This document shows positions 1 to 64,000 of a stretch of DNA of 64,000 nt, one piece after another (the first letter of the stretch is position 1; every line of letters starts with the position of its first letter). The stretch comes from Synechococcus sp. UW105. GTDB taxonomy: Bacteria; Cyanobacteriota; Cyanobacteriia; PCC-6307; Cyanobiaceae. The notes under the pieces were generated by a model. The model was not told where the DNA came from, made no database searches, and saw nothing but the letters and a program-made list of their open reading frames with translations. Both the position numbers and the translations under genes were made by a program. The stretch covers positions 124,001 to 188,000 of the forward strand of contig NZ_UCNN01000019.1 in assembly GCF_900473935.1 (NCBI RefSeq). Reading direction: 5' to 3'.

Positions 1-1
1 A

Positions 2-262
2 GCAGTTCTGAGCCCATTGCTCGGCCTGGGCGACAGCGCAGAAACCTGTCTGCCCTTTTCTTCTGAACAACCAAGCCTGACCTGCTTTGCGACGACCCCA
101 TCACAGCTCACAGCCGTTTGCAGCGGCTGTGAAGGCGGTGGCTGTGGGGGCGGTGGCTGTGGGGGCGGTGGCTGTGTGGGCGGTGGCTGTGTGGGCGGTG
201 GCTGTGTGGGCGGTGGCTGTGTGGGCGGTGGAGGTGCTGCGACCCTCTTGGGGCTCGCGTGA
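2..262 (+). CDS. Possible C-terminal part of a Cys/Gly-rich repeat protein
   Basis: An open frame enters from the left edge and ends at TGA 260-262. It contains a Cys-containing stretch and then seven Gly-Gly-Gly-Cys type repeats. It would be convergent with the lipoprotein gene that ends at 299, which is a normal arrangement. I recognise no family. The regular Cys spacing could bind metal or form crosslinks, but the frame could also be a by-product of the GC-rich DNA repeat, which is open in several frames. The start lies outside the window, or at TTG 17. Confidence 0.3.
   Translation, partial: AVLSPLLGLGDSAETCLPFSSEQPSLTCFATTPSQLTAVCSGCEGGGCGGGGCGGGGCVGGGCVGGGCVGGGCVGGGGAATLLGLA
131..235. 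repeat. 15-bp tandem repeat, about 7 units
   Basis: Seven consecutive 15-bp units, core GGCGGTGGCTGT, run without interruption. The first unit begins GAA, the next two GGG, the next three GTG, and the last ends GGAGGT. The period is a multiple of three, so the reading frame is kept. On the + strand one frame reads Gly-Gly-Gly-Cys-(Gly/Val) five-residue repeats. The change from GGG to GTG units along the array suggests growth by unequal crossover or slippage. Confidence 0.9.
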
Positions 263-298
263 ATCGTGGCGCTGCTGCGCTCCAGCTGACGCTGAGGC

Positions 299-2302
299 TT
301 AGTCGGGTTTGCGCACTGGGCCCATCAGGGGGTTCTGAACTGGTGCTGCGACGCCATAAGTCACAACAAGGCCCTGCCCTCCGGGAAAGGTGGAGGTTCG
401 AGCGTTTGGCGTTTTGTTGATGACCACCTCACCGTCAAACCAGTTGTTGGCACTCCAGAGATTGCCGGCATCGTCAACGATCACATCGGTGGTGATTTGG
501 ATGACTCCACTTTGGTAATTGTGAATGACATCACCCGTGCTTTTCCCCTCAGGGCATGTGCTCGGTTGCATCCCACAGATGTGAATCAAGCTTTGTCCAT
601 AGAGGTTGCCGATCCAGACATTGTCGTTGCCGTCAATCGTGACCCCCCAGGGAATGTATGCGATCCCTTTTGCGATGTCGTTCTTGACAACTTTTAGGTC
701 TGGTGAGATGACAGCAGCAACCCCAGACTGCGTCAGCGTGGGATTGTCAACATAGAACTCCGCCCCCGCCGCAAATTCCTGCATAATTGTTTTCGGTTGG
801 GGTGGATTGGCGGGGATTCCCGGTGGGATCTTGGCGCCTGGTGCTAGAGCGCCTTCTGGCGAGTGGGTTTGTTGGGCGATCCATACATGGCCGGTTGAAT
901 CCACGGCAATTCCGCGAGTGCCAAGATTGACCTCGATGGCAGTTGATTGTTCAGGTGAATCCGCTGGGAAAACGGTGATTTTGTTATTAAAGCTGCTACT
1001 GACCCAGACGCGATTTTGAGCATCAATGGCTACACCAAAAGGTGCCTGAAGGCCCTTGATTGAGATTCTTTTCCCCTGGGTATAGTCGCCACCGGGAAAA
1101 TGAATCATGTGGTTTCCGGTGTTGTCGGCGATCCAAACGTCTCCATTTCCTGCAGTGCCGACCCCTTGCAGTTGGCCCACGGGTTGATCGATGGTGGCAG
1201 GACCAAGGGCCTTGCCGTCTTCCAGTGAAAAAACGCCGACTCGGTTATTGAATGTGCCAACCCATGCATACTTTTCTGAGATTCCTGTCCCCCAACCGGT
1301 TCCGTTCAGACCCTGGCCGTTGTAGCCAGTGATGGGAGGAGAGAGGGCCTTACCTCCTGGGCCAAAATGCGTCACACCTCCGCCAATGCTGTTGACCACG
1401 CCAGATTGCGATCCCGGCATCCAATTGGCACCACTCCAGGCGTTGCCTTTGTGATCAAACATCAACTTGCCGAGGGCGAGTGCGCCACCGCCATCGAGCC
1501 GGATTGACAAGGAAAAATTATCGGGCTGGAAGAGCAGGTAAGGAAGGCTTGCGCTGGAACGAAGTTGTGTGGCCTGATCAACGGGGTAGTTGCTCTCGAA
1601 TAATTGGTAGAGAGCTGCAACATTGTTCCAGGGCTGGCGGGCGATGGAGATCATCGCCGCAAGGGTGTTGTCTGCTCTAGTCAGGCTTAGGAGTGAAGTA
1701 CAGCCAGTGGACTGAGAGGTTTGTCCGCAGAGAGCTAACAGGTTTGAAAGCACGTTCATGCGAACGGCTGTTTCGGAGTTGAGCAGATTGGCGCTGTTTA
1801 ACAGGGTGTCACCGAAGGTCCCTGATGTTTGGTTGACAAGGTTGTGGACTTGGCTGGAGCCAATCGCCAGTGCACTGGTGCTGCCTGTGAGTTGATCTCC
1901 TTCGAATAACTGGGCATTGGGCCATACCGAGCCGACGGTTGTCAGTTCATTGATATGGACGCTTTCAGTGGTGTTTTGATCCAGAACGGTCAACATCGTG
2001 AGCTTGTCCGCTGTCTCGCCATTGACGCTGCCCCCTTCGGCAACGAGGTAGTCAACGCTTCCTTTTTCAGGCTTGAGAGCCAGCTTGAAAGACCCGTCAG
2101 ATTTCGATTTCAGCGTTTGTAAAAGCTTGGCGTCTTCTCCACCGCGGCTGCGCCACACGTTGATGGTGGCCTGCTGAACCGGTTCACCCATTAGGGAGAG
2201 TTTCCCGCTCAATGCGTTTCCCCCTCCGAAGGAGCAAGACGCAACTCCTATCCCAAGTGCAGACAGCAGTAGAGCCAAGGGTGTGGAGCGAGCGAGCAGC
2301 AT
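299..2302 (-). CDS. Secreted lipoprotein with NHL/beta-propeller repeats
   Basis: 667 residues. A hydrophobic signal segment ends in a lipobox (Val-Ala-Ser-Cys, Cys23), so the mature protein should be lipid-anchored. Residues 30-100 look like a small beta-sandwich of the carboxypeptidase-regulatory type. From about 265 to 650 there are repeated blade motifs of the form GV-ID--N-VW(I/V), for example near 388-393, 420-435 and 460-476, typical of NHL or Vgb-like propellers. Such propellers usually bind proteins or carbohydrates, and the ligand here cannot be told. It is transcribed away from nadK with about 160 bp between the starts. Confidence 0.75.
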   Translation of the reverse strand: MLLARSTPLALLLSALGIGVASCSFGGGNALSGKLSLMGEPVQQATINVWRSRGGEDAKLLQTLKSKSDGSFKLALKPEKGSVDYLVAEGGSVNGETADKLTMLTVLDQNTTESVHINELTTVGSVWPNAQLFEGDQLTGSTSALAIGSSQVHNLVNQTSGTFGDTLLNSANLLNSETAVRMNVLSNLLALCGQTSQSTGCTSLLSLTRADNTLAAMISIARQPWNNVAALYQLFESNYPVDQATQLRSSASLPYLLFQPDNFSLSIRLDGGGALALGKLMFDHKGNAWSGANWMPGSQSGVVNSIGGGVTHFGPGGKALSPPITGYNGQGLNGTGWGTGISEKYAWVGTFNNRVGVFSLEDGKALGPATIDQPVGQLQGVGTAGNGDVWIADNTGNHMIHFPGGDYTQGKRISIKGLQAPFGVAIDAQNRVWVSSSFNNKITVFPADSPEQSTAIEVNLGTRGIAVDSTGHVWIAQQTHSPEGALAPGAKIPPGIPANPPQPKTIMQEFAAGAEFYVDNPTLTQSGVAAVISPDLKVVKNDIAKGIAYIPWGVTIDGNDNVWIGNLYGQSLIHICGMQPSTCPEGKSTGDVIHNYQSGVIQITTDVIVDDAGNLWSANNWFDGEVVINKTPNARTSTFPGGQGLVVTYGVAAPVQNPLMGPVRKPD

Positions 2303-2463
2303 CGGCTTCAGGGAGTCTTCTCTCTCCTTAGCGACGAGAACTCTTGTTGGCAGTGCTCTTTGAAGCGGGCCAAGACCCGACTGCAGGCATCACAAATCCC
2401 CACCCTGTGCCCTGGAGACGGTTCTCTCTCATAAAGTGATCCACCTATTGCGTGATTCGATCG

Positions 2464-3384
2464 GTGCCCAAGGTTGGACTGATCGTGAATGACGGCAAGA
2501 CGCTGGCGGTCGAGACCGCGCAGACCATCCAAGCCAGTCTGGAGCGGGCCGGCCATGACGTCGTGCGGGTCAGCAGTGCTGGCGGCATGGTGGGCTTTGC
2601 GAACCCGGATCAGCACCTACGCATGCTGGGTTACAACGCTTGCGTGCCTGAGGGGTTTGATCCCTCAATGGCCTTGGCCATCGTGCTTGGCGGTGATGGC
2701 ACTGTCTTGTCAGCAGCGCGTCAGACCGCTCCTGTGGGGGTGCCAATCCTGACGATCAACACCGGCCACTTGGGCTTCCTGGCGGAGGCTTATCTCGACA
2801 ACCTCGATCAAGCGATCGAGCAGGTGCTCACCGAGCAATGGACGATTGAGGAGCGCGCCAACCTGGTTGTGAGTGTGATGCGCGGTGATCAGCGCCGTTG
2901 GGAAGCGCTGTGCTTGAACGAGATGGCTCTGCACCGAGAACCACTCACCAGCATGTGCCATTTCGAGATCGCGATCGGTCGTCATGCGCCGGTGGACATC
3001 TCCGCTGATGGTGTCATCCTCTCCACCCCCACAGGTTCCACCGCTTATGCGCTCAGCGCCGGGGGGCCGGTGATTACCCCGGATTGTCCAGTGCTGCAGC
3101 TCACTCCCATCGCTCCGCACTCTTTGGCCTCAAGGGCGCTGGTGTTCAGCGACCAGGAGCCGGTGACGGTGTTCCCGGCCACCCCGGAACGGCTGATCAT
3201 GGTGGTGGATGGAAGTGCTGGTTGTTACGTGTGGCCAGAAGACCGGGTCTTGATTCGTCGAAGCGAGCATCCGGTGCGATTCGTTCGCCTGTCAGACCAT
3301 GAGTTCTTTCAGGTTCTTCGCAATAAATTGGGCTGGGGCCTCCCGCACGTGGCCAAGCCGGATCCACCGAAAACGGAGCTTTAG
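2464..3384 (+). CDS. nadK: NAD kinase
   Basis: ATP-NAD kinase, which phosphorylates NAD+ to NADP+ in the cytoplasm. The GGDGT motif lies near residues 76-80, followed by the NTGHLGFL segment and the conserved STPTGSTAY block that binds NAD. Length is about 306 residues, normal for the family. I chose GTG 2464 (Val-Pro-Lys-Val-Gly-Leu-Ile) because the family starts close to that motif; GTG 2452 would add four residues. The next gene follows after 5 bp, so the two are probably co-transcribed. Confidence 0.93.
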
Positions 3385-3389
3385 CGGCT

Positions 3390-4067
3390 GTGGCAGAAGC
3401 GGTGTTGCTTGTGGGCGATCAGGCGGTCGGGCTGGCTGCTCGCCTCGAGGCGTCGGGCTATCAGCCCCTCGATTGGAGTGCCGGTGCGGCGTCCTTCGCC
3501 CCTCCCCCTGAGGCCACGCCCGCTTTGGCGATCGTGTCAGCTGCGCAGGCCAATTTGATCCCCGCTTTGCGCGCCCGTGTTGGCTCCATGCCGATCCTTC
3601 TGGATGTGGGGGAGGACAGCATTCAGGGGCGGGAAACTTGCTTGAGTGCGGGTGCCAATGATTTCTGGCTCTCATCGTTGGGCATCAGTGACTTGCTGCA
3701 GCGTCTACGCCTGCACCTCACAATTCAGCAGCGCGATCGCAAGCGACCAACCGTTCTTCAGCTGGCTGATCTGAGTGTGGATTCCAGTTGCCGTCAGGTG
3801 CGTCGCGGTGGCAGGCCTGTGGCGCTGACTGCTCGGGAATATGCCCTGCTGATGCTGTTGTTCAGCCAGGCGGGGCAGGTGGTGAGCCGCGAGCAGATTC
3901 TGTCTGAGGTTTGGAATGGCGATCAGCGCACATCCAGCAACGTGATTGAGGTGTATGTGCGCTACTTGCGTCAAAAACTTGAGCAGAATGGTGAACAACG
4001 TTTAATTCATACCATCCGCGGTAAGGGGTACAGCCTGAGCGATGGTCTGCCGTCCTTGGAATCCTGA
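3390..4067 (+). CDS. OmpR-type response regulator with degenerate receiver domain
   Basis: 225 residues, GTG start 5 bp after nadK. The C-terminal half (about 125-218) is a clear OmpR/PhoB winged helix (LTAREYALLMLL, then NVIEVYVRYLRQKLE and IRGKGY). The N-terminal half has the length and pattern of a receiver domain. However, the usual phosphoacceptor Asp is Ser50, the acidic pair near residue 10 is reduced to one Asp, and the conserved Lys near residue 96 is Ser. It is therefore probably an atypical regulator not controlled by Asp phosphorylation. Its targets are unknown. Confidence 0.85.
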   Translation: MAEAVLLVGDQAVGLAARLEASGYQPLDWSAGAASFAPPPEATPALAIVSAAQANLIPALRARVGSMPILLDVGEDSIQGRETCLSAGANDFWLSSLGISDLLQRLRLHLTIQQRDRKRPTVLQLADLSVDSSCRQVRRGGRPVALTAREYALLMLLFSQAGQVVSREQILSEVWNGDQRTSSNVIEVYVRYLRQKLEQNGEQRLIHTIRGKGYSLSDGLPSLES

Positions 4068-4412
4068 ATTTGAGCTCGCAAAAACTGAATTCAATCTCAG
4101 TTGAAGCTGCGGTCTTTTAGCTTGTTCAGTCAATCAACCAATTTGTCTTTATTTTCGTTCTTTTGTTGTTGAATAGGTTTTGATTCGTTATTCCTGCGAT
4201 TAGGAGATTTTGGGAGTCTTGGTTAGGCCTTGATCGCTTTGAAAGGTGCGCTGTCTGAACACTTATGGTGTCTCTGTTTAAGGTGCCTCCTGCGCTGGCG
4301 TGCGTCTTTTCTTGGCGTTGCCTGGGGAGTTTTTGGGTCCAGAGGGTCGAAGTTCATAGGTCTTGATTGTTTGTAATGGTAGCGGGCTTGTCTTTGTTGC
4401 TAGACAGTTCGT
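4068..4412. other. Intergenic region with no recognised gene
   Basis: 345 bp, clearly more AT-rich than its flanks in the first 150 bp. I see no credible open frame on either strand and no T-tailed hairpin. It must hold the promoter of the following VOC gene, but no convincing -35/-10 pair stands out. Confidence 0.6.
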
Positions 4413-4844
4413 GTGGCATTAATAACGTCCCTACCTCTGCTTGGCATCGATCATGTCGTGATTCGTGTGCGCGACTTGGATTCCATGCTCGATTTCTACA
4501 CAACGGTGTTGGGATGTGAGCTGGCAAAGCACAACGAAGCTTTGGATCTTTGGCATCTGCGTGTTGGCAATGGCCTGATCGACTTGGTGCCCGTGGATGG
4601 GGTTCTGGGGAAACTTGGTGGGGCTACGGGAGATACGGCACCACCAGCGGCCAGCGGCCGCAATATGGACCATGTGGCGTTGAAAGTGCATCCATTTGAT
4701 GCCGATGCGCTCTTGGATTATTTGAAAAGCCATGGCATTGAGGCCCGGGCCACGTTGCAAACCCGCTTTGGCGCCGAGGGAAATGGGCCTTCGATTCAGT
4801 TCCGCGACCCTGAGGGCAACGGGATCGAGCTCAAGAGTTGCTGA
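4413..4844 (+). CDS. VOC (glyoxalase/dioxygenase) family protein
   Basis: 143 residues with two beta-alpha-beta-beta-beta halves of the vicinal oxygen chelate fold. The first half opens GIDHVVIRVRDLDSMLDFY and the second NMDHVALKV, with a C-terminal FRDPEGNGIEL. His14, His in MDHVAL and Glu in GIELKSC sit where metal ligands usually lie. The family covers glyoxalases, dioxygenases and resistance proteins, and the substrate cannot be read from the sequence. The GTG start fits the length. It stands alone between two intergenic gaps. Confidence 0.8.
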   Translation: MALITSLPLLGIDHVVIRVRDLDSMLDFYTTVLGCELAKHNEALDLWHLRVGNGLIDLVPVDGVLGKLGGATGDTAPPAASGRNMDHVALKVHPFDADALLDYLKSHGIEARATLQTRFGAEGNGPSIQFRDPEGNGIELKSC

Positions 4845-5052
4845 GCCGTTCAGCAACGCGTTGTGGCGGCGGTTATTTGTTTGCAGGCGGCCGATGTTTC
4901 ATCTGGGGTCAGCTGTGGGCTCCGCATCGTCATGCTCGGTTTGACTGAATCGTTGGCCTGTCTGTCCGACTGTCAGCTCTCAGCTGGTCAGAGTCGCTAA
5001 GGCGGCCCTAGGGCATGGATGCCAGTGCTGTTCATCGAGAGGAATCGACGTT

Positions 5053-5589
5053 GTGAGGTCACGTGAGCGAATGCTGAGAGGCTTAGCGGTGGCGGCTGGT
5101 CTTGCGGTCGTGCAGACCGGCTCAGGTGCCCTGTTCGCACAGGCGCAGGGCATGCCACCACAGCAGTTGCCGATCGAAGCGCGCTGGTGTTTGAACAGCC
5201 GGATATGTATTGACCTTGAGGTGGCGGATCAGAGGGAAGAACAACGCCTCGGCCTGATGCAGCGCCCGCCACTTCCACCCCTGAGGGGGATGTGGTTTCC
5301 GTTTAAGCAACGGTTGCCCCTCAAATTCTGGATGCACAACACCATTACTCCGCTCGACATGGTGTTTGTGCTCGACAACAGGGTGATCGCCATTCATCGC
5401 GATGTGCCGTTCTGTTCTTCTTTGCCATGCCCCAGCTATGGAGCCGATGTGGATGCTGACGGCAAGATCGATCCCGCTGACAGTGTGATTGAACTCGGCG
5501 CTGGTGAGGCTGAACGGCTGGGCATTGAGCTGGGTGATGCGGTGATGATTGAGTCGTTCATGCCTGGATCCACCACCACCACGAAGTGA
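5053..5589 (+). CDS. Secreted DUF192 protein
   Basis: 178 residues. An N-terminal signal peptide (hydrophobic segment about residues 9-30, ending near AQAQ) is followed by a DUF192 domain with the typical R-x-GLMQR and FWMHNT-TPLDMVFV blocks. DUF192 proteins are small, widely conserved and exported; their biochemical role is not established. The GTG start has a GAGAGGA-like ribosome site about 9 bp upstream, which supports it over ATG 5071. Confidence 0.85.
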   Translation: MRSRERMLRGLAVAAGLAVVQTGSGALFAQAQGMPPQQLPIEARWCLNSRICIDLEVADQREEQRLGLMQRPPLPPLRGMWFPFKQRLPLKFWMHNTITPLDMVFVLDNRVIAIHRDVPFCSSLPCPSYGADVDADGKIDPADSVIELGAGEAERLGIELGDAVMIESFMPGSTTTTK

Positions 5590-5725
5590 TCCTCAAGGCC
5601 ACGACGCCCCGCTGTCCTGCCACTCCGTGCTGTCGCTCTCTCGCGATCTCCGCAAGAGCTTTCGCCTGGGCATTGCCCCGACTTGTCTTGGCTGCGATCG
5701 AGGCCCTGGGTCGTTTCTGGTCTTC

Positions 5726-5860
5726 TCAGTTGACGGCATTGAAGAATCCCTTGGATTGCAGAAACAGACCGACTGCCACCAGCGGTCCGAAGCCTGCGAT
5801 CAGCAGGGTGATCTTGAGGCGCAGGGGAGACACCTGTTTCTCGCGCTTTTGAAGGGCCAT
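5726..5860 (-). CDS. Small single-span membrane protein downstream of cobL
   Basis: A 44-residue frame starts at ATG (complement of 5858-5860), only 6 bp after the cobL stop. A basic, polar N-terminus (MALQKREKQ) precedes one membrane segment of about 22 residues (ITLLIAGFGPLVAVGLFL), and a short tail ends FFNAVN. The tight spacing suggests co-transcription with cobL. I know no function. It is too short for most gene callers, but its composition is clearly protein-like. Confidence 0.6.
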   Translation of the reverse strand: MALQKREKQVSPLRLKITLLIAGFGPLVAVGLFLQSKGFFNAVN

Positions 5861-5866
5861 CGCTGT

Positions 5867-7213
5867 TCAGGACTGATGTGAGCCTGAGTCTGCCGTGTTG
5901 CTCCTCTGTGCTGCTGAACCCTTAAGCAGCAGCACAGGGTTCATGGGTGCCAGCCGGGTGCCGTCCCCTAGGGACTGCCCGCGCCAGGCCTGATGTTGGC
6001 TGAGTGTGACCTGCAGCCCGGCGTTGTTCAGGATCGGCCGCAGCTCGGCAAGAGCCTCCAGCGTGGCGAGAGGAATGAGCACGAGCCCCCCGGGGTTGAG
6101 GTGTTGCAGAACGGCTTTTAACAAGGCTGCCCGCTGTTTGCCTCCACCGCCGATGAGCACTCGGTCGGGTCGGCGCAGTGCGGCCGGGACAGCTTCGGGG
6201 ACCGACTCAGGAACGGAGGTGGTGGGCTGGCACTGGGCCATGGCCCCCAGCAGTTGAAAGGCATCCCCTTCCAAAACAGCACAGGGTTTGACCTGCAATC
6301 GCTCCGCGTTCGCCTGGATCAATCTGGCCCCGCCTCCCCGCTTTTCAATCGCCAGTAGCTTCAGCTCCGGTCGCAGTCGAAGGGCTTCCAGCCCCACGCT
6401 GCCAGTGCCTGCACCCAGGTCCCACAACACGCCCTGAGCAGGCAGTTCAAGCTCTGCCAGAAGTTGGATGCGCACCTCCCGTTTGGTCATTAAGCCAGGT
6501 CGGTCGCTGTGCTGCAGGAAGAGGCCGTCGTCCAGCCCGAACAGCGGCAACCGCATGGCTGCAGGTGGTGCGGCTGGTTTGGCAAGCAGCACCACTAAAT
6601 GAAGGGGATGCAGATCGGCTGGAGTGGTCTGTCCTGGTTCCAAGCACTGCACACGTTCATCGGCATGGCCGAGAGCTTCAAAGAGCCAGAGCGCATAGGC
6701 CGCTTCCAGGCCACTTCCGCTCAGGATTGTGCGCACTTCCTCAACGCCGCCGCGGCTGGGATCGGTGAGCACGGCCAGTGCTTCTGGGCGTTGTTGAAGT
6801 GTGCGGCTGAGGCTGAGCGGATCCCTGCCATGCAGGCTGACCCAGTCCGCGTCCTGCCAAGAACGCCCCAACCGGGCGAAGGCCAGTTGCAGAGAACTTG
6901 GCCCGGGGTGAAAGCGCAGTCGTTCAGCTCCGAGGCGTTCGCTGAGGTAGCGGCCAATGCCAAACCAGAGAGGATCTCCGCTGGCGAGGACGACGGCAGG
7001 GGTGTTTCGATCGAGCGCGGCGAGTGCGTCACCGAGCACTGCAGGGTTGTCACTGGCAATGCGTTGCTGTGCTTCTCCGCAGGGTTCCCAGGCGTCTAGG
7101 GCCGCCAGTAAACGCTTGGGTGCCGCGATCAGCGCAGCGTTGCGGAGCTGCTGTTGCTGGGTTGCCGGCAGGGAGTGCGGAGCTCCGGCATCGGTGCCGA
7201 TCACATCGATCAT
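5867..7213 (-). CDS. cobL: Precorrin-6Y C5,15-methyltransferase (CbiE-CbiT fusion, CobL)
   Basis: 448 residues fusing two SAM-dependent activities of cobalamin (pseudocobalamin in many picocyanobacteria) synthesis. The N-terminal CbiE-like part is a tetrapyrrole methylase (SGDPLWFGIGR at 78-88, LHGRDP near 127-132), which methylates C5. The C-terminal CbiT part carries PGLMTKREVR (about 239-248) and the SAM motif DLGAGTGSVG (265-274); it methylates C15 and decarboxylates. ATG start. A small membrane protein gene follows directly on the same strand. Confidence 0.93.
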   Translation of the reverse strand: MIDVIGTDAGAPHSLPATQQQQLRNAALIAAPKRLLAALDAWEPCGEAQQRIASDNPAVLGDALAALDRNTPAVVLASGDPLWFGIGRYLSERLGAERLRFHPGPSSLQLAFARLGRSWQDADWVSLHGRDPLSLSRTLQQRPEALAVLTDPSRGGVEEVRTILSGSGLEAAYALWLFEALGHADERVQCLEPGQTTPADLHPLHLVVLLAKPAAPPAAMRLPLFGLDDGLFLQHSDRPGLMTKREVRIQLLAELELPAQGVLWDLGAGTGSVGLEALRLRPELKLLAIEKRGGGARLIQANAERLQVKPCAVLEGDAFQLLGAMAQCQPTTSVPESVPEAVPAALRRPDRVLIGGGGKQRAALLKAVLQHLNPGGLVLIPLATLEALAELRPILNNAGLQVTLSQHQAWRGQSLGDGTRLAPMNPVLLLKGSAAQRSNTADSGSHQS

Positions 7214-7343
7214 GCCGTCATTGTGCTCGTTGCTGAGAGTGGCCTTGATGGTTCCGACGGTGCTGTTCGCTCCCTGTTGATCGCCGCTTCATCTGCCATT
7301 CAGCGCATTGATAGCTACTGAGAGTGAAAGTTTGTTTGTTGGT

Positions 7344-8462
7344 ATGCCTTCGCTTTTTCGCCCACTCCAGCGTTCGGGGGTGTTGTTCGCCTCTGCCTTG
7401 AGCTTGGGGATGCTTGGTGCCTCTCAGCATCACGCCGCTCTTTCTCAGCCTGCAACATCTGCTGCTCCGTGCCCTAAGGCCGCGGTGGTGCAAACCGCAA
7501 CGGCAATCACTCCGGTCAACAAGACCAACTACGCGCATGCGGAAACCGAGGTGATCTTGGCGGAATATGTGCGCAAGATTGCCAAAGGCACGTGCAGTTC
7601 TGGTGTAGGCGAGTTTCTGCATCTGAAAAAGGGCATGGATCCAGAAGACCGCACGATTTTGCGCCCTAATTTCGACACGCTGTATTCGTTCGCGGTTCTG
7701 GATTTGGACAGTCCGGCCACGGTGGTGCTTCCCGATACCGATCGGTATCAGATCCTTGAAGTTGTGGATGGAGAGCACTGGATTCCCCTGATCAGTGACA
7801 AGCCTGGTCGCTATGAACTGACCAAAGAATCCATGGGTAGTCGCTACGTCTTCGCCTTCGTGCGCACGCAGGTGAATATGCAGGATGCTGCGGATCTCAA
7901 GAAAGCAGGTGCTGTTCAGGATCAGATCCAGCTGGAGCAGGCACAGAAGGGTGAGTTCATCTCCCCACACAAGTACGACATGAAGGAGATCCTGGCCTTG
8001 CGCGCCGCCTACAACGAACGGATGGCACCTGAGGGCGTCACGTCGGAGATGGCCTTCGGTCAGCGAGGTGAGATTAGTGAGGAGATGCGTAACTTTGGTG
8101 TGGCGATTGGTTGGGGTGGTCTGCCAAAACAGGGGGCCGTTTACCCCTTCCCCAAAGTGGTGAACTCCACTGAGCCCCAGAAACTTGTCCTCAAGGATGT
8201 GCCCAATGATCCCCGGGCCTTCTGGTCGGTGACCATCTACGACAAGCAGGGATTTGCGGTTGGTGAGAAGTACAACATCAACAGTGCTTTTGCTAAGCAG
8301 AATACCAACGGTGAGTATGTGATTCACGTTGGTGGTGATGCCAGCCAAGACAACTACTTAGATATCTATCCCGGTTGGAATGCTGCAGTGCGCATCTATT
8401 CGCCGACAGAGGCCTATTTCAACGGCAGCTGGATCCCCCCGCAGTTTCAACCTGCCCAGTGA
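7344..8462 (+). CDS. Secreted DUF1254/DUF1214 protein, paralogue 1
   Basis: 372 residues from ATG 7344. A TTG 36 bp upstream is possible but would put a polar extension before the signal peptide. The signal peptide ends near HAALSQ. A DUF1254 region follows (NFDTLYSFAVLDL at about 110-122), then a DUF1214-type C-terminus (AFWSVTIYDKQGF, PGWNAAVRIYSPTEAYFNG). Proteins with this pair are periplasmic, and their activity is not known. It is shorter than the next two paralogues and clearly diverged from them. Confidence 0.85.
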   Translation: MPSLFRPLQRSGVLFASALSLGMLGASQHHAALSQPATSAAPCPKAAVVQTATAITPVNKTNYAHAETEVILAEYVRKIAKGTCSSGVGEFLHLKKGMDPEDRTILRPNFDTLYSFAVLDLDSPATVVLPDTDRYQILEVVDGEHWIPLISDKPGRYELTKESMGSRYVFAFVRTQVNMQDAADLKKAGAVQDQIQLEQAQKGEFISPHKYDMKEILALRAAYNERMAPEGVTSEMAFGQRGEISEEMRNFGVAIGWGGLPKQGAVYPFPKVVNSTEPQKLVLKDVPNDPRAFWSVTIYDKQGFAVGEKYNINSAFAKQNTNGEYVIHVGGDASQDNYLDIYPGWNAAVRIYSPTEAYFNGSWIPPQFQPAQ

Positions 8463-8544
8463 TGCAGGCATGGGCCAGGTCTGCTCTGGCCTCTGCATGC
8501 TTGTTCTGTTTGCTCGAGGCATCGGCTTCGTGTTGCGTCTCCCT

Positions 8545-8576
8545 GCCCTATTCCCGACCGGGGTAGGGAATAGGGC
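8545..8576. other. Perfect 11-bp inverted repeat
   Basis: GCCCTATTCCC (8545-8555) and GGGAATAGGGC (8566-8576) are exact complements around a 10-nt loop. They sit in the 234-bp gap between DUF1254 paralogues 1 and 2. There is no T-run after it, so a simple terminator is doubtful. It may be an RNA hairpin that sets the relative expression of the two genes, or a protein-binding palindrome. Confidence 0.75.
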
Positions 8577-8696
8577 GGCCTTGTGCAGCTGGGATACCAG
8601 CAATGATCCGGATGATCCCGATTGGCACATTTTTGCTCTGAAGGATGTTGGGCCCCTTGAGAGTGCCTAAACCAAGAGAAGTGCTCGTACCTGGCT

Positions 8697-10262
8697 TTGA
8701 TCAAAAGATTTCGGCAGCCTTCAGGCCGGCTTCTCGGCTCTGCTTTGGTGGTGGGGCTGGGCCTCACTTCTGTTGTTAGGCCTCTCGCCGCTTTCTCTCA
8801 GGCTGTCCCCAAGGGTTACACCACGCCGATTCCTGCGGAAGTGTTCACTCCTGATGGGGTGGACACCAGTGTTGGTACGTTCCGGTTCTTCGATGGCATG
8901 CCCGATGCAGCCACCGTTCAAACCAGCTTCGACTACCTCAAATTCATCCGCGCCTATGAGACGTTCCTGACGCTGATGCCGGCCGCCAGCATCGAGATGA
9001 TGCGGGTCGGTCATGCCCAGCAGGGTGTCGACGACCACACCAAGGTCATGTTGATGGCCCCGCTGAATTCCAACCCCCTCTTCCTCACCGGCAACACCGA
9101 CACGGTGTATGGCTCCACCTTCTTCAATCTGAAGGACACGGGGCCGATGGTGATCGAAATTCCTGCGGGGCTTGGTCCTGGCACGATCAATGATGCCTAT
9201 TTCCGTTTTGTGGCCGACACCGGCGCCCCCGGTCCGGATCGGGGCAAAGGCGGCAAGTACCTGATCCTTGGACCCGATGACAGCGAGCCTGCCAACACCG
9301 AGGGATATTTCGTCTTCCGCTCACCCAGCTACTCCAATTGGTTGATTCTGCGCGCCTTCCTCGATGATCAAGGCAAGCCCGATCAGGCGATTGCGAACTA
9401 CGAAAACGGTCTGCGTCTCTATCCCCTCTCGCAGAAAGACAATCCACCGGCGATGACATTCGTCCAGGGTGGCGACCTTGTCTTCAACACGGTGCATGCC
9501 AATAATTTCCACTTCTTTGAAGAGCTGAACACGGTGATTCAGCGTGAACCGGTCGACCTGTTTGACCCTGAACTGCTTGGGCTTGCTTCGGCGATCGGTC
9601 TGGAGAAAGGCAAACCCTTCAACCCGAGTGCTCAGGACCGCCAGATCCTTGAGGAAGCCGTTCAGGTGGGAGTCGCTTACGTGCGCGCTGATATGGGCAA
9701 GCCTCGCAACCGAGACGTCTACTTCTATGAGGACAAGCAATGGTTCACCCCGTTCGGGGGTGGGAGCCATGAATGGCTTGTCGATGGCGGCAAGGGCGGC
9801 CGAAATCTTGATGCCAGGAGCAACTTCTTCTGGGGTTACACCGTCAATACCCCAGCCATGGTGCTGAAGATGGTTGGCGCCGGATCCCAGTACGGCGTTG
9901 TGGCGACCGATGCCAACGGGGCCTATCTCGATGGCAGCAAAACCTACAAGTTCACGGTGGATGCCAACGTGCCTGCCAAGGATTTCTGGTCGATGGTGGT
10001 CTACGACCCTCAGACGCGCTCGGAGTTGCAGACCGATCAACTTTTGCCCAGCAAAAACAGCAAGCGCAACCAAGACATGGTGGTGAATGCCGACGGAAGT
10101 ATTGATCTCTATTTCGGACCGACTGCACCGCAGGGCAAGGAAGCCAACTGGATCCAGACCGTGCCGGGTAAAGGATGGTTTGCCTGTTTCCGTTTCTACG
10201 GACCGCTACAGCCTTGGTTCGACAAGACCTGGCAGCTCAACGACATTCAGCCTCTCGGTTGA
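8697..10262 (+). CDS. Secreted DUF1254/DUF1214 protein, paralogue 2
   Basis: 521 residues from a TTG start with a signal peptide ending near AAFSQA. The DUF1254 part includes FLTGNTDTVYGSTFFNLKD and the acidic/glycine loop GPDRGKGGKYLILGP. The DUF1214 part runs from the NTPAMVLKMVG block to the WF-CFRFYGP-QPWFDKTWQ end. It is closely related to the next gene along its whole length, which points to a local duplication. No catalytic residues are known for the family. Confidence 0.88.
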   Translation: MIKRFRQPSGRLLGSALVVGLGLTSVVRPLAAFSQAVPKGYTTPIPAEVFTPDGVDTSVGTFRFFDGMPDAATVQTSFDYLKFIRAYETFLTLMPAASIEMMRVGHAQQGVDDHTKVMLMAPLNSNPLFLTGNTDTVYGSTFFNLKDTGPMVIEIPAGLGPGTINDAYFRFVADTGAPGPDRGKGGKYLILGPDDSEPANTEGYFVFRSPSYSNWLILRAFLDDQGKPDQAIANYENGLRLYPLSQKDNPPAMTFVQGGDLVFNTVHANNFHFFEELNTVIQREPVDLFDPELLGLASAIGLEKGKPFNPSAQDRQILEEAVQVGVAYVRADMGKPRNRDVYFYEDKQWFTPFGGGSHEWLVDGGKGGRNLDARSNFFWGYTVNTPAMVLKMVGAGSQYGVVATDANGAYLDGSKTYKFTVDANVPAKDFWSMVVYDPQTRSELQTDQLLPSKNSKRNQDMVVNADGSIDLYFGPTAPQGKEANWIQTVPGKGWFACFRFYGPLQPWFDKTWQLNDIQPLG

Positions 10263-10299
10263 GACCTGAACAGATCAACACCACGATTCATTCTCAGCC

Positions 10300-11853
10300 A
10301 TGACTGCTTTCACTCGTTTCTCAACTGCTGCTCTTTCTGCTGTCGTTCTTGCCGGTAGCGCTTCTGCGCTGCGTGCGGCTGATGTGGTTCCGCAGGGCTA
10401 CAACACGCCCATCCCTGAAGATGTGCTGACGCCTGACAGGGTGAAGACTCGGATCGGCAGCTTCAATTATTTCGATGGGTTTCCCAACGACGACACCATG
10501 GCCAAAGCCCGCCGCCAGGTGGACCTTGGCCGCGGGGTTCAGACCTTCCTGAACTTCATGCCGGCGGCATCCCTCGAGATGCTCTATGTGGGTCATCGTG
10601 ATGGCTACGGCATGCAGCCGAATCGCGATATCGGTGTGTTTGAAGAGTTGATGAGTTCCCAATCGCTCTGGCTCACCGGTAACACCGACACCGTTTATGC
10701 CTCGGCCTTTCTTGATCTCAGTGCCGGCCCGATGGTGGTTGAAGTGCCGGCTGGTACAGGCCCTGGCACGGTGAATGATGCGTTCTTCCGCTTTGTGGTG
10801 GATATGGGAGGCCCCGGTCCCGATCGGGGCAAGGGCGGAAAATATTTGATTATCGGTCCAGGTCAGTCAGCTCCTGCCAACACCGATGGCTACTTTGTCG
10901 CCAACACTCCTAGCAAGATCAACTGGTTGATCCTGCGTGGTTTTCTGGATGATGAGGGCAAAACAGATACTGCCAGAAATGCATTCAAGGGAGGCCTGAA
11001 GGTCTATCCCTATGCGGAGCGTGCCAATCCCCCTGCCAACAATTTCAAGAACCTCACGGATTGGGAGACGAACACCATCCATGCCAATAATTTCAAGTTC
11101 TACGAAGAGCTTGATGAGGTGATTCAGCGCGAGCCGTCCGAGCTGTTCTCGCCGGAGCTGCTCGGCATGGCTTCGGCAATTGGCATCCAGAAAGGCAAGC
11201 CTTTTAATCCTTCTCCGGAACAGAAGGCTCTGCTCACCGAGGCAGTGGCCATCGGTAATGCCACAGCCCGTTCGATTCTGTTCGCTCCCCAAGACCCCAA
11301 GGCTTACATCTATCCAGGCAAAGCTGGCTACTGGCAAACCGGATTCCCTGGCGGTAACCACGAATATCTCGTGGATGGTGGCAATGGGGGCCGCGATATG
11401 GATGGTCGCACCTTGTTCTTCTACCTGGCCACTGTCAACACGCCTGCGATGGTTTTGGAGATGCCAGGAGTGGGTTCGCAGTACACCTTCTCTTCACGCG
11501 ACAGCCGTGGTTCTTATCTCGATGGCGCCAACAGCTACTCGATGACCATTCCTGCCAATCCTCCGGCCAACCGTTTCTGGTCGTTTGTGGTCTATGACCC
11601 TCAAACCCGCTCGATGTTGCAGAGCGATGAGATGCCTTATCCCAGCAAGAACAACACGCGCAACACCGACATGGTCAAAAATGCTGATGGCAGCATCACG
11701 CTCTACTTCGGCCCTGAAGCACCTGAAGGCTTGGAGGCTAATTGGATCAAAACGGTTCCCGGCAAAGGTTGGTTCGGAATCTTCCGTCTCTACGGTCCAG
11801 GGCAGGAGTGGTTTGACCGCACCTGGACACTTGGCGCGATCGAGAAGATCTGA
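10300..11853 (+). CDS. Secreted DUF1254/DUF1214 protein, paralogue 3
   Basis: 517 residues from ATG 10300, 37 bp after the preceding paralogue. The signal peptide ends near ALRAAD. It shares nearly every block with paralogue 2: the GYNTPIPEDVLTPD opening, LTGNTDTVYASAFLDL, GPDRGKGGKYLI, NTPAMVLEMPG and the FRLYGPGQEWFDRTW end. Probably periplasmic and in one transcript with paralogue 2. Function unknown. Confidence 0.88.
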   Translation: MTAFTRFSTAALSAVVLAGSASALRAADVVPQGYNTPIPEDVLTPDRVKTRIGSFNYFDGFPNDDTMAKARRQVDLGRGVQTFLNFMPAASLEMLYVGHRDGYGMQPNRDIGVFEELMSSQSLWLTGNTDTVYASAFLDLSAGPMVVEVPAGTGPGTVNDAFFRFVVDMGGPGPDRGKGGKYLIIGPGQSAPANTDGYFVANTPSKINWLILRGFLDDEGKTDTARNAFKGGLKVYPYAERANPPANNFKNLTDWETNTIHANNFKFYEELDEVIQREPSELFSPELLGMASAIGIQKGKPFNPSPEQKALLTEAVAIGNATARSILFAPQDPKAYIYPGKAGYWQTGFPGGNHEYLVDGGNGGRDMDGRTLFFYLATVNTPAMVLEMPGVGSQYTFSSRDSRGSYLDGANSYSMTIPANPPANRFWSFVVYDPQTRSMLQSDEMPYPSKNNTRNTDMVKNADGSITLYFGPEAPEGLEANWIKTVPGKGWFGIFRLYGPGQEWFDRTWTLGAIEKI

Positions 11854-11938
11854 TTGACGACCCTTTGATGGCATCCGGCCGCGACGCCGTTGTTCGGATG
11901 CCTGTGCCGATTGATGTCACCCACTTGCTTGTTGTTCG

Positions 11939-13258
11939 ATGCCTGCCAATCGTTCTGTTGACGTTGTCGTGATTGGCGGTGGCTTCGCTGGTCTGACAGC
12001 AGCCCGTGACCTCCAACAACGTGGGTTGGCCGTGCTGGTGCTTGAAGCGAGGGATCGTCTAGGGGGGCGCACCTGGAGCGCTGATCGCAACGGCTTTCAT
12101 GTGGAATTGGGAGGCACCTGGATCCACTGGACGCAGCCCTTTGTGTGGGCGGAAAAGGAGCGTTATGGCCTGGAGATCCAGGAAACACCGGGCTGTGTGG
12201 CAGATCGGGTGGTGATCAAGATTGACGGTGTGATCCGCGACTTGCGTGAGGATCAGCTTGGCGAGTTTGTGAGTGGTTTTGAGCACTTCTTTGCTGAGGC
12301 CAAGGCGGTGTGGGAACGTCCCTATGACTCCCAGCACAGCTGGGAGTTGATCAAAGAACGTGATCCTTTGACCGTGGCTGATCGGCTTGCAGCTTTGGAT
12401 CTCACTCCGTTGCAACGCACGAGCATCGGTGGCTTCCTCGAGATCCTGTCGATGAATCAACCCGAGAATGCCTCCTACGTGGAGATGATGCGCTGCTGGT
12501 CACTCACGGGCTGGAGTTATGAACTGTTTAACGACACAGCGGCCCGCTACAAATTCACCCATGGAACGGGTGCACTGGTGCAGGCAATGGCCAGTGATGG
12601 TGGATTTGCGGTGGAGCTGAATCAGGAGGTGATGTCGGTGCAGCAGTCTGCCGAGGGTGTGACAGTCACCACCGCTGCTGGTGATGCGATCAGCGCCAAA
12701 CGGGCCGTTGTCACCGTTCCATTGAATGTGATGCACAGAGTTGCCTTTGATCCTCCTCTGGAGGAGCTGAAGCTTGAGGCGTCTCGCCTCAAGCATGTGG
12801 GTGGTGGCGCCAAGGTCTTCTTTGAGGTGGAGGGTGACCCAGGTGCCGTGATGACCCTGGCCAGGTCCACGGAGTCTCCTTTGATCGGTAGCTTTACGTA
12901 TCAGCGCGGTGAACAGCATTCGGTCCTGGCTGGTTTCAGCCTGGAGCCGGATGCACTTGAGAGGTCCGTTGCCGATTGGCAACCAGTCCTCGAGGAGTTT
13001 GTTCCGGGGATTCGGCTGCGTTCAACCTTCGGTCACGATTGGGGAGGGGATGCTTTGTCTCAGGGGAGCTGGTGCACCTATCGGCCCGGCACCTTGACGC
13101 GCTTCTCTGATGCTCTGCCTCGGCAGGAGGGTCACCTTTTCTTTGCCTCCGGGGATCATGGTGAAGGATGGAGAGGCTTTATCGAAGGGGCTATTGCCAG
13201 CGGCTCGCGAACGGCGGTTGCCGTGTGGCGCAGTCTTCTTCCCTCCAGAACAGCATGA
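11939..13258 (+). CDS. Flavin-containing amine oxidase family protein
   Basis: 439 residues. An N-terminal dinucleotide-binding motif (GGGFAG at 13-18) with EARDRLGGR about 20 residues on marks a flavin amine oxidase or polyamine/monoamine oxidase-like enzyme. The C-terminus has the second FAD block (LFFASGDHGEGWRGFIEGAIASG). No signal peptide is seen, so it is cytosolic. It lies 85 bp after the DUF1254 cluster on the same strand and may belong to that transcript. The amine substrate cannot be predicted. Confidence 0.88.
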   Translation: MPANRSVDVVVIGGGFAGLTAARDLQQRGLAVLVLEARDRLGGRTWSADRNGFHVELGGTWIHWTQPFVWAEKERYGLEIQETPGCVADRVVIKIDGVIRDLREDQLGEFVSGFEHFFAEAKAVWERPYDSQHSWELIKERDPLTVADRLAALDLTPLQRTSIGGFLEILSMNQPENASYVEMMRCWSLTGWSYELFNDTAARYKFTHGTGALVQAMASDGGFAVELNQEVMSVQQSAEGVTVTTAAGDAISAKRAVVTVPLNVMHRVAFDPPLEELKLEASRLKHVGGGAKVFFEVEGDPGAVMTLARSTESPLIGSFTYQRGEQHSVLAGFSLEPDALERSVADWQPVLEEFVPGIRLRSTFGHDWGGDALSQGSWCTYRPGTLTRFSDALPRQEGHLFFASGDHGEGWRGFIEGAIASGSRTAVAVWRSLLPSRTA

Positions 13259-13286
13259 TCGGATTTCGCCTCAAGCATGGTTGTGT

Positions 13287-13898
13287 TCAGGCTTGGTGGT
13301 GATGGTGCAGATGTTTCCTGAGTCGATGGCTGATCCAGCCAGGCCCAACCAGTGACAACACGATGATGGTCAGCGAGGTGCTGAGTCGACTGGAGGCAGC
13401 TCGCGCTTCATCAAGACCGCTGAAGATAAACGTGATCGCCACCACGACGCCAAACACCCCAGTGAAGGTTCCGCTCAAAGAGCGGAGCAGGTCGCCGATC
13501 GAGCGTCCCTCGATTGCCTTGGGATCGATCCCGACTCGGCGACCTGAGAGGAACCCAGTGATTCCCAGCAGCAGCACCAGGGCCAAGCGTTCCCACAGGC
13601 TGTGACTGCTCCCCCCTTGTTGCATGTCGATCACCATGGATGAGGCGGTGCCGATGAAGCAGCCTGAGCACAGGCCGATGCTTCCCCACCATTGGCTTGG
13701 ACGATGCAGACGGCGGCGCAGACGGCTGAGCATGATCAACAGGCTGCAACTGATGCATGCGGCGAGCAGGATGGGCAGCACCAGATTGACCAGGTAGCCG
13801 ATCGTTGCCGCGATGAGCAGTGCAGCAATGTCGCTGCCTTGGTGGAGACCTGTCTTGCGCGTGGCTTCGTCGTTGGGATCAGGTGTGATGCTGGCCAT
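13287..13898 (-). CDS. Integral membrane protein, family not recognised
   Basis: 203 residues with about four to five hydrophobic segments: near 24-60, 73-92, 103-120, 145-165 and 172-190. The basic tail is rich in His (HRLRKHLHHHHQ). Its ATG directly abuts the stop codon of the BASS-type transporter gene upstream (TGA then ATG), so the two are very likely translated from one mRNA. I do not recognise the family; a partner or regulator of the transporter is a guess. Confidence 0.7.
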   Translation of the reverse strand: MASITPDPNDEATRKTGLHQGSDIAALLIAATIGYLVNLVLPILLAACISCSLLIMLSRLRRRLHRPSQWWGSIGLCSGCFIGTASSMVIDMQQGGSSHSLWERLALVLLLGITGFLSGRRVGIDPKAIEGRSIGDLLRSLSGTFTGVFGVVVAITFIFSGLDEARAASSRLSTSLTIIVLSLVGPGWISHRLRKHLHHHHQA

Positions 13899-14771
13899 TC
13901 AGTCTTGTGCGGGGATCTGTTGTTGTGCGGTGATGCTGGTGCGCCACTTCACAAAGGGTGCTGACCCCAGAGCCGTCATCAACACGTAGCCGACCACAGC
14001 GGCTTTGAGATCCATGGCATCGGGAGCCATGCGTTGCACCAGAAGAAGGGCCAGTCCTGGATTGCGCATGGACACCACTAGGGGAAGAGTGCTGCGCTCA
14101 TCACTGTTCTGACTGGCGATCAGGAAGCCCAGCCCCAGGGCCGCGATGGTCAGGATCAGCATTAGCAATGCCCCTTGAAGATCCCGGATCAACAAGGGTG
14201 CCGCCTGCGGCAACGCCACGAGCAGAATCAACACCAACAGCAGCAACAGCACGATTGAGGCCGTTTTTTGGATGAGAGGATTCCAGCGTTCGACCCATGC
14301 CCCACGCCAACGGCGCAAGATCACGCCCAGTAGCAGAGGAGCTAATTGCACTTGTAGAACCTGAGCGGCGACATCTTTCGCCGGGATCGTCCAGATGGCT
14401 TCGCCGGCCTCAGTGGGGAGCTGACTGATCCACAAAGGCACACTGATCACTGCGGCGCAAGCTGACCAGAACTGAAGTTTTGCCGCTAATTCAGGATCGT
14501 TGGCGACCTGCCTGCTTTTCAGGGTGATCATCGGTGCGCTGGGGCAGATCGCCATGATCATCACGGCTGTGGCCATGGTGGGAGACACACCCTCTCCCAG
14601 AGGAGAGTGGAGTAGCAAGATGGCAATTAGTGGCAGACCGATGCAGGTCACCACTAAGACACGAAGCAGCAGTGCTGGTCTGCGCCTCAAAAGATCGAAG
14701 CGCATGCTGGGCAGATTCAGGCCCAGTGACACCATCACCAGAAAGAGGGCCAGTGCAATCAGGAGTGACAT
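13899..14771 (-). CDS. Bile acid:sodium symporter (BASS)-like transporter
   Basis: 290 residues with about nine to ten hydrophobic helices. The sequence resembles the BASS/Na+-dependent transporter superfamily, with a helix rich in Met and Pro (MATAVMIMAICPSAPMITLKS) and a second half with STLPLVVSMRNPGLALLL, like the family's crossover region. BASS proteins move organic anions with Na+ across the inner membrane; the substrate here is unknown. It is the middle gene of a three-gene minus-strand group with the DUF202 protein upstream. Confidence 0.7.
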   Translation of the reverse strand: MSLLIALALFLVMVSLGLNLPSMRFDLLRRRPALLLRVLVVTCIGLPLIAILLLHSPLGEGVSPTMATAVMIMAICPSAPMITLKSRQVANDPELAAKLQFWSACAAVISVPLWISQLPTEAGEAIWTIPAKDVAAQVLQVQLAPLLLGVILRRWRGAWVERWNPLIQKTASIVLLLLLVLILLVALPQAAPLLIRDLQGALLMLILTIAALGLGFLIASQNSDERSTLPLVVSMRNPGLALLLVQRMAPDAMDLKAAVVGYVLMTALGSAPFVKWRTSITAQQQIPAQD

Positions 14772-14815
14772 AGCGGAGTGGGTGCGACGGTTTCAGGAGC
14801 AAAACTTGGCTTGAT

Positions 14816-15202
14816 TCAGGCTGGAAAGAGTCCGAACAACAGCAGCAGGAATGCCGCAATGCCAATCAAAAGAACAGCCGTTGCTGTGGCGATCGAGAGG
14901 GATGGCTCGTGGCGATAGACGTAGGGGTCATGCCGTAACTTCACCAGTTCGCGCTTGTGTTGGCGCATGGCGATCAGCAGGGTGAAGATGCCGATGCCGA
15001 TGAAGCCCATCGACATCAGCTGAACACTCAGATCACCTGATGCACCCCCTCCTCCATCGTTGTGGCGGATGGCACCGATGATTTTGTCGAGGCCGAAACC
15101 AAAGCTGATCAAGGCCAGAGCCGTGCGGATCCAGGCCAGCGTGGTGCGCTCGGCGGCAGCACGGTTACGGGTTTTGGCTAACTCTGTGTTGCTGTTGGTC
15201 AT
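14816..15202 (-). CDS. DUF202 (YidH-like) membrane protein
   Basis: 128 residues. The opening ELAKTRNRAAAERTTLAWIRTALALISFGFGLDKI is the DUF202 signature. Three membrane segments follow (about 26-42, 62-80 and 105-126). The family is made of small inner-membrane proteins of unknown function. It precedes the BASS-like transporter gene by 44 bp on the same strand, so co-transcription is likely. Confidence 0.85.
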   Translation of the reverse strand: MTNSNTELAKTRNRAAAERTTLAWIRTALALISFGFGLDKIIGAIRHNDGGGGASGDLSVQLMSMGFIGIGIFTLLIAMRQHKRELVKLRHDPYVYRHEPSLSIATATAVLLIGIAAFLLLLFGLFPA

Positions 15203-15366
15203 CCTCGGCCCACGGGGTGTTCCGCTGCTTGAAGGCTAGAAATCGTCGCTGTTTCGGTCAGCCCTTGGAGGTGCTGATCGTGCTGAATCGCAGCCTGCCG
15301 ACGGATTGTTGCTGGCCAATTTGCCTTCCCTTGCTCACAATCGCTTCAGATCTGGATTTGAGGTCG

Positions 15367-15726
15367 ATGGAGTGGGCTGATCAGTTGTTGATGCATGCCG
15401 CAGAGGGCTTGCGTTTGATTCTTGAGAGTTTGTCGGTTCTGTCCGTTGGGGTTGGTCTCTTGGCGGTGTTCAGCCCGCGAGGTCCCCTGCGCTTGCGGGC
15501 CATTCCGCCTCGGCTTTTGGAGCGCGGTCCCCTCACGGCAGCCCGTCTCACCTTTGGTGGTTGGCTGGCCTTGGCCTTGGAGTTTCAGCTTGGAGCTGAT
15601 GTGGTGCAGACCACCATTAGCCGGGATGCATCAGCACTGATTCAGCTCGGTGCAGTGGCTTTGGTGCGGACGTTCTTGAATTATTTCCTCAGCTTGGAGC
15701 TCAAAGAAAAAGAGCAAGCCTCTTGA
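15367..15726 (+). CDS. DUF1622 family membrane protein
   Basis: 119 residues from ATG 15367, where the family-like sequence MEWADQLLMHAAEGLRLILE begins; the open frame extends further upstream but that part looks non-coding. Two or three hydrophobic segments are present, and the LTFGGWLALALEFQLGADVVQT block is typical of DUF1622. Role unknown. It is divergent from the DUF202 gene. Confidence 0.75.
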   Translation: MEWADQLLMHAAEGLRLILESLSVLSVGVGLLAVFSPRGPLRLRAIPPRLLERGPLTAARLTFGGWLALALEFQLGADVVQTTISRDASALIQLGAVALVRTFLNYFLSLELKEKEQAS

Positions 15727-15825
15727 TTTAATGCGCCTCTGAATGAGGATGTGGGGAGCGACTTTGTTGTCTGATCTGAAAGGATTGGATCTTCAGCCCC
15801 TGTGTTCGTTCGGACTGATGATGTG

Positions 15826-15957
15826 ATGACCAAGACCCTTCAGTCCGCGGTCGGAGTGGCTTCTGTCGCCATAGTTTGCTCTGCGTCTCTCTATTCCTTT
15901 GGAAGAAGGAAAGTGATCTGCCCTTTTTGTTTTCGGTCGGCAGCAGAGCGGCAGTAG
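15826..15957 (+). CDS. Possible 43-residue protein with a CPFC motif
   Basis: A short ATG frame codes for a hydrophobic N-terminal stretch (VGVASVAIVCSASLYSF) followed by a basic patch, Cys-Pro-Phe-Cys and an Arg-rich end. It would be a tiny membrane or secreted protein. There is no clear ribosome site and no recognised family, so this may be chance in an otherwise eroded region. Confidence 0.2.
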   Translation: MTKTLQSAVGVASVAIVCSASLYSFGRRKVICPFCFRSAAERQ

Positions 15958-15981
15958 CGCCTTGAAAATCAACAGAAAGAT

Positions 15982-16179
15982 ATGGATCTTGATGAAAAGG
16001 AATGTGTATCGTTTAACTTTTTTGATGCTGGAAGTGATGCGCTGGAGAAGCGTATAGCATTTTATTTGTTTGTAGAGCTTGTGAGATGGCAGAGAAAAAT
16101 GTTACCCCCAAGGCTCAACTCCAAACTGAGCAAACGATTGCGCGTCCTCCAGTGGCTGATTGGGGGATCAAGCTTTTAA
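15982..16179 (+). CDS. Possible 65-residue hypothetical protein
   Basis: ATG frame with an acidic start (MDLDEKECVSFNFFDAGSDALEKR), a middle helix and a basic end. Codon use is more AT-rich than in neighbouring genes, and no good ribosome site precedes it. I do not recognise it. It lies in a gene-poor stretch with signs of decay just downstream. Confidence 0.3.
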   Translation: MDLDEKECVSFNFFDAGSDALEKRIAFYLFVELVRWQRKMLPPRLNSKLSKRLRVLQWLIGGSSF

Positions 16180-16331
16180 GAAAATTGAGGCTTGAAAGGC
16201 TCATGACTCTTGGCAATCGAATTGAGGGGCCATGAGCATCAGTCTTGGCTGCGCAAAACGAAGGGGTCCGGGCGGCCCAGGTCGACGACCCTTAATCATG
16301 GGTTAAACTAGGCTTAAGAAGGGCCTAGTCT

Positions 16332-16545
16332 ATGAACGCTGAAAAGCAGCACAAGAAACTGATCAAGCTCAAGGTCAAGGCTGAGGAGTGCCTCACCAGA
16401 GAGCAGGCTCAAAAGATCCTGAGGAAGGCAGACAAAGCTCACCGCAAGCTTTCTGAAGGTTAAGGGCAAGCTCTCACGTCTCGTCCCTGCTGAGCAGGTC
16501 GATCGTTTGGTCAAGTCATGCAGGCGCTTGTCGCACCTCGCCTAA
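16332..16545 (+). pseudogene. Small Lys-rich gene broken by a 22-bp near-duplication
   Basis: ATG 16332 starts a helical Lys-rich frame (MNAEKQHKKLIKLKVKAEE) that reaches HRKLSEG and stops at TAA 16461-16463. Twenty-two bases after the codons for Lys-Leu-Ser, the same three codons recur, and the new frame continues as RLVPAEQVDRLVKSCRRL to a stop at 16543-16545. Removing the 22 bp (AAGCTTTC...GGGC) restores one frame of about 63 codons. The simplest reading is a duplication-type insertion causing a frameshift. The truncated 43-residue form could still be made. Confidence 0.55.
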
Positions 16546-16746
16546 TGTCGATCACAACCCCCAAGCACGAGGAGGCCGGATTGGCTTCTCTGTGCAAAGC
16601 GGATTGCGCGGCTTTCTGTGGTCCCTGAGGCTGCTGAGCCTTGACCACGTCAAGCTCTGAGACGTCGCCCAGCTTGCCGATGCATTGGCCTCAGATCCAA
16701 GTCTTGCACTTGGTCTCTGGTGGCTCATAAGCATGATTTCTGCCTA
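16546..16746 (+). pseudogene. Protein-like frame interrupted by one stop codon
   Basis: One + frame reads as plausible protein through GFSVQSGLRGFLWSLRLL, meets TGA at 16658-16660, and continues as DVAQLADALASDPSLALGLWW before a final stop. No start codon with a ribosome site is seen. I take it as a probable gene remnant next to the frameshifted gene upstream. The family is not recognised, and an alternative is chance openness in GC-rich DNA. Confidence 0.25.
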
Positions 16747-16778
16747 GATCCTGTGTGTTTTCAAGTGCGATGTCTTCG

Positions 16779-16818
16779 GCCAAGCGTCTCAACATCAAAG
16801 GATGTTGAGACGCTTGGC
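16779..16818 (-). terminator. Very strong hairpin after the arylsulfatase gene
   Basis: GCCAAGCGTCTCAACATC (16779-16796) is followed by a 4-nt loop and its exact complement (16801-16818), an 18-bp perfect stem. It lies 31 bp past the arylsulfatase stop on the minus strand. There is no long T-tract, but such a stem at a gene end most likely ends transcription or protects the mRNA 3' end. Confidence 0.75.
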
Positions 16819-16848
16819 TTGCTGAATGGGTACCTGGGATGACGTGCC

Positions 16849-19167
16849 CTATTCGAGATACTCCACGTGCATGGTGTGAATTGATCCGTTGAACTTGAAC
16901 GGAGCACGTTCGTGGTAATCCAAGGAAACCGGCGACCCCAGTGCTTGGCCAACATCCAGGCAGTCATTAGCGGTGAACAGCACAGCTGCCACCCTTGGAA
17001 CAATGCCTTCGATCAGCTGTGTGCCATTGAGGGACACCTTGATCGAGAGCGGGCCCCTTGGATTGTCGTCGGTGTGCTGGGTCACGACCTCCAGCTTGTG
17101 TCTGCCAGCCGGCAGTGGCTGATCAGAGCGCAGCTTGGTGCGCTCAACGATGAACAGGTTGTATTCATAGGTGAGAATTCCTTCATCCATGTAGAGGGTG
17201 AGACCACCTGAATTGGCACCGAGTTTGTAGAGCACACCACTGGCATTCTCTGGTATTTCCATATCGATCACAACTTTGTTGTTCAGGCAACCAAGTCGTG
17301 GAGCACAGGGCTCGGGAATGCGGGTAATGGTGCCAGGCAACTCCCAGGATGTTGCTTCCGGGGCCACCTTCAGTTCTGGGTGGAAGATGATGGTCCAGAG
17401 TCCACCACCAATCGGCATATTTTTGTACTTCGCCGATTCCACCAGGAACAGATTCTTGAGCATCTGCAGCTTCTCTGGATACTCATTCGCGACGTTCTTG
17501 CTCTGACTGAAATCGTCGTCGAGGTTGTAGAGCTCCCAGTCGTCGGTGTCGGGTGACCAGGTGAGGATATCTGGGTCCACACCCTTCACCCAAGGTAGGC
17601 GTGGCCCCACGGCTCCAGCCATCCATCCATTGTGGTAGATGGATCGAGAGCCCATGATGTCGAAAAACTGGGTGTGAAGTTCACCCGGTGCATCCGGTGC
17701 ATTGAAGGCATAGGCAAAGCTGGTGCCGTGAATCGGATCCTGAGTGACACCATTCACCATCTTGGGTGGAGTGATTCCTACCAGCTCGTAGATCGTTGGC
17801 ACCAGATCGTTGCAGTGGTGGAACTGCGACCGCGGTTTGGGATCCGGCTTGATGCCCTTCGGCCATTTGATCGCCATCGGATTGCGAGTGCCGCCGAGGT
17901 AAGAGGCCATCAGCTTCATGCCTTGATAAGGCGTACTGCCAGCCCAGGCCCAGCCTGCGTGATACATGTTGTCCACGAGTGGGGAGCCAAGCGCATCCAG
18001 TCCACCTAATTCGTCGAGCACTTTGATGTGCTCATCGATCTCTGTGGCAATGGAGTTTTGCGCAAGCAGCTCAGAGATCGTGCCGTCCTGGCCTTCACCG
18101 GAGGAGCCGTTGTCTCCCCAGATGTAGACCACCAGGGTGTTGTCTTCGTATCCCAGTCGTTCAATTTCGGAGACGATACGACCAACCTGATGATCGGTGT
18201 GTTCAGCAAAGCCTGCCAGCACTTCCATCAAACGCGATTGGAAGGGCTTCTGGTGCTCGGGGATGGAATCCCAAGCTGCTAACCGGGGATGGCGGGGAGT
18301 GAGTTGGGCATTTTCGGGAATCCAGCCTTTGGCTTTGGCATTCTTGAAGGCACGCTCGCGGTAGGCGTCCCAGCCATCGTCGAACTTGCCTTTGTACTTA
18401 TCAGCCCATTCCTTGTTGACATGGTGCGGGCCATGCAGGGCTCCTGATGCCCAGTACATGTAGAAAGGCTTATCGGGGCGGAGCGCCTTGTGGGTTTGCA
18501 GCCAGTTGATGGCATCGTCGGCCAGGTCCTCACTGATGTGATAACCCTCCGCTGCCGTTTTAGGCGGCAATACCACCGTGGTGTTGCGCACCAGATGAGG
18601 CTCATATTGAGAGGCTTCACCGGCGAGGAAGCCGTAGAAGTATTCGAATCCCAGACCCGTTGGCCAGTTCTCAAAGGGACCTGCCGCCGTGGTTTCGTTG
18701 GAAGGTGTGTTGTGCCACTTCCCCCATGCCCCGGTTGCGTAGCCATAGTTGCGCAGGACGTCGGCCTGCAGTGCACAACTTTCTGGAATCCGACCTGAAT
18801 AACCGTCCCAGTCGTTGGCGAATTCACAGATCTGGCCATTGCCCACGAAGGTGTGGTTGCGACCGCAGAGCAGCGAGGAGCGCGTTGGTGAACACATCGC
18901 TGTGGTGTGGAAGCGATTGAAGCCCACGCCACCATCTTTGATTGATTGCAGAGCAGGGGCATGGATATCGCCTCCAAGACACTCCGGCAGTGCCGGGCCT
19001 GCATCATCGATCAGCACCACAAGGATGTTGGGTGCATCGTCAGGAAGCCTTTGGGGTTCTGGTAGCGGACTGTATGTCGACTCCTGCATCGTCGTTCCGG
19101 CCTTACTCCCCGATGGCTTGGGAGGAAACGGCAGGATGGAACCGTCAACGTGTTGGGTGCTGGTCAT
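16849..19167 (-). CDS. Arylsulfatase, formylglycine type
   Basis: About 772 residues. The sulfatase signature CSPTR (near residues 92-96) holds the Cys that a formylglycine-generating enzyme converts to the catalytic aldehyde. LIDDAG near 52-57 and WGDNGSSGEG further on supply Ca2+ ligands. The C-terminal 150 residues form an extra beta-rich domain. No clear signal peptide is seen; the N-terminus is polar and Pro-rich. The enzyme should hydrolyse sulfate esters, possibly for sulfate scavenging or remodelling of sulfated glycans. ATG 19167 is chosen; GTG 19176 would add three residues. Confidence 0.92.
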   Translation of the reverse strand: MTSTQHVDGSILPFPPKPSGSKAGTTMQESTYSPLPEPQRLPDDAPNILVVLIDDAGPALPECLGGDIHAPALQSIKDGGVGFNRFHTTAMCSPTRSSLLCGRNHTFVGNGQICEFANDWDGYSGRIPESCALQADVLRNYGYATGAWGKWHNTPSNETTAAGPFENWPTGLGFEYFYGFLAGEASQYEPHLVRNTTVVLPPKTAAEGYHISEDLADDAINWLQTHKALRPDKPFYMYWASGALHGPHHVNKEWADKYKGKFDDGWDAYRERAFKNAKAKGWIPENAQLTPRHPRLAAWDSIPEHQKPFQSRLMEVLAGFAEHTDHQVGRIVSEIERLGYEDNTLVVYIWGDNGSSGEGQDGTISELLAQNSIATEIDEHIKVLDELGGLDALGSPLVDNMYHAGWAWAGSTPYQGMKLMASYLGGTRNPMAIKWPKGIKPDPKPRSQFHHCNDLVPTIYELVGITPPKMVNGVTQDPIHGTSFAYAFNAPDAPGELHTQFFDIMGSRSIYHNGWMAGAVGPRLPWVKGVDPDILTWSPDTDDWELYNLDDDFSQSKNVANEYPEKLQMLKNLFLVESAKYKNMPIGGGLWTIIFHPELKVAPEATSWELPGTITRIPEPCAPRLGCLNNKVVIDMEIPENASGVLYKLGANSGGLTLYMDEGILTYEYNLFIVERTKLRSDQPLPAGRHKLEVVTQHTDDNPRGPLSIKVSLNGTQLIEGIVPRVAAVLFTANDCLDVGQALGSPVSLDYHERAPFKFNGSIHTMHVEYLE

Positions 19168-19445
19168 GCGCGACACCGCTGGGCAAAAAGTGCAACATCC
19201 TTCTGGTAGCCATGGCTGCTTGGCTCAAGCTCTTCGCTAGATCAAGGTTGCACGATTGGGACCTTTGTTCGGGCAAGGCTGGATCCAAGCCCCTGACGGT
19301 TGGATGTGCTGGAGAGGGAAACGCTCCCTTGGGCGGGCTTGACAAGCTGCATGGGCCAGCTCGAGTCCGGTTGCGGGGGGTCTGGTTCCATTTGTGCACA
19401 ACCTGCTAAGACTTTGCCCCGCTATCCGGTTGTGGCTGGTATGAA

Positions 19446-20516
19446 ATGCACAACTTTCAGGACCGTGTTGTGCGTAGCTTCCCCCTTCGCTTTTTGATTG
19501 CTGCAGGGGTGATCGGAGGCTTCTCACTTCTGTTCACAAGCGCGGCTTCAGCAGAGGCGCATGACAAGGTGCTGGAGAGAAACGTTGTTGATTTTGATTT
19601 CAGTCCACTGTTGATTGAGGAGCAACAGCTGGCCCAGGCCGCTGATGCCGGTCAGATCTCAGGTGGTGGGGATGACAGGGTGACGGTGTCGCCCGACGAA
19701 TCCAAGTCTGAGGAAGAAGGATCGCTGGCGAAGGCTGCACAGAACCCGATCGCCAGCCTGATCAGTTTGCCGATTCAGTGGAATGCAACCCCTTCCACGC
19801 AATGGGCTCCACGGCTTCCCATCCCCTCAGTGGATCCAACCCAGCCCGTGCGCTACGTGAAGGCGGAGCCCAATCAGACCCTGAATGTGGTCAATATTCA
19901 GCCGGTGATCCCTGTTCCAGTCAGCAACGGGTTGACGTTAGTCACACGCACGATTGTTCCTTTTATCTCTAAGCCCTGGGCGAACGGTTCTTCAATCCAG
20001 GCTCTCGGTGATATCAATCCGTCTGTGTTTTTTGTCCCCACGCTGAAAGGCAACCTCACAGTTGGCCTCGGGCCAACGCTGGTGATTCCCTCTGCAACGG
20101 ATAACCGGCTCAGTTCGAAGCGATGGAGTGGTGGGCCAAGTGGTGTGCTGGTCTATTCAAAAGGGCCTGTTGTGGCAGGTGGCCTGATCAATAATGTGTG
20201 GTCTTTTGCAGGTAGTGATGGCCAGGATGTGAGCACAATGTTGATCCAACCTTTCTTGAACTACAACTTGCCTAAAGGTTGGTATCTCACCAGCTCGCCA
20301 ATTATTACTGCGAACTGGAACAATCCAGACAATAAGGGCTGGACTGTGCCTGTTGGTGCAGGTTTTGGTCGTGTGTTTGTGATCGGTACCCAGCCTGTGA
20401 ATGCCTCGCTGAGCGCCTACTACAACGCTGTCAAACCTGAGATTAAGGGTCAGACGCTCTTGGGTGACTGGACGATTCGCGCACAAGTGCAATTCCTGTT
20501 CCCTGCAGGTGGTTAA
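19446..20516 (+). CDS. Outer-membrane channel-like protein ('neuromedin U' type)
   Basis: 356 residues with a signal peptide ending near SAASAEA, then an acidic low-complexity stretch (about 70-100). The block NPIASLISLPIQWN, followed by repeated amphipathic strands with LNVVNIQPVIPVPV and TRTIVPFISKPW, is typical of a bacterial family often mis-titled neuromedin U and related to outer-membrane transport barrels. The C-terminus ends in an aromatic/hydrophobic strand (AQVQFLFPAGG). Its stop overlaps that of the AraC gene in a shared TTAA. Substrate unknown. Confidence 0.7.
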   Translation: MHNFQDRVVRSFPLRFLIAAGVIGGFSLLFTSAASAEAHDKVLERNVVDFDFSPLLIEEQQLAQAADAGQISGGGDDRVTVSPDESKSEEEGSLAKAAQNPIASLISLPIQWNATPSTQWAPRLPIPSVDPTQPVRYVKAEPNQTLNVVNIQPVIPVPVSNGLTLVTRTIVPFISKPWANGSSIQALGDINPSVFFVPTLKGNLTVGLGPTLVIPSATDNRLSSKRWSGGPSGVLVYSKGPVVAGGLINNVWSFAGSDGQDVSTMLIQPFLNYNLPKGWYLTSSPIITANWNNPDNKGWTVPVGAGFGRVFVIGTQPVNASLSAYYNAVKPEIKGQTLLGDWTIRAQVQFLFPAGG

Positions 20517-21553
20517 GCCACAGACTTAAGCAGGGTTGTACGAGGGCTCTCTTCAAACTGCTGTTGGTAAGCCCTGGCGAAATGTCCACGGCTGCGAAAG
20601 CCGAAATACTCGGCCACTTCGCATACCTGATTCAGCTCAGCCCTTTGGCGTGCTTGTTCTGATCGCAGCAAGTGATGCACTTGTTGGAGTCTGATGATGC
20701 GCAGCAGCTCCATCGGCCCGCAGCCGAAATTCTCCTTGCTACCGAGGATGAGAGTGCGTCGCGAGGTGAACAGCTGCTGACACACCTGATCAAGGGTGAG
20801 GGGTGTGTTGCTATGGGTGATTCCCCAAGACACCATTTCTTGAACTAATTGGTCACGAGCTGAAAGTTCAAAAGGAACAAACTGTTTGGTATTGCTTTGC
20901 AGGCAGCTCAGAATGCTGACCAGGATTGTTTGGGCGGCAAGTCTGCTTTTCTGTGCTGTCGATGGTGGATTTTGGAAAATCTGGCAGAGATGATTGCTCA
21001 GGGTTTGATGCAATTTTTGATCAAGTTGCATGCAGTTGCTCAGCATCAAATGATCAAGCAGGTGCTCTTGGCCGACCCGAGTCAGAAAGGTGTTGAAACG
21101 GTGGCAGGAGGTGATGGCCAGGATGCTTGTTGATCCGGCGCTGAGCTGGAAGTGCGCTTCTTGCAGGTTCTGCTTGAAGCCGTAAAGAGAAAATTGTTGG
21201 AAGGGCTGACATTGCACCCGGTGATCGTCACTGTTCCCCGTCACCTCAAGGCAGAAGCTGGTGGTGTCCTTTCCTCGCTCACCCGTGAGCAGTAGCACCT
21301 TGTTGGTCGTCAGCCTGAGCAAACTCATCCCCTGCAGCTGCACCAGGGTGAAGCGACCCACGAGTGCCCCAGGTGTGAGCTGGACAATGCTGAAGTCTTT
21401 ACCGATCCGTTGAAAGCAACGGGAGAGATCACAAGCGCTGAAAAAAGGAACGTCCCAGCTGCACAGGCTGGGTGGGACCTGTTGAGAAGGGAGAGAACCG
21501 CCTTGTTTTGCGATGGCAGGGACGGTCGATGCGATTCGGGTGTCCAAGGACAT
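20513..21553 (-). CDS. AraC-family transcriptional regulator
   Basis: 346 residues. The C-terminal 100 residues hold a double helix-turn-helix of the AraC/XylS type (LTLDQVCQQLFTSRRTL, then CEVAEYFGFRSRGHFARAYQQQFEESP). The N-terminal part is likely an effector-sensing or dimerisation domain of unknown ligand. It is convergent with the channel-like gene, sharing 4 bp at the stops, and divergent from the sulfotransferase gene. It may regulate either neighbour. Confidence 0.87.
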   Translation of the reverse strand: MSLDTRIASTVPAIAKQGGSLPSQQVPPSLCSWDVPFFSACDLSRCFQRIGKDFSIVQLTPGALVGRFTLVQLQGMSLLRLTTNKVLLLTGERGKDTTSFCLEVTGNSDDHRVQCQPFQQFSLYGFKQNLQEAHFQLSAGSTSILAITSCHRFNTFLTRVGQEHLLDHLMLSNCMQLDQKLHQTLSNHLCQIFQNPPSTAQKSRLAAQTILVSILSCLQSNTKQFVPFELSARDQLVQEMVSWGITHSNTPLTLDQVCQQLFTSRRTLILGSKENFGCGPMELLRIIRLQQVHHLLRSEQARQRAELNQVCEVAEYFGFRSRGHFARAYQQQFEESPRTTLLKSVA

Positions 21554-21656
21554 GCCCAGCTTGTTCTGTTCGCTCAGCCATGCAATTTATGGGTAAAATC
21601 CTCTCAGCGCATAAAATGTGGTTATTCCAAGGCGTTTATACACATTTTCGGTCGTG

Positions 21657-22754
21657 ATGGATCGCCTTGTCGCTGGAGGCTTCCTGCGGCCGGGTACAGC
21701 CTTGAAATCCTTGCGCAATGGTCGTGTTCGTTGGAACCGCCTCCCGGTCGCGATCAATCTTGTTCTGCCCGGTGTGCTCCTGGAGCCTCTGGCCTGGTTG
21801 CAGCAGCTGCTGCTAGCCCATCGTTGTCGATCCCTGCGGTTGCCAGATAATCCAGTGGTGATTGTGGGCCATTGGCGCAGCGGCACCACCTTTTTGCATC
21901 AACTCCTGGCTGCGGATCCAGGCGTTGCCACCGCTCGCAACAGTCTCACGGTTGCCCCCCAGGTGGCTGTGCTGCTGAAGCCTGTGCTGATACCACTCTT
22001 GCAACGGTTGATGACGCGCACCCGTCCGATCGATGCGGTGCCATGGTCAGCACAGGATCCCCAGGAGGATGAGATTGGCTTGGTTCGTCTCACGCCTGAT
22101 ACCAACATGGCTGGCGTGGCCTTCCCCTGGCACTACCTGCATCATTTTCGACGTTGTGTGCTCTCCTCTACGCCCGATTTTGAGCGCAAGCTGGTGCATT
22201 TCACCCGCCTGACTTGGCTCCATGACGGCACCGATAAGCACACGCTTCTGATCAAAAATCCCGCTCATACTGCGAGAGTTGCGCTGTTGCTGCGTCTGTT
22301 TCCGCGGGCTCGTTTTGTCTTTCTGAAGCGGGAGCCGATCGATACGATCCGCTCACTGGTTCAGGTGAAGCAGTCACTCGGCAATCTTGTTGGTTTGCAG
22401 GCGCCTCTTGATGACCTCACTCAAGTTGAGGAAACGGCGGAAGCCTATCGCTGCTTACTGAATGCTTTTGATGCGGCACGCCCCTTGATCCCCCCAGGGC
22501 AATTGCTGGAAGTGCCTTATGACGCGCTGGTGACAGATCCTTTCTCGACGGTGCAGCGGATTTACAGCGAATTGAACCTCCCGGGTTGGGACCAAGCCCG
22601 AGATCCGATCGCTCGCAGGGTTGCTGCGGCGTCGGATTACCGGGCTCGACCCGTCACGTTGGCCCCATTGGCTGAGGAGCGTTTGCAGCTGCTGACGCTG
22701 TCGTTGGATGAGGGAGACGTTACTGGCCAAACGCCACCTGACAGGCGGCATTGA
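21657..22754 (+). CDS. Sulfotransferase family protein
   Basis: About 365 residues from ATG 21657; an upstream GTG at 21618 is possible. The 5'-PSB loop GHWRSGTTFLHQLL (about 71-84) and the later 3'-PB-like block ARFVFLKREPIDTIRSL identify a PAPS-dependent sulfotransferase. It would move sulfate from PAPS to a hydroxyl of a glycan, lipid or small molecule. A hydrophobic stretch near residues 32-55 may associate with membrane. Its last 35 bp overlap the convergent gene for the Arg/Ser-rich protein. With the nearby sulfatase it suggests sulfated surface compounds (inference). Confidence 0.85.
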   Translation: MDRLVAGGFLRPGTALKSLRNGRVRWNRLPVAINLVLPGVLLEPLAWLQQLLLAHRCRSLRLPDNPVVIVGHWRSGTTFLHQLLAADPGVATARNSLTVAPQVAVLLKPVLIPLLQRLMTRTRPIDAVPWSAQDPQEDEIGLVRLTPDTNMAGVAFPWHYLHHFRRCVLSSTPDFERKLVHFTRLTWLHDGTDKHTLLIKNPAHTARVALLLRLFPRARFVFLKREPIDTIRSLVQVKQSLGNLVGLQAPLDDLTQVEETAEAYRCLLNAFDAARPLIPPGQLLEVPYDALVTDPFSTVQRIYSELNLPGWDQARDPIARRVAAASDYRARPVTLAPLAEERLQLLTLSLDEGDVTGQTPPDRRH

Positions 22755-23769
22755 GCAGTTGCGCTTCATTGGCATCCTGTGGACTGCCTCCGTTGAGGCT
22801 GCCCTGTTGGCAGTTGGCGCTGTAGCGAACGGTGTCGTAGCCGTTATCGGCTTCGAATGTGATCACATCGCCACTGGCGGTGACGCTGGGGTAATAGAGG
22901 GAATAATCGGAGTCGGGAACAACGATGTAGCTCACCTCATTGCTCTGGGCAGAGTTCACCAGGTTGTTGATCACACCGAAGGTGGCCATGCTGGCCAGTC
23001 CCCAGGCGGCAGCCCTTCCGGGGTACCAGCCCCAGTTGTTCCAGGTCGACCCGCCGTACCAGCCGTGGTTCCAGGGGCGGTTGTTGGACCAACCATTGTT
23101 GCTGTACCAGCCTCGGCCGTACCGATCCCAGTTGTTGGCAGCTTTTCTGTAGGAGTCATTGCGGGTGTTGACTCGATCAGTCCTGTTGTTCTGCCGGGTG
23201 TTGGTGCGGTTGCTGCGTCCGTCCTGCCGGGTGTTGATCGCATTGTTGCGATCCGTTTGGCGGGTGTTACGCGTGCCTTGGCGGTTGGTTTGGCGGCTTC
23301 CCTGGTTCGATTGGCGCGTGCTGCGTGTGCTTTGGCGGTTGGTCTGTCGGGTGCCTTGGTTGGATTGGCGCGTGCTCTGCCGGGTACTGCGGTTTGCTCC
23401 CGCAGTTCGTGAACCACTGCTGCGCGAACCACTGCTGCGCGAACCACTGCTGCGCGATCCACTGCGACGGGACCCACTGCCGCTGTAGGAGCTGAAGCCT
23501 GTGCGGCCACCGCTGCCTCGAGAACTTCGGGCTCCAGAACTGCGGGAGCCTCCTGCTCTTGAACCTCCACCTCTGGAGCCCCCGCCTCCACGGCTTCTGC
23601 CTCCACGTGATCCGCCGCCGCCGCCTCGGCGTTGGGCCAGTTCAATCTCAGAGGTTGGGCCTGTGGGGGCTTCCACGCTGGTGGCCATCACGGCCACTGC
23701 CGCAGTGGGTTGGAGGCTCAGGATCAGGCTGAGGATCCCGGCAAGCGGGGTTGCGTGCTGTTTGTTCAT
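22720..23769 (-). CDS. Secreted Arg/Ser/Gly-rich low-complexity protein
   Basis: 349 residues from ATG 23769, which overlaps the stop of the upstream gene as ATGA. The signal peptide ends near TAAVAVMA. Then comes a Gly/Ser/Arg-rich part (GGSRGGRSRGGGG), a run of SRSSG repeats, and a long Asn/Thr/Arg/Gln repeat (RQTNRQ, NTRQ). The last 130 residues are Trp/Tyr-rich and end in a folded-looking domain with Cys. Net charge is strongly positive. It might bind nucleic acid, polyanionic (sulfated) glycans or the cell envelope; this is inference. The C-terminal coding end overlaps the sulfotransferase gene. Confidence 0.75.
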   Translation of the reverse strand: MNKQHATPLAGILSLILSLQPTAAVAVMATSVEAPTGPTSEIELAQRRGGGGGSRGGRSRGGGGSRGGGSRAGGSRSSGARSSRGSGGRTGFSSYSGSGSRRSGSRSSGSRSSGSRSSGSRTAGANRSTRQSTRQSNQGTRQTNRQSTRSTRQSNQGSRQTNRQGTRNTRQTDRNNAINTRQDGRSNRTNTRQNNRTDRVNTRNDSYRKAANNWDRYGRGWYSNNGWSNNRPWNHGWYGGSTWNNWGWYPGRAAAWGLASMATFGVINNLVNSAQSNEVSYIVVPDSDYSLYYPSVTASGDVITFEADNGYDTVRYSANCQQGSLNGGSPQDANEAQLLNAACQVAFGQ

Positions 23770-24278
23770 CGCTTCAAGATCTCCAGCAGTCGGGTGCAGC
23801 CCTCGTCGAAGCAGGCCACGTCTACGCGGCCGTTGCGACCGAAAGCCATGCCCACCTGGGTGCGTCCCTGCATGGCATCGCCGCTGTTCACCAGCACATC
23901 GGCCAGAAAGGTGGGGTTGTTGACACAGAAGGCTCGCTTGTTGAAGCAGAGCTCCTGGGTCTTGAAATTGATCGTGGCGCTCTTCACCGAATTCCAAGGT
24001 GTTCCGGCTTGACGGCCCTCGATGCGCACATAGGGGTTGTCGATGACGCGGTAGGCCACCGAGCGACCACCAAAGCGGTGGTGATACTCAGTGGTGTCGT
24101 TCACGTTGAGTGCTGTCACCGTGCAGGCGAAGGGTTGGGCCTCAGTGGACGTACTGCAGGTGGTTTTGAGGGTGTAGAGCTCTTCGGCCTGCAGGGGTGG
24201 CGTCTGCCACAAGCTGCCCAAGGTGAGCAGACCCAGCAGTAACCGGCACCGTTGTGGTGTGGTCATGGGCTTGAGCAT
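23766..24278 (-). CDS. Small secreted protein coupled to the Arg/Ser-rich gene
   Basis: 170 residues with a signal peptide ending near PLQAEE and six Cys in the mature part, in line with disulfides in the periplasm. No family is recognised. Its TGA overlaps the next gene's ATG (ATGA), so the two are translationally coupled. The two products may act together at the cell surface (inference). Confidence 0.7.
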   Translation of the reverse strand: MLKPMTTPQRCRLLLGLLTLGSLWQTPPLQAEELYTLKTTCSTSTEAQPFACTVTALNVNDTTEYHHRFGGRSVAYRVIDNPYVRIEGRQAGTPWNSVKSATINFKTQELCFNKRAFCVNNPTFLADVLVNSGDAMQGRTQVGMAFGRNGRVDVACFDEGCTRLLEILKR

Positions 24279-24348
24279 TCGTGCAAAGAGGGAGGGCTCT
24301 GTGCCTCCGTTCTTGCAAGATGGCCACAGCCTTGAATGGCGTCAGCAC

Positions 24349-24618
24349 ATGAGCACGGATGGGAGCAAAGACCGGCGTGAGCGTCTCCATGAGTTGTTGC
24401 TCGCACTGATCGCTCAGCAGGGCGACCTGGAACTGATGGATGCCGATGGCCCCGCCGGGTTCAGCGTGAGCGGTGGTGGTGAAGGTGCAGCGGACGCTGC
24501 TCGTTGGTTGGATCGGAACCGTCGGCTGTTGCAGCGTTACCAGGCGATGGTGCGCACGGCGGTCACCCTTGATGCCCTGTTGGATGCCGAGAACGCACCC
24601 GGAGCAGACGTGAGCTGA
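24349..24618 (+). CDS. Small conserved-looking hypothetical protein
   Basis: 89 residues from ATG 24349: a charged N-terminal helix (KDRRERLHELLLALIAQQGDLELMD), a Gly-rich turn (FSVSGGGEG) and a second helix (ARWLDRNRRLLQRYQAMVRTAV). No signal peptide. It precedes the DUF3764 gene by about 41 bp on the same strand. I do not know a function. Confidence 0.6.
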   Translation: MSTDGSKDRRERLHELLLALIAQQGDLELMDADGPAGFSVSGGGEGAADAARWLDRNRRLLQRYQAMVRTAVTLDALLDAENAPGADVS

Positions 24619-24659
24619 AAAGGTTGGTTCTTGGTGGTAGTTTTCGCCAAAAATTTCCC

Positions 24660-24923
24660 ATGGTTGAAACGCACGTTCTCACCTTCACAATCACCACAAG
24701 CTTCAGTGAGTGGGCGGCCACCTACGACGCCTCCAAGCCCCTTCAGAAGGTGGCCGGAATTACGTCGTTGTATCGCGGTGTGAGCAAAGACGATCCCACC
24801 AAAGTCTGCGCCGTGATGCAGGCCGAATCGGGGGTGATGGAGGCGTTCATTGCCGACAATGCGGAGATGATTGCCTCGTCAGGGCATGTGCTGGAGAGCA
24901 CCGTCAGTCAGGTGTTTGTCTGA
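24660..24923 (+). CDS. DUF3764 family protein
   Basis: 87 residues from ATG 24660 (MVETHVLTFTITTSFSEWA). The pattern of a beta strand, a helix with W--TYD, then GITSLYRGVSKDDPTKVCAVMQAESG matches DUF3764, a small cyanobacterial ferredoxin-like fold family of unknown role. The upstream in-frame GTG at 24624 adds a non-conserved leader and is less likely. Confidence 0.75.
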   Translation: MVETHVLTFTITTSFSEWAATYDASKPLQKVAGITSLYRGVSKDDPTKVCAVMQAESGVMEAFIADNAEMIASSGHVLESTVSQVFV

Positions 24924-24939
24924 GCTTGTGGGTGAGGGT

Positions 24940-26508
24940 TCAGAGTTCCTCTTGATGTAGCAGCTGCTGCTCTGAGCCGATGATCAGGAGCAACAAGCTA
25001 AGGGCGAGTAGCAGGCCAGTGAAGGCGGCCACCACGAGCATCGTGGCCGCCATCCCTTGGCTGTATGCCTCTCGCATCACGCGGAGCACAGGCTCAACCT
25101 GGAGGCCTTCTATGTGGATCGGGCTGTTTCTGAGAAAAAGGCGCACCTGTTGATCGAGGTTGGGAATCTGATCAACGCTCAGCCCTGCCAGCTGCAGGTG
25201 GGTGACCAGATCGTTGAATCCGAATCCGCTCACCATCGTGCCGCTTACGGCCAGCCCGAAGGCGAAGCCGAGTTGGCCGCTGGTGGTGCGGAAGGCCAGC
25301 ACTGAGCCTAAGCAGTTGTTGGGCGCTTCCTGCACGAACAGGGCGGACTGGGGAACTGCCACAAAGGCAAGGCCGATGCCCGCCAGGGTGAGGGCAGGGA
25401 GCAGCTGCCAGTAGGGCGTTTGCACCTGCACGATCGCGAGGAGGGCGAGCCCAAGGGTGAGGGCGAGGCTGCCCCAGCCCATCAGCACAAGGGTGCGCCG
25501 ACCCGGGGCCATCCATCGGCCCGCCAGGATGCCGCCAACTCCAAAGCAGAGCAGAAACGGCAGTTGGCCAAGGGCCACCGCGCTGGTGCTGTAGCCCTGC
25601 ACGAGTTGCCAGAAGTTGCTGGTTTGCAGTTGCAGCACCGCTTGAGCCACATTCCAGCCGATCCCATTTACCACAGCTGCGGCAAAGAAACCGCGTAGAT
25701 AAAGCCGTGGGGGAAAGATGGGCATGCGGCAGCGCCGTTCGATCGCAATGTGCACGGCGAAGAGCAGCATCCCGAGTGCGGTGGGAAGCCAGAAGCTGAT
25801 GCTGCGTAAGCCGGGAGTGGCGTGGTTGATGCCGTACAAAAACAGCACGACGGCCGAGCCAATCGTGATCAGGCCGGCGCGGTCGGCACGCAGTGTGCGG
25901 TTGGCGGGGATCGACGGCAGCAGTAACGGGAGCAGCGGCAGGCTCACCAAGCAGATCAGGGGCACCAGTGCCATGGCCAGCCGCCAGTGCATCACCGCCA
26001 TCCAGCCGCCAATCAGTGAGCCGCTGATGAATCCCACCACGATCAGCAGATTCCAGAGGCCCAGCGCAGCGCTCACTTGCCCCGGCTTGCTCACAGCACG
26101 CACGCTGGCAAAGGTGCCGGTGAGCACCGATCCCAGGGCGATGCCGGTGAGGGCCCGGCCCAGGAGAAAGACATCGGCCGCGGGAGCCAGCATCGAGAGC
26201 AGATTGCCAACCAGTGCCAGCAGCAGGGACGCCGCCAGCACTCGCCGGCGCCCGTAGCGATCTCCGAGAAAGCCCATCACGAGAACCGTGGCGGCTTGGG
26301 CCAGGGTCGACACGCTGGCGGCTAGCGCCAGCGTGGGACCCTCCATCTGCATAGCGGCGCTGGCCTTCACCAGAGCGATGTTGGCCACGCTGGGATCGAT
26401 CAGCTGCAAGCTGGCCAGGATTCCTAAATAGGACACAGCCAGGGGCGAGCTGCCGTTTTGGCGGAGGAGTGAGCGGCGCATCGCAGAGTGAGGCGATTGT
26501 CTATCCAA
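24940..26508 (-). CDS. MFS transporter, DHA2 (EmrB/QacA) type
   Basis: 522 residues with about 14 hydrophobic helices. Motif A between helices 2 and 3 (GFLGDRYGRRR) and the antiporter-type motif in helix 5 (IVVGFISGSLIGG) place it among drug:H+ antiporters with 14 spans. It likely exports amphiphilic compounds across the inner membrane. It is divergent from the chitinase gene with 246 bp between starts. The substrate is not predictable. Confidence 0.87.
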   Translation of the reverse strand: MDRQSPHSAMRRSLLRQNGSSPLAVSYLGILASLQLIDPSVANIALVKASAAMQMEGPTLALAASVSTLAQAATVLVMGFLGDRYGRRRVLAASLLLALVGNLLSMLAPAADVFLLGRALTGIALGSVLTGTFASVRAVSKPGQVSAALGLWNLLIVVGFISGSLIGGWMAVMHWRLAMALVPLICLVSLPLLPLLLPSIPANRTLRADRAGLITIGSAVVLFLYGINHATPGLRSISFWLPTALGMLLFAVHIAIERRCRMPIFPPRLYLRGFFAAAVVNGIGWNVAQAVLQLQTSNFWQLVQGYSTSAVALGQLPFLLCFGVGGILAGRWMAPGRRTLVLMGWGSLALTLGLALLAIVQVQTPYWQLLPALTLAGIGLAFVAVPQSALFVQEAPNNCLGSVLAFRTTSGQLGFAFGLAVSGTMVSGFGFNDLVTHLQLAGLSVDQIPNLDQQVRLFLRNSPIHIEGLQVEPVLRVMREAYSQGMAATMLVVAAFTGLLLALSLLLLIIGSEQQLLHQEEL

Positions 26509-26754
26509 GGCGAGCGGAGGTCGTGGGGAGGCGGTCTCTGAGGTCGGTTTTCACCCTTTGGTTGTTGCTGAATACGACTGGAGCTCGCCCGGCTCGTGCT
26601 GGGAAATGTTTTGTCACTGTTTGATCATGGATGAGGCATGACTGGGGGGATTGGCAGGGTTATTCCAATGGTCGTGGCTTTGCTTTCGGGCTGAAAAGTC
26701 ACTCCCCAGATCAGCTCTGACGCTTGGGGTTTTTGTACCTTTGGGAAGGGCCTT
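26509..26754. other. Divergent promoter region
   Basis: This 246-bp gap separates divergent MFS and chitinase genes and must contain both promoters. I see no clear operator palindrome, no strong -35/-10 pair and no open frame with a start codon. The frame of the chitinase gene is open back to a TGA at 26692 but has no ATG, GTG or TTG before GTG 26755. Confidence 0.4.
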
Positions 26755-29700
26755 GTGATTGGTTTTCATGGTGGCGGCACTGTCTATTCCGTCAATCCAT
26801 CAGACACTGATATCGCCGGATTTGATCCAGAACATGATGTTTTGGATTTCGGGGATATTTCTGTTCATGGATTAATTCTCGGCAAGCTTGAAGATGGCTC
26901 TGCTGTGATTGTCAATCCATGGCAGGACAATGATTTTCAGCGGATTGTTGATGCGAGTGCTTCCCCGATCCGTTGGGACCAGCTTTCTCTCGATAACTTT
27001 GCTCCTGTCGGTAACGAGCATTTGCGTGCCGATATTGGAGGCGTGTTGTCTTGGGAGCTGAATCGTGGCCCCAAGCAGGATGGAGTGCAGGCCGATGCTG
27101 ATGGCCGGATTATGCTTTCATCCTTCGATGAATCTGTTTCTGAAACGGTGTACATCCGTTCTCATGAATATGGTGTTCAGGAGATTGTCAGTGATTTCAA
27201 TCCTGAAGTCGATAAGATCAGTTTTGTCTATCTAGGAACACGTGAACGCGTCTCTGCTGTTGATACAGAACAGGGGCTTCTGATTGTCGTCCAACCCAGT
27301 GGCCAGAGTGTGCTGTTGGAGGGTATTCAGGCCAGTGAACTTCGTGCCGATCACGTCGAGTTTCACTTTGATCAGGTGCGAGAAGACAATCTCGAGACGG
27401 TTCTTGGCTTCGATCAGAACGATGTGGCCTTGGTGGATCGCAGCGTGCTGCTGACGCCGGATGCGCCAGTGGGAGCCTTCACTGATGGGTTTCAGGTGGA
27501 GCCCGGACAACCGGTGTATTCCCTGGGTGCCTCAATCGCCAATGGTGTGGCTTCGCACCATGCCGAGCACATGCAGCATGATCACCACCCTGGCGTTCAT
27601 GCTGAAGGCCATGGCATGGAAGGGCTGGCGCCTTCTATCGGGGCGCTAACGCTGAAGGCCAGTGGCAGCTTGTACTGGGGCGGGATGAGCGGTCAGCTCA
27701 CCATCACCAACAGCTCAGATCAACCCTTGAGTGATTGGTCGGTCAGCTTTGAGACGCTGCATCAGAACTTCCAGAGTTGGGCTGGACATGCGTCTGTCGA
27801 GCCACTGCCAGATGGTGCTGTGCGTGTGACGCTCACGCCTGCGGCATGGAACAGCACGATTGCGGCGGGTCAAAGCATCAATCTGAGCTTCAACGCTGAC
27901 AGCGTGGGGCTGCCGAATAGCGGCAACCTCACCGATGAACTGTTCTTTGTGGGAGGCAGGGGTGTGGAACCGGTTCCAGCTCCGGAACCCGAACCAGAGC
28001 CGGTTCCAATGCCAGAGCCCGAACCTGCGCCTGAACCGGCTCCCCAACCGCAACCAGCGGCTGTGCTGGTGGAAGCCACGGTCACCGACCAATGGAGCGG
28101 CACCTTCTCCGGCAATCTCACCGTCACCAACGCGGGCTCGCAGCCGCTGGATGCTGGTTGGTCGGTGAGCTTCCTGAGTGATGACGCCCTCAAGCAGGTC
28201 AGCAATTTCAGCCTCAGCCAGGAGCTGCAAAGCGACGGCCGCTACCTCATCACCCTGTCGGCGCCGAGCTGGTCTGCGGGCCAGGCCTTTGCGGCCGGCA
28301 GCACCCTCAGTTCTTATTACCAGGGCAGCGGCGAGCTCAGTGGTCAGACATCACTGAGCTTCGACAGTGGCGAGGCTTCGGCTCCTTCAGCGCCGGCAAC
28401 TCCCACAGACCCTGGTGAGACCACTGAGCCGGTTGCACCAACAGAGCCGGTGGAATCCACGGATCCTGCGGAACCAACGGATCCTGTGCAGCCGACCGAT
28501 CCTGTGGATCCCGTTGACCCCACCCAACCCACTGAACCGACGGCGCCCTCACCCGACCCATCCCGCTCCAGCGATGGCCTGCGGGTGGTGGGCTATTTCG
28601 AAGAATGGGGCATTTATGGCCGCGACTTCCGCGTCGCCGATGTTGATGCCAGCAAGCTCACCCACCTCAACTACAGCTTCTTTGGGGTCGACGACAGCGG
28701 CGAGCTGTTCATCCATGACGCCTGGGCTGCCACAGACAAGCGCTTCTCCGTTGAGCAGCAGGTGAGCCGCACCTTCTCAGCCAACGAATGGGCTGGCCTC
28801 GAGAGCGCCTATCGCGACGGTTTGGTCAGTGGTGGCGACTTTTCGCTCACGACAGCGGCCGATGGTTCAGTCACCCTCACCGGCCTTCCGGTGGGCTGGG
28901 AGGAACCCAATGCCGAGGCCGGCAACCTGCGCCAGTTGGATCTGCTCAAGCAGCTCAATCCTCATCTCAACCTTGGCTTTGCCCTTGGGGGCTGGACCCT
29001 CTCCGGTGAATTCAGCCTGGCCTTCGACGACGCAGCTGGCCGGGAGAGCTTCACCGACAGCGTGATCGACACCCTCAACCGCTACGACTTTTTCAACACC
29101 GTCGATTTCGACTGGGAGTACCCGGGTGGTGGTGGATTGGGCAGCAATGCGGTGAGCGATCAGGACGGCGCCAATTTCGCCCTCACCCTGCAACTGCTCG
29201 ACCAGAAGCTGGAGACCTTCCGGCAGCAGATCGGCCGCGAGGTGGAGATCTCCATCGCCACCGCCGGTGGTGCCGACAAGCTGGCCAACCTCAACCTTGA
29301 GGGGATCGACCCCTATGTCGACTTCTACAACGTGATGACCTACGACTTCCACGGCGGCTGGGAGTCGCAGACCGGCCACCAGGCAGCCATGACCGGTGAT
29401 GCGGGGGGCTACGACGTGCTCACCTCCATCGATCAGTTCCGCCAGGCCGGAGTGGATCTCAGCAAGGTGGTGCTTGGTGCTCCGGCTTACACCCGCGCCT
29501 GGGGTGGCGTGCAAGACGGGGGCACCAATGGCTACCAACAGGCGGGGGATTCCTCTCAGGCCGCCGGGTCGTTTGAAGCCGGCAGCTACGACGTCAAGGA
29601 TCTGCTCACTGGGGTGGAAAACGGCAACCTGCGGCTGTTCTGGGATGACACCGCCAAAGCGGCGTTTGTCTACGACTCCGTGAGTGGTCTGTGGAGCTCG

Positions 29701-29943
29701 ATCGAAACGGCAGCCACCGTGGCCGGTAAAGCGGCTTACGTGCAGGAGGCAGGGCTTGGAGGCTTGATGTTCTGGGCGTTGTCCAATGATGCCGCTGGAG
29801 AGCAGAGCCTGGTGGATGCCGCCTTTGATGCCCTACTGGGTGGTGGTTCTCTAGAGGAGATCGCCTCCAGGGCTGAGCCGTTCGACCAGGTGCTTGGCGG
29901 CGACGGCCAGTTCAGCCTCCAGGATTTCACCGCTCTGTCCTGA
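26755..29943 (+). CDS. Multidomain GH18 chitinase-like enzyme with two CBM2-like modules
   Basis: 1062 residues, GTG start, no signal peptide. Residues 1-240 form an acidic beta-rich region (FNPEVDKISF pattern). A His-rich patch lies at 268-287. CBM2-like modules lie at about 295-400 and 438-540, joined by Glu/Pro and Thr/Pro/Asp linkers. A GH18 domain spans about 608-1010, with VDFDWEYP at 783-790 (probable acid Glu788) and the conserved MTYDFHGGW near 861. The first Asp of the usual DG-D-D-E motif is replaced by Asn781. Absence of a leader and the RTX-like features suggest type I secretion (inference). Likely targets chitin or related polymers. Confidence 0.88.
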   Translation: MIGFHGGGTVYSVNPSDTDIAGFDPEHDVLDFGDISVHGLILGKLEDGSAVIVNPWQDNDFQRIVDASASPIRWDQLSLDNFAPVGNEHLRADIGGVLSWELNRGPKQDGVQADADGRIMLSSFDESVSETVYIRSHEYGVQEIVSDFNPEVDKISFVYLGTRERVSAVDTEQGLLIVVQPSGQSVLLEGIQASELRADHVEFHFDQVREDNLETVLGFDQNDVALVDRSVLLTPDAPVGAFTDGFQVEPGQPVYSLGASIANGVASHHAEHMQHDHHPGVHAEGHGMEGLAPSIGALTLKASGSLYWGGMSGQLTITNSSDQPLSDWSVSFETLHQNFQSWAGHASVEPLPDGAVRVTLTPAAWNSTIAAGQSINLSFNADSVGLPNSGNLTDELFFVGGRGVEPVPAPEPEPEPVPMPEPEPAPEPAPQPQPAAVLVEATVTDQWSGTFSGNLTVTNAGSQPLDAGWSVSFLSDDALKQVSNFSLSQELQSDGRYLITLSAPSWSAGQAFAAGSTLSSYYQGSGELSGQTSLSFDSGEASAPSAPATPTDPGETTEPVAPTEPVESTDPAEPTDPVQPTDPVDPVDPTQPTEPTAPSPDPSRSSDGLRVVGYFEEWGIYGRDFRVADVDASKLTHLNYSFFGVDDSGELFIHDAWAATDKRFSVEQQVSRTFSANEWAGLESAYRDGLVSGGDFSLTTAADGSVTLTGLPVGWEEPNAEAGNLRQLDLLKQLNPHLNLGFALGGWTLSGEFSLAFDDAAGRESFTDSVIDTLNRYDFFNTVDFDWEYPGGGGLGSNAVSDQDGANFALTLQLLDQKLETFRQQIGREVEISIATAGGADKLANLNLEGIDPYVDFYNVMTYDFHGGWESQTGHQAAMTGDAGGYDVLTSIDQFRQAGVDLSKVVLGAPAYTRAWGGVQDGGTNGYQQAGDSSQAAGSFEAGSYDVKDLLTGVENGNLRLFWDDTAKAAFVYDSVSGLWSSIETAATVAGKAAYVQEAGLGGLMFWALSNDAAGEQSLVDAAFDALLGGGSLEEIASRAEPFDQVLGGDGQFSLQDFTALS

Positions 29944-30051
29944 TCGGAGCATGCACCATCAGCGCTGGCCTTCACTGCGGCGAGGGCTTTGTGCTGGACC
30001 CCTGGCCCTTCTGCCCAACTCTGGCAATCTGGGGCGACTCTCGGCCCATGC

Positions 30052-32550
30052 ATGGCTCCGCTCGGATTGTCTGCTCTCAAATCCCTGCTGGGCCGCGGCT
30101 CCAAATCGAAAGGCTGGCAGCCGCCCGAGGCGAGCTGGAGCCGGCCCTTGGGTCTGGGCTGGGACAACCCCTATACGGTGCGCTACGCCAGCAACCTCGA
30201 CGACGGCGCCAATCACGGCATGCCCCTTGGCGGCTTCGGGGCGGGATGCTTCGGTCGGGCGCCCGATGGCAACATCAACCTCTGGCATCTGGATGGCGGT
30301 GAGCACTGGTTTGGGGTGCTGCCGGATTGCCAGTTCGCATTGTTCGAGAGCAACGGCGCCGCAACGCGCGCCCATGCCCTGGCGGTGAAGCCGGATGTGG
30401 ATGCATCACGGCCTGAAGCAGGAGAGCCGTTATCCGCTTGGGATTGGTATCCAGCCAGCACGGCGGAGCGCAGCACCGGCACCTACGCCGCCCGCTATCC
30501 CCTGAGCTGGACGAACTACGAAGGCGTCTATGACGCCGAGGTGCGTTGCGAGGCCTTCAGCCCGATCCTGCCGGGTGACTATCAGCGCACCAGCTACCCA
30601 GTGGCGGTGTTCGTGTGGACCCTGCGCAACCCCACCGACCAGCCCCTGGATCTGTCGCTGCTGCTCAGCTGGCGCAACACCACCGGCTGGTTCACGAACA
30701 CCGATGCCTCCGCGGAAGTGCACTTCCGCGACGACGGCAGCCCCGAGCACAACTACGCCCCAGCCATTGGCAAGACAGCGGGCCAACGCAACCGCTGGGT
30801 CGACGATGGCACCCTCAAAGGCGTGGTGCTTGAGGGCAACGTCTCCGCTCCGATCGCCGAAGGCGAAGGGCAGTGGTGCATCGCCACCACCGAGCAGCCA
30901 GGGGTGAGCATCCAGCGTTGCAGCCGCTGGAACCCCAGTGGCGATGGCAGTGAGCTGTGGAACAGCTTCAGCGCCGATGGCTCGATTCCTGCGAGCAACA
31001 ACGACCGCAAGAGCGGCGCCAATGATCCGCTCAGTGCTGCGTTGGCCGTGCAGTGTCAGCTGGCGCCGGGGCAGAGCCTGGAGATTCCGGTGGTGATCAG
31101 TTGGGATCTGCCGGTGACGGCGTTTGCAACAGGCAGCCAGGCCTTGCGCCGTTACACCGATTTCTTTGCGGCAGAGGGCAACCAGGCCGCGGCGATCGCT
31201 TCAGAAGCTCTGCGCGATTGGCGTCGTTGGCAGGCTCAGATTGAGGCCTGGCAGCAACCCGTAGTGGAGCGACGTGAGCTTCCCGAACCGTTGCGGATGG
31301 CGTTATTCAATGAGCTCTACGACCTTTGCAGCGGTGGCAGCCTCTGGAGTGCGGCGACGCCAGCTGATCCATTCGGTCGATTCGGCGTGCTCGAGTGCCT
31401 CGATTACGCCTGGTACGAAAGTCTTGATGTACGCCTTTACGGGTCGTTTGCCCTGCTGCAGTTGTGGCCGGAGCTCGATAAGGCTGTGCTGTGCAGCTTC
31501 GCTCGGGCGATTCCAGCTGCTGATGCAACGCAACGGCCGATCGGTTGGTATTTCACCCAGGGCAAGGGCAGGGTCGAAGCCGATCGCAAGGTAAAGGGAG
31601 CCACACCCCACGATCTGGGGGCTCCCAATGAGCAGCCTTGGGATGCCACCAACTACACGGCCTATCAAGACTGCAACCTCTGGAAAGATCTCGGTAGCGA
31701 CTTCGTGCTGCAGGTTTGGCGCACCTTCAAGCTGGCCCCAAGTGGAGAAGACATCAACTTTTTGGCCGCATGCTGGCCGGCAGCTGTGGAGGCCCTGCGC
31801 TACCTCAAAACATTTGATGCCAATCACGATGGCCTGCCTGATAACGGTGGTGCACCGGATCAGACCTTTGATGATTGGCCTTTGCAGGGCGTCAGCGCCT
31901 ATTGCGGAGCGCTTTGGATCGCTGCTCTTGAAGCAGCCTTGGCCATTGGTCAGACCTTGCAGCTCAAAACAGGGCTGGATACGGCCGAGGAGCAGCGAGA
32001 GTTCAGTGGTTGGTTGGAGCAATCGCGCAGCAACTTTGACAGGTTGCTCTGGAATGGTGAGTACTACGACATCGACGCTGAAAGTGGTACGCCGGTGGTG
32101 ATGGCCGATCAACTTTGCGGTGATTTTTATGCCCGCTTGCTCGGGCTGGAGCCTGTGGTGAGTGAGGCCAACAGCCGTAGTGCCCTCAAGGCAGTGAAGG
32201 AAGCCTGTTTCGAACGATTTGAAGGTGGAGCACTTGGTGTCGCGAATGGACTGCGCCGTGACGGAACACCCTTGGATCCGAATGGCACCCATCCTTTGGA
32301 GGTGTGGACCGGGATCAACTTCGGAATTGCGAGCTACTACCAGCTGATGGGAGAAGAGCAGACGGCTGAAGCAATCTGCTCAGCGGTGGTGAACCAGGTG
32401 TATTCGGGTGGATTGCAGTTCCGTACACCGGAGGCGATCACGGCGGTGAAGACCTTCCGGGCTTGCCACTATCTGCGGGCGATGGCGATCTGGGGGCTGT
32501 GGGCGACACACACCAATTGGCAGAGGCTTCCAGGGGCAGAGCGGGGCTAA
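30052..32550 (+). CDS. GH116 beta-glucosidase-like (GBA2-type) enzyme
   Basis: 832 residues from ATG 30052. The C-terminal (alpha/alpha)6 domain has the family blocks LECLDYAWYESLDVRLYGS (Glu456 likely nucleophile) and DQTFDDWPLQGVSAYCG (Asp607 likely acid/base), plus PLGGFGAGCFGR near the N-terminus. Human GBA2 and bacterial GH116 enzymes cleave beta-glucosides, including glucosylceramide. No signal peptide, so it is cytosolic. It follows the chitinase gene by 108 bp. It ends just before a strong hairpin, which closes the unit. Confidence 0.87.
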   Translation: MAPLGLSALKSLLGRGSKSKGWQPPEASWSRPLGLGWDNPYTVRYASNLDDGANHGMPLGGFGAGCFGRAPDGNINLWHLDGGEHWFGVLPDCQFALFESNGAATRAHALAVKPDVDASRPEAGEPLSAWDWYPASTAERSTGTYAARYPLSWTNYEGVYDAEVRCEAFSPILPGDYQRTSYPVAVFVWTLRNPTDQPLDLSLLLSWRNTTGWFTNTDASAEVHFRDDGSPEHNYAPAIGKTAGQRNRWVDDGTLKGVVLEGNVSAPIAEGEGQWCIATTEQPGVSIQRCSRWNPSGDGSELWNSFSADGSIPASNNDRKSGANDPLSAALAVQCQLAPGQSLEIPVVISWDLPVTAFATGSQALRRYTDFFAAEGNQAAAIASEALRDWRRWQAQIEAWQQPVVERRELPEPLRMALFNELYDLCSGGSLWSAATPADPFGRFGVLECLDYAWYESLDVRLYGSFALLQLWPELDKAVLCSFARAIPAADATQRPIGWYFTQGKGRVEADRKVKGATPHDLGAPNEQPWDATNYTAYQDCNLWKDLGSDFVLQVWRTFKLAPSGEDINFLAACWPAAVEALRYLKTFDANHDGLPDNGGAPDQTFDDWPLQGVSAYCGALWIAALEAALAIGQTLQLKTGLDTAEEQREFSGWLEQSRSNFDRLLWNGEYYDIDAESGTPVVMADQLCGDFYARLLGLEPVVSEANSRSALKAVKEACFERFEGGALGVANGLRRDGTPLDPNGTHPLEVWTGINFGIASYYQLMGEEQTAEAICSAVVNQVYSGGLQFRTPEAITAVKTFRACHYLRAMAIWGLWATHTNWQRLPGAERG

Positions 32551-32554
32551 ATGT

Positions 32555-32598
32555 CTCAATTGTGCACGAATGGGATCTCCCTTTCATGCACAATTGAG
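32555..32598 (+). terminator. Long hairpin after the GH116 gene
   Basis: CTCAATTGTGCA (32555-32566) pairs exactly with TGCACAATTGAG (32587-32598). The inner part GAATGGGA/TCCCTTTC pairs with one mismatch, so the stem runs almost the full 44 nt. It starts 5 bp after the GH116 stop. There is no T-run, but position and strength point to transcription termination or 3'-end protection. Confidence 0.7.
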
Positions 32599-32821
32599 GA
32601 TGTTGCTCTAAGGGCCAATTTGTCTACGATCCTCGCCTTGGTGTCAATACTGTGTTGGCTTCCTTTGTGGCCAAATCTTTAGGCTCGACCTGTCTTGGCA
32701 ACATCTCAAAGTGGATTCATAGTCACTAGGAAACAATGGATAAGCTCTATATGAGGTGATATTGCCGCTTTCTATTTAGCCGCTAGCGTTGTTCAAAGTT
32801 TCGCTTCTGGTGATTGTTGTC

Positions 32822-35800
32822 GTGAAAAAATCTCTCAATATCATCGCCTGGCTTGCGTTTGCCTCTATTGCCCCTTGTGGACCAGCGCTTGCGGGGCAGC
32901 CAACGACGACAAAGGTTGTCGAGAAGGGTGCGGTCACGGTTTATGAATTACCCGACGATGATAAACAGGTCATTCGTGGAAATGACAATAAAATCTATGC
33001 AATAGAATATTCCATGTGGTCTACCCCTGACAATGAATACCCTGGTATTTCCGTAGGGCAGTGGTATACGGATTCAGTTACAGGTAAATTCTTCCCTTGG
33101 CGTGATACCCCAGGCCTCGCACAATCGCTTTCGACAGCTTCTCAGGAAGCTTTAAAAGGCATGCTAGAGCCTAATGGCGATTTGGATCTATGGGGATATT
33201 CCAATGGCGGTGGCTTCGTATACTCTAATTATAGCTCTAATAGTGATATTCCTCGAGGTTTCTCGAATAGGCCTGCGAACGCAAAAGGTACAAATGAAGG
33301 CCTTTTGTATTACTATAATGGTGCCGGTTATTTTACGAAAGGGGGTAATAAAGGGGCCGGGCGCATTCAAGCCTATGGTGGTTGCATTGCCAATACCATT
33401 TCAGATGGTGTAACGGCCACCCCTTCAACGCTTGTTGAAAATGGTGATTACTGCCAATGGAGTGGTAGTGATGTAGAGAGCTCAGTCTATGCACCTATAT
33501 TTGATGGTGGAACTTTAAAGATAGATTCAAACACCTCGTTTAGTCGCAGATTTTATGTTACTGGTAATGGCGGAGTCATTAAAAATGATGTTAATGCCAA
33601 TTTTGAGGGTGATTTTACAGCAATTTCAGGCTCTGAGTCGGCAACATTTGCCTATTCGGGCACCGGCCTTACAAAGCTTTGGGGCACAAATGAATACAGT
33701 GGAGAGACGGTCGTTAGTACGACTGATGATGGCGCCCTGGTTATTATGGCAAAGAAGGCACTCCCATTGGGTGATATAACCATTAACTCTGGTTCTAAAT
33801 TAAGATTAAGGGGTGATGCGATTACATCCAGTAAAGGGCAAGTCGTTAAGCTTGCGGGGGGCGGAAAAATAGGATTTTATGGGAAGAAAATTCGCCTTAA
33901 CTCTAATATACAGCTTGTGGAGCCGAAAAATGGCCAGTCCTTTTTGCATGTTGATGGGGCTCTTGATCGTCAGACTGTAGACGATGGTGTTTATGTAAGG
34001 CCTCAGATTAATGGGGTTATTTCTGGTTCCGGAGGCTTGACAAAGGAAGGTGAAGGCAGTGTTACCCTCACCGGAATTAATACATATACTGGAAAAACAA
34101 TCATCAAGAAAGGTCAGCTTGAGGTCTCTGGCTCTTTGTCTGACAAAACAGAGGTCGAAGTTGCCGAAGGGGCTAAATATAATGTTCGCGCAAGTGATCA
34201 AATCGCGGCTCTGACCGGCGGCGGAAAAGTTGAACTTGATCTTGGCAGTATTTTATCTGTTGGTGATGATCGAGAGAGCTTTCAATTTGATGGCTCCTTT
34301 GTGGTGGATAAAACAGGTGGCATTACAAAGCTAGGTAGTAGCGAGTTTGTTGTCACGAAGAATAATGCGATTAGATATAAGGGAGAGACGACGGTCAAAG
34401 AAGGTTCTGTCAATTTCGGTAATACCTCTCAAGAAATTCAGACTCTTGTTGTTAAAAGACTTGGAGCGGTCTCAGGCGGAAATCTGAGCGTCGTTGATTT
34501 GGATAATCATGGCGAAATTAGTGTGAACTCTCTTGTTGGTACTGACGCTAAAAATACTTTCCATAATGTATATGGCTCTATTGCCATTGCTTCTGATTCT
34601 AATATTGACCTGAAGGGAGGAGATGACACTTTCTTGACCAGCGCCAATGTCTCTGGTTCAGGAATCATTGATGGTGGTGAGGGCACCGATACGATCAAGT
34701 TTGGCACGCTAGGGGTGGCATCTTTCAAGGCCGCAAAGATCAAAAACTTTGAATTTGCTGAGCAGCACCTAGGAGACTGGGACTACGACGGAGATTATAA
34801 GGCCGCTGGGATCCAAACCATGACGCTGAAGGGCGGCTCCCTTCAGCTCCTTGATTCTCATCATGCCACGTTTGCCAACTTTGTGATGGAAGGTGGCGAG
34901 ATTTACGCCAGCCTTGCCAGTAAAGATGCAGCACCTTTGATTGCTGATAGTTTTGCCTACAAGGCGGGTTCTTTGGTGATTTCGGCAGCGAATCAGGATC
35001 AGCCAGTCGGTACTTATCTGGTGATTGATGCTCCCGCTGCCAGTCAGGGAGAAATGAATGAGTTGGCTAAGAACTCATTGCTTGTTTACGACGGTAATGT
35101 TGGAGGTTTTTCGGGCGTTGGGGTGGATAAAGGTATTGACGATAGTGCTGTTTATGACGTTTATCTTCAAGAGGGAAGCTTGCAGCTTGTTGTGAGTCAG
35201 AAGGCTCCTGATGTGATCATTGATGAATTGGATTGCTCTGATCCCGGAAACTTCTCTGATCTGATCTGCAACCCCAGTACCCCTGGAGGGGAAATTATTA
35301 ATGAGATCATAGATGATGTTCTGGATGACATCAATCTTCCCATTATTGGCGCCGATACACTCGGAAAGTTGTTTGTTTCAGGTCTGGCACCGCGCAATAT
35401 TGATGGTCCTGGTCGCGGCATGGCGACGTACAACAACCTGTTGGCGGATACGTTGTTTGAACGCCTCCCCTTGCGTCAGTTTGATCCAGTGGTGATCCAA
35501 GACACGGCAGTTGAGCAGGAAGAGGTCATTGAAAGCGAGGCTGCCCCACCGGTGCGTGGATTGTGGAACAAGAGTGGTGAGGTGAGTGATGAGGATGCCC
35601 AGCAGGCGTTGGATTACGCCATCGCTCAGAACGCGGGCAGTGGTTTAGAGGACAGCACCCTGGTTGAAAGTTTGGAGGCGGCTGGGTTTGAGGAGGATCC
35701 ATCCCTCACGGCCCAGTACGCCCGTCGTGATGGGGTGCGCGCCTGGTTCCGCGGCTTTGGCGGTGATGACCACGACAGTTACAACGACAACTTCTACAAC

Positions 35801-36601
35801 CCCTATTACGTCAACGCCGGTGGTGGTGTGTTGGGCGTGGATGTCTCCATTGCTGAGTCGTTCCAGGTGGGTGGATTTGTCAACTACGGCAACATCAACC
35901 TCACTCAGCAGAATGCTCTGGCTGGCGGTGGCTCCTGGAACTCCGATGGTTGGGGCGGTGGGGTGCGTGCTGAGTACTGGACCGACAACTTCTATCTGCA
36001 GGGTCTGTTCAGCGCCACAGCCTTCAGCGGCAACCACAGACGGAACATCATCGAAATCACCAACAAGCTTGGTGATGTGACGGCCTCAGGCAACAAGAGT
36101 GGCACCAGCTATGGCTTGGCGTTCCGCGTCGGTGCGCCGTTTGAATCGGGCAAGTTCCTGTTGGAGCCTCAGTTCACCACCACCTGGAGTTTCAACAATG
36201 AAAATCGCTTCACCGAGAGTGGCGCAGGCCAGCTGAACCTCACCTACAAGAATCGTTCCACCACCTATGTGCAAACCGATCTGGCGATGAAGTTCGCCTA
36301 TCCGATCAAAACGGGCGACACCTCACAGCTGGTTCCTTCCCTGCGTGTGGGTTGGTTGGGCGACTGGAGCGGCAATCTGAGCAAGCAGACGATTGGCTAT
36401 CAGTTCACCAATCAAGAGGTGGATATTCAATCCAAGAATGAGGACACCAACGGCCTTCTGGTGGAGGGAGGTTTGGACTACACCATCGCCAAGATCAACA
36501 GCAGCTCCTACAAGGTGTATCTGCGCGGCGGCATCGAGGCCTGGGGCGGAGAAAGGGGCACTGACTACCGCACCTCCGGCGGTTTTGAGTGGCAGTTCTG
36601 A
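32822..36601 (+). CDS. Autotransporter (type Va) with PATR-type passenger
   Basis: About 1259 residues from GTG 32822, which begins a good signal peptide (MKKSLNIIAWLAFASIAP...ALAG). TTG 32789 would put extra hydrophobic residues before it. The passenger contains autotransporter-associated strand repeats (SGSGGLTKEGEGSVTLTG then YTGKTIIKKGQLEVSG). The last 270 residues form a beta-barrel domain (AWFRGFGGDDHDSY) ending in Phe (FEWQF), as outer-membrane barrels do. The first 1.9 kb is AT-rich while the barrel part is as GC-rich as core genes, which suggests a mosaic origin. It is probably a surface adhesin or defence protein. Confidence 0.85.
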   Translation: MKKSLNIIAWLAFASIAPCGPALAGQPTTTKVVEKGAVTVYELPDDDKQVIRGNDNKIYAIEYSMWSTPDNEYPGISVGQWYTDSVTGKFFPWRDTPGLAQSLSTASQEALKGMLEPNGDLDLWGYSNGGGFVYSNYSSNSDIPRGFSNRPANAKGTNEGLLYYYNGAGYFTKGGNKGAGRIQAYGGCIANTISDGVTATPSTLVENGDYCQWSGSDVESSVYAPIFDGGTLKIDSNTSFSRRFYVTGNGGVIKNDVNANFEGDFTAISGSESATFAYSGTGLTKLWGTNEYSGETVVSTTDDGALVIMAKKALPLGDITINSGSKLRLRGDAITSSKGQVVKLAGGGKIGFYGKKIRLNSNIQLVEPKNGQSFLHVDGALDRQTVDDGVYVRPQINGVISGSGGLTKEGEGSVTLTGINTYTGKTIIKKGQLEVSGSLSDKTEVEVAEGAKYNVRASDQIAALTGGGKVELDLGSILSVGDDRESFQFDGSFVVDKTGGITKLGSSEFVVTKNNAIRYKGETTVKEGSVNFGNTSQEIQTLVVKRLGAVSGGNLSVVDLDNHGEISVNSLVGTDAKNTFHNVYGSIAIASDSNIDLKGGDDTFLTSANVSGSGIIDGGEGTDTIKFGTLGVASFKAAKIKNFEFAEQHLGDWDYDGDYKAAGIQTMTLKGGSLQLLDSHHATFANFVMEGGEIYASLASKDAAPLIADSFAYKAGSLVISAANQDQPVGTYLVIDAPAASQGEMNELAKNSLLVYDGNVGGFSGVGVDKGIDDSAVYDVYLQEGSLQLVVSQKAPDVIIDELDCSDPGNFSDLICNPSTPGGEIINEIIDDVLDDINLPIIGADTLGKLFVSGLAPRNIDGPGRGMATYNNLLADTLFERLPLRQFDPVVIQDTAVEQEEVIESEAAPPVRGLWNKSGEVSDEDAQQALDYAIAQNAGSGLEDSTLVESLEAAGFEEDPSLTAQYARRDGVRAWFRGFGGDDHDSYNDNFYNPYYVNAGGGVLGVDVSIAESFQVGGFVNYGNINLTQQNALAGGGSWNSDGWGGGVRAEYWTDNFYLQGLFSATAFSGNHRRNIIEITNKLGDVTASGNKSGTSYGLAFRVGAPFESGKFLLEPQFTTTWSFNNENRFTESGAGQLNLTYKNRSTTYVQTDLAMKFAYPIKTGDTSQLVPSLRVGWLGDWSGNLSKQTIGYQFTNQEVDIQSKNEDTNGLLVEGGLDYTIAKINSSSYKVYLRGGIEAWGGERGTDYRTSGGFEWQF

Positions 36602-36624
36602 GCCAGTGCTGTTGGCGTTGATGG

Positions 36625-36660
36625 CGCTGTGACCTGAGGCCTTTGACTCAGGTCACAGCG
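36625..36660 (+). terminator. 14-bp perfect hairpin after the autotransporter gene
   Basis: CGCTGTGACCTGAG (36625-36638) and CTCAGGTCACAGCG (36647-36660) are exact complements with an 8-nt loop, starting 24 bp past the autotransporter stop. No T-tract follows, similar to other strong hairpins in this window. Confidence 0.75.
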
Positions 36661-36722
36661 TCCAGACAGGCTCTGATCGACCCCACTGCCTGCTTTCCCT
36701 CCAGCAGACAGCTTCAGCACCG

Positions 36723-37247
36723 ATGATGGGGGCCGTGTTGTCTTACTTGATGCGTCTGTTGCGTCGTCTGGTTTTGTCGGTACTGGTCGCCCTGCTCCTG
36801 TTGCTGATCACCCCCGCTGTGGCGATCGCTCAGGTGCATCAACACAGTGATGAAGCCGGTGCTCCAATGCTGCGCAGCCTTGAGAGTCTGCGCGATCTTG
36901 ACTATCAAAGTTGGCAGGCGGTGGCCTATCGCACCGGCGAGCCAGGCCAGTCAGTGGTGCTTCGCATCGTCGGATACCCCGGCAGAGTGCGTCTTGATCA
37001 CCCCACACCGCTTCTTGTGAAGGCCGGTATGAAGGAATGGCAGCTGCCGGACATCACGCTCGATAACCCCGCCCTCGCTGCTGATGGCCGTGATGCCGCT
37101 GCCGAATTCGACCTGGATCCTCTGCTCCGCGACCTGCGCAACAACCGACCGTTGCGCTTGTTTCTTCCGGGCGTGCTGAACGATCTTCCCGTGCCGCCTT
37201 TCGTCGTGGCTGAATGGCGTCAGGTGCAGACCGATCCCTTGACGTGA
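36723..37247 (+). CDS. Secreted DUF3122 family protein
   Basis: 174 residues with a long signal peptide (leucine-rich core, ending near AVAIAQ). The mature part begins LESLRDLDYQSWQAVAYR and contains VLRIVGYPGRVRLDHPTPL, as in the cyanobacterial DUF3122 family. Its role is unknown; localisation is periplasm or thylakoid lumen. Its TGA shares one base with the ribD ATG (TGATG), so translation is probably coupled. Confidence 0.75.
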   Translation: MMGAVLSYLMRLLRRLVLSVLVALLLLLITPAVAIAQVHQHSDEAGAPMLRSLESLRDLDYQSWQAVAYRTGEPGQSVVLRIVGYPGRVRLDHPTPLLVKAGMKEWQLPDITLDNPALAADGRDAAAEFDLDPLLRDLRNNRPLRLFLPGVLNDLPVPPFVVAEWRQVQTDPLT

Positions 37248-38374
37248 TGGCTGCCATCGATCCATCCAAACAGCGCTGGATCCCCTGGATGCACCGGGCG
37301 CTGCAGTTGGCGGGCCTCGCGGCAGGCCACACCAGCCCGAACCCACTGGTCGGTGCTGTGGTGCTTGCCTCCGATGGCCAGTTGGTCGGGGAAGGCTTCC
37401 ATGCGCGTGCCGGTGAGCCCCATGCCGAAGTGGGTGCTCTCGCCCAAGCCGGTGCCGCCGCCCGCGGCGGCACGATCGTGGTGACCCTTGAGCCCTGCTG
37501 CCATCACGGCCGCACGCCGCCATGCTCGGAAGCGGTGATCAAGGCCGGTCTTCAGCGGGTGGTGGTGGCCTTGACCGATCCAGACCCCCGCGTGGCTGGA
37601 GGCGGCATCCAACGGCTTAGGGACGCCGGCTTGGAGGTGATCACCGGAGTGCTGGAGGCAGAAGCAGCGCACCAGAACCGCGCCTTTGTGCACCGGGTAC
37701 AAACCGGTCGGCCCTGGGGGGTTCTCAAGTGGGCCATGAGCCTCGACGGACGGACGGCCCTTCCCAATGGAGCGAGTCAGTGGATCAGCGGTCCAGCGTC
37801 ACGGTCGTGGGTGCATCGTCTACGGGCCGGCTGTGATGCGGTGATTGTTGGCGGTGGCACCCTGCGTGCTGATGACCCTCTGCTTACCAGTCGTGGCCAG
37901 CGCCAGCCCGAGCCCTTACGCGTGGTGCTGAGCCGCAGCCTGGATTTGCCTGAACAGGCCCAACTCTGGGACCAGTCGGTGGCCTCCACCCTGGTGGCCC
38001 ATCCAGCCTTGACTGATTGGGCTGGCCGCGAACGGCTTCGGGCGGCTTGGGAACAAGCCGGTGTGGCCATGCAGTCCTTCGAGCAGTGTGACCCGTCAGC
38101 GTTGTTGCCGCTGTTGGCTGCCCGGGGTTGCAATCGCGTGCTCTGGGAATGCGGCCCCTCGCTGGCCGCTGCCGCTTTGCAGCAGGGCTGCGTGCAGGAG
38201 CTTGCCGTGGTGATCGCCCCCAAGCTGATGGGTGGTGACCTGGCCCGCACGCCTCTAGGCGACCTTGGCTTGACGGCGATGGATCAGGTTGTTCCCCTCG
38301 CGCTTGACTCCGCCCAATCCCTTGGAAACGATCTGTTGCTGCAGGCCAGACTCCGCGGCGATTCCATCGATTGA
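37247..38374 (+). CDS. ribD: Riboflavin biosynthesis deaminase/reductase
   Basis: 375 residues from ATG 37247. The N-terminal cytidine-deaminase-like domain has the zinc motifs PHAEVGAL (His and catalytic Glu) and PCCHHGRTPPC. It deaminates the pyrimidine intermediate made from GTP. The C-terminal reductase domain (KWAMSLDGRTAL, then DAVIVGGGTLRADDP and LWECGPSLAAA) reduces the ribosyl side chain with NADPH. Length and domain order are standard for RibD. It is coupled to the DUF3122 gene upstream. Confidence 0.95.
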   Translation: MAAIDPSKQRWIPWMHRALQLAGLAAGHTSPNPLVGAVVLASDGQLVGEGFHARAGEPHAEVGALAQAGAAARGGTIVVTLEPCCHHGRTPPCSEAVIKAGLQRVVVALTDPDPRVAGGGIQRLRDAGLEVITGVLEAEAAHQNRAFVHRVQTGRPWGVLKWAMSLDGRTALPNGASQWISGPASRSWVHRLRAGCDAVIVGGGTLRADDPLLTSRGQRQPEPLRVVLSRSLDLPEQAQLWDQSVASTLVAHPALTDWAGRERLRAAWEQAGVAMQSFEQCDPSALLPLLAARGCNRVLWECGPSLAAAALQQGCVQELAVVIAPKLMGGDLARTPLGDLGLTAMDQVVPLALDSAQSLGNDLLLQARLRGDSID

Positions 38375-38438
38375 TGGCGTTTTGGCTGACCTGGATGCAC
38401 CGTCGCCCCGATGATGGAACTTCTGCCGGCTTGCGGCG

Positions 38439-38972
38439 ATGACTTGGACCTATCTGTTCTGCTTGATCGCCGGTGGGCTGTTGATCAGCTTGTCGATTGC
38501 CGGCGAGGCAGATGTGGATTTCGGCGTTGATGGTGCCTCCGGCATCGCCGAAGGCGGACAGCCGACGGTCTTGTTCAGCACATCGTTCTGGTCCTTTGGC
38601 TTGGCTGGCTTTGGGCTCTGCGGTTTGTTGTTGCAGTTGTTTCAGGGTGCAGGTGCCTCACCGTTCACCTTGCCGCTCGCTTTGGTGCTCGGGGTTGGGC
38701 TTGGCTGGGCCGCTGCGCTGGCCTTGCGGTTGATGGCACGTCGTGAAGCCAACACCGTGGTGCGGGTGGATGACCTGATCGGACTGGAGGCGACGGTGAC
38801 GCTTCCACTCAGTGACCAGCAGCGCGGTTTCGTTGAAGTCTCCGTGCGTGGAAGCTTGTTGCGGCGTGCAGCGCGCAGCGCCTCCAGCCCCTTGGAGCGT
38901 GGCGATCGGGCGGTGATCTTGAGGGTTGAAGCCAACACCCTGATCGTTGAGCCTTTTGAAATGGCCGACTGA
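38439..38972 (+). CDS. NfeD-like membrane protein
   Basis: 177 residues with three hydrophobic segments in the first 105 residues and a C-terminal soluble OB-fold-like domain (DLIGLEATVTLPLSDQQRGFVEVSVRGS, then GDRAVILRVEANTLIVEPF). This is the NfeD layout, and NfeD proteins pair with flotillins, whose genes follow here. It probably sits in the inner or thylakoid membrane and helps to organise flotillin assemblies. The downstream gene begins 40 bp later. Confidence 0.8.
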   Translation: MTWTYLFCLIAGGLLISLSIAGEADVDFGVDGASGIAEGGQPTVLFSTSFWSFGLAGFGLCGLLLQLFQGAGASPFTLPLALVLGVGLGWAAALALRLMARREANTVVRVDDLIGLEATVTLPLSDQQRGFVEVSVRGSLLRRAARSASSPLERGDRAVILRVEANTLIVEPFEMAD

Positions 38973-39012
38973 TTCCACCCTGGCTAAGGCAGAAGAAGTT
39001 TCAGCCGCACTT

Positions 39013-40335
39013 ATGCAGCCCAGCTTGGCAACGCAGCCGTTGCCACTTCTGGCCCAGCGCCAGCCCAGCAACAACCCCGCCGGTGCAGTGGTTTCAGTCG
39101 CTTCGACTGTTTTTGTAGTGGTGGTGGCGCTGACCCTGATCAGCCGCTGGATGATCCGCATCTGTCGCCCCCATGAAATGCTCGTGGTGACGGGCTCAAA
39201 ATCCAACCAGGGTGCCCAGGGGATGAAGGGCTACAGAGTGGTTGCCAATGGTGGCTGCACCTTCGTGAAGCCGATCCTGGAGACGGCTCGGCGCATGGAT
39301 GTGACGCTCCTGCCGGTGCTGGTGGAGGTGAGCAACGCCTATTCCAAGGGCGGTACCCCTCTCAACATTCAGGCGATTGCCAACGTCAAGGTGAGCACTG
39401 ATCCAGCGGTTCGCAACAACGCGATCGAACGCTTCCTTGGCCGGGATAACAAGGAAATTGTGCAGGTGGCCAAGGAGAACCTTGAAGGCAACCTGCGCAG
39501 CGTTCTGGCCCAGCTCACGCCCGAGCAGGTGAATGAAGACCGCCTGCGCTTTGCGGAGCAGGTTGCTGATGATGTCGGGGAGGATCTGCGACGTCTCGGT
39601 CTGCAGCTCGACACGCTCAAGATTCAGAGTGTTTTTGACGACGTCGACTACCTCAATTCGATCAGCCGCCGCCGTGTGGCCCAAATTGTGCGTGATGCCG
39701 AGATCGCCGAAGCGGAGGCGATTGGTCAGGCCGAGCGGATCGAGGCCGAGATGGAGGAGGTTGCAGAGGTGGTGCGTACTGAAGCGGAAACAGTCGTGCT
39801 TGAAAAAGACAACGACGTGCGCACCAAGGTGGCCCAGATGGAGAAGGACGCGCGCTCGGAGGAGGAGCGCACCGAGGCGGCTGAGCTGGAGGCCCGAGCC
39901 CGGGCTGAGCAACAGTTGCAGAAGGTGCGTGCTGAACTCGAACGCTTGCGCTTGAAGGCCGAAGCGGTTCTGCCCTCCCAGGCGCACCAGAAGGCCCAGG
40001 AGCTGCGCGCCCGCGGCCGTGCCGCCGCCACTGCCGAAGACGTGAAGGCCAGTGCCCTGGTGAACGATCTGCTCACCCAGGTGTGGGAAGACGCCGGCAG
40101 TACCGCCGAGTTGGTCTTCCTGCTGCAGCAGATTGAGATGGTCTTGCAGCAGGCCACGCGTTTGCCCGCTCAGCTGCATCTCAAGCGCATCACCGCCCTG
40201 GATGGTGATGACGCGTCCACCCTGGCCAGCCTTGTAGCGGTGAATCACAAGGTGGTGCGCCAGTTCTTCGAGCAGGTCAAGGACATCCTTGGCGTGGATC
40301 TGCTCGGCACCCTGTCTTCCACCGGAGTTAACTGA
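39013..40335 (+). CDS. Flotillin-like SPFH protein 1
   Basis: 440 residues from ATG 39013. One N-terminal membrane segment (about residues 23-48) is followed by an SPFH domain (ETARRMDVTLLPVLVEVSNAYSKGGTPLNIQAIANVKV) and a long Glu/Ala-rich coiled coil (about 235-350), as in flotillin/FloT/YqiK. Such proteins form membrane microdomain scaffolds. It overlaps the next gene by one base (TGATG). A pair of flotillins in tandem after an NfeD-like gene suggests hetero-oligomers (inference). Confidence 0.88.
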   Translation: MQPSLATQPLPLLAQRQPSNNPAGAVVSVASTVFVVVVALTLISRWMIRICRPHEMLVVTGSKSNQGAQGMKGYRVVANGGCTFVKPILETARRMDVTLLPVLVEVSNAYSKGGTPLNIQAIANVKVSTDPAVRNNAIERFLGRDNKEIVQVAKENLEGNLRSVLAQLTPEQVNEDRLRFAEQVADDVGEDLRRLGLQLDTLKIQSVFDDVDYLNSISRRRVAQIVRDAEIAEAEAIGQAERIEAEMEEVAEVVRTEAETVVLEKDNDVRTKVAQMEKDARSEEERTEAAELEARARAEQQLQKVRAELERLRLKAEAVLPSQAHQKAQELRARGRAAATAEDVKASALVNDLLTQVWEDAGSTAELVFLLQQIEMVLQQATRLPAQLHLKRITALDGDDASTLASLVAVNHKVVRQFFEQVKDILGVDLLGTLSSTGVN

Positions 40336-41600
40336 TGTTTGTCGCCTTTGGATTGACCGGCGCTGCGGGGCTTTGGGCTTTCGTGGTGTTGCTGCGTCAG
40401 CTCTATTTCATCTGTCAGCCCAGTGAAGTGCTGATCTTTGCCGGCCTTGGCCGCACCACTGGTGATGGGCGCAAGGTGGGGTATCGCACGGTACGGGGAG
40501 GGAGTGCTTTGCGCATCCCCGTTCTTGAAGAGGTGATGCGCCTCGACCTCAGCAACATGATCATTGAGTTGCGGGTGGAGAACGCCTACTCCAAAGGTGG
40601 TATCCCGCTCAATGTGGCGGGTGTGGCCAATATCAAGATCTCCGGCGATGAGCCCGGGATCCACAACGCGATCGAACGCTTGATTGGCAAAAGCCAGGAC
40701 GACATTCGTCATATCGCCAAGGAGACGTTGGAAGGGAACCTGCGCGGTGTGATGGCCAGCCTCACTCCCGAACAGCTGAATGAAGACAAGATCACCTTTG
40801 CGCGCACCCTGCTGGAGGAGGCGGAGGATGATCTGCAAAAGCTTGGGCTGGTGCTCGACACACTGCAGATTCAGAACATCTCTGATGACGTGCGCTACCT
40901 CGATTCGATCGGTCGCAAGCAGTTGGTGGAACTGAAGAGGGATTCGCGCATCGCTGAGGCTGAGGCGACCTCGCAGTCGGCGGTGAAGCAAGCGGAGAAC
41001 GCGCGCATCACCTCCCTGCGCCGGCTCGATAAGGAATTGGCAGTGGCCACCGCCAATGCCCAGAAACGGATCAAGGATGCGCTCACCCGTCGGGATGCCT
41101 TGGTGGCGGAGGTGGAAGCAGAAGTGGGGGCCGAGTTGGCAAGGGCTGAGGCGGAGCTGCCGGTGCAGGAGGCGCGCATCAAACAGGTAACGCAGCAGCT
41201 TGAAGCGGATGTGATTGCGCCGGCTGAATCCGAATGTCAAACGATGATGGCGGAGGCCAAAGGCGCTGCTGCCACGATCGTGGAGCAGGGGCGTTCCCAG
41301 GCCGAGGGCCTTCAAGATTTGGTCACCTCTCTGAAGCGCAGTGGTTCGGATGCCAAGCGCCTGTTCCTTCTCCAGAAACTGGAGCCGCTGCTCACGATGC
41401 TGAGCGACACCGTGAAGCCGATTGAGGTGGAAGAGGTCGCCCTGATTGGTGAACGGGAAGGACAGATGAATCTGTCGCTCGCCACCTTGCTGCGCCAGCT
41501 TCAGGACAGCACCGGCCTGCGCTTGACGCCAAACCGCTCTGAGGGCAACGGCCAGTCTGGGACTGATTCCATCTCCATGCCTACGACGAGTGACGAGTAG
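40335..41600 (+). CDS. Flotillin-like SPFH protein 2
   Basis: 421 residues. An N-terminal membrane segment (residues 1-28) precedes an SPFH domain with EVMRLDLSNMIIELRVENAYSKGGIPLNVAGVANIKI, very like its neighbour, then a coiled coil of Ala/Glu (about 215-320). The C-terminal 25 residues are polar and Ser/Thr-rich. The overlapping start with the first flotillin gene implies translational coupling. Confidence 0.88.
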   Translation: MFVAFGLTGAAGLWAFVVLLRQLYFICQPSEVLIFAGLGRTTGDGRKVGYRTVRGGSALRIPVLEEVMRLDLSNMIIELRVENAYSKGGIPLNVAGVANIKISGDEPGIHNAIERLIGKSQDDIRHIAKETLEGNLRGVMASLTPEQLNEDKITFARTLLEEAEDDLQKLGLVLDTLQIQNISDDVRYLDSIGRKQLVELKRDSRIAEAEATSQSAVKQAENARITSLRRLDKELAVATANAQKRIKDALTRRDALVAEVEAEVGAELARAEAELPVQEARIKQVTQQLEADVIAPAESECQTMMAEAKGAAATIVEQGRSQAEGLQDLVTSLKRSGSDAKRLFLLQKLEPLLTMLSDTVKPIEVEEVALIGEREGQMNLSLATLLRQLQDSTGLRLTPNRSEGNGQSGTDSISMPTTSDE

Positions 41601-41624
41601 GACTGATCCATGCGCAACGGCGCA

Positions 41625-42368
41625 TCACTCCTTGCTGTGCTGATCAGCCTTGTTTCCGCCCAGTTCACGGCTGTAGCGGCTGATCAGCACCCCCATCACC
41701 ACCGCCAGATACAGCGGCCCTGCGATGCCAGTGGCGACTGAAAGCATGCGTGATAGAGGCAGGACCGGCTTGATGTCACCAAAACCAACAGTGGTGAGGC
41801 AGATAAAGGCGAAATAATTGATGCGGGCGAACACGGGGGCCGCATCCAGCACGCTGGCGTCCCCGCCGCTGAGCCCACGCGCGGGCACGTCGAGTGGCGT
41901 GAAACTGTGGGGTTGGATCGTCTCAACAGCACTCATCACCAACCCTGCTGTGAGTCCTAGCAGGAGATAACCGGCTGCTGCGCCCATCAGCATCGAATGG
42001 GTGACGTGCCGTTCTTTGGCCAGTTTCTCCACGAGCCGAACCACGCTCCAGCCCACAAGCACACTCCAGCTCAGCACCAGCGGGACGCCGGTCATGGTCC
42101 ATTTCACAGGGGTGATCACCCACACCAGTTGGCTCACCAGAGCAACCACCCCGAGGAGTTGGTAGAGCTTGTCTTTCCAAGTGCGCTTGCTCATCTTCAA
42201 CACCACAAGCTGGGTGAGCAAGAGTGCGATCAACGAATAACCAACCGATCCCATCCAGGAGATGGACGGGAAGGCGAAACTCACAAGCACCAGTAGGCAC
42301 AGTGCCAAGAGGAGCTCATAAACGCCCTCACGCTTGTGGGGGGTTGGGCCTTGGTTCAGCAACCTCAT
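41625..42368 (-). CDS. Two-pore-domain-like potassium channel family protein
   Basis: 247 residues from ATG 42368. Six hydrophobic segments are visible; the last two flank a K+ selectivity filter TTVGFGD within AFICLTTVGFGDIKPVLPLSRM. The arrangement fits a voltage-gated-like or Ion_trans_2 channel, but the S4 segment has no clear Arg ladder. The N-terminus overlaps the preceding gene by 41 bp, so expression is probably coupled. It may help K+ homeostasis or membrane potential. Confidence 0.85.
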   Translation of the reverse strand: MRLLNQGPTPHKREGVYELLLALCLLVLVSFAFPSISWMGSVGYSLIALLLTQLVVLKMSKRTWKDKLYQLLGVVALVSQLVWVITPVKWTMTGVPLVLSWSVLVGWSVVRLVEKLAKERHVTHSMLMGAAAGYLLLGLTAGLVMSAVETIQPHSFTPLDVPARGLSGGDASVLDAAPVFARINYFAFICLTTVGFGDIKPVLPLSRMLSVATGIAGPLYLAVVMGVLISRYSRELGGNKADQHSKE

Positions 42369-43209
42369 CTTCTGAGCATTCCGCCAAACTGAGGATGCCA
42401 ACGATTGCAAAGGCAAGCGACCCCAGCACAGTGGTTTGAAGGGCCATTTGGTTGTTGAAGCTGGTGAGTTTGGGCAGGGCATTTGGCAATGACGCCAATG
42501 CTGACTGCATGAACCACAGGCAGCCGAGCGTATTCACCATTGCGATCCACCAGCCCAGATGCTTGGGTTCGAAGACGAGCAATCGGCCATGCCCCACTTC
42601 CAGTAATCCGTCTGCGGCGGAAACCAGGAAAAGGATGGATCCCAGCAGATTTGGCAGCACGGCCAACAGCAGCCAGCTTTGCTCCTGTGGCTGAGGCCAT
42701 CCCCACAAGAAAAACGTGTTGATGTTGAACAGCACCGTTCCCAGGCTCTGGCTGAGGCTGCAACGCAAGCCACACCATTGCCAGGCCTTGGTGTCGTCCG
42801 GTAGAGACGGCACGGCCAAAAGCGCCTGTTCAACCTGCCACCAGCCGCCGGCAGTGAACAGCACCGAACCGATCGCTAGCAAGCCTGCTGCGAGTGAAGC
42901 ATTGCCTTGATGCGCTAACGGCAATCCGGCCCCCAAGGCGAAGAGGAGTGGGCCGGCAATGAAGGCCAAGGCGGTGCGCACCTCTAGGCGATTGAGCTGT
43001 TTGCCATGCACGAGCGCCTGCACCATCCCTGCAGCTGTGAGCTGCTGGAAGTGGCTACGGGCTAGGGGGCCATGCCCCTTGCGTAGGCGCCGGCTGCTCC
43101 AGATGCCCTTTCGGTTGCGCCAGGCGGTGATGCCCCAGCGGCTGTGCCAGTGCGTGGTCAGCTGAAGCGACTCAGCCCGAACGTTCGGTTCTCCACCCTG
43201 TGCAGCCAA
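42328..43209 (-). CDS. Integral membrane protein overlapping the K+ channel gene
   Basis: 293 residues if started at TTG 43209. The N-terminal 75 residues are soluble and basic, followed by about six hydrophobic segments with Trp-rich loops (FTAGGWWQVEQALL, FFLWGWPQPQ, FEPKHLGWWIAMVNTLGC). The start is uncertain: ATG 43026 would give a shorter protein. I do not recognise the family, although the GSVLF--GGWW and GSILFLVSAADGLLEVG segments suggest an internal repeat. It is divergent from ftsH with about 52 bp between starts. Confidence 0.65.
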   Translation of the reverse strand: MAAQGGEPNVRAESLQLTTHWHSRWGITAWRNRKGIWSSRRLRKGHGPLARSHFQQLTAAGMVQALVHGKQLNRLEVRTALAFIAGPLLFALGAGLPLAHQGNASLAAGLLAIGSVLFTAGGWWQVEQALLAVPSLPDDTKAWQWCGLRCSLSQSLGTVLFNINTFFLWGWPQPQEQSWLLLAVLPNLLGSILFLVSAADGLLEVGHGRLLVFEPKHLGWWIAMVNTLGCLWFMQSALASLPNALPKLTSFNNQMALQTTVLGSLAFAIVGILSLAECSEDEVAEPRPNPPQA

Positions 43210-43261
43210 CCAGCAGCCAAAAGCTCGCTTTAGTTTGGACGCTCAACTCGGATCTGACGCC

Positions 43262-45127
43262 ATGCCGATTCGCGAGGACGACAATCAGCCGAATAGGCGA
43301 TTCGGGATCATCAACCTGGTATTGATCGGGTTTGGTGTCTTGCTGTTGATCAGCAGCTTCGTTCCCAATCAGGGGATGCAGCAGGTGCCGCGGGTGCCCT
43401 ATTCACTCTTCATTGATCAAGTGAATGACGGGGCCGTGAAACGGGCCTTCATTACCCAGGATCAGATCCGCTATGAGCTCAGTGCTCCGGAAGACGGTGC
43501 ACCCGCTGTGCTGGCGACAACTCCCATCTTCGATATGGATCTGCCTCAGCGCCTGGAAGACAAGGGCGTTGAGTTTGCCGCTGCTCCTCCCAAGAAGCCC
43601 AATATTTTCACCACGATCCTCAGCTGGGTGGTCCCCCCCCTGATCTTCATCCTGGTGTTGCAGTTTTTCGCGCGTCGCTCGATGGGTGCCGGTGGTGCCC
43701 AGGGCGCCCTCAACTTCACCAAGAGCAAGGCCAAGGTTTACGTCCCTGATGAGCAGTCGCGCATCACCTTCGACGACGTCGCCGGTGTGGATGAAGCGAA
43801 AGACGAACTCACGGAGATCGTTGACTTCCTTAAGACCCCCGAGCGCTATGCCGAAATCGGTGCGCGCATTCCGAAGGGTGTGCTGTTGGTCGGGCCTCCC
43901 GGCACCGGTAAGACGTTGCTCTCCAAGGCCGTCGCTGGAGAGGCGGGTGTTCCCTTCTTCATCATCAGCGGCTCGGAGTTCGTTGAACTGTTCGTTGGTG
44001 CAGGTGCCGCCAGGGTGCGGGACTTGTTCGAACAAGCCAAAAAGAATGCCCCCTGCATCATCTTTATCGACGAACTCGATGCCATCGGCAAGAGCCGTTC
44101 GGGTTCGATGGGTGTGGTTGGGGGGAATGATGAACGGGAGCAAACCCTCAACCAGCTTCTGACTGAGATGGACGGTTTCGCGTCCAAAGACAAGCCGGTG
44201 ATTGTGCTAGCAGCCACGAACCAGCCCGAGGTTCTCGATGCCGCATTGCTGCGGCCTGGTCGCTTCGATCGTCAGGTGCTGGTGGATCGTCCTGATCTCT
44301 CTGGTCGTAAGACCATCCTCGAGATCTATGCCAACAAGGTGAAGCTGGCGGATGGTGTCGACCTCGACCTCATCGCGCAAGCCACGAGTGGTTTCGCCGG
44401 CGCCGACCTTGCCAATTTGGTCAACGAAGCAGCTCTGCTTGCTGCCCGTGCCAAGCGCACCAAGGTCGAGCAGCAGGATCTGGGTGAGGCAATCGAGCGG
44501 GTCGTGGCTGGCTTGGAGAAAAAGAGTCGCGTCCTCCAGGACGATGAGAAGAAGGTTGTGGCCTATCACGAAGTCGGTCACGCCATCGTGGGCCACCTGA
44601 TGCCCGGTGGCAGCAAGGTGGCCAAGATCTCGATCGTCCCGCGAGGCATGAGTGCTCTGGGCTACACGCTGCAGCTGCCCACAGAGGAACGCTTCCTCAA
44701 TTCACGCGAAGACCTTGAAGGTCAGATTGCCACCCTGCTCGGCGGTCGTTCTGCAGAAGAGATCGTCTTCGACAAAATCACCACTGGTGCTGCCAACGAT
44801 CTGCAGCGCGCCACCGACATCGCAGAGCAGATGGTGGGGACCTACGGCATGAGCGACACCCTTGGTCCCTTGGCCTATGACAAACAGGGTGGTGGGCGCT
44901 TCCTTGGCGGTGGCAACAATCCCCGCCGCACCGTCAGTGACGCCACCGCTCAGGCCATTGATCGGGAAGTGCGTGGTCTGGTTGATCGAGCCCATGAACA
45001 GGCCCTCGGCATCTTGCGCCACAACATGGCTCTACTGGAGACCATCTCGCAGAAGATCCTTGAGAAAGAGGTGATCGAAGGCGATGAGCTCAAGGAGATG
45101 CTCGCCGCAAGTGTGATGCCGAGTTGA
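43262..45127 (+). CDS. ftsH: ATP-dependent zinc metalloprotease FtsH
   Basis: 621 residues from ATG 43262. Two membrane segments (about 15-33 and 117-136) flank a lumenal domain. The AAA+ module has Walker A GPPGTGKT (211-218) and Walker B FIDELDA (268-274). The zinc site HEVGH lies in the C-terminal protease domain. In cyanobacteria, FtsH hexamers degrade damaged photosystem and other membrane proteins in the thylakoid. A T-tailed terminator follows the gene. Confidence 0.96.
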
Positions 45128-45185
45128 TGCGGCATCAAGCAGTCACAGCTTGAGCGGACACAAACCATTTCGACAACCCATTCAG

Positions 45186-45210
45186 GCGGATCCTTCGGGT
45201 CCGCTTTTTT
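45186..45210 (+). terminator. Rho-independent terminator after ftsH
   Basis: A GC-rich stem (GCGGATCC, TTCG loop, GGGTCCGC with one G-T pair) is followed by six T, about 60 bp past the ftsH stop. Confidence 0.9.
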
Positions 45211-45266
45211 GTTGGCAGCGTGTCGGTCTGTCGAGGCCGTTTTGGCGCGGCCACCATCAACTCTCC

Positions 45267-45443
45267 AGGCGCAGCACTCTGTGCCAGTCACCACTGAGAA
45301 GACCCGCTGATCCGAGCTTGGCGATGGCGTGGATGGCGCTCTGAAGGACGGCAACACGGCTTGCGCTTGTCAGCTCACCAAGGTGATTTCGGTGGCGCAG
45401 ACCCTGTCTGCCGATGCGTCCGTGCCGACTGATTCATCTCTGG
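45267..45443 (-). other. Protein-like frame without a start codon, upstream of argF
   Basis: On the minus strand, a frame of about 58 codons bounded by stop codons reads HLGELTSASRVAVLQSAIHA and ends with WHRVLRLES. It looks protein-like, but it has no ATG, GTG or TTG and the gap is otherwise empty. It could be a gene remnant or chance. The rest of 45128-45506 holds the ftsH terminator and the argF promoter region; no other gene is seen. Confidence 0.2.
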
Positions 45444-45506
45444 TTATCCGAATCCCCTTGACGAGAGGGGGGCTGATCCCCGATAAAGTTCCTTTAGAAG
45501 ACATCC

Positions 45507-46463
45507 ATGGTTACCGCCACTCAGGGGGTCGCTTCCGTTCTCTCGCCTCTGAGCGGCCGAGATTTCCTGTCGTCAGAGGATGTCAGTGCCGAACAGGCCG
45601 CCGCTTTGCTGCAGTTGGCTCAGCAGTTGAAGTCGGGCGACCGTCGGATCGACTTGGGTAACAGGGTTCTGGGCCTGATCTTCACCAAGGCTTCCACCCG
45701 TACCCGTGTCAGTTTTCAGGTGGCAATGGCCCGGCTTGGCGGCCAGACCGTTGACCTCAATCCTCAGGTGACCCAGCTCGGTCGCGGCGAGCCTTTGGAA
45801 GACACCGCAAGGGTGTTAAGTCGTTTTTGTGATGCCCTGGCGATCCGCACCTTCGCCCAGCAAGAGTTGGTGGATTACGCCCACTGGGCGTCGATCCCGG
45901 TGATCAATGCCCTCACCGATTTGGAGCATCCTTGCCAGGCCCTGGCTGATTATTTGACGATGCAGGAGGCCTTCGGAGAGCTGCAGGGGCAGACCTTGGC
46001 CTACGTCGGTGACGGCAACAATGTGGCCCACTCGTTGATGATCTGCGGCGCTCTGCTGGGTGTGAATGTGCGGATTGGCTGCCCTGAAGGCTTCGAGCCA
46101 CTGCCAGGAGTCGTTGATCAAGCACGGGCTCTTGCCGTCGCTGGTGCTCAGATCACGGTGACGAGTGACCCAGTAGCTGCAGTGAAGGGTGCCCAGGCGC
46201 TGTACACCGATGTCTGGGCGTCCATGGGCCAGGAGCAGGAACAGGCGGAGCGTGAACAGGCCTTTAAGGGCTTTTGCCTCGATGAAGCCTTGGTGGCAGA
46301 AGCTGAGCCAGACGCCATTGTTTTGCACTGCCTGCCTGCCCATCGTGGCGAGGAGATCAGTGCAGGGGTGATGGAGGGGAGTGCCAGCCGAATCTTTGAT
46401 CAGGCTGAGAATCGTTTGCATGCCCAGCAAGCTCTCTTGGCAGCGTTGATGGGGGGGTTGTAA
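45507..46463 (+). CDS. argF: Ornithine carbamoyltransferase
   Basis: 318 residues. The carbamoyl-phosphate motif STRTR lies at 63-67, HPCQALADYLT is present in the middle, and HCLPAHRGEEI near the end is the ornithine-binding block that separates OTCases from aspartate transcarbamylases. It makes citrulline from ornithine in arginine synthesis. The ATG follows an AGAAGACAT stretch. It appears to be transcribed alone. Confidence 0.95.
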   Translation: MVTATQGVASVLSPLSGRDFLSSEDVSAEQAAALLQLAQQLKSGDRRIDLGNRVLGLIFTKASTRTRVSFQVAMARLGGQTVDLNPQVTQLGRGEPLEDTARVLSRFCDALAIRTFAQQELVDYAHWASIPVINALTDLEHPCQALADYLTMQEAFGELQGQTLAYVGDGNNVAHSLMICGALLGVNVRIGCPEGFEPLPGVVDQARALAVAGAQITVTSDPVAAVKGAQALYTDVWASMGQEQEQAEREQAFKGFCLDEALVAEAEPDAIVLHCLPAHRGEEISAGVMEGSASRIFDQAENRLHAQQALLAALMGGL

Positions 46464-46543
46464 GCCTTCACTGGCTCGCTCGCTGCGGTGAGAGTTTTCG
46501 CTCCTGATGAACCAAGCGATTGGCTCGATCAATGTCACGATGA

Positions 46544-47296
46544 TTGTTTATTGACTCGCTGCCCGTGGAGGTTCTGGATCTTTTCCCGCGTTCGATCCTT
46601 AAGGGCCAGTTACCGGATTCTCTTCTGAAGACCCTTCTTAGTCTCAGTCAGTCCGTTCTCGACAATCCAGAAGCGAGTGCCGATGCTTCAGTCAAGTTGG
46701 CTGGTCAGCTCAGTCAACAACGCGAATTAAGACCGGATCAGCCTGGTGTGCAGGAGTTGATGCTTGAGCATCTGCTCCCTTCTTGTGACCGTTGGATTCG
46801 CCATGTCATGGACCGGCAGCCTCCCCAGGGGAGGGGCCCCTGGGTTCCTGGTCGTTACGAGCTCAAGCCAATTGATCTGTGGCTCAACTGTCAAAAGGCT
46901 GGCGATTACAACCCCACCCACACCCATGGGGGCAGCTTTTCAGGTGTGATTTTTCTGGCTGTGCCCCCACAGATCACCGCCAACAGCTTTGACGGCCAGC
47001 TTTGTTTTCATGGACCTGAAGAGTGGCATGTGCAGTCGTTCCGCACTGGCATGTCGCATTACGTACTGCCCGTTCCAGGCGACTTCTACGTTTTTCCAGC
47101 CTGGCAACCCCATTCTGTGATGCCTTTCCGTGGTGATGGGGAACGTTGGTCTTTGGCCTTCAATGCTGTTGCTGTGCCCAAGTCCCAAGCGCATGCAGCG
47201 CCATCGTCCAGTCAGATTCAACAGCCCCGCCAGTCGACGCAAGCTGTCGACAATGTCTCTCTTTCCAGTTATCGACCTTCCGCCAAAGGATTCTGA
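46544..47296 (+). CDS. Putative Fe(II)/2-oxoglutarate-dependent oxygenase
   Basis: 250 residues from TTG 46544, or 243 from GTG 46565. The core has the pattern of the TIGR02466-type oxygenase family: LWLNCQKAGDYNPTHTHGG with two His as possible iron ligands, then FPAWQPHSVMPFRGDGERWSLAFNA with the distal His and the Arg expected to bind 2-oxoglutarate. The tail after about 215 is Gln/Ser-rich and probably disordered. The substrate is unknown. Confidence 0.75.
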   Translation: MFIDSLPVEVLDLFPRSILKGQLPDSLLKTLLSLSQSVLDNPEASADASVKLAGQLSQQRELRPDQPGVQELMLEHLLPSCDRWIRHVMDRQPPQGRGPWVPGRYELKPIDLWLNCQKAGDYNPTHTHGGSFSGVIFLAVPPQITANSFDGQLCFHGPEEWHVQSFRTGMSHYVLPVPGDFYVFPAWQPHSVMPFRGDGERWSLAFNAVAVPKSQAHAAPSSSQIQQPRQSTQAVDNVSLSSYRPSAKGF

Positions 47297-47411
47297 TCAG
47301 GCTCTGGTGAACTTTCTGGAGATGGGCTGTTGATGGCTTTGGTGTTGATTCGTTCAGCTTGTTGCCACGCTGCACTGATGGATCTGATCGGTTTGCCCTG
47401 GAGACGCGGAG

Positions 47412-48221
47412 ATGGCAATCGTTTCTGAGGCCAGCCCGGCTCCAATCTCATTGGCAGGTGGATCGGTCACGGTGATCCTTCTGCATGGCTTCACCGGGTC
47501 CCCGGCGGAGATGGCATTGCTCGCTGATGCGCTGCATGCCAAGGGCTACTCAGTTGAGGTGCCCCTGCTTCTTGGCCATGGCACACAGTTGAATGACCTG
47601 TTGCCGATCCGTCCGCAGCAGTGGATTGATCAGGTGGATGGATTGCTGCGCACCCAGCTCGAGCGTGGGCAGCAGGTGGTGCTGGGAGGGCTGTCGATGG
47701 GATCGATTCTGGCGCTGCAAGCTGCATTGCGCTTCCCTGAAATTCGCGGACTGATGCTGTATTCACCGCCGATCGGCAGTCGAGACGTGCGGCGCTTTTT
47801 CGCTCCACTGCTGACCCGACTGGTGAAGACAGTGGCCAAGCCCCCCTGCGACTACGCAGACCCCAGAACGGCGGATCGGCTTTGGTCGTATGACCGCTAT
47901 CCCGTGATCTGTAGCAGTTTGGTGCTGCGTTTGATCGCTCAGGTGCGTCAACACTTGGCTGCGGTCCATCAGCCGATGCTCGTGGTCGCTAGTCGGCGCG
48001 ACAACGTGGTGACCGAGCGTGGCGTGCGGCGGCTGATGGACCAAGCCGGGGCCTCAGCCAAACAGCTGGTTTGGCTGGAGCGCAGTAGTCACGCAATCAC
48101 CGCCGATGCCGAGTGGCCCCTTGTTTGTGAGAGCAGCCTCCGTTTTTTGTCGTCGTTGGCGTCGGCAGGATTGCCTGGTCGGCCTTGCAATCCTGCCGGC
48201 CCACCGGTACAAATGTATTGA
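47412..48221 (+). CDS. Alpha/beta hydrolase, carboxylesterase type
   Basis: 269 residues. LLHGFTGSPAEM near residues 24-35 forms the oxyanion side, GLSMGS (about 94-99) holds the nucleophile Ser, and SRRDNVV and SSHAITAD supply the Asp and His. The layout resembles thermostable Est30-like esterases and monoacylglycerol lipases. No signal peptide, so it is cytoplasmic. Its end runs into the lexA promoter: the coding sequence finishes 19 bp before the lexA start and overlaps the probable LexA box. Confidence 0.85.
   Translation: MAIVSEASPAPISLAGGSVTVILLHGFTGSPAEMALLADALHAKGYSVEVPLLLGHGTQLNDLLPIRPQQWIDQVDGLLRTQLERGQQVVLGGLSMGSILALQAALRFPEIRGLMLYSPPIGSRDVRRFFAPLLTRLVKTVAKPPCDYADPRTADRLWSYDRYPVICSSLVLRLIAQVRQHLAAVHQPMLVVASRRDNVVTERGVRRLMDQAGASAKQLVWLERSSHAITADAEWPLVCESSLRFLSSLASAGLPGRPCNPAGPPVQMY
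48206..48219. promoter_or_regulatory. Probable LexA box upstream of lexA
   Basis: GGTACAAATGTATT fits the cyanobacterial LexA consensus RGTACNNNDGTWCB with one mismatch. It lies 21 bp before the lexA GTG, inside the end of the hydrolase gene, and would allow LexA to repress its own gene. Confidence 0.55.
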
Positions 48222-48240
48222 CCGATCGGACCTTCTTTAG

Positions 48241-48858
48241 GTGCCTGCTGGAACCCCCGAGCCCCTCACCCCCGCGCAGCAAGAGCTGTACGACTGGCTG
48301 TCTGACTACATCGGTGTCAATCACCACAGCCCCTCGATTCGCCAGATGATGCAGGCGATGGGGTTGCGTTCGCCTGCTCCGGTGCAGAGTCGCTTGCGTC
48401 ATCTGCAGCAGAAGGGTTGGATCACTTGGCAGGAGGGCCAGGCCCGCACCCTGCAGTTGCTGGGGGGACTGGCGTCTGGTATCCCCGTGCTCGGTGCTGT
48501 TGCCGCGGGTGGGTTGGTGGAAGCCTTTGATGATGTGCAGGAACGCCTCGATTTGGTTCCTGTGTTGGAGACGCAGGGACTTTTTGCCCTCACGGTGAAT
48601 GGTGACTCGATGGTGGATGCACATATCGCCGATGGTGATGTGGTGCTGATGGAGCCAGTCGTGGAGGCGTCTCGGCTACGCGAGGGCACGATCGTGAGTG
48701 CTTTGGTTCCAGGCAGTGGCACCACGCTGAAACACTTCCATCGCAGTCGGGGCACTGTGCGACTGGAAGCCGCCAATCCTGCCTATGAGCCGATTGAGCT
48801 GCCCGCTGATCAGGTGCAGGTGCAGGGCAAGCTCGTTGCTGTGTGGCGGCAGGTTTAA
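48241..48858 (+). CDS. lexA: LexA repressor
   Basis: 205 residues, GTG start. An N-terminal winged helix (SPSIRQMMQAMGLRSPAPVQSRL) binds DNA; the C-terminal S24 peptidase domain has the cleavage site Ala89-Gly90 and the catalytic pair Ser123 (GDSM) and Lys164 (TTLKHF). All residues for RecA-stimulated self-cleavage are present, so a classical SOS role is possible, although LexA roles vary in cyanobacteria. A candidate operator lies just upstream. A tRNA-Ala gene with an integrated element follows. Confidence 0.93.
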   Translation: MPAGTPEPLTPAQQELYDWLSDYIGVNHHSPSIRQMMQAMGLRSPAPVQSRLRHLQQKGWITWQEGQARTLQLLGGLASGIPVLGAVAAGGLVEAFDDVQERLDLVPVLETQGLFALTVNGDSMVDAHIADGDVVLMEPVVEASRLREGTIVSALVPGSGTTLKHFHRSRGTVRLEAANPAYEPIELPADQVQVQGKLVAVWRQV

Positions 48859-48936
48859 GCCTGACGGAGTGCGCACCCTGCCGGTGTAAGCTTCCTCACG
48901 TCGATTGACTGGCTCAAGGGCCCAGCCATCGACCAT

Positions 48937-49009
48937 GGGGCCATAGCTCAGCTGGTAGAGCACCTGCATGGCATGCAGGGGGTCAGGAGTTCGAGTCTCC
49001 TTGGCTCCA
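48937..49009 (+). tRNA. tRNA-Ala (GGC anticodon)
   Basis: Seventy-three nucleotides fold as a cloverleaf. The acceptor stem is GGGGCCA/TGGCTCC with one G-T pair and discriminator A. The anticodon stem CCTGC/GCAGG encloses the loop ATGGCAT, which gives anticodon GGC. The T-arm holds GTTCGAGTC. CCA is not encoded. The 3' half from the anticodon loop is the attachment site of the element that follows. Confidence 0.95.
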
Positions 49010-49012
49010 TTC
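48968..49012 (+). repeat. Left attachment site (45-bp direct repeat, in tRNA-Ala)
   Basis: The sequence from the tRNA anticodon loop through the 3' end plus TTC is identical over 45 bp to 57931-57975. It is the left end of the integrated element. The tRNA stays complete because the element supplies the 3' half. Confidence 0.93.
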
Positions 49013-49042
49013 TTAAAAACACTGACCTAGACAGGGTTTTGG

Positions 49043-49064
49043 GCGGCAGAAATGCCGCTTTTTT
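49043..49064 (+). terminator. Terminator after tRNA-Ala
   Basis: GCGGCA, a four-base loop and TGCCGC form a perfect stem followed by six T. It lies inside the element just past the left attachment site, so the element brings its own terminator for the tRNA transcript. Confidence 0.88.
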
Positions 49065-49071
49065 AGTGCCC

Positions 49072-49155
49072 TTCTGCGCATCGTGTCCTACCTGGGTAGT
49101 CCCATGTCTGCCCATTTCTGCGCATGATTCTGCGCATAGAAATTGTTCTGCGCAC
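49072..49155 (+). repeat. Four TTCTGCGCAT repeats upstream of the integrase gene
   Basis: The 10-bp motif TTCTGCGCAT occurs at 49072, 49116 and 49128, and with a last-base change at 49146-49155, ending exactly before the integrase ATG. Spacing is irregular. Their place next to the attachment site suggests arm-type sites for the integrase or operators of its gene. The same motif recurs at the right end. Confidence 0.75.
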
Positions 49156-50475
49156 ATGCCTCAGCAGAAGTGGTTCGCCCGCCTTCGTGGGCAGATAAAA
49201 GACAGGTGTGGACTGGGTTGGGGCATCGCTGATCGCAACGGTGATACCCAGCTCACCCGCCGCATCAATGATGGAAAGCAGCACCAGAACCCGCGGCAAT
49301 CGGTGCAGCTGGGGGTGCCATGGAACCCGGCCTGCAGCGGGGATATTTTTTTGAAGGTCTGCCAGCTCAAGCAGCTGGTGGACGAGCGCCACTGCTCGCT
49401 GGCCGAAGCCAAAAAAAAGCTAGATGCGAAGGACAGCGCCACCCCCACCATCACCCGGTCGGTGGATGACGAGGACAGCGGCTGGGACGCCGTCATCGGT
49501 GGCTTCATCGACAAGCGACGGCAGATGAACCGCGCCACAACTATGCGCGACCTGAACGGCCACATGAAGCGGGTGCGGAAGACCCTGGAGAAGAAGCCAC
49601 GCCCCCAGAGCGGAGCGGACTTGATGAAGGCTTATGCCCGGCAGCATTTCAAGAATTGCCGCCCCGGTGGATCAGGTCGGGTGGTGCAGCTCAATAATGT
49701 CCGTGCGCTGCTTCGCTACGCGATCAAGGAATACGGCTACGACAGCCGCTGGAAACCGCTGGATAACGATGACCTGCGGGACTTGATCGGTACTGACGAC
49801 AGGCCCACTGAGGACAAGCTGACGCCACCGATGATGCCCAACGATCTGGGCACCCTGCTGGATGCGCTGAGGGATGCCGATAGAACCAGCCTGCTGCTGC
49901 TGGCGGGGATCATCGGCATCTACGGCTTGCGTCCTCATGAAGTCGCTCAGCTGATCTGGGACGACGGGCATCTGAAGGTCAGACCCGGTGGCAAACGGAA
50001 CAAAGCCACCCGCGGCAAGAAGCAAAAGAACAGGTTGGTGCTGCCCTTCGACGTTCCTGGCAGAGAAGGCGAAGGGGAGCGTCTTGTGATGCTCTGGCGC
50101 ACAGGCACGATTCGCTTTCCTCAGGCCGTCCTGAACCGCATCAACGAAGTTGAAATGAAGGGCTTCAAGCCTGTGGGGGATGAGATCCGGCAGCAGCTCG
50201 AACGCTTCAAGTTCTGGCAGGGGTTGGCGGCCATCAACCCCGGTTTGATCCCGTACAGCCTGCGGCATGGTTGTGCTTATCGGATGCACAAGTCCTATGG
50301 CCGCCCGTTATCCATTAGGGATGCTGCTGCGCTGCTCGGGCACACCCCGCAAGAGCACCACGCCAGTTATGGACAGTGGATTGATGAAGCTGGCTTGATT
50401 GAGGCTGTCGAACGGATTACTGGAGCAGGTAGGACAACTTTGGAGGGGATACCTTGTCACCCCTTGACCTACTAA
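49156..50475 (+). CDS. Tyrosine recombinase (site-specific integrase)
   Basis: 439 residues from ATG 49156. The frame is open back into the tRNA, but no start with a good context lies there. Catalytic residues in order: Arg259 (GLRPHEV), Tyr367 in place of the usual His with Arg370 (PYSLRHG), His396 (LGHT) and the nucleophile Tyr405 (ASYGQW). The N-terminal part (1-100) is a divergent arm-binding region and residues 110-200 a core-binding domain. It should catalyse integration into tRNA-Ala. It is transcribed away from the tRNA, into the element. Confidence 0.92.
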   Translation: MPQQKWFARLRGQIKDRCGLGWGIADRNGDTQLTRRINDGKQHQNPRQSVQLGVPWNPACSGDIFLKVCQLKQLVDERHCSLAEAKKKLDAKDSATPTITRSVDDEDSGWDAVIGGFIDKRRQMNRATTMRDLNGHMKRVRKTLEKKPRPQSGADLMKAYARQHFKNCRPGGSGRVVQLNNVRALLRYAIKEYGYDSRWKPLDNDDLRDLIGTDDRPTEDKLTPPMMPNDLGTLLDALRDADRTSLLLLAGIIGIYGLRPHEVAQLIWDDGHLKVRPGGKRNKATRGKKQKNRLVLPFDVPGREGEGERLVMLWRTGTIRFPQAVLNRINEVEMKGFKPVGDEIRQQLERFKFWQGLAAINPGLIPYSLRHGCAYRMHKSYGRPLSIRDAAALLGHTPQEHHASYGQWIDEAGLIEAVERITGAGRTTLEGIPCHPLTY

Positions 50476-50514
50476 CAGAAACCGACTAGAAATTAGTCAA
50501 GAGGCAAATTTGTC

Positions 50515-50709
50515 TCATCTCTTGTCCCTATATGTGTAAGCCTCGGCGGTCTGCCGTGCATCATGAAATGGGTTAAATGCGGCCACTCTTCCCGTAAGGA
50601 TTGCGGATTGCAGCTGAGTGAGTGATTGTTCCTTGAAATAAAGGAATCCGACAAAGGCCCTGGCAACAGGAACCGCCCTAAGCGACTGCAAGAGATCAGC
50701 AGAGAACAC
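50515..50709 (-). CDS. Possible 64-residue protein divergent from the Xis-like gene
   Basis: GTG frame on the minus strand with sequence that reads like a real protein (SLRAVPVARAFVGFLYFKE, then LTQLQSAILTGRVAAFNPF). It begins 17 bp from the divergent Xis-like start. A divergent small gene here would be in the place of an element regulator, but no helix-turn-helix is recognised. Alternatively it may be a non-coding reverse frame. Confidence 0.4.
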   Translation of the reverse strand: MFSADLLQSLRAVPVARAFVGFLYFKEQSLTQLQSAILTGRVAAFNPFHDARQTAEAYTYRDKR

Positions 50710-50725
50710 AATCGCTGATCTTCTT

Positions 50726-50974
50726 GTGCCTGAACATGAATGGCTGCCAACCCCGGCAGCAACAAAAGCCATGGGCTACAGCGCCCGCACGCTGAAGCGT
50801 TATCGCGACTGTAACGGCGGCTTCCTGATTGCTGGTGAGGATTGGTGCTTCGGACCAACTGGTGCCAGCTCAATCAGCTGGAACATCACTACCTGCCGTC
50901 AGAAATTTCACGAGCGTGGGCGTCTTATGCTCGCTATCGATGCTGAGCGTAAACAGCTTGCGGAGGTGGACTGA
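50726..50974 (+). CDS. Excisionase-like small DNA-binding protein
   Basis: 82 residues from GTG 50726. EWLPTPAATKAMGYSARTLKRY resembles the winged-helix start of Xis/MerR-like excisionases, and WCFGPTGASSISWNITTCRQKF resembles the wing seen in such phage proteins. It lies next to the integrase and overlaps the following gene by one base (TGATG). It likely directs excision, but a purely regulatory role is possible. Confidence 0.6.
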   Translation: MPEHEWLPTPAATKAMGYSARTLKRYRDCNGGFLIAGEDWCFGPTGASSISWNITTCRQKFHERGRLMLAIDAERKQLAEVD

Positions 50975-51228
50975 TGCAGAGCTATGAAGTCACCTACGAA
51001 ACCATGATTTCCGCGAAGGTAACTCTTTCAACTCAAATTGAGAGAGAACTTCGTCGCGACTGCGAAATCGAGTGTGGTGAGGAAATCGATGAGTGTTTCG
51101 CCTCTGATTATTTGGATGAAGTAGCTCAGGCCATCAACGAAATGATCAAGCTGCCCGAGAACTTCAAAGCGGCTAATGGGTGCCGCGTCGCACTGGAAAT
51201 CAATTCAATCTCAACGGAGCAACAATAA
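50974..51228 (+). CDS. Acidic hypothetical protein of the element
   Basis: 84 residues, ATG overlapping the stop of the Xis-like gene. The product is acidic, with amphipathic strands and a helix (ELRRDCEIECGEEIDECF, then YLDEVAQAINEMIKL). Five Cys/Met-containing positions give no recognised motif. No family known to me. Position suggests an accessory replication or regulation protein. Confidence 0.6.
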   Translation: MQSYEVTYETMISAKVTLSTQIERELRRDCEIECGEEIDECFASDYLDEVAQAINEMIKLPENFKAANGCRVALEINSISTEQQ

Positions 51229-51230
51229 AA

Positions 51231-52301
51231 ATGACCTCGAACCGAATAACGGCCCAAGGTCACGCCCTGCCAAGGAGTGACCGCAGGCTAAGCGAGCCCC
51301 TGCTGTTTGGGCAGGGGGTCACACGCCCAGGAGACGTTCCTACGCCTGCGATTTGGTGGCCGACGGGCCGTCACTATGCGCAGAACAGTGCGCAGAATTT
51401 CATCTTCGACATCGGCCAGGCGCTGACCTGGGCCGAACTCCTGGGGAAGGATCCCACGGGAGCTGACACCCGCATCAGAGCCATCCGCCGTGGCGAGGGA
51501 GCCAAGAAGGGCAACCTCGCCGAAGACTGCGAGCAGATCCCCGGCTGGCAAGTCGAAGGCCGCAACATCTACGCCGTACCGAATGGTGGTGGCGACACCG
51601 CTGACAGCATCGATGCCTGTGTTGGTCTGTTCGCTGAGTGGGATCACCTGAGCCTGGCGGAGCAGCTCGAACTGCCTGCTCAGCTGGGTCTGCCCTCACC
51701 CACCTTCGGCCTGTTCACCGGAGGCAAGAGCCTTCACGTCTACTGGGTGTTCGAGCAGCCGATCGAGGTGGCTCGGTGGCGGCCGTTGATGCAGCGACTG
51801 ATCAATCACTGCGGCAGCGATCCTGCGGTGAAGGACCCCAGCCGGTGCATGCGATTGCCCGGTGCCTGGTACATCCGCATGGACAGCAGGGTTGGGGATA
51901 AGAGCACACTCCTGAACATCACCGGCGACCGGTTCACTCCAGAGCTGTTCGAGGAGCTGCTGCCCCCGTTGCCGGAACGCCCGCGTCACATCCCGAAGTC
52001 GCTTTATCGCAAGCAGCCGACGCGGTCGCTGCAGGACATCGCCGATGCGTTGAAGCTCATCCCGCCACGGGTACCGGGACACGGCAATTACCCGGTGGAT
52101 CGGAACATGGCCTGGGGCCTGAAGGCTGCCTGCCGCGACGCTGGGTACGGTACGGATGTGGCTCGGAAACTACTCGAAGCCCACAGCCCTAACGGTTGGG
52201 ACCCCGACCAGATCCTCCGCTCTGGAGGTGATCAGATCAGTGCTGGGACGTTCTGGTTGCGAGCCCAACAGCACGGCTATGTGAGGCACGCTGATGGATG
52301 A
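51231..52301 (+). CDS. Primase-polymerase-like (AEP/RepB-type) replication protein
   Basis: 356 residues from ATG 51231. The centre has AEP-like motifs: acidic GLFAEWDH (Glu136, Asp138), then FTGGKSLHVYWVF (Gly164-His169, nucleotide-binding) and DPSRCMRLPGAW (possible motif III). This order is typical of primase-polymerases and RepB-type primases in phages and satellites. A C-terminal region with HGNYPVDRNMAWGLKAACR resembles the PriCT-like tail. It overlaps the next gene by 8 bp. It probably primes replication of the excised element. Confidence 0.65.
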   Translation: MTSNRITAQGHALPRSDRRLSEPLLFGQGVTRPGDVPTPAIWWPTGRHYAQNSAQNFIFDIGQALTWAELLGKDPTGADTRIRAIRRGEGAKKGNLAEDCEQIPGWQVEGRNIYAVPNGGGDTADSIDACVGLFAEWDHLSLAEQLELPAQLGLPSPTFGLFTGGKSLHVYWVFEQPIEVARWRPLMQRLINHCGSDPAVKDPSRCMRLPGAWYIRMDSRVGDKSTLLNITGDRFTPELFEELLPPLPERPRHIPKSLYRKQPTRSLQDIADALKLIPPRVPGHGNYPVDRNMAWGLKAACRDAGYGTDVARKLLEAHSPNGWDPDQILRSGGDQISAGTFWLRAQQHGYVRHADG

Positions 52302-53721
52302 CCTGCAGGCTGTAGTGGACCACTGCTCCACCATCCCGGACGAAGCGATCATGGATGCTGCCAAGAGCATTCGGGTCGCTCAGGGCCGCGAGCGATTCGG
52401 TTTTGAGAACCTCTTGCCTACCGATTTGGCGAGGGCGGTGGAGCTAGTGACGGAGGTGCTGCCTGCTGATGCATTGACCAGTGTTCTGACGCTGCTCTGC
52501 GGTTACAGCGGCCTGCTCAAGCTCGGCACCCAGGTGACGCCGGATGGTCGCTACTGGGTCCCCTGCAACCTTTACGTGGGGTTGGTGGGGCCGAGCGGTT
52601 TGAGCAAGAGTCCAATCCAGAAGGCCCTCATTTCCGATCCATCCCGGCAGCTTCAGCAGGAAGAGAAGGTTCGGTATGACCTGCTGCTGAAGGTATGGGA
52701 GGACTCCGAACCACAAGACAGGGAGAAACATCCTCCCCGCCGGTGCCCGCTGCATCAGAACGAGTTCTCCCCGGAGGCGCTCGGGATGTGGCTGCAGTTC
52801 TACGAGCAGGCTGGCCTTGGTGTTCTGCTGACCCGCGCTGAATTGAGCGGGATGTTGCGGGCGCTTGAGGCAGACACTCGGCGTGGCAGGGGTACCGCTG
52901 AAGCTCAATTTTTAGAGTCCTATGACGGTGATGGCTGCTGCTCGCACCGTGTCGGTAAAGCCGGTACGGGGGAGGTGCGGAGCTATTCCAGTTGCCACGT
53001 CTCCCTATTTGGCGGCGTCCAGGACGAGGTACTCCGCGAGTTGGTCAATGGGTCGGACGCCAGCGGTAAATTCGCCCGGATCCTGATGGTGAAGTGCCCC
53101 CGCCGACCGCTGGAGTTGAAGGACGATCCGATTACTCCAGAGGAGGACGAGGCGTTTCTTCGAGCGGAACGGGTCTTGGCCTTCTACGCCCGTCAGCTGT
53201 ACGAGCTGCCGCCCCGTCGGTATCGACTCAGAGCAGAGGCTCGCCGCCATCTGAACGGCTGGTTTCGCGCCCACCAGCTGGAGGCGCTCAAGCCTTCAAC
53301 GCCGTCGGTCATCTCAGCAATGCTGGGTAAGACCAGCGCAAATGCACTTCGGTTGGCAGGGCTCCTCCACCTCGTTTGGACCAAGGGGGATTCAGCCACC
53401 GAGATCAGTCTGGATTTGATGCAGGCGGCCACCGCAATGGTGGATCAGGTCGTCTCGGAGACGCGGGAGTTCCACCAGCCCCCGGAGAGCATCGGCACCG
53501 AACTGATGCGTCACATCCATTCCCTCAGCTGGGAAAACGATGTTCTGAAGCAGGACCTGATCACCTGGCAGGACGCCAAGAACAAGGGCTCCAAGCGCAT
53601 CCGTGATTGTGGTGCGAACGGTTTTAAGAAGGCCATCGACACGCTGGAGGAGAGGGGGCTGGGTGAGTGTCTCAAGGCCGGTTCGGTCCCGGCCTTCAGG
53701 GCCCGAAAACCCTGGCCTTAG
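52294..53721 (+). CDS. DUF3987-type helicase/primase-associated protein
   Basis: 475 residues. A P-loop-like motif VGLVGPSGLSKSPIQKAL (Lys105-Ser106) is followed by LLTRAELSGMLRAL and FLESYDGDG, matching DUF3987-like ATPases common in phages and satellites next to primases. The C-terminal part holds a helical domain and a likely winged helix (KRIRDCGANGFKKAIDTLEERGL). It overlaps the primase gene, so the two act together in element replication (inference). Confidence 0.75.
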   Translation: MDDLQAVVDHCSTIPDEAIMDAAKSIRVAQGRERFGFENLLPTDLARAVELVTEVLPADALTSVLTLLCGYSGLLKLGTQVTPDGRYWVPCNLYVGLVGPSGLSKSPIQKALISDPSRQLQQEEKVRYDLLLKVWEDSEPQDREKHPPRRCPLHQNEFSPEALGMWLQFYEQAGLGVLLTRAELSGMLRALEADTRRGRGTAEAQFLESYDGDGCCSHRVGKAGTGEVRSYSSCHVSLFGGVQDEVLRELVNGSDASGKFARILMVKCPRRPLELKDDPITPEEDEAFLRAERVLAFYARQLYELPPRRYRLRAEARRHLNGWFRAHQLEALKPSTPSVISAMLGKTSANALRLAGLLHLVWTKGDSATEISLDLMQAATAMVDQVVSETREFHQPPESIGTELMRHIHSLSWENDVLKQDLITWQDAKNKGSKRIRDCGANGFKKAIDTLEERGLGECLKAGSVPAFRARKPWP

Positions 53722-54050
53722 ACACAGCGGACAGTGGTGGTCATGAAGGGTTTCTGCCGCCATCGCTGTAATGGTCTGGGCTTTGGGTCGATTCAGGCAG
53801 ATGGACACGCTTTCCAGAGCAATGGCCGGGTCCCGGCTAATTAACTATGAGTCGTGTCTGTCTGTCCGAACTGGTTCAGATCTATTGCACTGCAGTGGAT
53901 GCGGGCAGATACAACCAATGCCTGAGCGTGTTCATTGTGTCTGAGTGGCAAACGTGCCAACCCTGTTCCGGCAAAAGCCGCAGGCGACTATCTGCGCGGT
54001 CTTGTCCTTGGCCGTGAAGTAGGCATCATGCGCGGAGCAACGCCTGATCC
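53722..54050. other. Gap between replication genes and cargo
   Basis: 329 bp without a credible gene. A short GC palindrome (GCCGGGTCCCGGC, near 53823-53836) is visible. It separates the replication module from the AT-richer cargo genes and must hold the promoter of the outer-membrane protein gene. Confidence 0.5.
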
Positions 54051-55133
54051 ATGCATCGGTCCCTGAGCCTTTCTTTATCGCTGAGCGGTGTTGCAGCACT
54101 CGCACTCTCCAATGGCGCTCTGCTGTCTGCTGCTGCACAAGACGTTGGCAGCGCAGAAGATCTCGGGGTGATGGAGATCAACCTCAAGGATGCAGTCAAG
54201 TTCAACTGGGGTTTTCAAGGAGCACTGCAAGGAGCAGGCACACCGAATCAAGCAGGTATAGGCGGGTTCTTGCCCCTGTCTGTTGGCGAGAACAGTGTGT
54301 TCTTTGCTGATGTACTGCTCAATGCCAACTTTGCTGATTACGGCGGCAACAGCAGCATCGTCAATACAGAGGTTGCTGGCACAACGATCAGTACCTCATC
54401 AAGGCTTGGCTACCGCTGGCTGAATAGCGACCGCAGCTGGATGTATGGCGTGAACGGCGGCTATGACAGCAGGCCGATGAATACAGGCAATGCTGAAACA
54501 GGTGTCACGCTCTACGACAAGGAAAGTGCGTTCTTCCAGCAGATCGCAGCAGGTTTAGAAGCAGTATCAGATTCCTGGAACTTCAATGCCTATGCCTTAA
54601 TCCCTGTTGGTGATACAGAGCAGCAGCTAAATAGAGCCTTTCAAGGCGGCGCGCTTGATACCTATGGGCTTGATGTTGGTTATGCAATCACTCCAGAGTG
54701 GGATGCCTCAATTGGTTACTACTACCAAAGCGGTGATCTAGGTACAGCAGACGGATCTGGCGTGCAGGTAGAGATGGATTATCAGATCGCTGATGGTTTA
54801 ACTGCTGGCATCAATGTTTCCTATGACGAAGAGTTTGAAACCAGAGTGTCAGGCAACATTGAGTATCGCTTTGGTAGTAACAGTTCAGTGGCAGAAACGA
54901 AGAAAAAAGCATGGCAAAAGCCAACGATTCAAGCCTTATCTGAAAGCATTAAAAACAGAAATATCCGCGTTCATGATGCAGCAGGTTCATGCCCAATTAA
55001 TGCCATATGGCATCCAGGCCATAAGCCAATCACAAAAAAGCCAAAGTCATCTACGACGTGGGTAACCTACAACCTATGTCATTGTAGCCCTGGCGCAAAA
55101 AATGCAACCGCTAACGGCTGGGAACCCGTTTGA
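54051..55133 (+). CDS. Outer-membrane beta-barrel protein, inverse-autotransporter-like
   Basis: 360 residues with a signal peptide ending near LLSAAAQ. Residues 40-285 are alternating amphipathic strands (FFADVLLNANFADYGG, RLGYRWLNSDRSWMYGVNGG) as in the N-terminal barrel of intimin-type (type Ve) proteins. The block LSESIKNRNIRVHDA (about 304-318) resembles the conserved NRN-I linker after such barrels. Only about 43 residues follow, Cys- and Lys-rich, so the passenger is missing or tiny. Surface display or a porin role is possible. It lies directly upstream of the peptide precursor genes. Confidence 0.7.
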   Translation: MHRSLSLSLSLSGVAALALSNGALLSAAAQDVGSAEDLGVMEINLKDAVKFNWGFQGALQGAGTPNQAGIGGFLPLSVGENSVFFADVLLNANFADYGGNSSIVNTEVAGTTISTSSRLGYRWLNSDRSWMYGVNGGYDSRPMNTGNAETGVTLYDKESAFFQQIAAGLEAVSDSWNFNAYALIPVGDTEQQLNRAFQGGALDTYGLDVGYAITPEWDASIGYYYQSGDLGTADGSGVQVEMDYQIADGLTAGINVSYDEEFETRVSGNIEYRFGSNSSVAETKKKAWQKPTIQALSESIKNRNIRVHDAAGSCPINAIWHPGHKPITKKPKSSTTWVTYNLCHCSPGAKNATANGWEPV

Positions 55134-55256
55134 GTACAAGCCCATCTAGGATCTAATATCTCATCAAAACTCGCTTAAAAGCAGCTCATTGGCGGTTCAA
55201 TACCTGGCACTTGCAAATACTTAACTCAACCTAGAGCAGCAGAGATGCTGATCCTG

Positions 55257-55264
55257 TGCTATGG
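55257..55264 (+). promoter_or_regulatory. Extended -10-like element before precursor peptide 1
   Basis: TGCTATGG lies 30 bp upstream of the ATG at 55287. Almost the same element stands 31 bp before the second precursor gene. Matches the TGnTA form of extended -10 promoters. Confidence 0.4.
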
Positions 55265-55286
55265 ATACTGTATTGGCACCTATCCC

Positions 55287-55553
55287 ATGTCAGAAGAACA
55301 ACTCAAGGCATTCATCGCAAAAGTCAAAGGAGATATCAGCCTTCAAGAGAAGCTCAAAGCTGCAGCTAATCCTGATGATGTTGTGGCGCTTGCTAAAGCT
55401 ACTGGCCTTATGATTTCCGCTGACGATTTGAAGAAAGATCAAGCGGAGATTTCGGAAGAAGAGCTCGAAGTCATTTCTGGCGGTGGCTGCGGCGCGTGGA
55501 GCATTAAGTCTGTTGGGACATATCAATGCCAGGGAAACCCTCAAGATGGATAA
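55287..55553 (+). CDS. Prochlorosin-like lanthipeptide precursor 1 (Nif11 leader)
   Basis: 88 residues from ATG 55287. Residues 1-66 are a Nif11-type leader (MSEEQLKAFIAKVKGD) ending ISEEELEVISGG, a double-glycine cleavage site. The core after Gly66 has Cys68 and Cys81 and three dehydratable residues, Ser72, Ser75 and Thr78, allowing up to two thioether rings. This matches ProcA precursors of marine picocyanobacteria, which a ProcM-type LanM synthetase modifies in trans. No such enzyme is in this window. A terminator follows. The product would be an exported cyclic peptide. Confidence 0.85.
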   Translation: MSEEQLKAFIAKVKGDISLQEKLKAAANPDDVVALAKATGLMISADDLKKDQAEISEEELEVISGGGCGAWSIKSVGTYQCQGNPQDG

Positions 55554-55601
55554 TATAAGCATTGGCAGCCTATAAACTAGTCTTCAATATTTTGCACCAT
55601 C

Positions 55602-55624
55602 GCCCGTATTCAGCGGGCTTTTTT
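55602..55624 (+). terminator. Terminator after precursor peptide 1
   Basis: GCCCG and CGGGC stem with a 7-nt loop, followed by six T. It lies 49 bp past the stop codon, so each precursor gene is a separate transcript. Confidence 0.85.
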
Positions 55625-55652
55625 ATTGCTTGCTGACATCGCTGCCGTCGCT

Positions 55653-55660
55653 TGCTATGA
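55653..55660 (+). promoter_or_regulatory. Extended -10-like element before precursor peptide 2
   Basis: TGCTATGA, 31 bp before ATG 55684, mirrors the element before precursor 1 in sequence and spacing, suggesting co-regulation. Confidence 0.4.
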
Positions 55661-55683
55661 CTATTGGAGCGAACTGTTGAGCC

Positions 55684-55920
55684 ATGCCAGAAGAGCAACT
55701 TAAAGCGTTCCTAGTACAGGTTAAAGGCGACAGCAGCCTCCAGGAAAGACTCAAAGCTGCAGCTAATCCTGATGCTGTAGTTTCTATTGCTAAGGAAGCA
55801 GGATTTATGATTTCTGCTGATGACATTAAGAAGGCTCAATCAGAGATTTCAGAAGAAGAGCTGGAAAGCGTGGCTGGTGGTCAACGAACTCATTGTTTGG
55901 CCAGCCAATGGGCAATGTAA
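55684..55920 (+). CDS. Prochlorosin-like lanthipeptide precursor 2 (Nif11 leader)
   Basis: 78 residues. The leader (MPEEQLKAFLVQVKGD...ISEEELESVAGG) matches precursor 1 at roughly 48 of the first 66 positions by eye, whereas the cores are unrelated. The core after Gly66 is only 12 residues with Thr69, one Cys (Cys71) and Ser74, so at most one thioether ring can form. The conserved leader with a hypervariable core is the hallmark of the prochlorosin family. The own promoter-like element and terminator make it an independent unit. Confidence 0.85.
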   Translation: MPEEQLKAFLVQVKGDSSLQERLKAAANPDAVVSIAKEAGFMISADDIKKAQSEISEEELESVAGGQRTHCLASQWAM

Positions 55921-55964
55921 ATCAAAGTGATTGTGGGATCTGAAGTGAAGTCTATTCATCAAAT

Positions 55965-55988
55965 CCCCTGTTGTTTTAGGGGCTTTTT
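55965..55988 (+). terminator. Terminator after precursor peptide 2
   Basis: CCCCT and AGGGG stem with an 8-nt loop, then C and five T, about 45 bp past the stop. Confidence 0.85.
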
Positions 55989-56240
55989 ATTTCTTCAGTC
56001 ACACCCATAAACCCTTAAACCAGCCTTCAATGCCTGGCGCAATTTAGCGCAGTTGAGCAGAAGTAGATCAGGCAATTAGTTATTCAATAGGCACGAAATC
56101 TTCCTCAGTGCCATTCACAAGTTCACCGCCAGTAAGTGCCCCGAGAGTGTCGACAGTGGTGGGATAGGGATCCTCTCCGAGCTTTGCCTTAGCTCGCTTC
56201 CATCTCTCAACTTCTCACCCTCTAGCAGGGTGGCAACAAA

Positions 56241-56266
56241 AAACCCCGCTCGTGGCGGGGCTTTTT
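56241..56266. terminator. Bidirectional terminator
   Basis: AAACCCCGC, a short loop and GCGGGGC followed by five T; the minus strand also ends in a T-run (GGGGTTTTTTG). It terminates the double-glycine peptide gene on the minus strand and could block readthrough on the plus strand. Confidence 0.88.
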
Positions 56267-56295
56267 GCCTCTTCTCTTCGATCAGGAGGTGGTCG

Positions 56296-56472
56296 TCATT
56301 CCACGAGATCACCCATGGTGGGGCCACCAAATGCACCAGAGATGCGGTTGATAGGGCCAAGAGGAGTAAAGCCAACGACACCGTTGACAACGACCTTCCA
56401 GAAGCCGCCGCCTTGCACAGCCTCCAGATCGTCTTCGTTGATGTTCTGAGCGTCAAAAGCTTGAGTGGTCAT
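56296..56472 (-). CDS. Double-glycine leader peptide, bacteriocin-like
   Basis: A 58-residue frame with a short acidic leader (MTTQAFDAQNINEDDLEAVQ) ending at Gly21-Gly22-Gly23, as in peptides cut and exported by C39-peptidase ABC transporters. The 35-residue core begins FWKVVVNGVVGFTPLG and is hydrophobic and Gly-rich, with no Cys, resembling unmodified class II bacteriocin/microcin-like peptides. The leader is not of the Nif11 type, so it differs from the two neighbouring precursors. A terminator follows 30 bp downstream. No immunity or transporter gene is next to it. Confidence 0.65.
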   Translation of the reverse strand: MTTQAFDAQNINEDDLEAVQGGGFWKVVVNGVVGFTPLGPINRISGAFGGPTMGDLVE

Positions 56473-56623
56473 GAGTTTGAAGTGAGTTGAGTGAGTGATG
56501 TGTGGGGGTGTTGCCCCCTCGACTCCTTCAAGATCACAGCTCTATTGGTGAACCCCAGTGCCTGGATGTGGTGGGGAAGCAGGCAAGTTCTGGTGAAGCT
56601 CTGGTGAACGGTTCAGAACCCAG

Positions 56624-56700
56624 TCACCAACTGGGCTGACAACGCTGCCAACCTGCTTTCTGCATGGTCTCCCAGGCTTCGATTGCTTTGCACACTCGGA
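56624..56700 (-). pseudogene. C-terminal remnant of a DUF1651 gene
   Basis: The minus strand reads VCKAIEAWETMQKAGWQRC and ends Gln-Pro-Ser-Trp-stop, almost the same as the end of the intact DUF1651 gene at 57120-57383. No full-length frame exists upstream. Flanking blocks (near 56514 and 57018) are also shared, so this is a duplicated fragment that has decayed. Confidence 0.65.
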
Positions 56701-56776
56701 TGATGGTCAGATGGTCTGCCCACCAAGAAACGAATTCATTTCAGGCATTAAGCGTGGTATCTGCGACACTAATGGC

Positions 56777-57010
56777 ATGAAACGACTCCTACTTTTACTG
56801 CCATTCTTGCTTGCAGCACAGCCAGCAACGGCTCAACAGGATCCCAACCACTGTGACTCAATGGTTAGGGCTGCCATGCAGGGATATCAAATATCTAAAG
56901 ACACGCCATGCATTGACGTAAGTGAAGGAGACTGGCCGAAATCAGCCAAATATTATTCAAAATTTGAGTATTTCTGTATAGGTCGTGAAAGAAACCCAGG
57001 CTGCAGTTAG
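56777..57010 (+). CDS. Small secreted Cys-containing protein
   Basis: 77 residues from ATG 56777. A classic signal peptide (MKRLLLLLPFLLAAQPATAQ) is followed by about 57 mature residues with four Cys (DPNHCDSM, TPCIDV, YFCIG, NPGCS), enough for two disulfides. No family recognised. It could be a toxin, immunity or surface factor, but nothing in the sequence decides this. Confidence 0.6.
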   Translation: MKRLLLLLPFLLAAQPATAQQDPNHCDSMVRAAMQGYQISKDTPCIDVSEGDWPKSAKYYSKFEYFCIGRERNPGCS

Positions 57011-57119
57011 CAATCACTTGGCCCCTCAACTCCTTCAAGATCACAGCACTTCTGGCACCTGCTAGAAGGCATGGGACGGATTTTGATATTCACTGACCCC
57101 GCACACTGCGGGATCGACA

Positions 57120-57383
57120 TCACCACCTAGGCGGGCACCGCTTCCACCCGCCGGACTTCTGCATCGTTTCCCAGGCTTCGATGGCGTTGTGCCTGAGCAT
57201 CCTGCGAACCACAGGTTGACCACTGCCCCGTAGCGGTCTGGTCTCCACCACCACCCACTTCGCATGGGCTGTAGGCACGTCATTCCTGAACCGGCAGACC
57301 TTCTGTTGCTCTGTGCTGAGTAGCCAGCCTTCCCCGTCTTTCGGGGTGTGGCGATCAACAAGTGGCCTGTCCTTGTTCGGCAA
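57120..57383 (-). CDS. DUF1651 family protein
   Basis: 87 residues. GEGWLLSTEQQKVCRFRND near the start and NAIEAWETMQKSGGWKRCPP near the end match DUF1651, a small family found in many copies in marine picocyanobacteria, often in islands. Function unknown. A decayed second copy of its 3' end lies about 500 bp away. Confidence 0.7.
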   Translation of the reverse strand: MPNKDRPLVDRHTPKDGEGWLLSTEQQKVCRFRNDVPTAHAKWVVVETRPLRGSGQPVVRRMLRHNAIEAWETMQKSGGWKRCPPRW

Positions 57384-57422
57384 CTGGAAAGGATGGCGAA
57401 ACAGCAGGTGCTGCAGATTGCC

Positions 57423-57779
57423 TCAGAACCTAGTGCGGTGTGTAACCGTTGAGTTGACGCCTAAACCAGTCATCCAATCCAGCTGACGCACACAGCTCAC
57501 AACCGCTCCAGGGTTCTTCTGCTTCATTGCTTGACCAGCTGCGGCCATCAGCGTTTGGATCGACCATGCCAACATCTCCTCCCGATCAATCCCGGTCTTA
57601 TCGACGTCGGCCTTGATCTGAGCCCATGCTCGTTTCAGGAGCTTGTAGCCCTGTGCCCTTGAGATACCCCACTGCTGTCTCGCGAATTCGAGACAAGCTG
57701 TATTTGGTTCACCAGCAAGGAGCAGCCCCTGGAGCTGATCAATCCGACTAGTGGTCTCTTCCGTAGTGGCGCGTGCCAT
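57423..57779 (-). CDS. Possible terminase small subunit / DNA-binding protein
   Basis: 118 residues. The N-terminal part has a helix-turn-helix-like pattern (ACLEFARQQWGISRAQGYKLLKRAW), followed by helices (REEMLAWSIQTLMAAAGQAM) and GAVVSCVRQLDWMTGLG. Small terminase subunits of phages and satellites have this size and layout, and its position at the far end of the element matches satellites that redirect packaging. The match is by pattern only; another small DNA-binding protein is possible. Confidence 0.5.
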   Translation of the reverse strand: MARATTEETTSRIDQLQGLLLAGEPNTACLEFARQQWGISRAQGYKLLKRAWAQIKADVDKTGIDREEMLAWSIQTLMAAAGQAMKQKNPGAVVSCVRQLDWMTGLGVNSTVTHRTRF

Positions 57780-57843
57780 GGCCAGTCATGCGGAAATAAG
57801 AGTCGACAAAATACTTTTTGCCTCTGAGCAAAGGCTAGGACAA

Positions 57844-57865
57844 ATCTGCGCATCTTTCTGCGCAT
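57844..57865 (+). repeat. Two TTCTGCGCAT-like repeats at the right end
   Basis: ATCTGCGCAT (57844-57853) and TTCTGCGCAT (57856-57865) match the motif repeated four times beside the integrase. They lie 66-87 bp inside the right attachment site, as arm-type recombinase sites would. Confidence 0.7.
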
Positions 57866-57930
57866 ACAATTTGTATTAAATAAAGAAGAACCCAGTGATA
57901 GCAGTAGTTTATGAGGCTTATTTACCCTCT

Positions 57931-57975
57931 ATGGCATGCAGGGGGTCAGGAGTTCGAGTCTCCTTGGCTCCATTC
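57931..57975 (+). repeat. Right attachment site (45-bp direct repeat)
   Basis: Identical over 45 bp to the 3' half of tRNA-Ala at 48968-49012. It lacks the 5' half of the tRNA, so it is not a second tRNA gene. It marks the right boundary of the element. Confidence 0.93.
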
Positions 57976-58498
57976 GATTTCCCAAGTTGCTCACTGGTTT
58001 CTGCGCTGGTGGGCATTTTGATTGACCTGTCCTGATCAGCAGTCGTAAAGCAGTACCGCACGCTGCTCTCGACTCTCCACGTCGCTCTCTTTCATCTGCG
58101 ACTCGTCGTAATCCAAAGCCCGCAAAGGGCAGGCCGTAGCGCGGAACGGCTGATGCCTCCCATCGTGGATCCACTCCCCAACTGGCTGGCCATGGGCCGC
58201 ATCAATAGGCATCTCAACGATGCAACATCATGACCTCTGTATCTCTGCTGAAGGGACCCGACAGCGCTTTGTCAGCAGTTCCCATTCTTGGCTTCATGCC
58301 AAAGAAGGGGCAGGATCTCGTTGACTGGCGCCACTTGACGGACGACTCAATGCGCAGAAGTCAATCAAACGATCGGTTATTTGATAGGAACGCAATCCTC
58401 TTCGGTTAAACGCGTGACCTCCTGCTTTGTGGTGCTGAGCTGCCCGAGGGGATGGTGACCGGTCGGGCTTATGTGTGCGCGTTCCTAGGTGTGTAGCC

Positions 58499-58615
58499 AT
58501 GCTGATTCCACAAGTGTCGCTTGACGATGAAGTGAGGCCTGGCATGACTTGCGCTGTGTTGCAGTACCGCATTGATCAGCTCAAGCGGCTTGGTTGGCCA
58601 AGGCCGATCGAGTGA
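58499..58615 (+). CDS. Possible 38-residue protein
   Basis: ATG frame with a plausible composition (MLIPQVSLDDEVRPGMTCAV, then LKRLGWPRPIE). No ribosome site is obvious. It may be the tail of a degraded gene. Confidence 0.3.
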   Translation: MLIPQVSLDDEVRPGMTCAVLQYRIDQLKRLGWPRPIE

Positions 58616-59125
58616 GCAAACGTGTTCGACTACGCAGCTCAGCAATATGGCGGGATACTTTGTAAGTTAAGATCGATTTTATGGGTATCCGCATCGCATT
58701 GAGTATCTCAATGTCTGATGGGATGCTGGATTTCTGGTCTCAACGAAACTAGTTGGAGCTCGCAATGTTCCAGGGGGGAAGGTCAGTCGGACAACATTTT
58801 CGTCTTATGAATGTATTGGCGATCAGTCGAGATCGCCCATTAAAATTCAGGTTAGAGTGAATATCAATGATTCAAATGCCTTCTTTTGACTTGGAAGGGT
58901 AATTGTATTCGCGTTGAAGGTCGAAGTACACATGTTGTTGGCCTCAGTTCTGGATTGGTCTGTCTAGCTGAGGGAAGGCTTCTGAGAGTTCAAAAAGAGC
59001 AGGTGGTTGATGCAGAAAGCAAATTGAACGACCACGAGTAATTGGTTGGGGCTGTGTGATGGAAGGATGCATGGCTCCGTGGAAGGCATGGCCGTTGGGG
59101 TGGCCTACTGTGATGAGTCGCCATC
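58616..59125. other. AT-rich stretch with no recognised gene
   Basis: About 510 bp with lower GC than its surroundings, and no frame that looks coding on either strand. It contributes to the eroded look of the second element. Confidence 0.5.
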
Positions 59126-59150
59126 AAAAAGCCCCCGCCGAAGCAGGGGA
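59126..59150 (-). terminator. Terminator after the RTX gene
   Basis: On the minus strand CCCCTGC, TTCG loop, GCGGGGG then C and five T. It lies about 40 bp past the stop of the RTX gene. Confidence 0.85.
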
Positions 59151-59186
59151 GGGCATTGCTTTAATCTAACTATTATTGACCTGTGG

Positions 59187-60170
59187 TCACCATAAAGGAT
59201 CTCTGGTGATGACATTTTCGTCGATATTCAAGTCGTCAACATTGGCATTGTTGACGAGTGCGAGCATGTCGTCACCCTGCATAAGAACTACAGATGTGCC
59301 AAAGTTGAACATCCCAAAGTCTTCGCCAATCCCAGCTCCGGTGACGACGATTTTGTCATTTCCAATGCCGAAGTCCTTGATGTGGTCAATGCCAAAACCT
59401 TCTGTTAGGAAAAAGGTGTCTCCGCCTTGCCCCCCAAATAGATCGTCAAACCCCCTGCCTCCAATAATGAAATCATCGCCACGCTCGCCTCTGATTTCAT
59501 CGTTGCCATCTAGGCCAAGAATGACATCATTGCCAGATCCTGATCTCACATTGTTGTTGCTTTCGTTTCCGATGATCAGGTCGTTCCCTTGACGAGTAAT
59601 CACATTTTCGATGCTCGTCAATTTATCTCTTCCCTCTCCTGTATTTTGCCAATTTTGATTGGAAAGATTGATTGTATATCTCGCCCTTGATCTGGCAGTG
59701 CCAAAAATTGCTGTATCTGTTCCTTCGCCACCATCAATTACATCATTGCCAACTCCGCCAGCAAGTTGATCGTCATCTTCTCCGGCATAAAGAAAATCAT
59801 TGCCTTCGTCGCCACGCAAGTAGTCGTTTCCGCGGCCGCCAAAGGCTCGATCATCACCTGTGCCACATAAAAGGCTATCGCCCCCTCTGCCGCCTACAAG
59901 AACATCGTTTCCATCACCACCCCATGCTTGCCCACCACCACCACGTAAAAACAACCAGTCATTACCCCCTTCTCCGTGAATTGTCTCCCAACCTTCGTCA
60001 GATCCGAAGATCACATCGTCACCATCACCTGCTTCAATCCAAATTTGCGGGTTCCGTCCATTTCTCCTGTATCGTGCACGATCGTCTCGCTCGTAGTCAT
60101 AAAAGTCGTCGCCATTTGTTCCCAGAACAGACAAGGTGTTGTACTGCCTGTTGTATGTTTTTGAAATCAT
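59187..60170 (-). CDS. RTX (hemolysin-type calcium-binding) repeat protein
   Basis: 327 residues made almost entirely of nonapeptide GGxGxDxux repeats: GEGGNDWLFLRGG, GGRGNDYLRGDEGNDFLYAG, GVGNDVIDGGEGTDTAIFG, GERGDDFIIGGRGFDDLFGG. These form Ca2+-binding beta-rolls. The C-terminus is typical of type I secreted proteins, with no signal peptide. No catalytic domain is seen, so it may be a surface or extracellular structural protein. It stands alone in the putative second element and has its own terminator. Confidence 0.9.
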   Translation of the reverse strand: MISKTYNRQYNTLSVLGTNGDDFYDYERDDRARYRRNGRNPQIWIEAGDGDDVIFGSDEGWETIHGEGGNDWLFLRGGGGQAWGGDGNDVLVGGRGGDSLLCGTGDDRAFGGRGNDYLRGDEGNDFLYAGEDDDQLAGGVGNDVIDGGEGTDTAIFGTARSRARYTINLSNQNWQNTGEGRDKLTSIENVITRQGNDLIIGNESNNNVRSGSGNDVILGLDGNDEIRGERGDDFIIGGRGFDDLFGGQGGDTFFLTEGFGIDHIKDFGIGNDKIVVTGAGIGEDFGMFNFGTSVVLMQGDDMLALVNNANVDDLNIDENVITRDPLW

Positions 60171-60369
60171 GAGATTGGTTTTGTTGATTGGGATCGGAGA
60201 TGCTATTCCGACAGATTCACCATGCCTTCAATCAACCAATGCTTAAGTGAATTAGTTCATGTTGGGCTGTGATTCTTCTCACAAGAGCTGACAGGGGCTT
60301 CAATCCAAAGGTTCAATTCCAGCTACTGCAACTGTTGACCTGTCACAAAGACCAGGGTTCTTAGGGAAT

Positions 60370-60397
60370 AGGAGATCGAGTCTCCTTGGCTCGATTC
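60370..60397 (+). repeat. Third, diverged attachment-like copy
   Basis: AGGAGATCGAGTCTCC and the following TTGGCTCGATTC match the tRNA-Ala 3' end at 26 of 28 positions. The upstream part is lost. It is likely the right end of an older insertion at the same tRNA gene. Confidence 0.7.
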
Positions 60398-60504
60398 ATT
60401 CATTGCCAGGCTCCTCTACGAATCTGAGGCTCCTTTCTTTTGTTCGTATTCAAGGATGAGGGCAAGATCGCGTCCTTGACGGATGTCTCTTCAGGGTTTT
60501 GTGA

Positions 60505-60747
60505 TCACTGGGATTCCTGCGACAAACACAGCAGATCACGTGGTAACCAGTAGAGCTCTCTAGTGATCACCACGGTGTGCATGCTTCCTTGTTTCATTGG
60601 GTCTGTTGGCAGTTTCGCGGTTGCGATGGCGTCCTGAATGGCCACATTGATGCCCACGAATCCAATCGCTGTCATCACGTGGGTCGCATCACTGATGAGC
60701 AGCAGGCCAAGCATCAAACCAGCGGGCCCACCCCAACGACCCAACAC
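60505..60747 (-). CDS. Possible small membrane protein
   Basis: 80 residues from a GTG start. A Gly/Leu-rich membrane segment (GGPAGLMLGLLLISDATHVM) and a second hydrophobic stretch (AIGFVGINVAIQDAIAT) are followed by a polar tail. Unrecognised. The frame looks protein-like, but the start is weak. Confidence 0.35.
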   Translation of the reverse strand: MLGRWGGPAGLMLGLLLISDATHVMTAIGFVGINVAIQDAIATAKLPTDPMKQGSMHTVVITRELYWLPRDLLCLSQESQ

Positions 60748-61181
60748 GTTGTGGAGTGTTGATCGATGCTGCTCTCTTTCAGAACCGTTTCAGCCGCCAC
60801 CGGGCTCAATCGATTACGACGCAGTCAGTTCCAGCCAGACCAATGCCGTTAGCGAAAAGGTGGCAATCGACAGCGGAATCCAGGAGTCCTTCAAAACGCG
60901 GGCCATACCTCTGCAGAAGCTGCTCCACTAAACCAACTCTCTGATCAATGGCAAGAACACGAAATAGTGAACCCAGCTGCCGCCATGCAGTGGCTTGTCT
61001 TTGATGGGATGCCGTGCAGACATCTAGCGAACCCATCTCGGATTTGAAAATAGATGTTTTGCGTCAGCTTCTTTGAAGAGACAAGACTTCTCCGGCCCCT
61101 CACCCATGAAACTTGCAATGCGGCTGTATTGAGGCTGGTGCGGATCAGTGGCTGGATGGGGTCTGTCAGCCAGCCAGTGGC
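60748..61181. other. Gene-poor stretch
   Basis: About 430 bp with short overlapping frames on both strands, none with a convincing start, ribosome site or recognisable product. It may be remnants of genes. Confidence 0.4.
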
Positions 61182-61523
61182 TTACGTCATCAGGATCTGC
61201 TGCAAGAGATCGAAGACGAACTCATAGTCGGTACAGCTGAACATCTGTTCGATGCAGCCATAGGACCTGCCGTGTCCAACCCCAAAGTGTTCGGCAAACG
61301 CGTCCGCGTCGTGGTGGTCTTGCCAGCGCGCGAGGTCTTCGCGTCGCCAGACAGCCAGTGCATCGGCAGTGTCAATCGGGCGGAACTCTTCCTGGCAGCT
61401 GCTGTTGCCCTCAGCGCATCGGCGAATGACGTCCGCGACGCATCGAAAGGTGGCTTCTTCTAGAGCCCCTTCCTTGTAGAGCTGTTCGATGGTCTGCTCA
61501 GCTTGTTCGAGAGTCATTCCCAT
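61182..61523 (-). CDS. Hypothetical acidic protein
   Basis: 113 residues (111 from the second ATG at 61517). Helical and acidic, with five Cys spread through the chain (FRCVADVIRRCAEGNSSCQEE, YGCIEQMFSCTDYEF). It reads like a real cytosolic protein, but I recognise no family. The neighbours give no clue. Confidence 0.55.
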   Translation of the reverse strand: MGMTLEQAEQTIEQLYKEGALEEATFRCVADVIRRCAEGNSSCQEEFRPIDTADALAVWRREDLARWQDHHDADAFAEHFGVGHGRSYGCIEQMFSCTDYEFVFDLLQQILMT

Positions 61524-61585
61524 CTCTGCATCATTCCATGCAGATGGGTATCAGACGAAGTTCAATTGACCTGGTGAGATCAATC

Positions 61586-61607
61586 AAAAACCCCGCTTTG
61601 AGCGGGG
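61586..61607 (-). terminator. Terminator for a minus-strand transcript
   Basis: On the minus strand GCGGGG-type stem (CCCCGC/GCGGGG, loop TTTGA or its complement) followed by five T. It lies 29 bp beyond the stop of a 48-residue minus-strand frame and supports that gene. Confidence 0.85.
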
Positions 61608-61635
61608 CAACGTTTCTTTGAATGAAGTCAACAGC

Positions 61636-61782
61636 TCAGTTCGCTAAAGACGCAAGCTTCGCAGGTGATAGGTGAGCTGATCTGTAATCAATGCCCTCTG
61701 AATGGGCGGCAAAGCAAAGCTGAGCCTGATGGAGGCGTCGAGCCTTCCTCTCTTTCTCTTTGATCATCAGAAGGGTGTTCAT
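61636..61782 (-). CDS. Probable 48-residue basic protein
   Basis: ATG frame of 48 residues: MNTLLMIKEKERKARRLHQA, then CFAAHSEGIDYRSAHLSPA. It is basic, with a possible helix. The main support is the T-tailed terminator just downstream on the same strand, which otherwise has no gene to serve. Function unknown. Confidence 0.45.
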   Translation of the reverse strand: MNTLLMIKEKERKARRLHQAQLCFAAHSEGIDYRSAHLSPAKLASLAN

Positions 61783-62033
61783 GGCAACGACCTACAGCGC
61801 CTCAAACCCCGTTGCTTGTTTGAGATCGAACTGCGTCCTTTGTGGGGACCAACGTTTCTAGATGGTAAACGAGGTTGCTGGGTTCGGCGGGGTGAAAGCC
61901 GAACAGCCAGAGGTGAATGAACCGAACCAGTGACTGCTTTTGATGCCTCGTCATCGTCTTCTTGGTCTGCGCGTTGTCTTCAGTGTTCCAGCGCCTTTGC
62001 CCTCAAGGCGGCAGCCATGATCTCAGCCCCTCG

Positions 62034-62384
62034 TTGCAGTTTTGGGCTCTCGCTACGATCCCTCCATCAGTCACCAATGATCCCTCAGTGCTTCCAGAGG
62101 ATTTCGACTACACAGCCTCCATCTCATTTCTAGATGTCCGAGAATCTCTGCCCTCGATCGACCCGGAAAATCTTTCGCCGCAGAATGTGTTGGACATCCT
62201 GCTGCATCTTTTCAAGCAGAAACCTGGATTTGTAGATCGTGGCCATGAAACTAACAACAAGGAAACGGCATGGGTGAATGCATTCCTGTTCCGGCTCAAC
62301 CCTGGCATCGATGCTGATGGTATGGAGGCCTTTGTTGTGGAGGTGATTGGCTCCAGTGTCGACAAGATGGCCAACCTGCATTGA
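62034..62384 (+). CDS. Hypothetical protein
   Basis: About 116 residues from TTG 62034; the frame is open further back to 61962 but the upstream part looks non-coding. The product, VLPEDFDYTASISFLDVRE to SSVDKMANLH, is acidic and has strand-helix alternation. No family recognised. The start remains uncertain because no ATG or GTG lies near the conserved-looking region. Confidence 0.45.
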   Translation: MQFWALATIPPSVTNDPSVLPEDFDYTASISFLDVRESLPSIDPENLSPQNVLDILLHLFKQKPGFVDRGHETNNKETAWVNAFLFRLNPGIDADGMEAFVVEVIGSSVDKMANLH

Positions 62385-62654
62385 TGCTCCTCCTTCAATG
62401 ACGAAGGGTCCTGGACTGATTCAGTGTTTTCGGTGACGAGGGCTGGAGGGGGCATCCCTCCGATGGGCACACCATCTCTTCATTCGCCGCTATCGCAGAC
62501 GTGCTCAAGGTCTGCTGTGACCCTTTTTACCGCTGCTTCGGCCCAAGCTTGGCTCCCAATGTTCAGCTCGTTCTGGGGCGCTTCATCGCCAGTCTTGGCC
62601 ATACCCCTAGCTCTGGCAAAGGGCAGAAGAGCGTCGGCTGCATAGGGTGATGCA

Positions 62655-63461
62655 ATGGACAGCACCGCTACGGACAGCCATCAGGAGATCCAGAGCCCTT
62701 ACCCGCTCATTACAGAGATCCCAGGTGCGACGGATTGGTTTCAGCGCTTCACCGGAAACTTCATCACCCTTGAAGGAACGGTGGTTTCGCGGCAAGCCTT
62801 TGATAAAGATGGGCAGACCATGCATAGGCTTCAGATTGGAGGGCCTCGTGTGACGCAAGCCTTTCAACTGGAAGGGGGGCTGCCTCTGCCTAAAAAGGTT
62901 GCTTCATTTCCGCGCAGTCTCTATTTCGCGACAACAAGTCGCCCTCCGCTGGGTGCAACCACACGCCTTGAAATCTTCCCACATATGGGACGAAATGGGG
63001 TTTTCAAGATTGCTCATGACTCAGCGACTATCAGCCGAAATACAGCGACCAGGATCTGCTTCCAATTGATGATGGCTGAGATTGAATCTTCTGGCTGGGA
63101 TCTTGGCGAATCTAAGACCGCTGTTAATAAACATTGGAAACTGGTGAAGCATGTTCTGCGGCTACCGTTCCTGTACAAGGGACAGTTCAAAATGACGCGT
63201 CTTCCAGATAAGCAGGCTTATGACGGAGTCAAGAAAAAGAACCATGCCCTGCATATGCAGATCAAAAAAGGTCTGCGCTCCTACTCTGAGGAAGAATTCA
63301 AAGAGAGATTATTTCACTGGTACGACCAGTTGGCTGTCAATGACAAGTTTGCTGATGACTTGGCTGCTGATCCCAATTATTTACAGGCGATCAGAGAACA
63401 TGGGCCTCATAAGGTCACGGAATTGCCTCGGAAGTCATACCAGCTCGATCCGAAGTCTTGA
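62655..63461 (+). CDS. Hypothetical protein of the right-end accessory region
   Basis: 268 residues from ATG 62655, no signal peptide. Features: a strand-rich first half (WFQRFTGNFITLEGTVVSRQ) and a basic helical second half (KKKNHALHMQIKKGLRSYSEEEFKERLFHWYDQL). I do not recognise a domain. Codon use is like that of the host. It is the longest gene of this right end and has no clear operon partner. Confidence 0.6.
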   Translation: MDSTATDSHQEIQSPYPLITEIPGATDWFQRFTGNFITLEGTVVSRQAFDKDGQTMHRLQIGGPRVTQAFQLEGGLPLPKKVASFPRSLYFATTSRPPLGATTRLEIFPHMGRNGVFKIAHDSATISRNTATRICFQLMMAEIESSGWDLGESKTAVNKHWKLVKHVLRLPFLYKGQFKMTRLPDKQAYDGVKKKNHALHMQIKKGLRSYSEEEFKERLFHWYDQLAVNDKFADDLAADPNYLQAIREHGPHKVTELPRKSYQLDPKS

Positions 63462-63779
63462 CTCGCTATGCCATTGCTAAAACATCACCTTGTCGGTGAT
63501 GACTGCGCTCGATCTCTGAAAATGATGCTGCGACAAACAAAAATGTTGCGGCAATCCTGTTTTGCGCAGGCATCAGTTGATCCAGGGCTCGATCTCGCGC
63601 AGGGGAGTCGCCAATATCGTCGTCACGATGGGGTTAGCCGGCTTGTCTTGAATATTTTCACGGGGTTTGTTGCTGAGCTCCATCCATGCGTGTAAGCGGA
63701 TGTTTATACCTTTGGATAGGGAAATTTAGATGGGTAACGGTCGTTTGAGTTGGGTGTTCTCGTCGCGATAGACCATCCC

Positions 63780-63965
63780 ATGCCCAATCAGATCAACATG
63801 GCTTTTGTGAGTCGAATCTGCTGCACGTCCAAGGGATCCACGATCGATGCTCTAGGTCTCGGCAAATATCGAGTGTGCGACAAGAGTCATAGCTGCAGCT
63901 TTCAGACGGGGCTGTGGGCTGCGTATGAGGCGTTGAGGGAGCTGGATCAAGGTCGGATTCAGTAG
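63780..63965 (+). CDS. Possible 61-residue Cys-containing protein
   Basis: ATG frame with four Cys (SRICCTSKG, RVCDKSHSCSF) and an end GLWAAYEALRELDQGRIQ. The Cys pattern could bind metal, but I recognise no motif. The rest of 63462-64000 shows only short frames without support. Confidence 0.3.
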   Translation: MPNQINMAFVSRICCTSKGSTIDALGLGKYRVCDKSHSCSFQTGLWAAYEALRELDQGRIQ

Positions 63966-64000
63966 CTGATCGAGCTGCATCGCTACATCTCGACTCGTTG

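Follow-up and report, generated by a model that had tools for sequence, protein, structure and literature searches.

The repeated word TTCTGCGCAT that marks both ends of a 9.0-kb element in Synechococcus sp. UW105 very probably serves the tyrosine integrase encoded by that element as its arm-type binding sites, a reading to which we assign a probability of roughly nine in ten. The preliminary description had offered arm-type integrase sites or operators. We favor the former because same-strand pairs of fixed pitch flank the attachment core at conserved distances and because related elements repeat the layout; the tracking of the word by the N-terminal domain of the integrase points the same way. 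A second assembly of core and arm sequences lies inside the primase gene and is probably also bound by the integrase.

The element and its repeats

The window, that is, the whole 64,000-nucleotide stretch analyzed, belongs to an assembly of 31 contigs and 2,655,880 bases. The element is inserted at a tRNA-Ala (GGC) gene (48936–49010, plus strand, located with ARAGORN). Repeat comparison placed the left attachment repeat at 48963–49012 and the right one at 57926–57975, both on the plus strand, and the two 50-bp sequences are 96% identical. The core is a 29-mer corresponding to the anticodon stem-loop, with the spacer ATGGCAT; it occupies 48957–48985 at attL and 57920–57948 at attR (plus strand in both cases).

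The first gene of the element encodes the tyrosine integrase (int, 439 aa, 49156–50475, plus strand, ATG at 49156). It is followed by genes for a protein of 82 aa that occupies the excisionase position and has no assigned family (50726–50974, plus strand), an 84-aa protein, a primase-like protein (51231–52301, plus strand, with PHROG matches to unknown families as well as to phage DNA helicase), a DUF3987 helicase-like protein (52294–53721, plus strand), and a 360-aa protein without a family. Two Nif11-type peptides come next, and then small genes, including one on the minus strand for a 118-aa protein (57423–57779) that adjoins the right pair of repeats. The idea, formed by eye, that this protein is a terminase small subunit was supported by neither PHROGs nor Pfam, and the protein has no assigned family. 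The size of 9 kb and the combination of int with primase-like and DUF3987 helicase genes are features of phage satellites. None of the 10 element proteins searched matched a structural gene family, and the viral contigs searched for relatives of the element yielded none, which leaves room for mobilization by a helper phage. The Nif11-domain peptides (55245–55553 and 55684–55920, E about 1e-16) are carried by the element as cargo; a 200-bp stretch of their DNA is 76% alike, and they resemble precursors of modified peptides.

Motif copies are present at both ends of the element, as the preliminary description had reported, and all of the end copies are on the plus strand. Four lie between the left attachment site and the int ATG. 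The outermost, L1 (49072–49081), is a single exact copy 86 bp from the core 29-mer. L2 and L3 (49116–49125 and 49128–49137) are exact copies with a 12-bp pitch; their distances from the attL core are 130 and 142 bp. L4 (49146–49155) reads TTCTGCGCAC, ends in CAC, and abuts the int ATG, so that L2–L4 fill positions −40 to −1 of that start codon. Just inside the right attachment site, R1 (ATCTGCGCAT, 57844–57853) and R2 (TTCTGCGCAT, 57856–57865) again have a 12-bp pitch; R1 is 67 bp and R2 is 55 bp from the attR core. The two reversed copies described in the primase gene were also recovered, one exact (51376–51385) and one with a single mismatch (51388–51397), on the minus strand and with the same 12-bp pitch.

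The copies said to be scattered through a putative second element reduce to one exact copy on the minus strand (58350–58359). It lies outside attR and before a degenerate third att-like sequence, and reading of the sequence alone revealed no core-like site beside it. The degenerate sequence (60373–60396) is a third copy of the tRNA-Ala att, with 17 bp exact and more with mismatches, consistent with the remnant of a second element extending from 57976 up to that point.

The number of motif copies in the window is less informative than their location. Allowing up to one mismatch, the whole window contains 13 matches compared with 6.46 ± 2.45 in shuffled sequences; one of 100 shuffles reached 13, so the excess is only modest. 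The 9-kb element holds eight of the 13, six of them arranged in three pairs with a 12-bp pitch. In the 2,655,880 bases of the genome TTCTGCGCAT occurs exactly 12 times, with five copies in the element and a sixth at 58350. By simple arithmetic, an even spread would put about 0.04 copies in the element, and the remaining six are approximately the number expected by chance. The motif is therefore uncommon elsewhere in the genome, and it is its placement, not the window-wide count, that is distinctive.

A shared layout and an element-specific word

Within the genus, integrase homologues were present in 18 of 31 genomes (including that of the window); they also occurred at 39 loci among named genome contigs and, at the level of the family, in 247 of 400 genomes. 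The retrieved loci provided 132 unique full-length integrases, with identical proteins merged and near-identical ones kept apart; one had less than 150 bp of upstream DNA and was dropped from the count of upstream pairs. A tandem pair with a pitch of 11–13 bp was present within 250 bp 5′ of int for 98 of the remaining 131 homologues, compared with 126 of 2,620 control windows taken from the same loci. The words themselves differ from one relative to another (TTTGGCGCAC, TTTTGCGCTA, TTCTGCTCTA, AAATCAGACT, TTGCCCACA, and others). The word of the window is kept in its closest relatives, namely an element of Synechococcus sp. AG-670-A05 (L054), whose integrase is 91% identical to that of the window, and a truncated copy in genome G016. 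Since the word changes among relatives and is kept in the closest of them, it is element-specific, and the layout is general.

Occurrence at both ends was assessed in the 27 elements for which an att repeat was recognized. In 22 of them, a same-strand copy of the element's own motif lay no more than 200 bp inside attR, whereas only 15 of 540 control windows inside those elements contained it. Five elements had no copy at the right end (L034, L146 (+), L148, L186, and L190); some of their att calls are doubtful, and these elements were counted nonetheless. Related elements thus keep the arrangement noted in the preliminary description, each with its own motif.

Distances from the core were measured in 21 of these 27 elements; in the other six no tRNA anticodon loop was recognized. 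In 20 of the 21 the left pair starts 103–120 bp from the core 29-mer; the 130 bp in the window is one 12-bp unit beyond this range. The nearest right copy is 54–56 bp from the core in seven elements, including that of the window, and six of these seven have a second copy at 66–69 bp. Eleven elements have their right copy at other distances, from 39 to 112 bp, and three have no copy. Many of the elements are close relatives, and counts across them are therefore not independent. To judge by sequence, the layout is that of an attP bearing arm-type sites.

An element-specific word within a fixed layout has two uses. The more than 100 related integrases form a natural data set for studying how an N-terminal domain chooses its DNA, and the layout offers a way to locate the ends of elements from sequence alone.

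The same host carries another element (L051, contig C26) with its own word, TGCTCTCAC, at an 11-bp pitch; it has a 43-bp att repeat, the copies of which are 14 kb apart, and motif copies near both ends. On the contigs of L054, L063, and L146, at least two integrases of this family adjoin one another, each with its own arm word.

A probable mimic of the attachment site in the primase gene

The reversed pair in the primase gene is accompanied by a core-like 29-mer, CGAGCCCCTGC-TGTTTGG-GCAGGGGGTCA (51293–51321, plus strand), in the 5′ part of the primase-like ORF. Its half-sites are those found in the tRNA-Ala att core, AGAGCACCTGC-ATGGCAT-GCAGGGGGTCA, and its 7-bp spacer is different. The two copies of the reversed arm pair (51376–51397, minus strand) lie 55 and 67 bp past the 29-mer, which are the right-arm distances of the same element with the orientation turned round. 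With up to one mismatch, the pattern TGANNNCCTGC-N7-GCAGGNNNTCA occurs at three places in the 2.66-Mb genome: the tRNA-Ala core, the internal site at 51293–51321, and one other.

Comparable internal sites were sought in 86 elements, the number left of 98 after motif calls more than 150 bp from the int start were dropped. A plain scan for CCTGC-N7-GCAGG also returned chance matches in coding sequence (for example in L037, L130, and L211) and tRNA-Ala genes, and was replaced by the longer 29-mer with TGA/TCA flanks. The core consensus was built from the counted elements themselves; distance to the arm words played no part in it. A core-like 29-mer (no more than 2 of 14 mismatches) was found inside 29 of the 86 elements. 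When we further required the element's own word on the minus strand 53–57 or 65–69 bp past the 29-mer, 16 elements passed; with permuted words the mean was 0.12 elements and the maximum 1 (100 runs). Words in the plus orientation gave two matches in the 86 elements, at 51 and 76 bp. A looser version that allowed three mismatches was passed by 23 of 86 elements compared with 1–8 for permuted motifs; such matches are weak, and the strict test was therefore relied upon. The strict test finds no internal site in 70 of the 86 motif-bearing elements, so the site is not essential to the family.

Ten elements with an internal site have an attR that could be measured. In four of them (L042, L129, L133, and L158) the right arm departs from the 55/67-bp distances, and in L146 (−) it only comes near them. 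The position relative to the primase gene also varies. In L054 the frame from the upstream ATG stops before the arm pair, judged from the sequence, and in L129 it does not run on into the primase-like ORF, which places the internal site of both ahead of the primase gene. Several elements contain a second core and arm site in the same orientation past the helicase gene, preceding the 3′ end of a gene on the minus strand; no such second site was found in the element of the window.

The fixed 55/67-bp tie between the word and the core-like site suggests that one protein binds both, and we consider it probable that the integrase occupies the internal 29-mer together with the reversed pair, arranged as in the right arm. 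Binding would occur without recombination, because the internal spacer departs from the tRNA loop and, unlike the half-sites, is variable; the different spacer would block strand exchange. Close relatives illustrate this, with TGTTTGG in the window and TCAGTGA in L054, and the two internal sites of L133 have the spacers CACCGGA and TGGTAAT. Integrase bound here might hold back the primase-helicase genes, a tentative proposal that we rate at somewhat below even odds. More doubtful is a broader version, in which the integrase would serve as a silencer of the element by acting on att mimics that stand where the primase gene begins and, in several relatives, past the helicase gene too. The bound integrase may then loop across the 2.4–2.9 kb of the replication module, and replication would be off while the element is integrated and be released after excision or helper infection. 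As each element has its own arm word, elements resident in one host would not cross-regulate one another.

For paired internal sites the main rival is a cassette junction: the sites could be junctions or scars of a replication module moved, in the past or at present, by the integrase. Several elements (L037, L146 (−), L133, L054 (−), and L044) do have two sites in the same orientation around the primase and helicase genes, as this would predict. The explanation is nevertheless unlikely, as spacers differ both between the two sites of one element (L133) and between close relatives that keep the half-sites (the window and L054). On our preferred reading, of a site that is bound and not recombined, the internal att mimic suggests that an integrase may be tied to replication genes through a copy of its own docking site. 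Such a copy at replication genes is undescribed in the literature we searched, a set that has the main tycheposon and VEIME papers outside it.

The protein that reads the word

In 34 integrase sequences Arg259, Lys280, Arg370, and His396 are invariant and Tyr405 is nearly so; the His of the HxxR motif is replaced by Tyr367 in the window integrase. The predicted fold aligns best with lambda Int (Z 14) and also with Tn1549 Int and XerH. In the AlphaFold model a separate N-terminal domain (residues 1–95, alpha-beta-beta-beta-alpha-alpha) precedes the lambda-Int-like body. On its own, this domain gave best structural matches of Z 5.4 and lower, to unrelated proteins; none was a convincing match to a solved arm-binding domain. 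Lambda-class chains were absent among the matches listed, an absence that carries no weight against them.

Co-variation was used to ask which protein the word follows. In 73 integrases (after removal of those with a pair score below 9 or a motif more than 130 bp from the start), motif similarity correlated with that of the N-terminal domain (residues 1–88; partial rank correlation 0.43, permutation p 0.002), with the remaining two integrase domains held constant. The corresponding values were 0.07 (p 0.058) for the core-binding domain and −0.06 (p 0.91) for the catalytic domain. The N-terminal domain would bind the repeats, and the core-binding and catalytic domains would hold the anticodon-loop core, with the DNA bending between arm and core sites as it does in lambda. 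Integrase on the left copies, which reach up to the int ATG, may lower its own expression.

Excisionases often bind short repeats in the att arms, and the word could instead be read by the 82-aa protein, which is termed excisionase-like from its position and a weak resemblance only, or by another regulator of the element. In a second co-variation set of 45 elements, from which those lacking an excisionase-like ORF were dropped, the similarity of this protein predicts the motif nearly as well as that of the N-terminal domain (0.14, p 0.022, versus 0.17, p 0.012), and the two are about equally well supported as readers by this set. L193 and L181 have similar excisionase-like proteins (0.67) and different N-terminal domains (0.21), with a motif similarity of 0.43; for L203 and L137 the values are 0.71, 0.23, and 0.42. 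In pairs of this kind motif similarity is often at background, which favors the integrase as the reader, although the test is not decisive. The 55/67-bp tie to the core-like site likewise argues for a single protein on both. The excisionase-like protein is disfavored as the sole reader of the word, and we regard its reading of the repeats in place of the integrase as quite improbable.

Slightly less probable again is that the repeats are operators that act solely on transcription of int and the primase gene and take no part in recombination. Integrases can repress their own genes through attL; at KplE1, attL overlaps the int promoter and IntS represses int (PMC2951348). An operator role of the left copies, in addition to their role as arm sites, would be compatible with our data, since these copies cover the final 40 bp upstream of int. 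The operator reading also has in its favor that the internal pair falls within the 5′ portion of the primase ORF. Transcription alone leaves unexplained both the attR-side copies of 22 of 27 elements, which are 5–17 kb from int, and the fixed spacing to the att core.

Iterons are direct repeats, and the pair inside the primase gene raises the idea that the repeats are iterons of a primase-helicase replicon. This is very unlikely and was rejected, as placement follows the att cores and as a search, albeit shallow and on partly truncated loci, found no relative of the window primase or helicase in 69 of the 86 elements, of which 13 have an internal site and 56 lack one. A chance repeat or a host regulatory word, suggested by a window-wide count only modestly above shuffles, is ruled out for practical purposes by the concentration of the motif in the element, its left and right recurrence in relatives, and the fixed core distances.

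Arm-type sites of an integrase have clear precedents. Lambda Int is described as heterobivalent, binding arm-type and core-type sites of attP (PMC4880445). The elements studied here share with lambda two classes of site, arm sites flanking a core, and, in the predicted structure, a small, separate N-terminal domain. They differ in that the arm sites are mostly tandem pairs with an 11–13 bp pitch and a sequence that changes by element, in having extra core and arm sites inside the element, and in an N-terminal fold without a convincing match on its own. With KplE1 they have in common a tRNA target followed, in a single direction, by the att core, the arm sites, and int, with the arm sites near the int start; a second core and arm site at replication genes is not described there, as far as the accessible text goes (PMC2951348). 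Phage P4, as presented in that same partial text, resembles them as a satellite-like element with integrase sites at its own promoter, and no internal core and arm site is mentioned for it (PMC2951348). In being tRNA-flanked, in encoding a tyrosine recombinase, and in occurring in marine picocyanobacteria, the elements are like the tycheposons of Prochlorococcus as outlined in two reports (PMC10872708, PMC10187409). One of these describes a picocyanobacterial integrase family of Prochlorococcus and Synechococcus at tRNA-Phe/Cys, modelled on lambda Int; our integrases differ from it in their tRNA targets, and its text showed no word that begins with "arm" (PMC10187409).

In eight relatives (L043, L045, L046, L063, L076, L145, L146, and L148) a core-like 29-mer runs up to the int ATG beside the arm pair, where it is a candidate site for autoregulation.

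Follow-up and report, generated by a model that had tools for sequence, protein, structure and literature searches.

How do lanthipeptide precursors come to lie apart from the enzyme that would finish them? The stretch of DNA analysed here (the window, 64,000 nucleotides of the marine Synechococcus sp. UW105) raises this question through two short genes, procA1 and procA2, which resemble the precursors of prochlorosins. To our knowledge, prochlorosins are without known function, and we know of no explanation of how some strains came to dozens of precursors per enzyme. A preliminary description of the locus proposed that a mobile element delivers precursors without enzymes and thereby exploits the enzyme of its host. 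Our answer is similar in outline: the two genes are probably the cargo of an integrative element that carries precursors only, their products being modified and exported by the machinery of the host.

A bounded element at tRNA-Ala(GGC)

Contig C29, which contains the window, belongs to a genome of 2.66 Mb (31 contigs, 99.9% complete). The mobile element suspected around the precursors can be delimited: it is 9.0 kb long and bounded by exact 45-bp direct repeats of the 3' part of tRNA-Ala(GGC). An integrase gene adjoins the tRNA, and direct repeats of the tRNA 3' end stand at both ends, as is characteristic of integrative elements. The features, in window coordinates, are as follows.

48936-49010, plus strand: intact tRNA-Ala(GGC), into which the element is inserted, marking its left end (ARAGORN; Rfam RF00005, 1.2e-12)
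48968-49012, plus strand: attL, 45-bp repeat, exact match to 57931-57975
49156-50475, plus strand: tyrosine integrase (phrog_1 integrase, 6.6e-11; weak PF00589; relatives in 132 of 400 family genomes)
50726-50974, plus strand: small protein after the integrase, conserved in related elements, perhaps an excision factor (no family match in Pfam, phrog or NCBIfam)
51180-52301, plus strand: primase-like replication protein (phrog_36873 DNA helicase, 8.7e-28)
52294-53721, plus strand: DUF3987 helicase-like protein (PF13148, 4.2e-35; phrog_2373, 3.8e-13)
54051-55133, plus strand: putative outer-membrane barrel with a variable C-terminal tail, inverse-autotransporter-like (12 predicted strands, low confidence; Foldseek; hypervariable tails)
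55287-55553, plus strand: procA1, prochlorosin-type precursor, core GCGAWSIKSVGTYQCQGNPQDG (PF07862, TIGR03798; core relative adjoining a LanM in genome G246)
55602-55624, plus strand: terminator-like hairpin 3' of procA1
55684-55920, plus strand: procA2, prochlorosin-type precursor, core QRTHCLASQWAM (PF07862, TIGR03798)
55965-55988, plus strand: terminator-like hairpin 3' of procA2
56296-56472, minus strand: third short peptide with a double-glycine leader, not Nif11 (from its sequence; a similar region lies 5' of comparable peptides)
56711-57010, plus strand: small protein with a signal-peptide-like N-terminus (from its sequence; no family match in Pfam, phrog or NCBIfam)
57423-57779, minus strand: helical protein of phage type, 118 aa, at most similar to small terminases (matches in 82 of 400 genomes)
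57931-57975, plus strand: attR, 45-bp repeat, exact match to 48968-49012

The integrase start at 49156 is inferred from relatives, the frame being open from 48973. The middle part of the element holds its cargo: the barrel protein, procA1, procA2, the third double-glycine peptide and the small secreted-type protein. Searches of the element with Pfam, phrog and NCBIfam recognised no modifying enzyme, transporter or protease. Apart from the tRNA at the left end, no structured RNA was found that would bear on the cargo; a Trp_leader match was weak and below threshold. A region of 130-190 bp 5' of the third double-glycine peptide (56473-56690) recurs at 74-88% identity in this and other genomes, where it precedes short double-glycine peptides, some Nif11 precursors and small secreted proteins (loci L093:461-608, L099:5304-5477, L179 and L188), as if one promoter region served the whole peptide set.

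The two ends of the element have their closest matches in different genomes, the integrase end in Synechococcus sp. AG-670-A05 (91% DNA identity) and the attR end in G301 (87%), the ends being modular. No similarity that would mark an empty site or a shared right flank was found among the relatives. Behind the element, at 60370-60397, stands a third att-like copy, now degenerate, which points to an earlier insertion. The stretch between attR and this copy (57976-60397) encodes a 327-aa RTX-like repeat protein on the minus strand (59187-60170); the related element of genome G193 has an RTX-like protein too.

Could the element be a dead remnant, immobile, with both precursor genes simply part of the resident set? 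The degenerate att-like copy and several decayed relatives indicate that elements at this site often decay. However, the 45-bp repeats are exact, the integrase is full-length with its GLRP, LRHG and YG stretches conserved, the primase and helicase frames are open, and an integrase 91% identical occurs in another species. We therefore think a dead remnant unlikely, and present-day mobility is what we would predict.

The 118-aa protein near attR has no family match by name. Its structure matches reach 3.6e-4 for phage DNA-binding proteins, while small terminases score E = 0.1 or worse, which is not significant; the small-terminase identity first suspected from its sequence is at most a resemblance. 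The protein (also at L240 and L315) is widespread near attR of such elements and sometimes adjoins barrel genes. A viral origin of the element or of its procA genes was considered and rejected: at the sensitivity used, no relatives were found in either IMG/VR or phage records.

Two precursors with unrelated cores

The products of procA1 and procA2 (88 and 78 amino acids) both match the Nif11 family in a Pfam profile search (E = 8.8e-17 and 8.3e-17). Both also score far above the cut-off of TIGR03798, the NCBIfam "Nif11-like leader peptide family RiPP precursor" (6.1e-23 and 4.3e-26). Each leader ends in a double glycine, as expected of a prochlorosin. The cores that follow contain Cys together with Ser/Thr and are unrelated between the two paralogs, which is also expected: GCGAWSIKSVGTYQCQGNPQDG in procA1 has two Cys and three Ser/Thr, and QRTHCLASQWAM in procA2 has one Cys and two Ser/Thr. 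Coordinates, profile matches and residue counts all agree with the first account of two Nif11-leader, double-glycine precursors with different cores. The leaders had also been called nearly identical, which they are not: they share only 70-73% identity, and the leader of procA2 is nearer (78%) to that of L002, another precursor in the same genome, than to that of procA1.

Each gene is followed by its own hairpin, and the DNA upstream of procA1 is similar to that preceding other precursors in the same genome. For these reasons procA1 and procA2 are probably each a transcription unit of their own.

A single LanM elsewhere in the genome

Which enzyme would act on these peptides? A single LanM is encoded in the genome, on contig C2; it scores 763 bits against the LanM model. 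Its SWCHG and LCCGSLG stretches supply three zinc-binding Cys and the CCG motif, making it ProcM-type, as a prochlorosin system requires, and with the LanM of genome G071 it shares 58.5% identity. Two further precursors lie beside it, as do genes for an HlyD-like protein and a C39-peptidase ABC transporter. About 17 prochlorosin-type precursors are spread over many contigs of this genome. The procM/lanM gene and the C39-peptidase exporter that the preliminary description had proposed looking for elsewhere in the genome are thus both there, side by side, and the genome lacking LanM that it had named as a refutation is not what we find. Its phrase "far from any LanM" stands insofar as the element contains none, the sole LanM lying on a different draft contig (C2 versus C29). 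As a separate observation, this genome has a second integrase, at tRNA-Arg(TCT) (G000:C11:113562-119144, L092), which is followed about 4 kb downstream by a double-glycine Nif11 precursor with four Cys in its core.

The series of events that we propose runs as follows. The element would insert at tRNA-Ala(GGC) through its own tyrosine recombinase, after which procA1 and procA2 would be transcribed as separate units. The host's single promiscuous ProcM-type LanM would bind the Nif11 leaders and, acting in trans, would dehydrate and cyclise the cores, and a C39-peptidase ABC transporter of the host would cleave after Gly-Gly and export the product. Since the element lacks a finishing enzyme and the host has one promiscuous enzyme of the right kind elsewhere, such peptides probably pass from cell to cell and make use of the host's machinery.

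Relatives of the cores and their cysteines

Among 140 distinct precursors, the core of procA1 has one clear relative, GCSPWSINSVGTFGCL in genome G246, from another species, where it adjoins the LanM. The two cores align with a score of 62 (shuffled sequences, 32.9 +/- 3.9) and have the spacing C-x3-S-x2-S-x2-T-x2-C in common. In G246 a second precursor comes next, in the same order as in the element, and the two-gene stretch has 71% DNA identity over 600 bp. This core match and the alignment of both genes suggest that the precursor pair came into the element from a cluster with LanM, without the enzyme. The core of procA2 has no significant relative among the same 140 precursors.

Do Cys-bearing cores go together with the enzyme? 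A LanM was detected in 27 of the 400 genomes. Cys is present in 110 of the 119 cores from LanM-bearing genomes versus 5 of the 16 from LanM-less ones; the p-value of 1e-7 is a guide only, given non-random sampling and related sequences. These findings bear on the idea that procA1 and procA2 are not lanthipeptide precursors and encode linear peptides or serve another Nif11-related role. In these genomes Nif11 domains are indeed present in several further protein families, and the procA2 core is short, with one Cys. We nevertheless regard the idea as very improbable in view of the leader profile with its double glycine, the kinship of the procA1 core to a LanM-adjacent precursor, and the correlation of core Cys with LanM presence.

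Recurrence of precursor cargo in related elements

The integrase relatives in the 132 family genomes mostly adjoin tRNA-Ala(GGC) where they are close, and those with names come from Synechococcus, Cyanobium and Prochlorococcus. Precursors recur beside them. In the one-contig chromosome of G289, 60-bp tRNA-end repeats enclose an integrase, a primase and seven precursors; in that of G265, the att repeats of a tRNA-Ala element enclose one. Two draft genomes hold decayed elements: in G312 (Synechococcus sp. AG-679-A04) two precursors come after a decayed integrase of the same type, 88% identical, and in G120 a broken precursor comes after a helicase, 76% identical, and an integrase that has decayed. 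G295 (AG-679-C18) has an integrase at tRNA-Pro, with a precursor and a barrel-protein homolog behind it. Related elements without precursors exist as well (G181, G071), so precursors are not obligatory cargo. G289 is rich in such genes generally: its 3.3-Mb chromosome encodes two LanM enzymes and, at a first look, 272 Nif11 candidates, and more than 25 tandem precursors occupy one 13-kb stretch of a 20-kb locus (L188).

G193 offers the case of a host lacking a full-length LanM. Its one-contig chromosome of 2.44 Mb has no LanM match, and a second model found only a 400-aa ORF weakly similar to the dehydratase domain. At 1,543,552 the integrase, xis-like, primase and DUF3987 genes stand in the same order as in our element, and about 5 kb beyond them lies a precursor whose core, GRGCSQVCIGAAAGGIDVSY, has two Cys. 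The element adjoins a tRNA-Ala remnant, and its right end is not mapped. The other close precursor in G193 has no Cys. The simplest reading would be that cores retain Cys where LanM is present and that the copy in the G193 element is a recent arrival.

Might such elements just pick up a common island gene at random, the cargo being neutral and the exploitation of a host enzyme never selected? In the flexible regions of LanM-bearing Synechococcus procA genes are common, numbering dozens per genome, and many lie outside such elements, which would make chance capture easy; many related elements carry no procA, and precursors in islands were already known (PMC7522525). However, several elements carry procA cargo, a LanM-less host has a Cys-bearing copy that is intact, and the spacing of the procA1 core is conserved. 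Hitchhiking of this kind is possible, in our estimate, but somewhat unlikely. It bears on the word "exploit", which implies a benefit to the element and to which the hitchhiking of already abundant island genes is the alternative. The enzyme-free element, the host LanM and C39 exporters, the recurrence and the presence of one such element in a host without full-length LanM all stand behind the delivery of precursors without enzymes. Taken as a whole, the proposed logic of precursor delivery by an enzyme-free element is partly supported, and better so than sequence alone had allowed, with modification, export, transfer and any benefit to element or host as its predictions.

The barrel protein next to the precursors

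The barrel protein encoded upstream of procA1 follows a similar design. The best Foldseek matches of its model (pLDDT 45.6) are the beta-domains of invasin and intimin; the Pfam IAT_beta match is below cut-off, and only the short tail could serve as a C-terminal passenger. The family is multi-copy, with 4 matches in this genome and 21, partly tandem, in G075. Identity is high up to the motif NR[DN][VI]RVHD and about 15% beyond it; one copy elsewhere in this genome is 96% identical but has a different tail. The tails are 9-81 amino acids long, with an even, non-zero number of Cys in 23 of 27, none in 3, and an odd number in one, that of this element (3 Cys). Members were seen at loci L283, L315, L316 and L318, and the family also occurs inside other tRNA-Ala elements. 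The barrel family and the prochlorosins share one constant-variable design, on one element. It is tempting to speculate, although we hold this doubtful for now, that the tRNA-Ala family is a dedicated vehicle for variable peptides, namely host-ProcM-dependent prochlorosins and surface barrels with hypervariable, Cys-paired tails, the enzymes being left to the host.

Significance and comparison with known systems

Precursor-only elements, if real, would explain how precursor libraries spread and turn over without transfer of the enzyme, and how precursors become stranded in LanM-less hosts. The att-bounded cargo is also a defined unit that could be deleted or moved in asking what a single prochlorosin does.

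The closest known systems are the prochlorosins and synechococsins (ProcA/SyncA with ProcM/SyncM), which share the Nif11 leader, the GG site, the hypervariable core and one unlinked ProcM-type LanM. Their precursors are scattered away from ProcM, with recombinases, integrases and transposases near them, and 3 of 12 precursor-bearing strains have no LanM (PMC10783134). Enzyme-unlinked procA genes near integrases have therefore been reported already. Here two precursors lie within a bounded element whose att sites are mapped and which has replication genes and relatives of its own, rather than merely near recombinases. Our literature search, which left key subscription papers outside, found no description of a bounded element with precursor-only peptide cargo.

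Small phage satellites (PICI-like, VEIME) resemble the element in size, in integrase and primase/helicase, and in the small phage-type DNA-binding protein before attR; they differ in that no relative of this element was found in the viral collections (IMG/VR, phage records), and the likeness of its protein to small terminases is weak. In Prochlorococcus LLIV, lanthipeptide genes lie in strain-specific islands, which the available part of the source presents as shared gene sets and not as elements with an integrase and att sites at their borders (PMC7522525). Integrase islands at tRNA-Phe and tRNA-Cys in Prochlorococcus and Synechococcus likewise combine a tyrosine-type integrase with variable cargo, at other tRNA sites, and the accessible text mentions no precursors among that cargo (PMC10187409). 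The tycheposons of Prochlorococcus, compared here through a second-hand description, are likewise cargo elements of picocyanobacteria at tRNA genes with a tyrosine recombinase (PMC10872708); in that description their cargo is nutrient genes, whereas the element described here carries peptide precursors.
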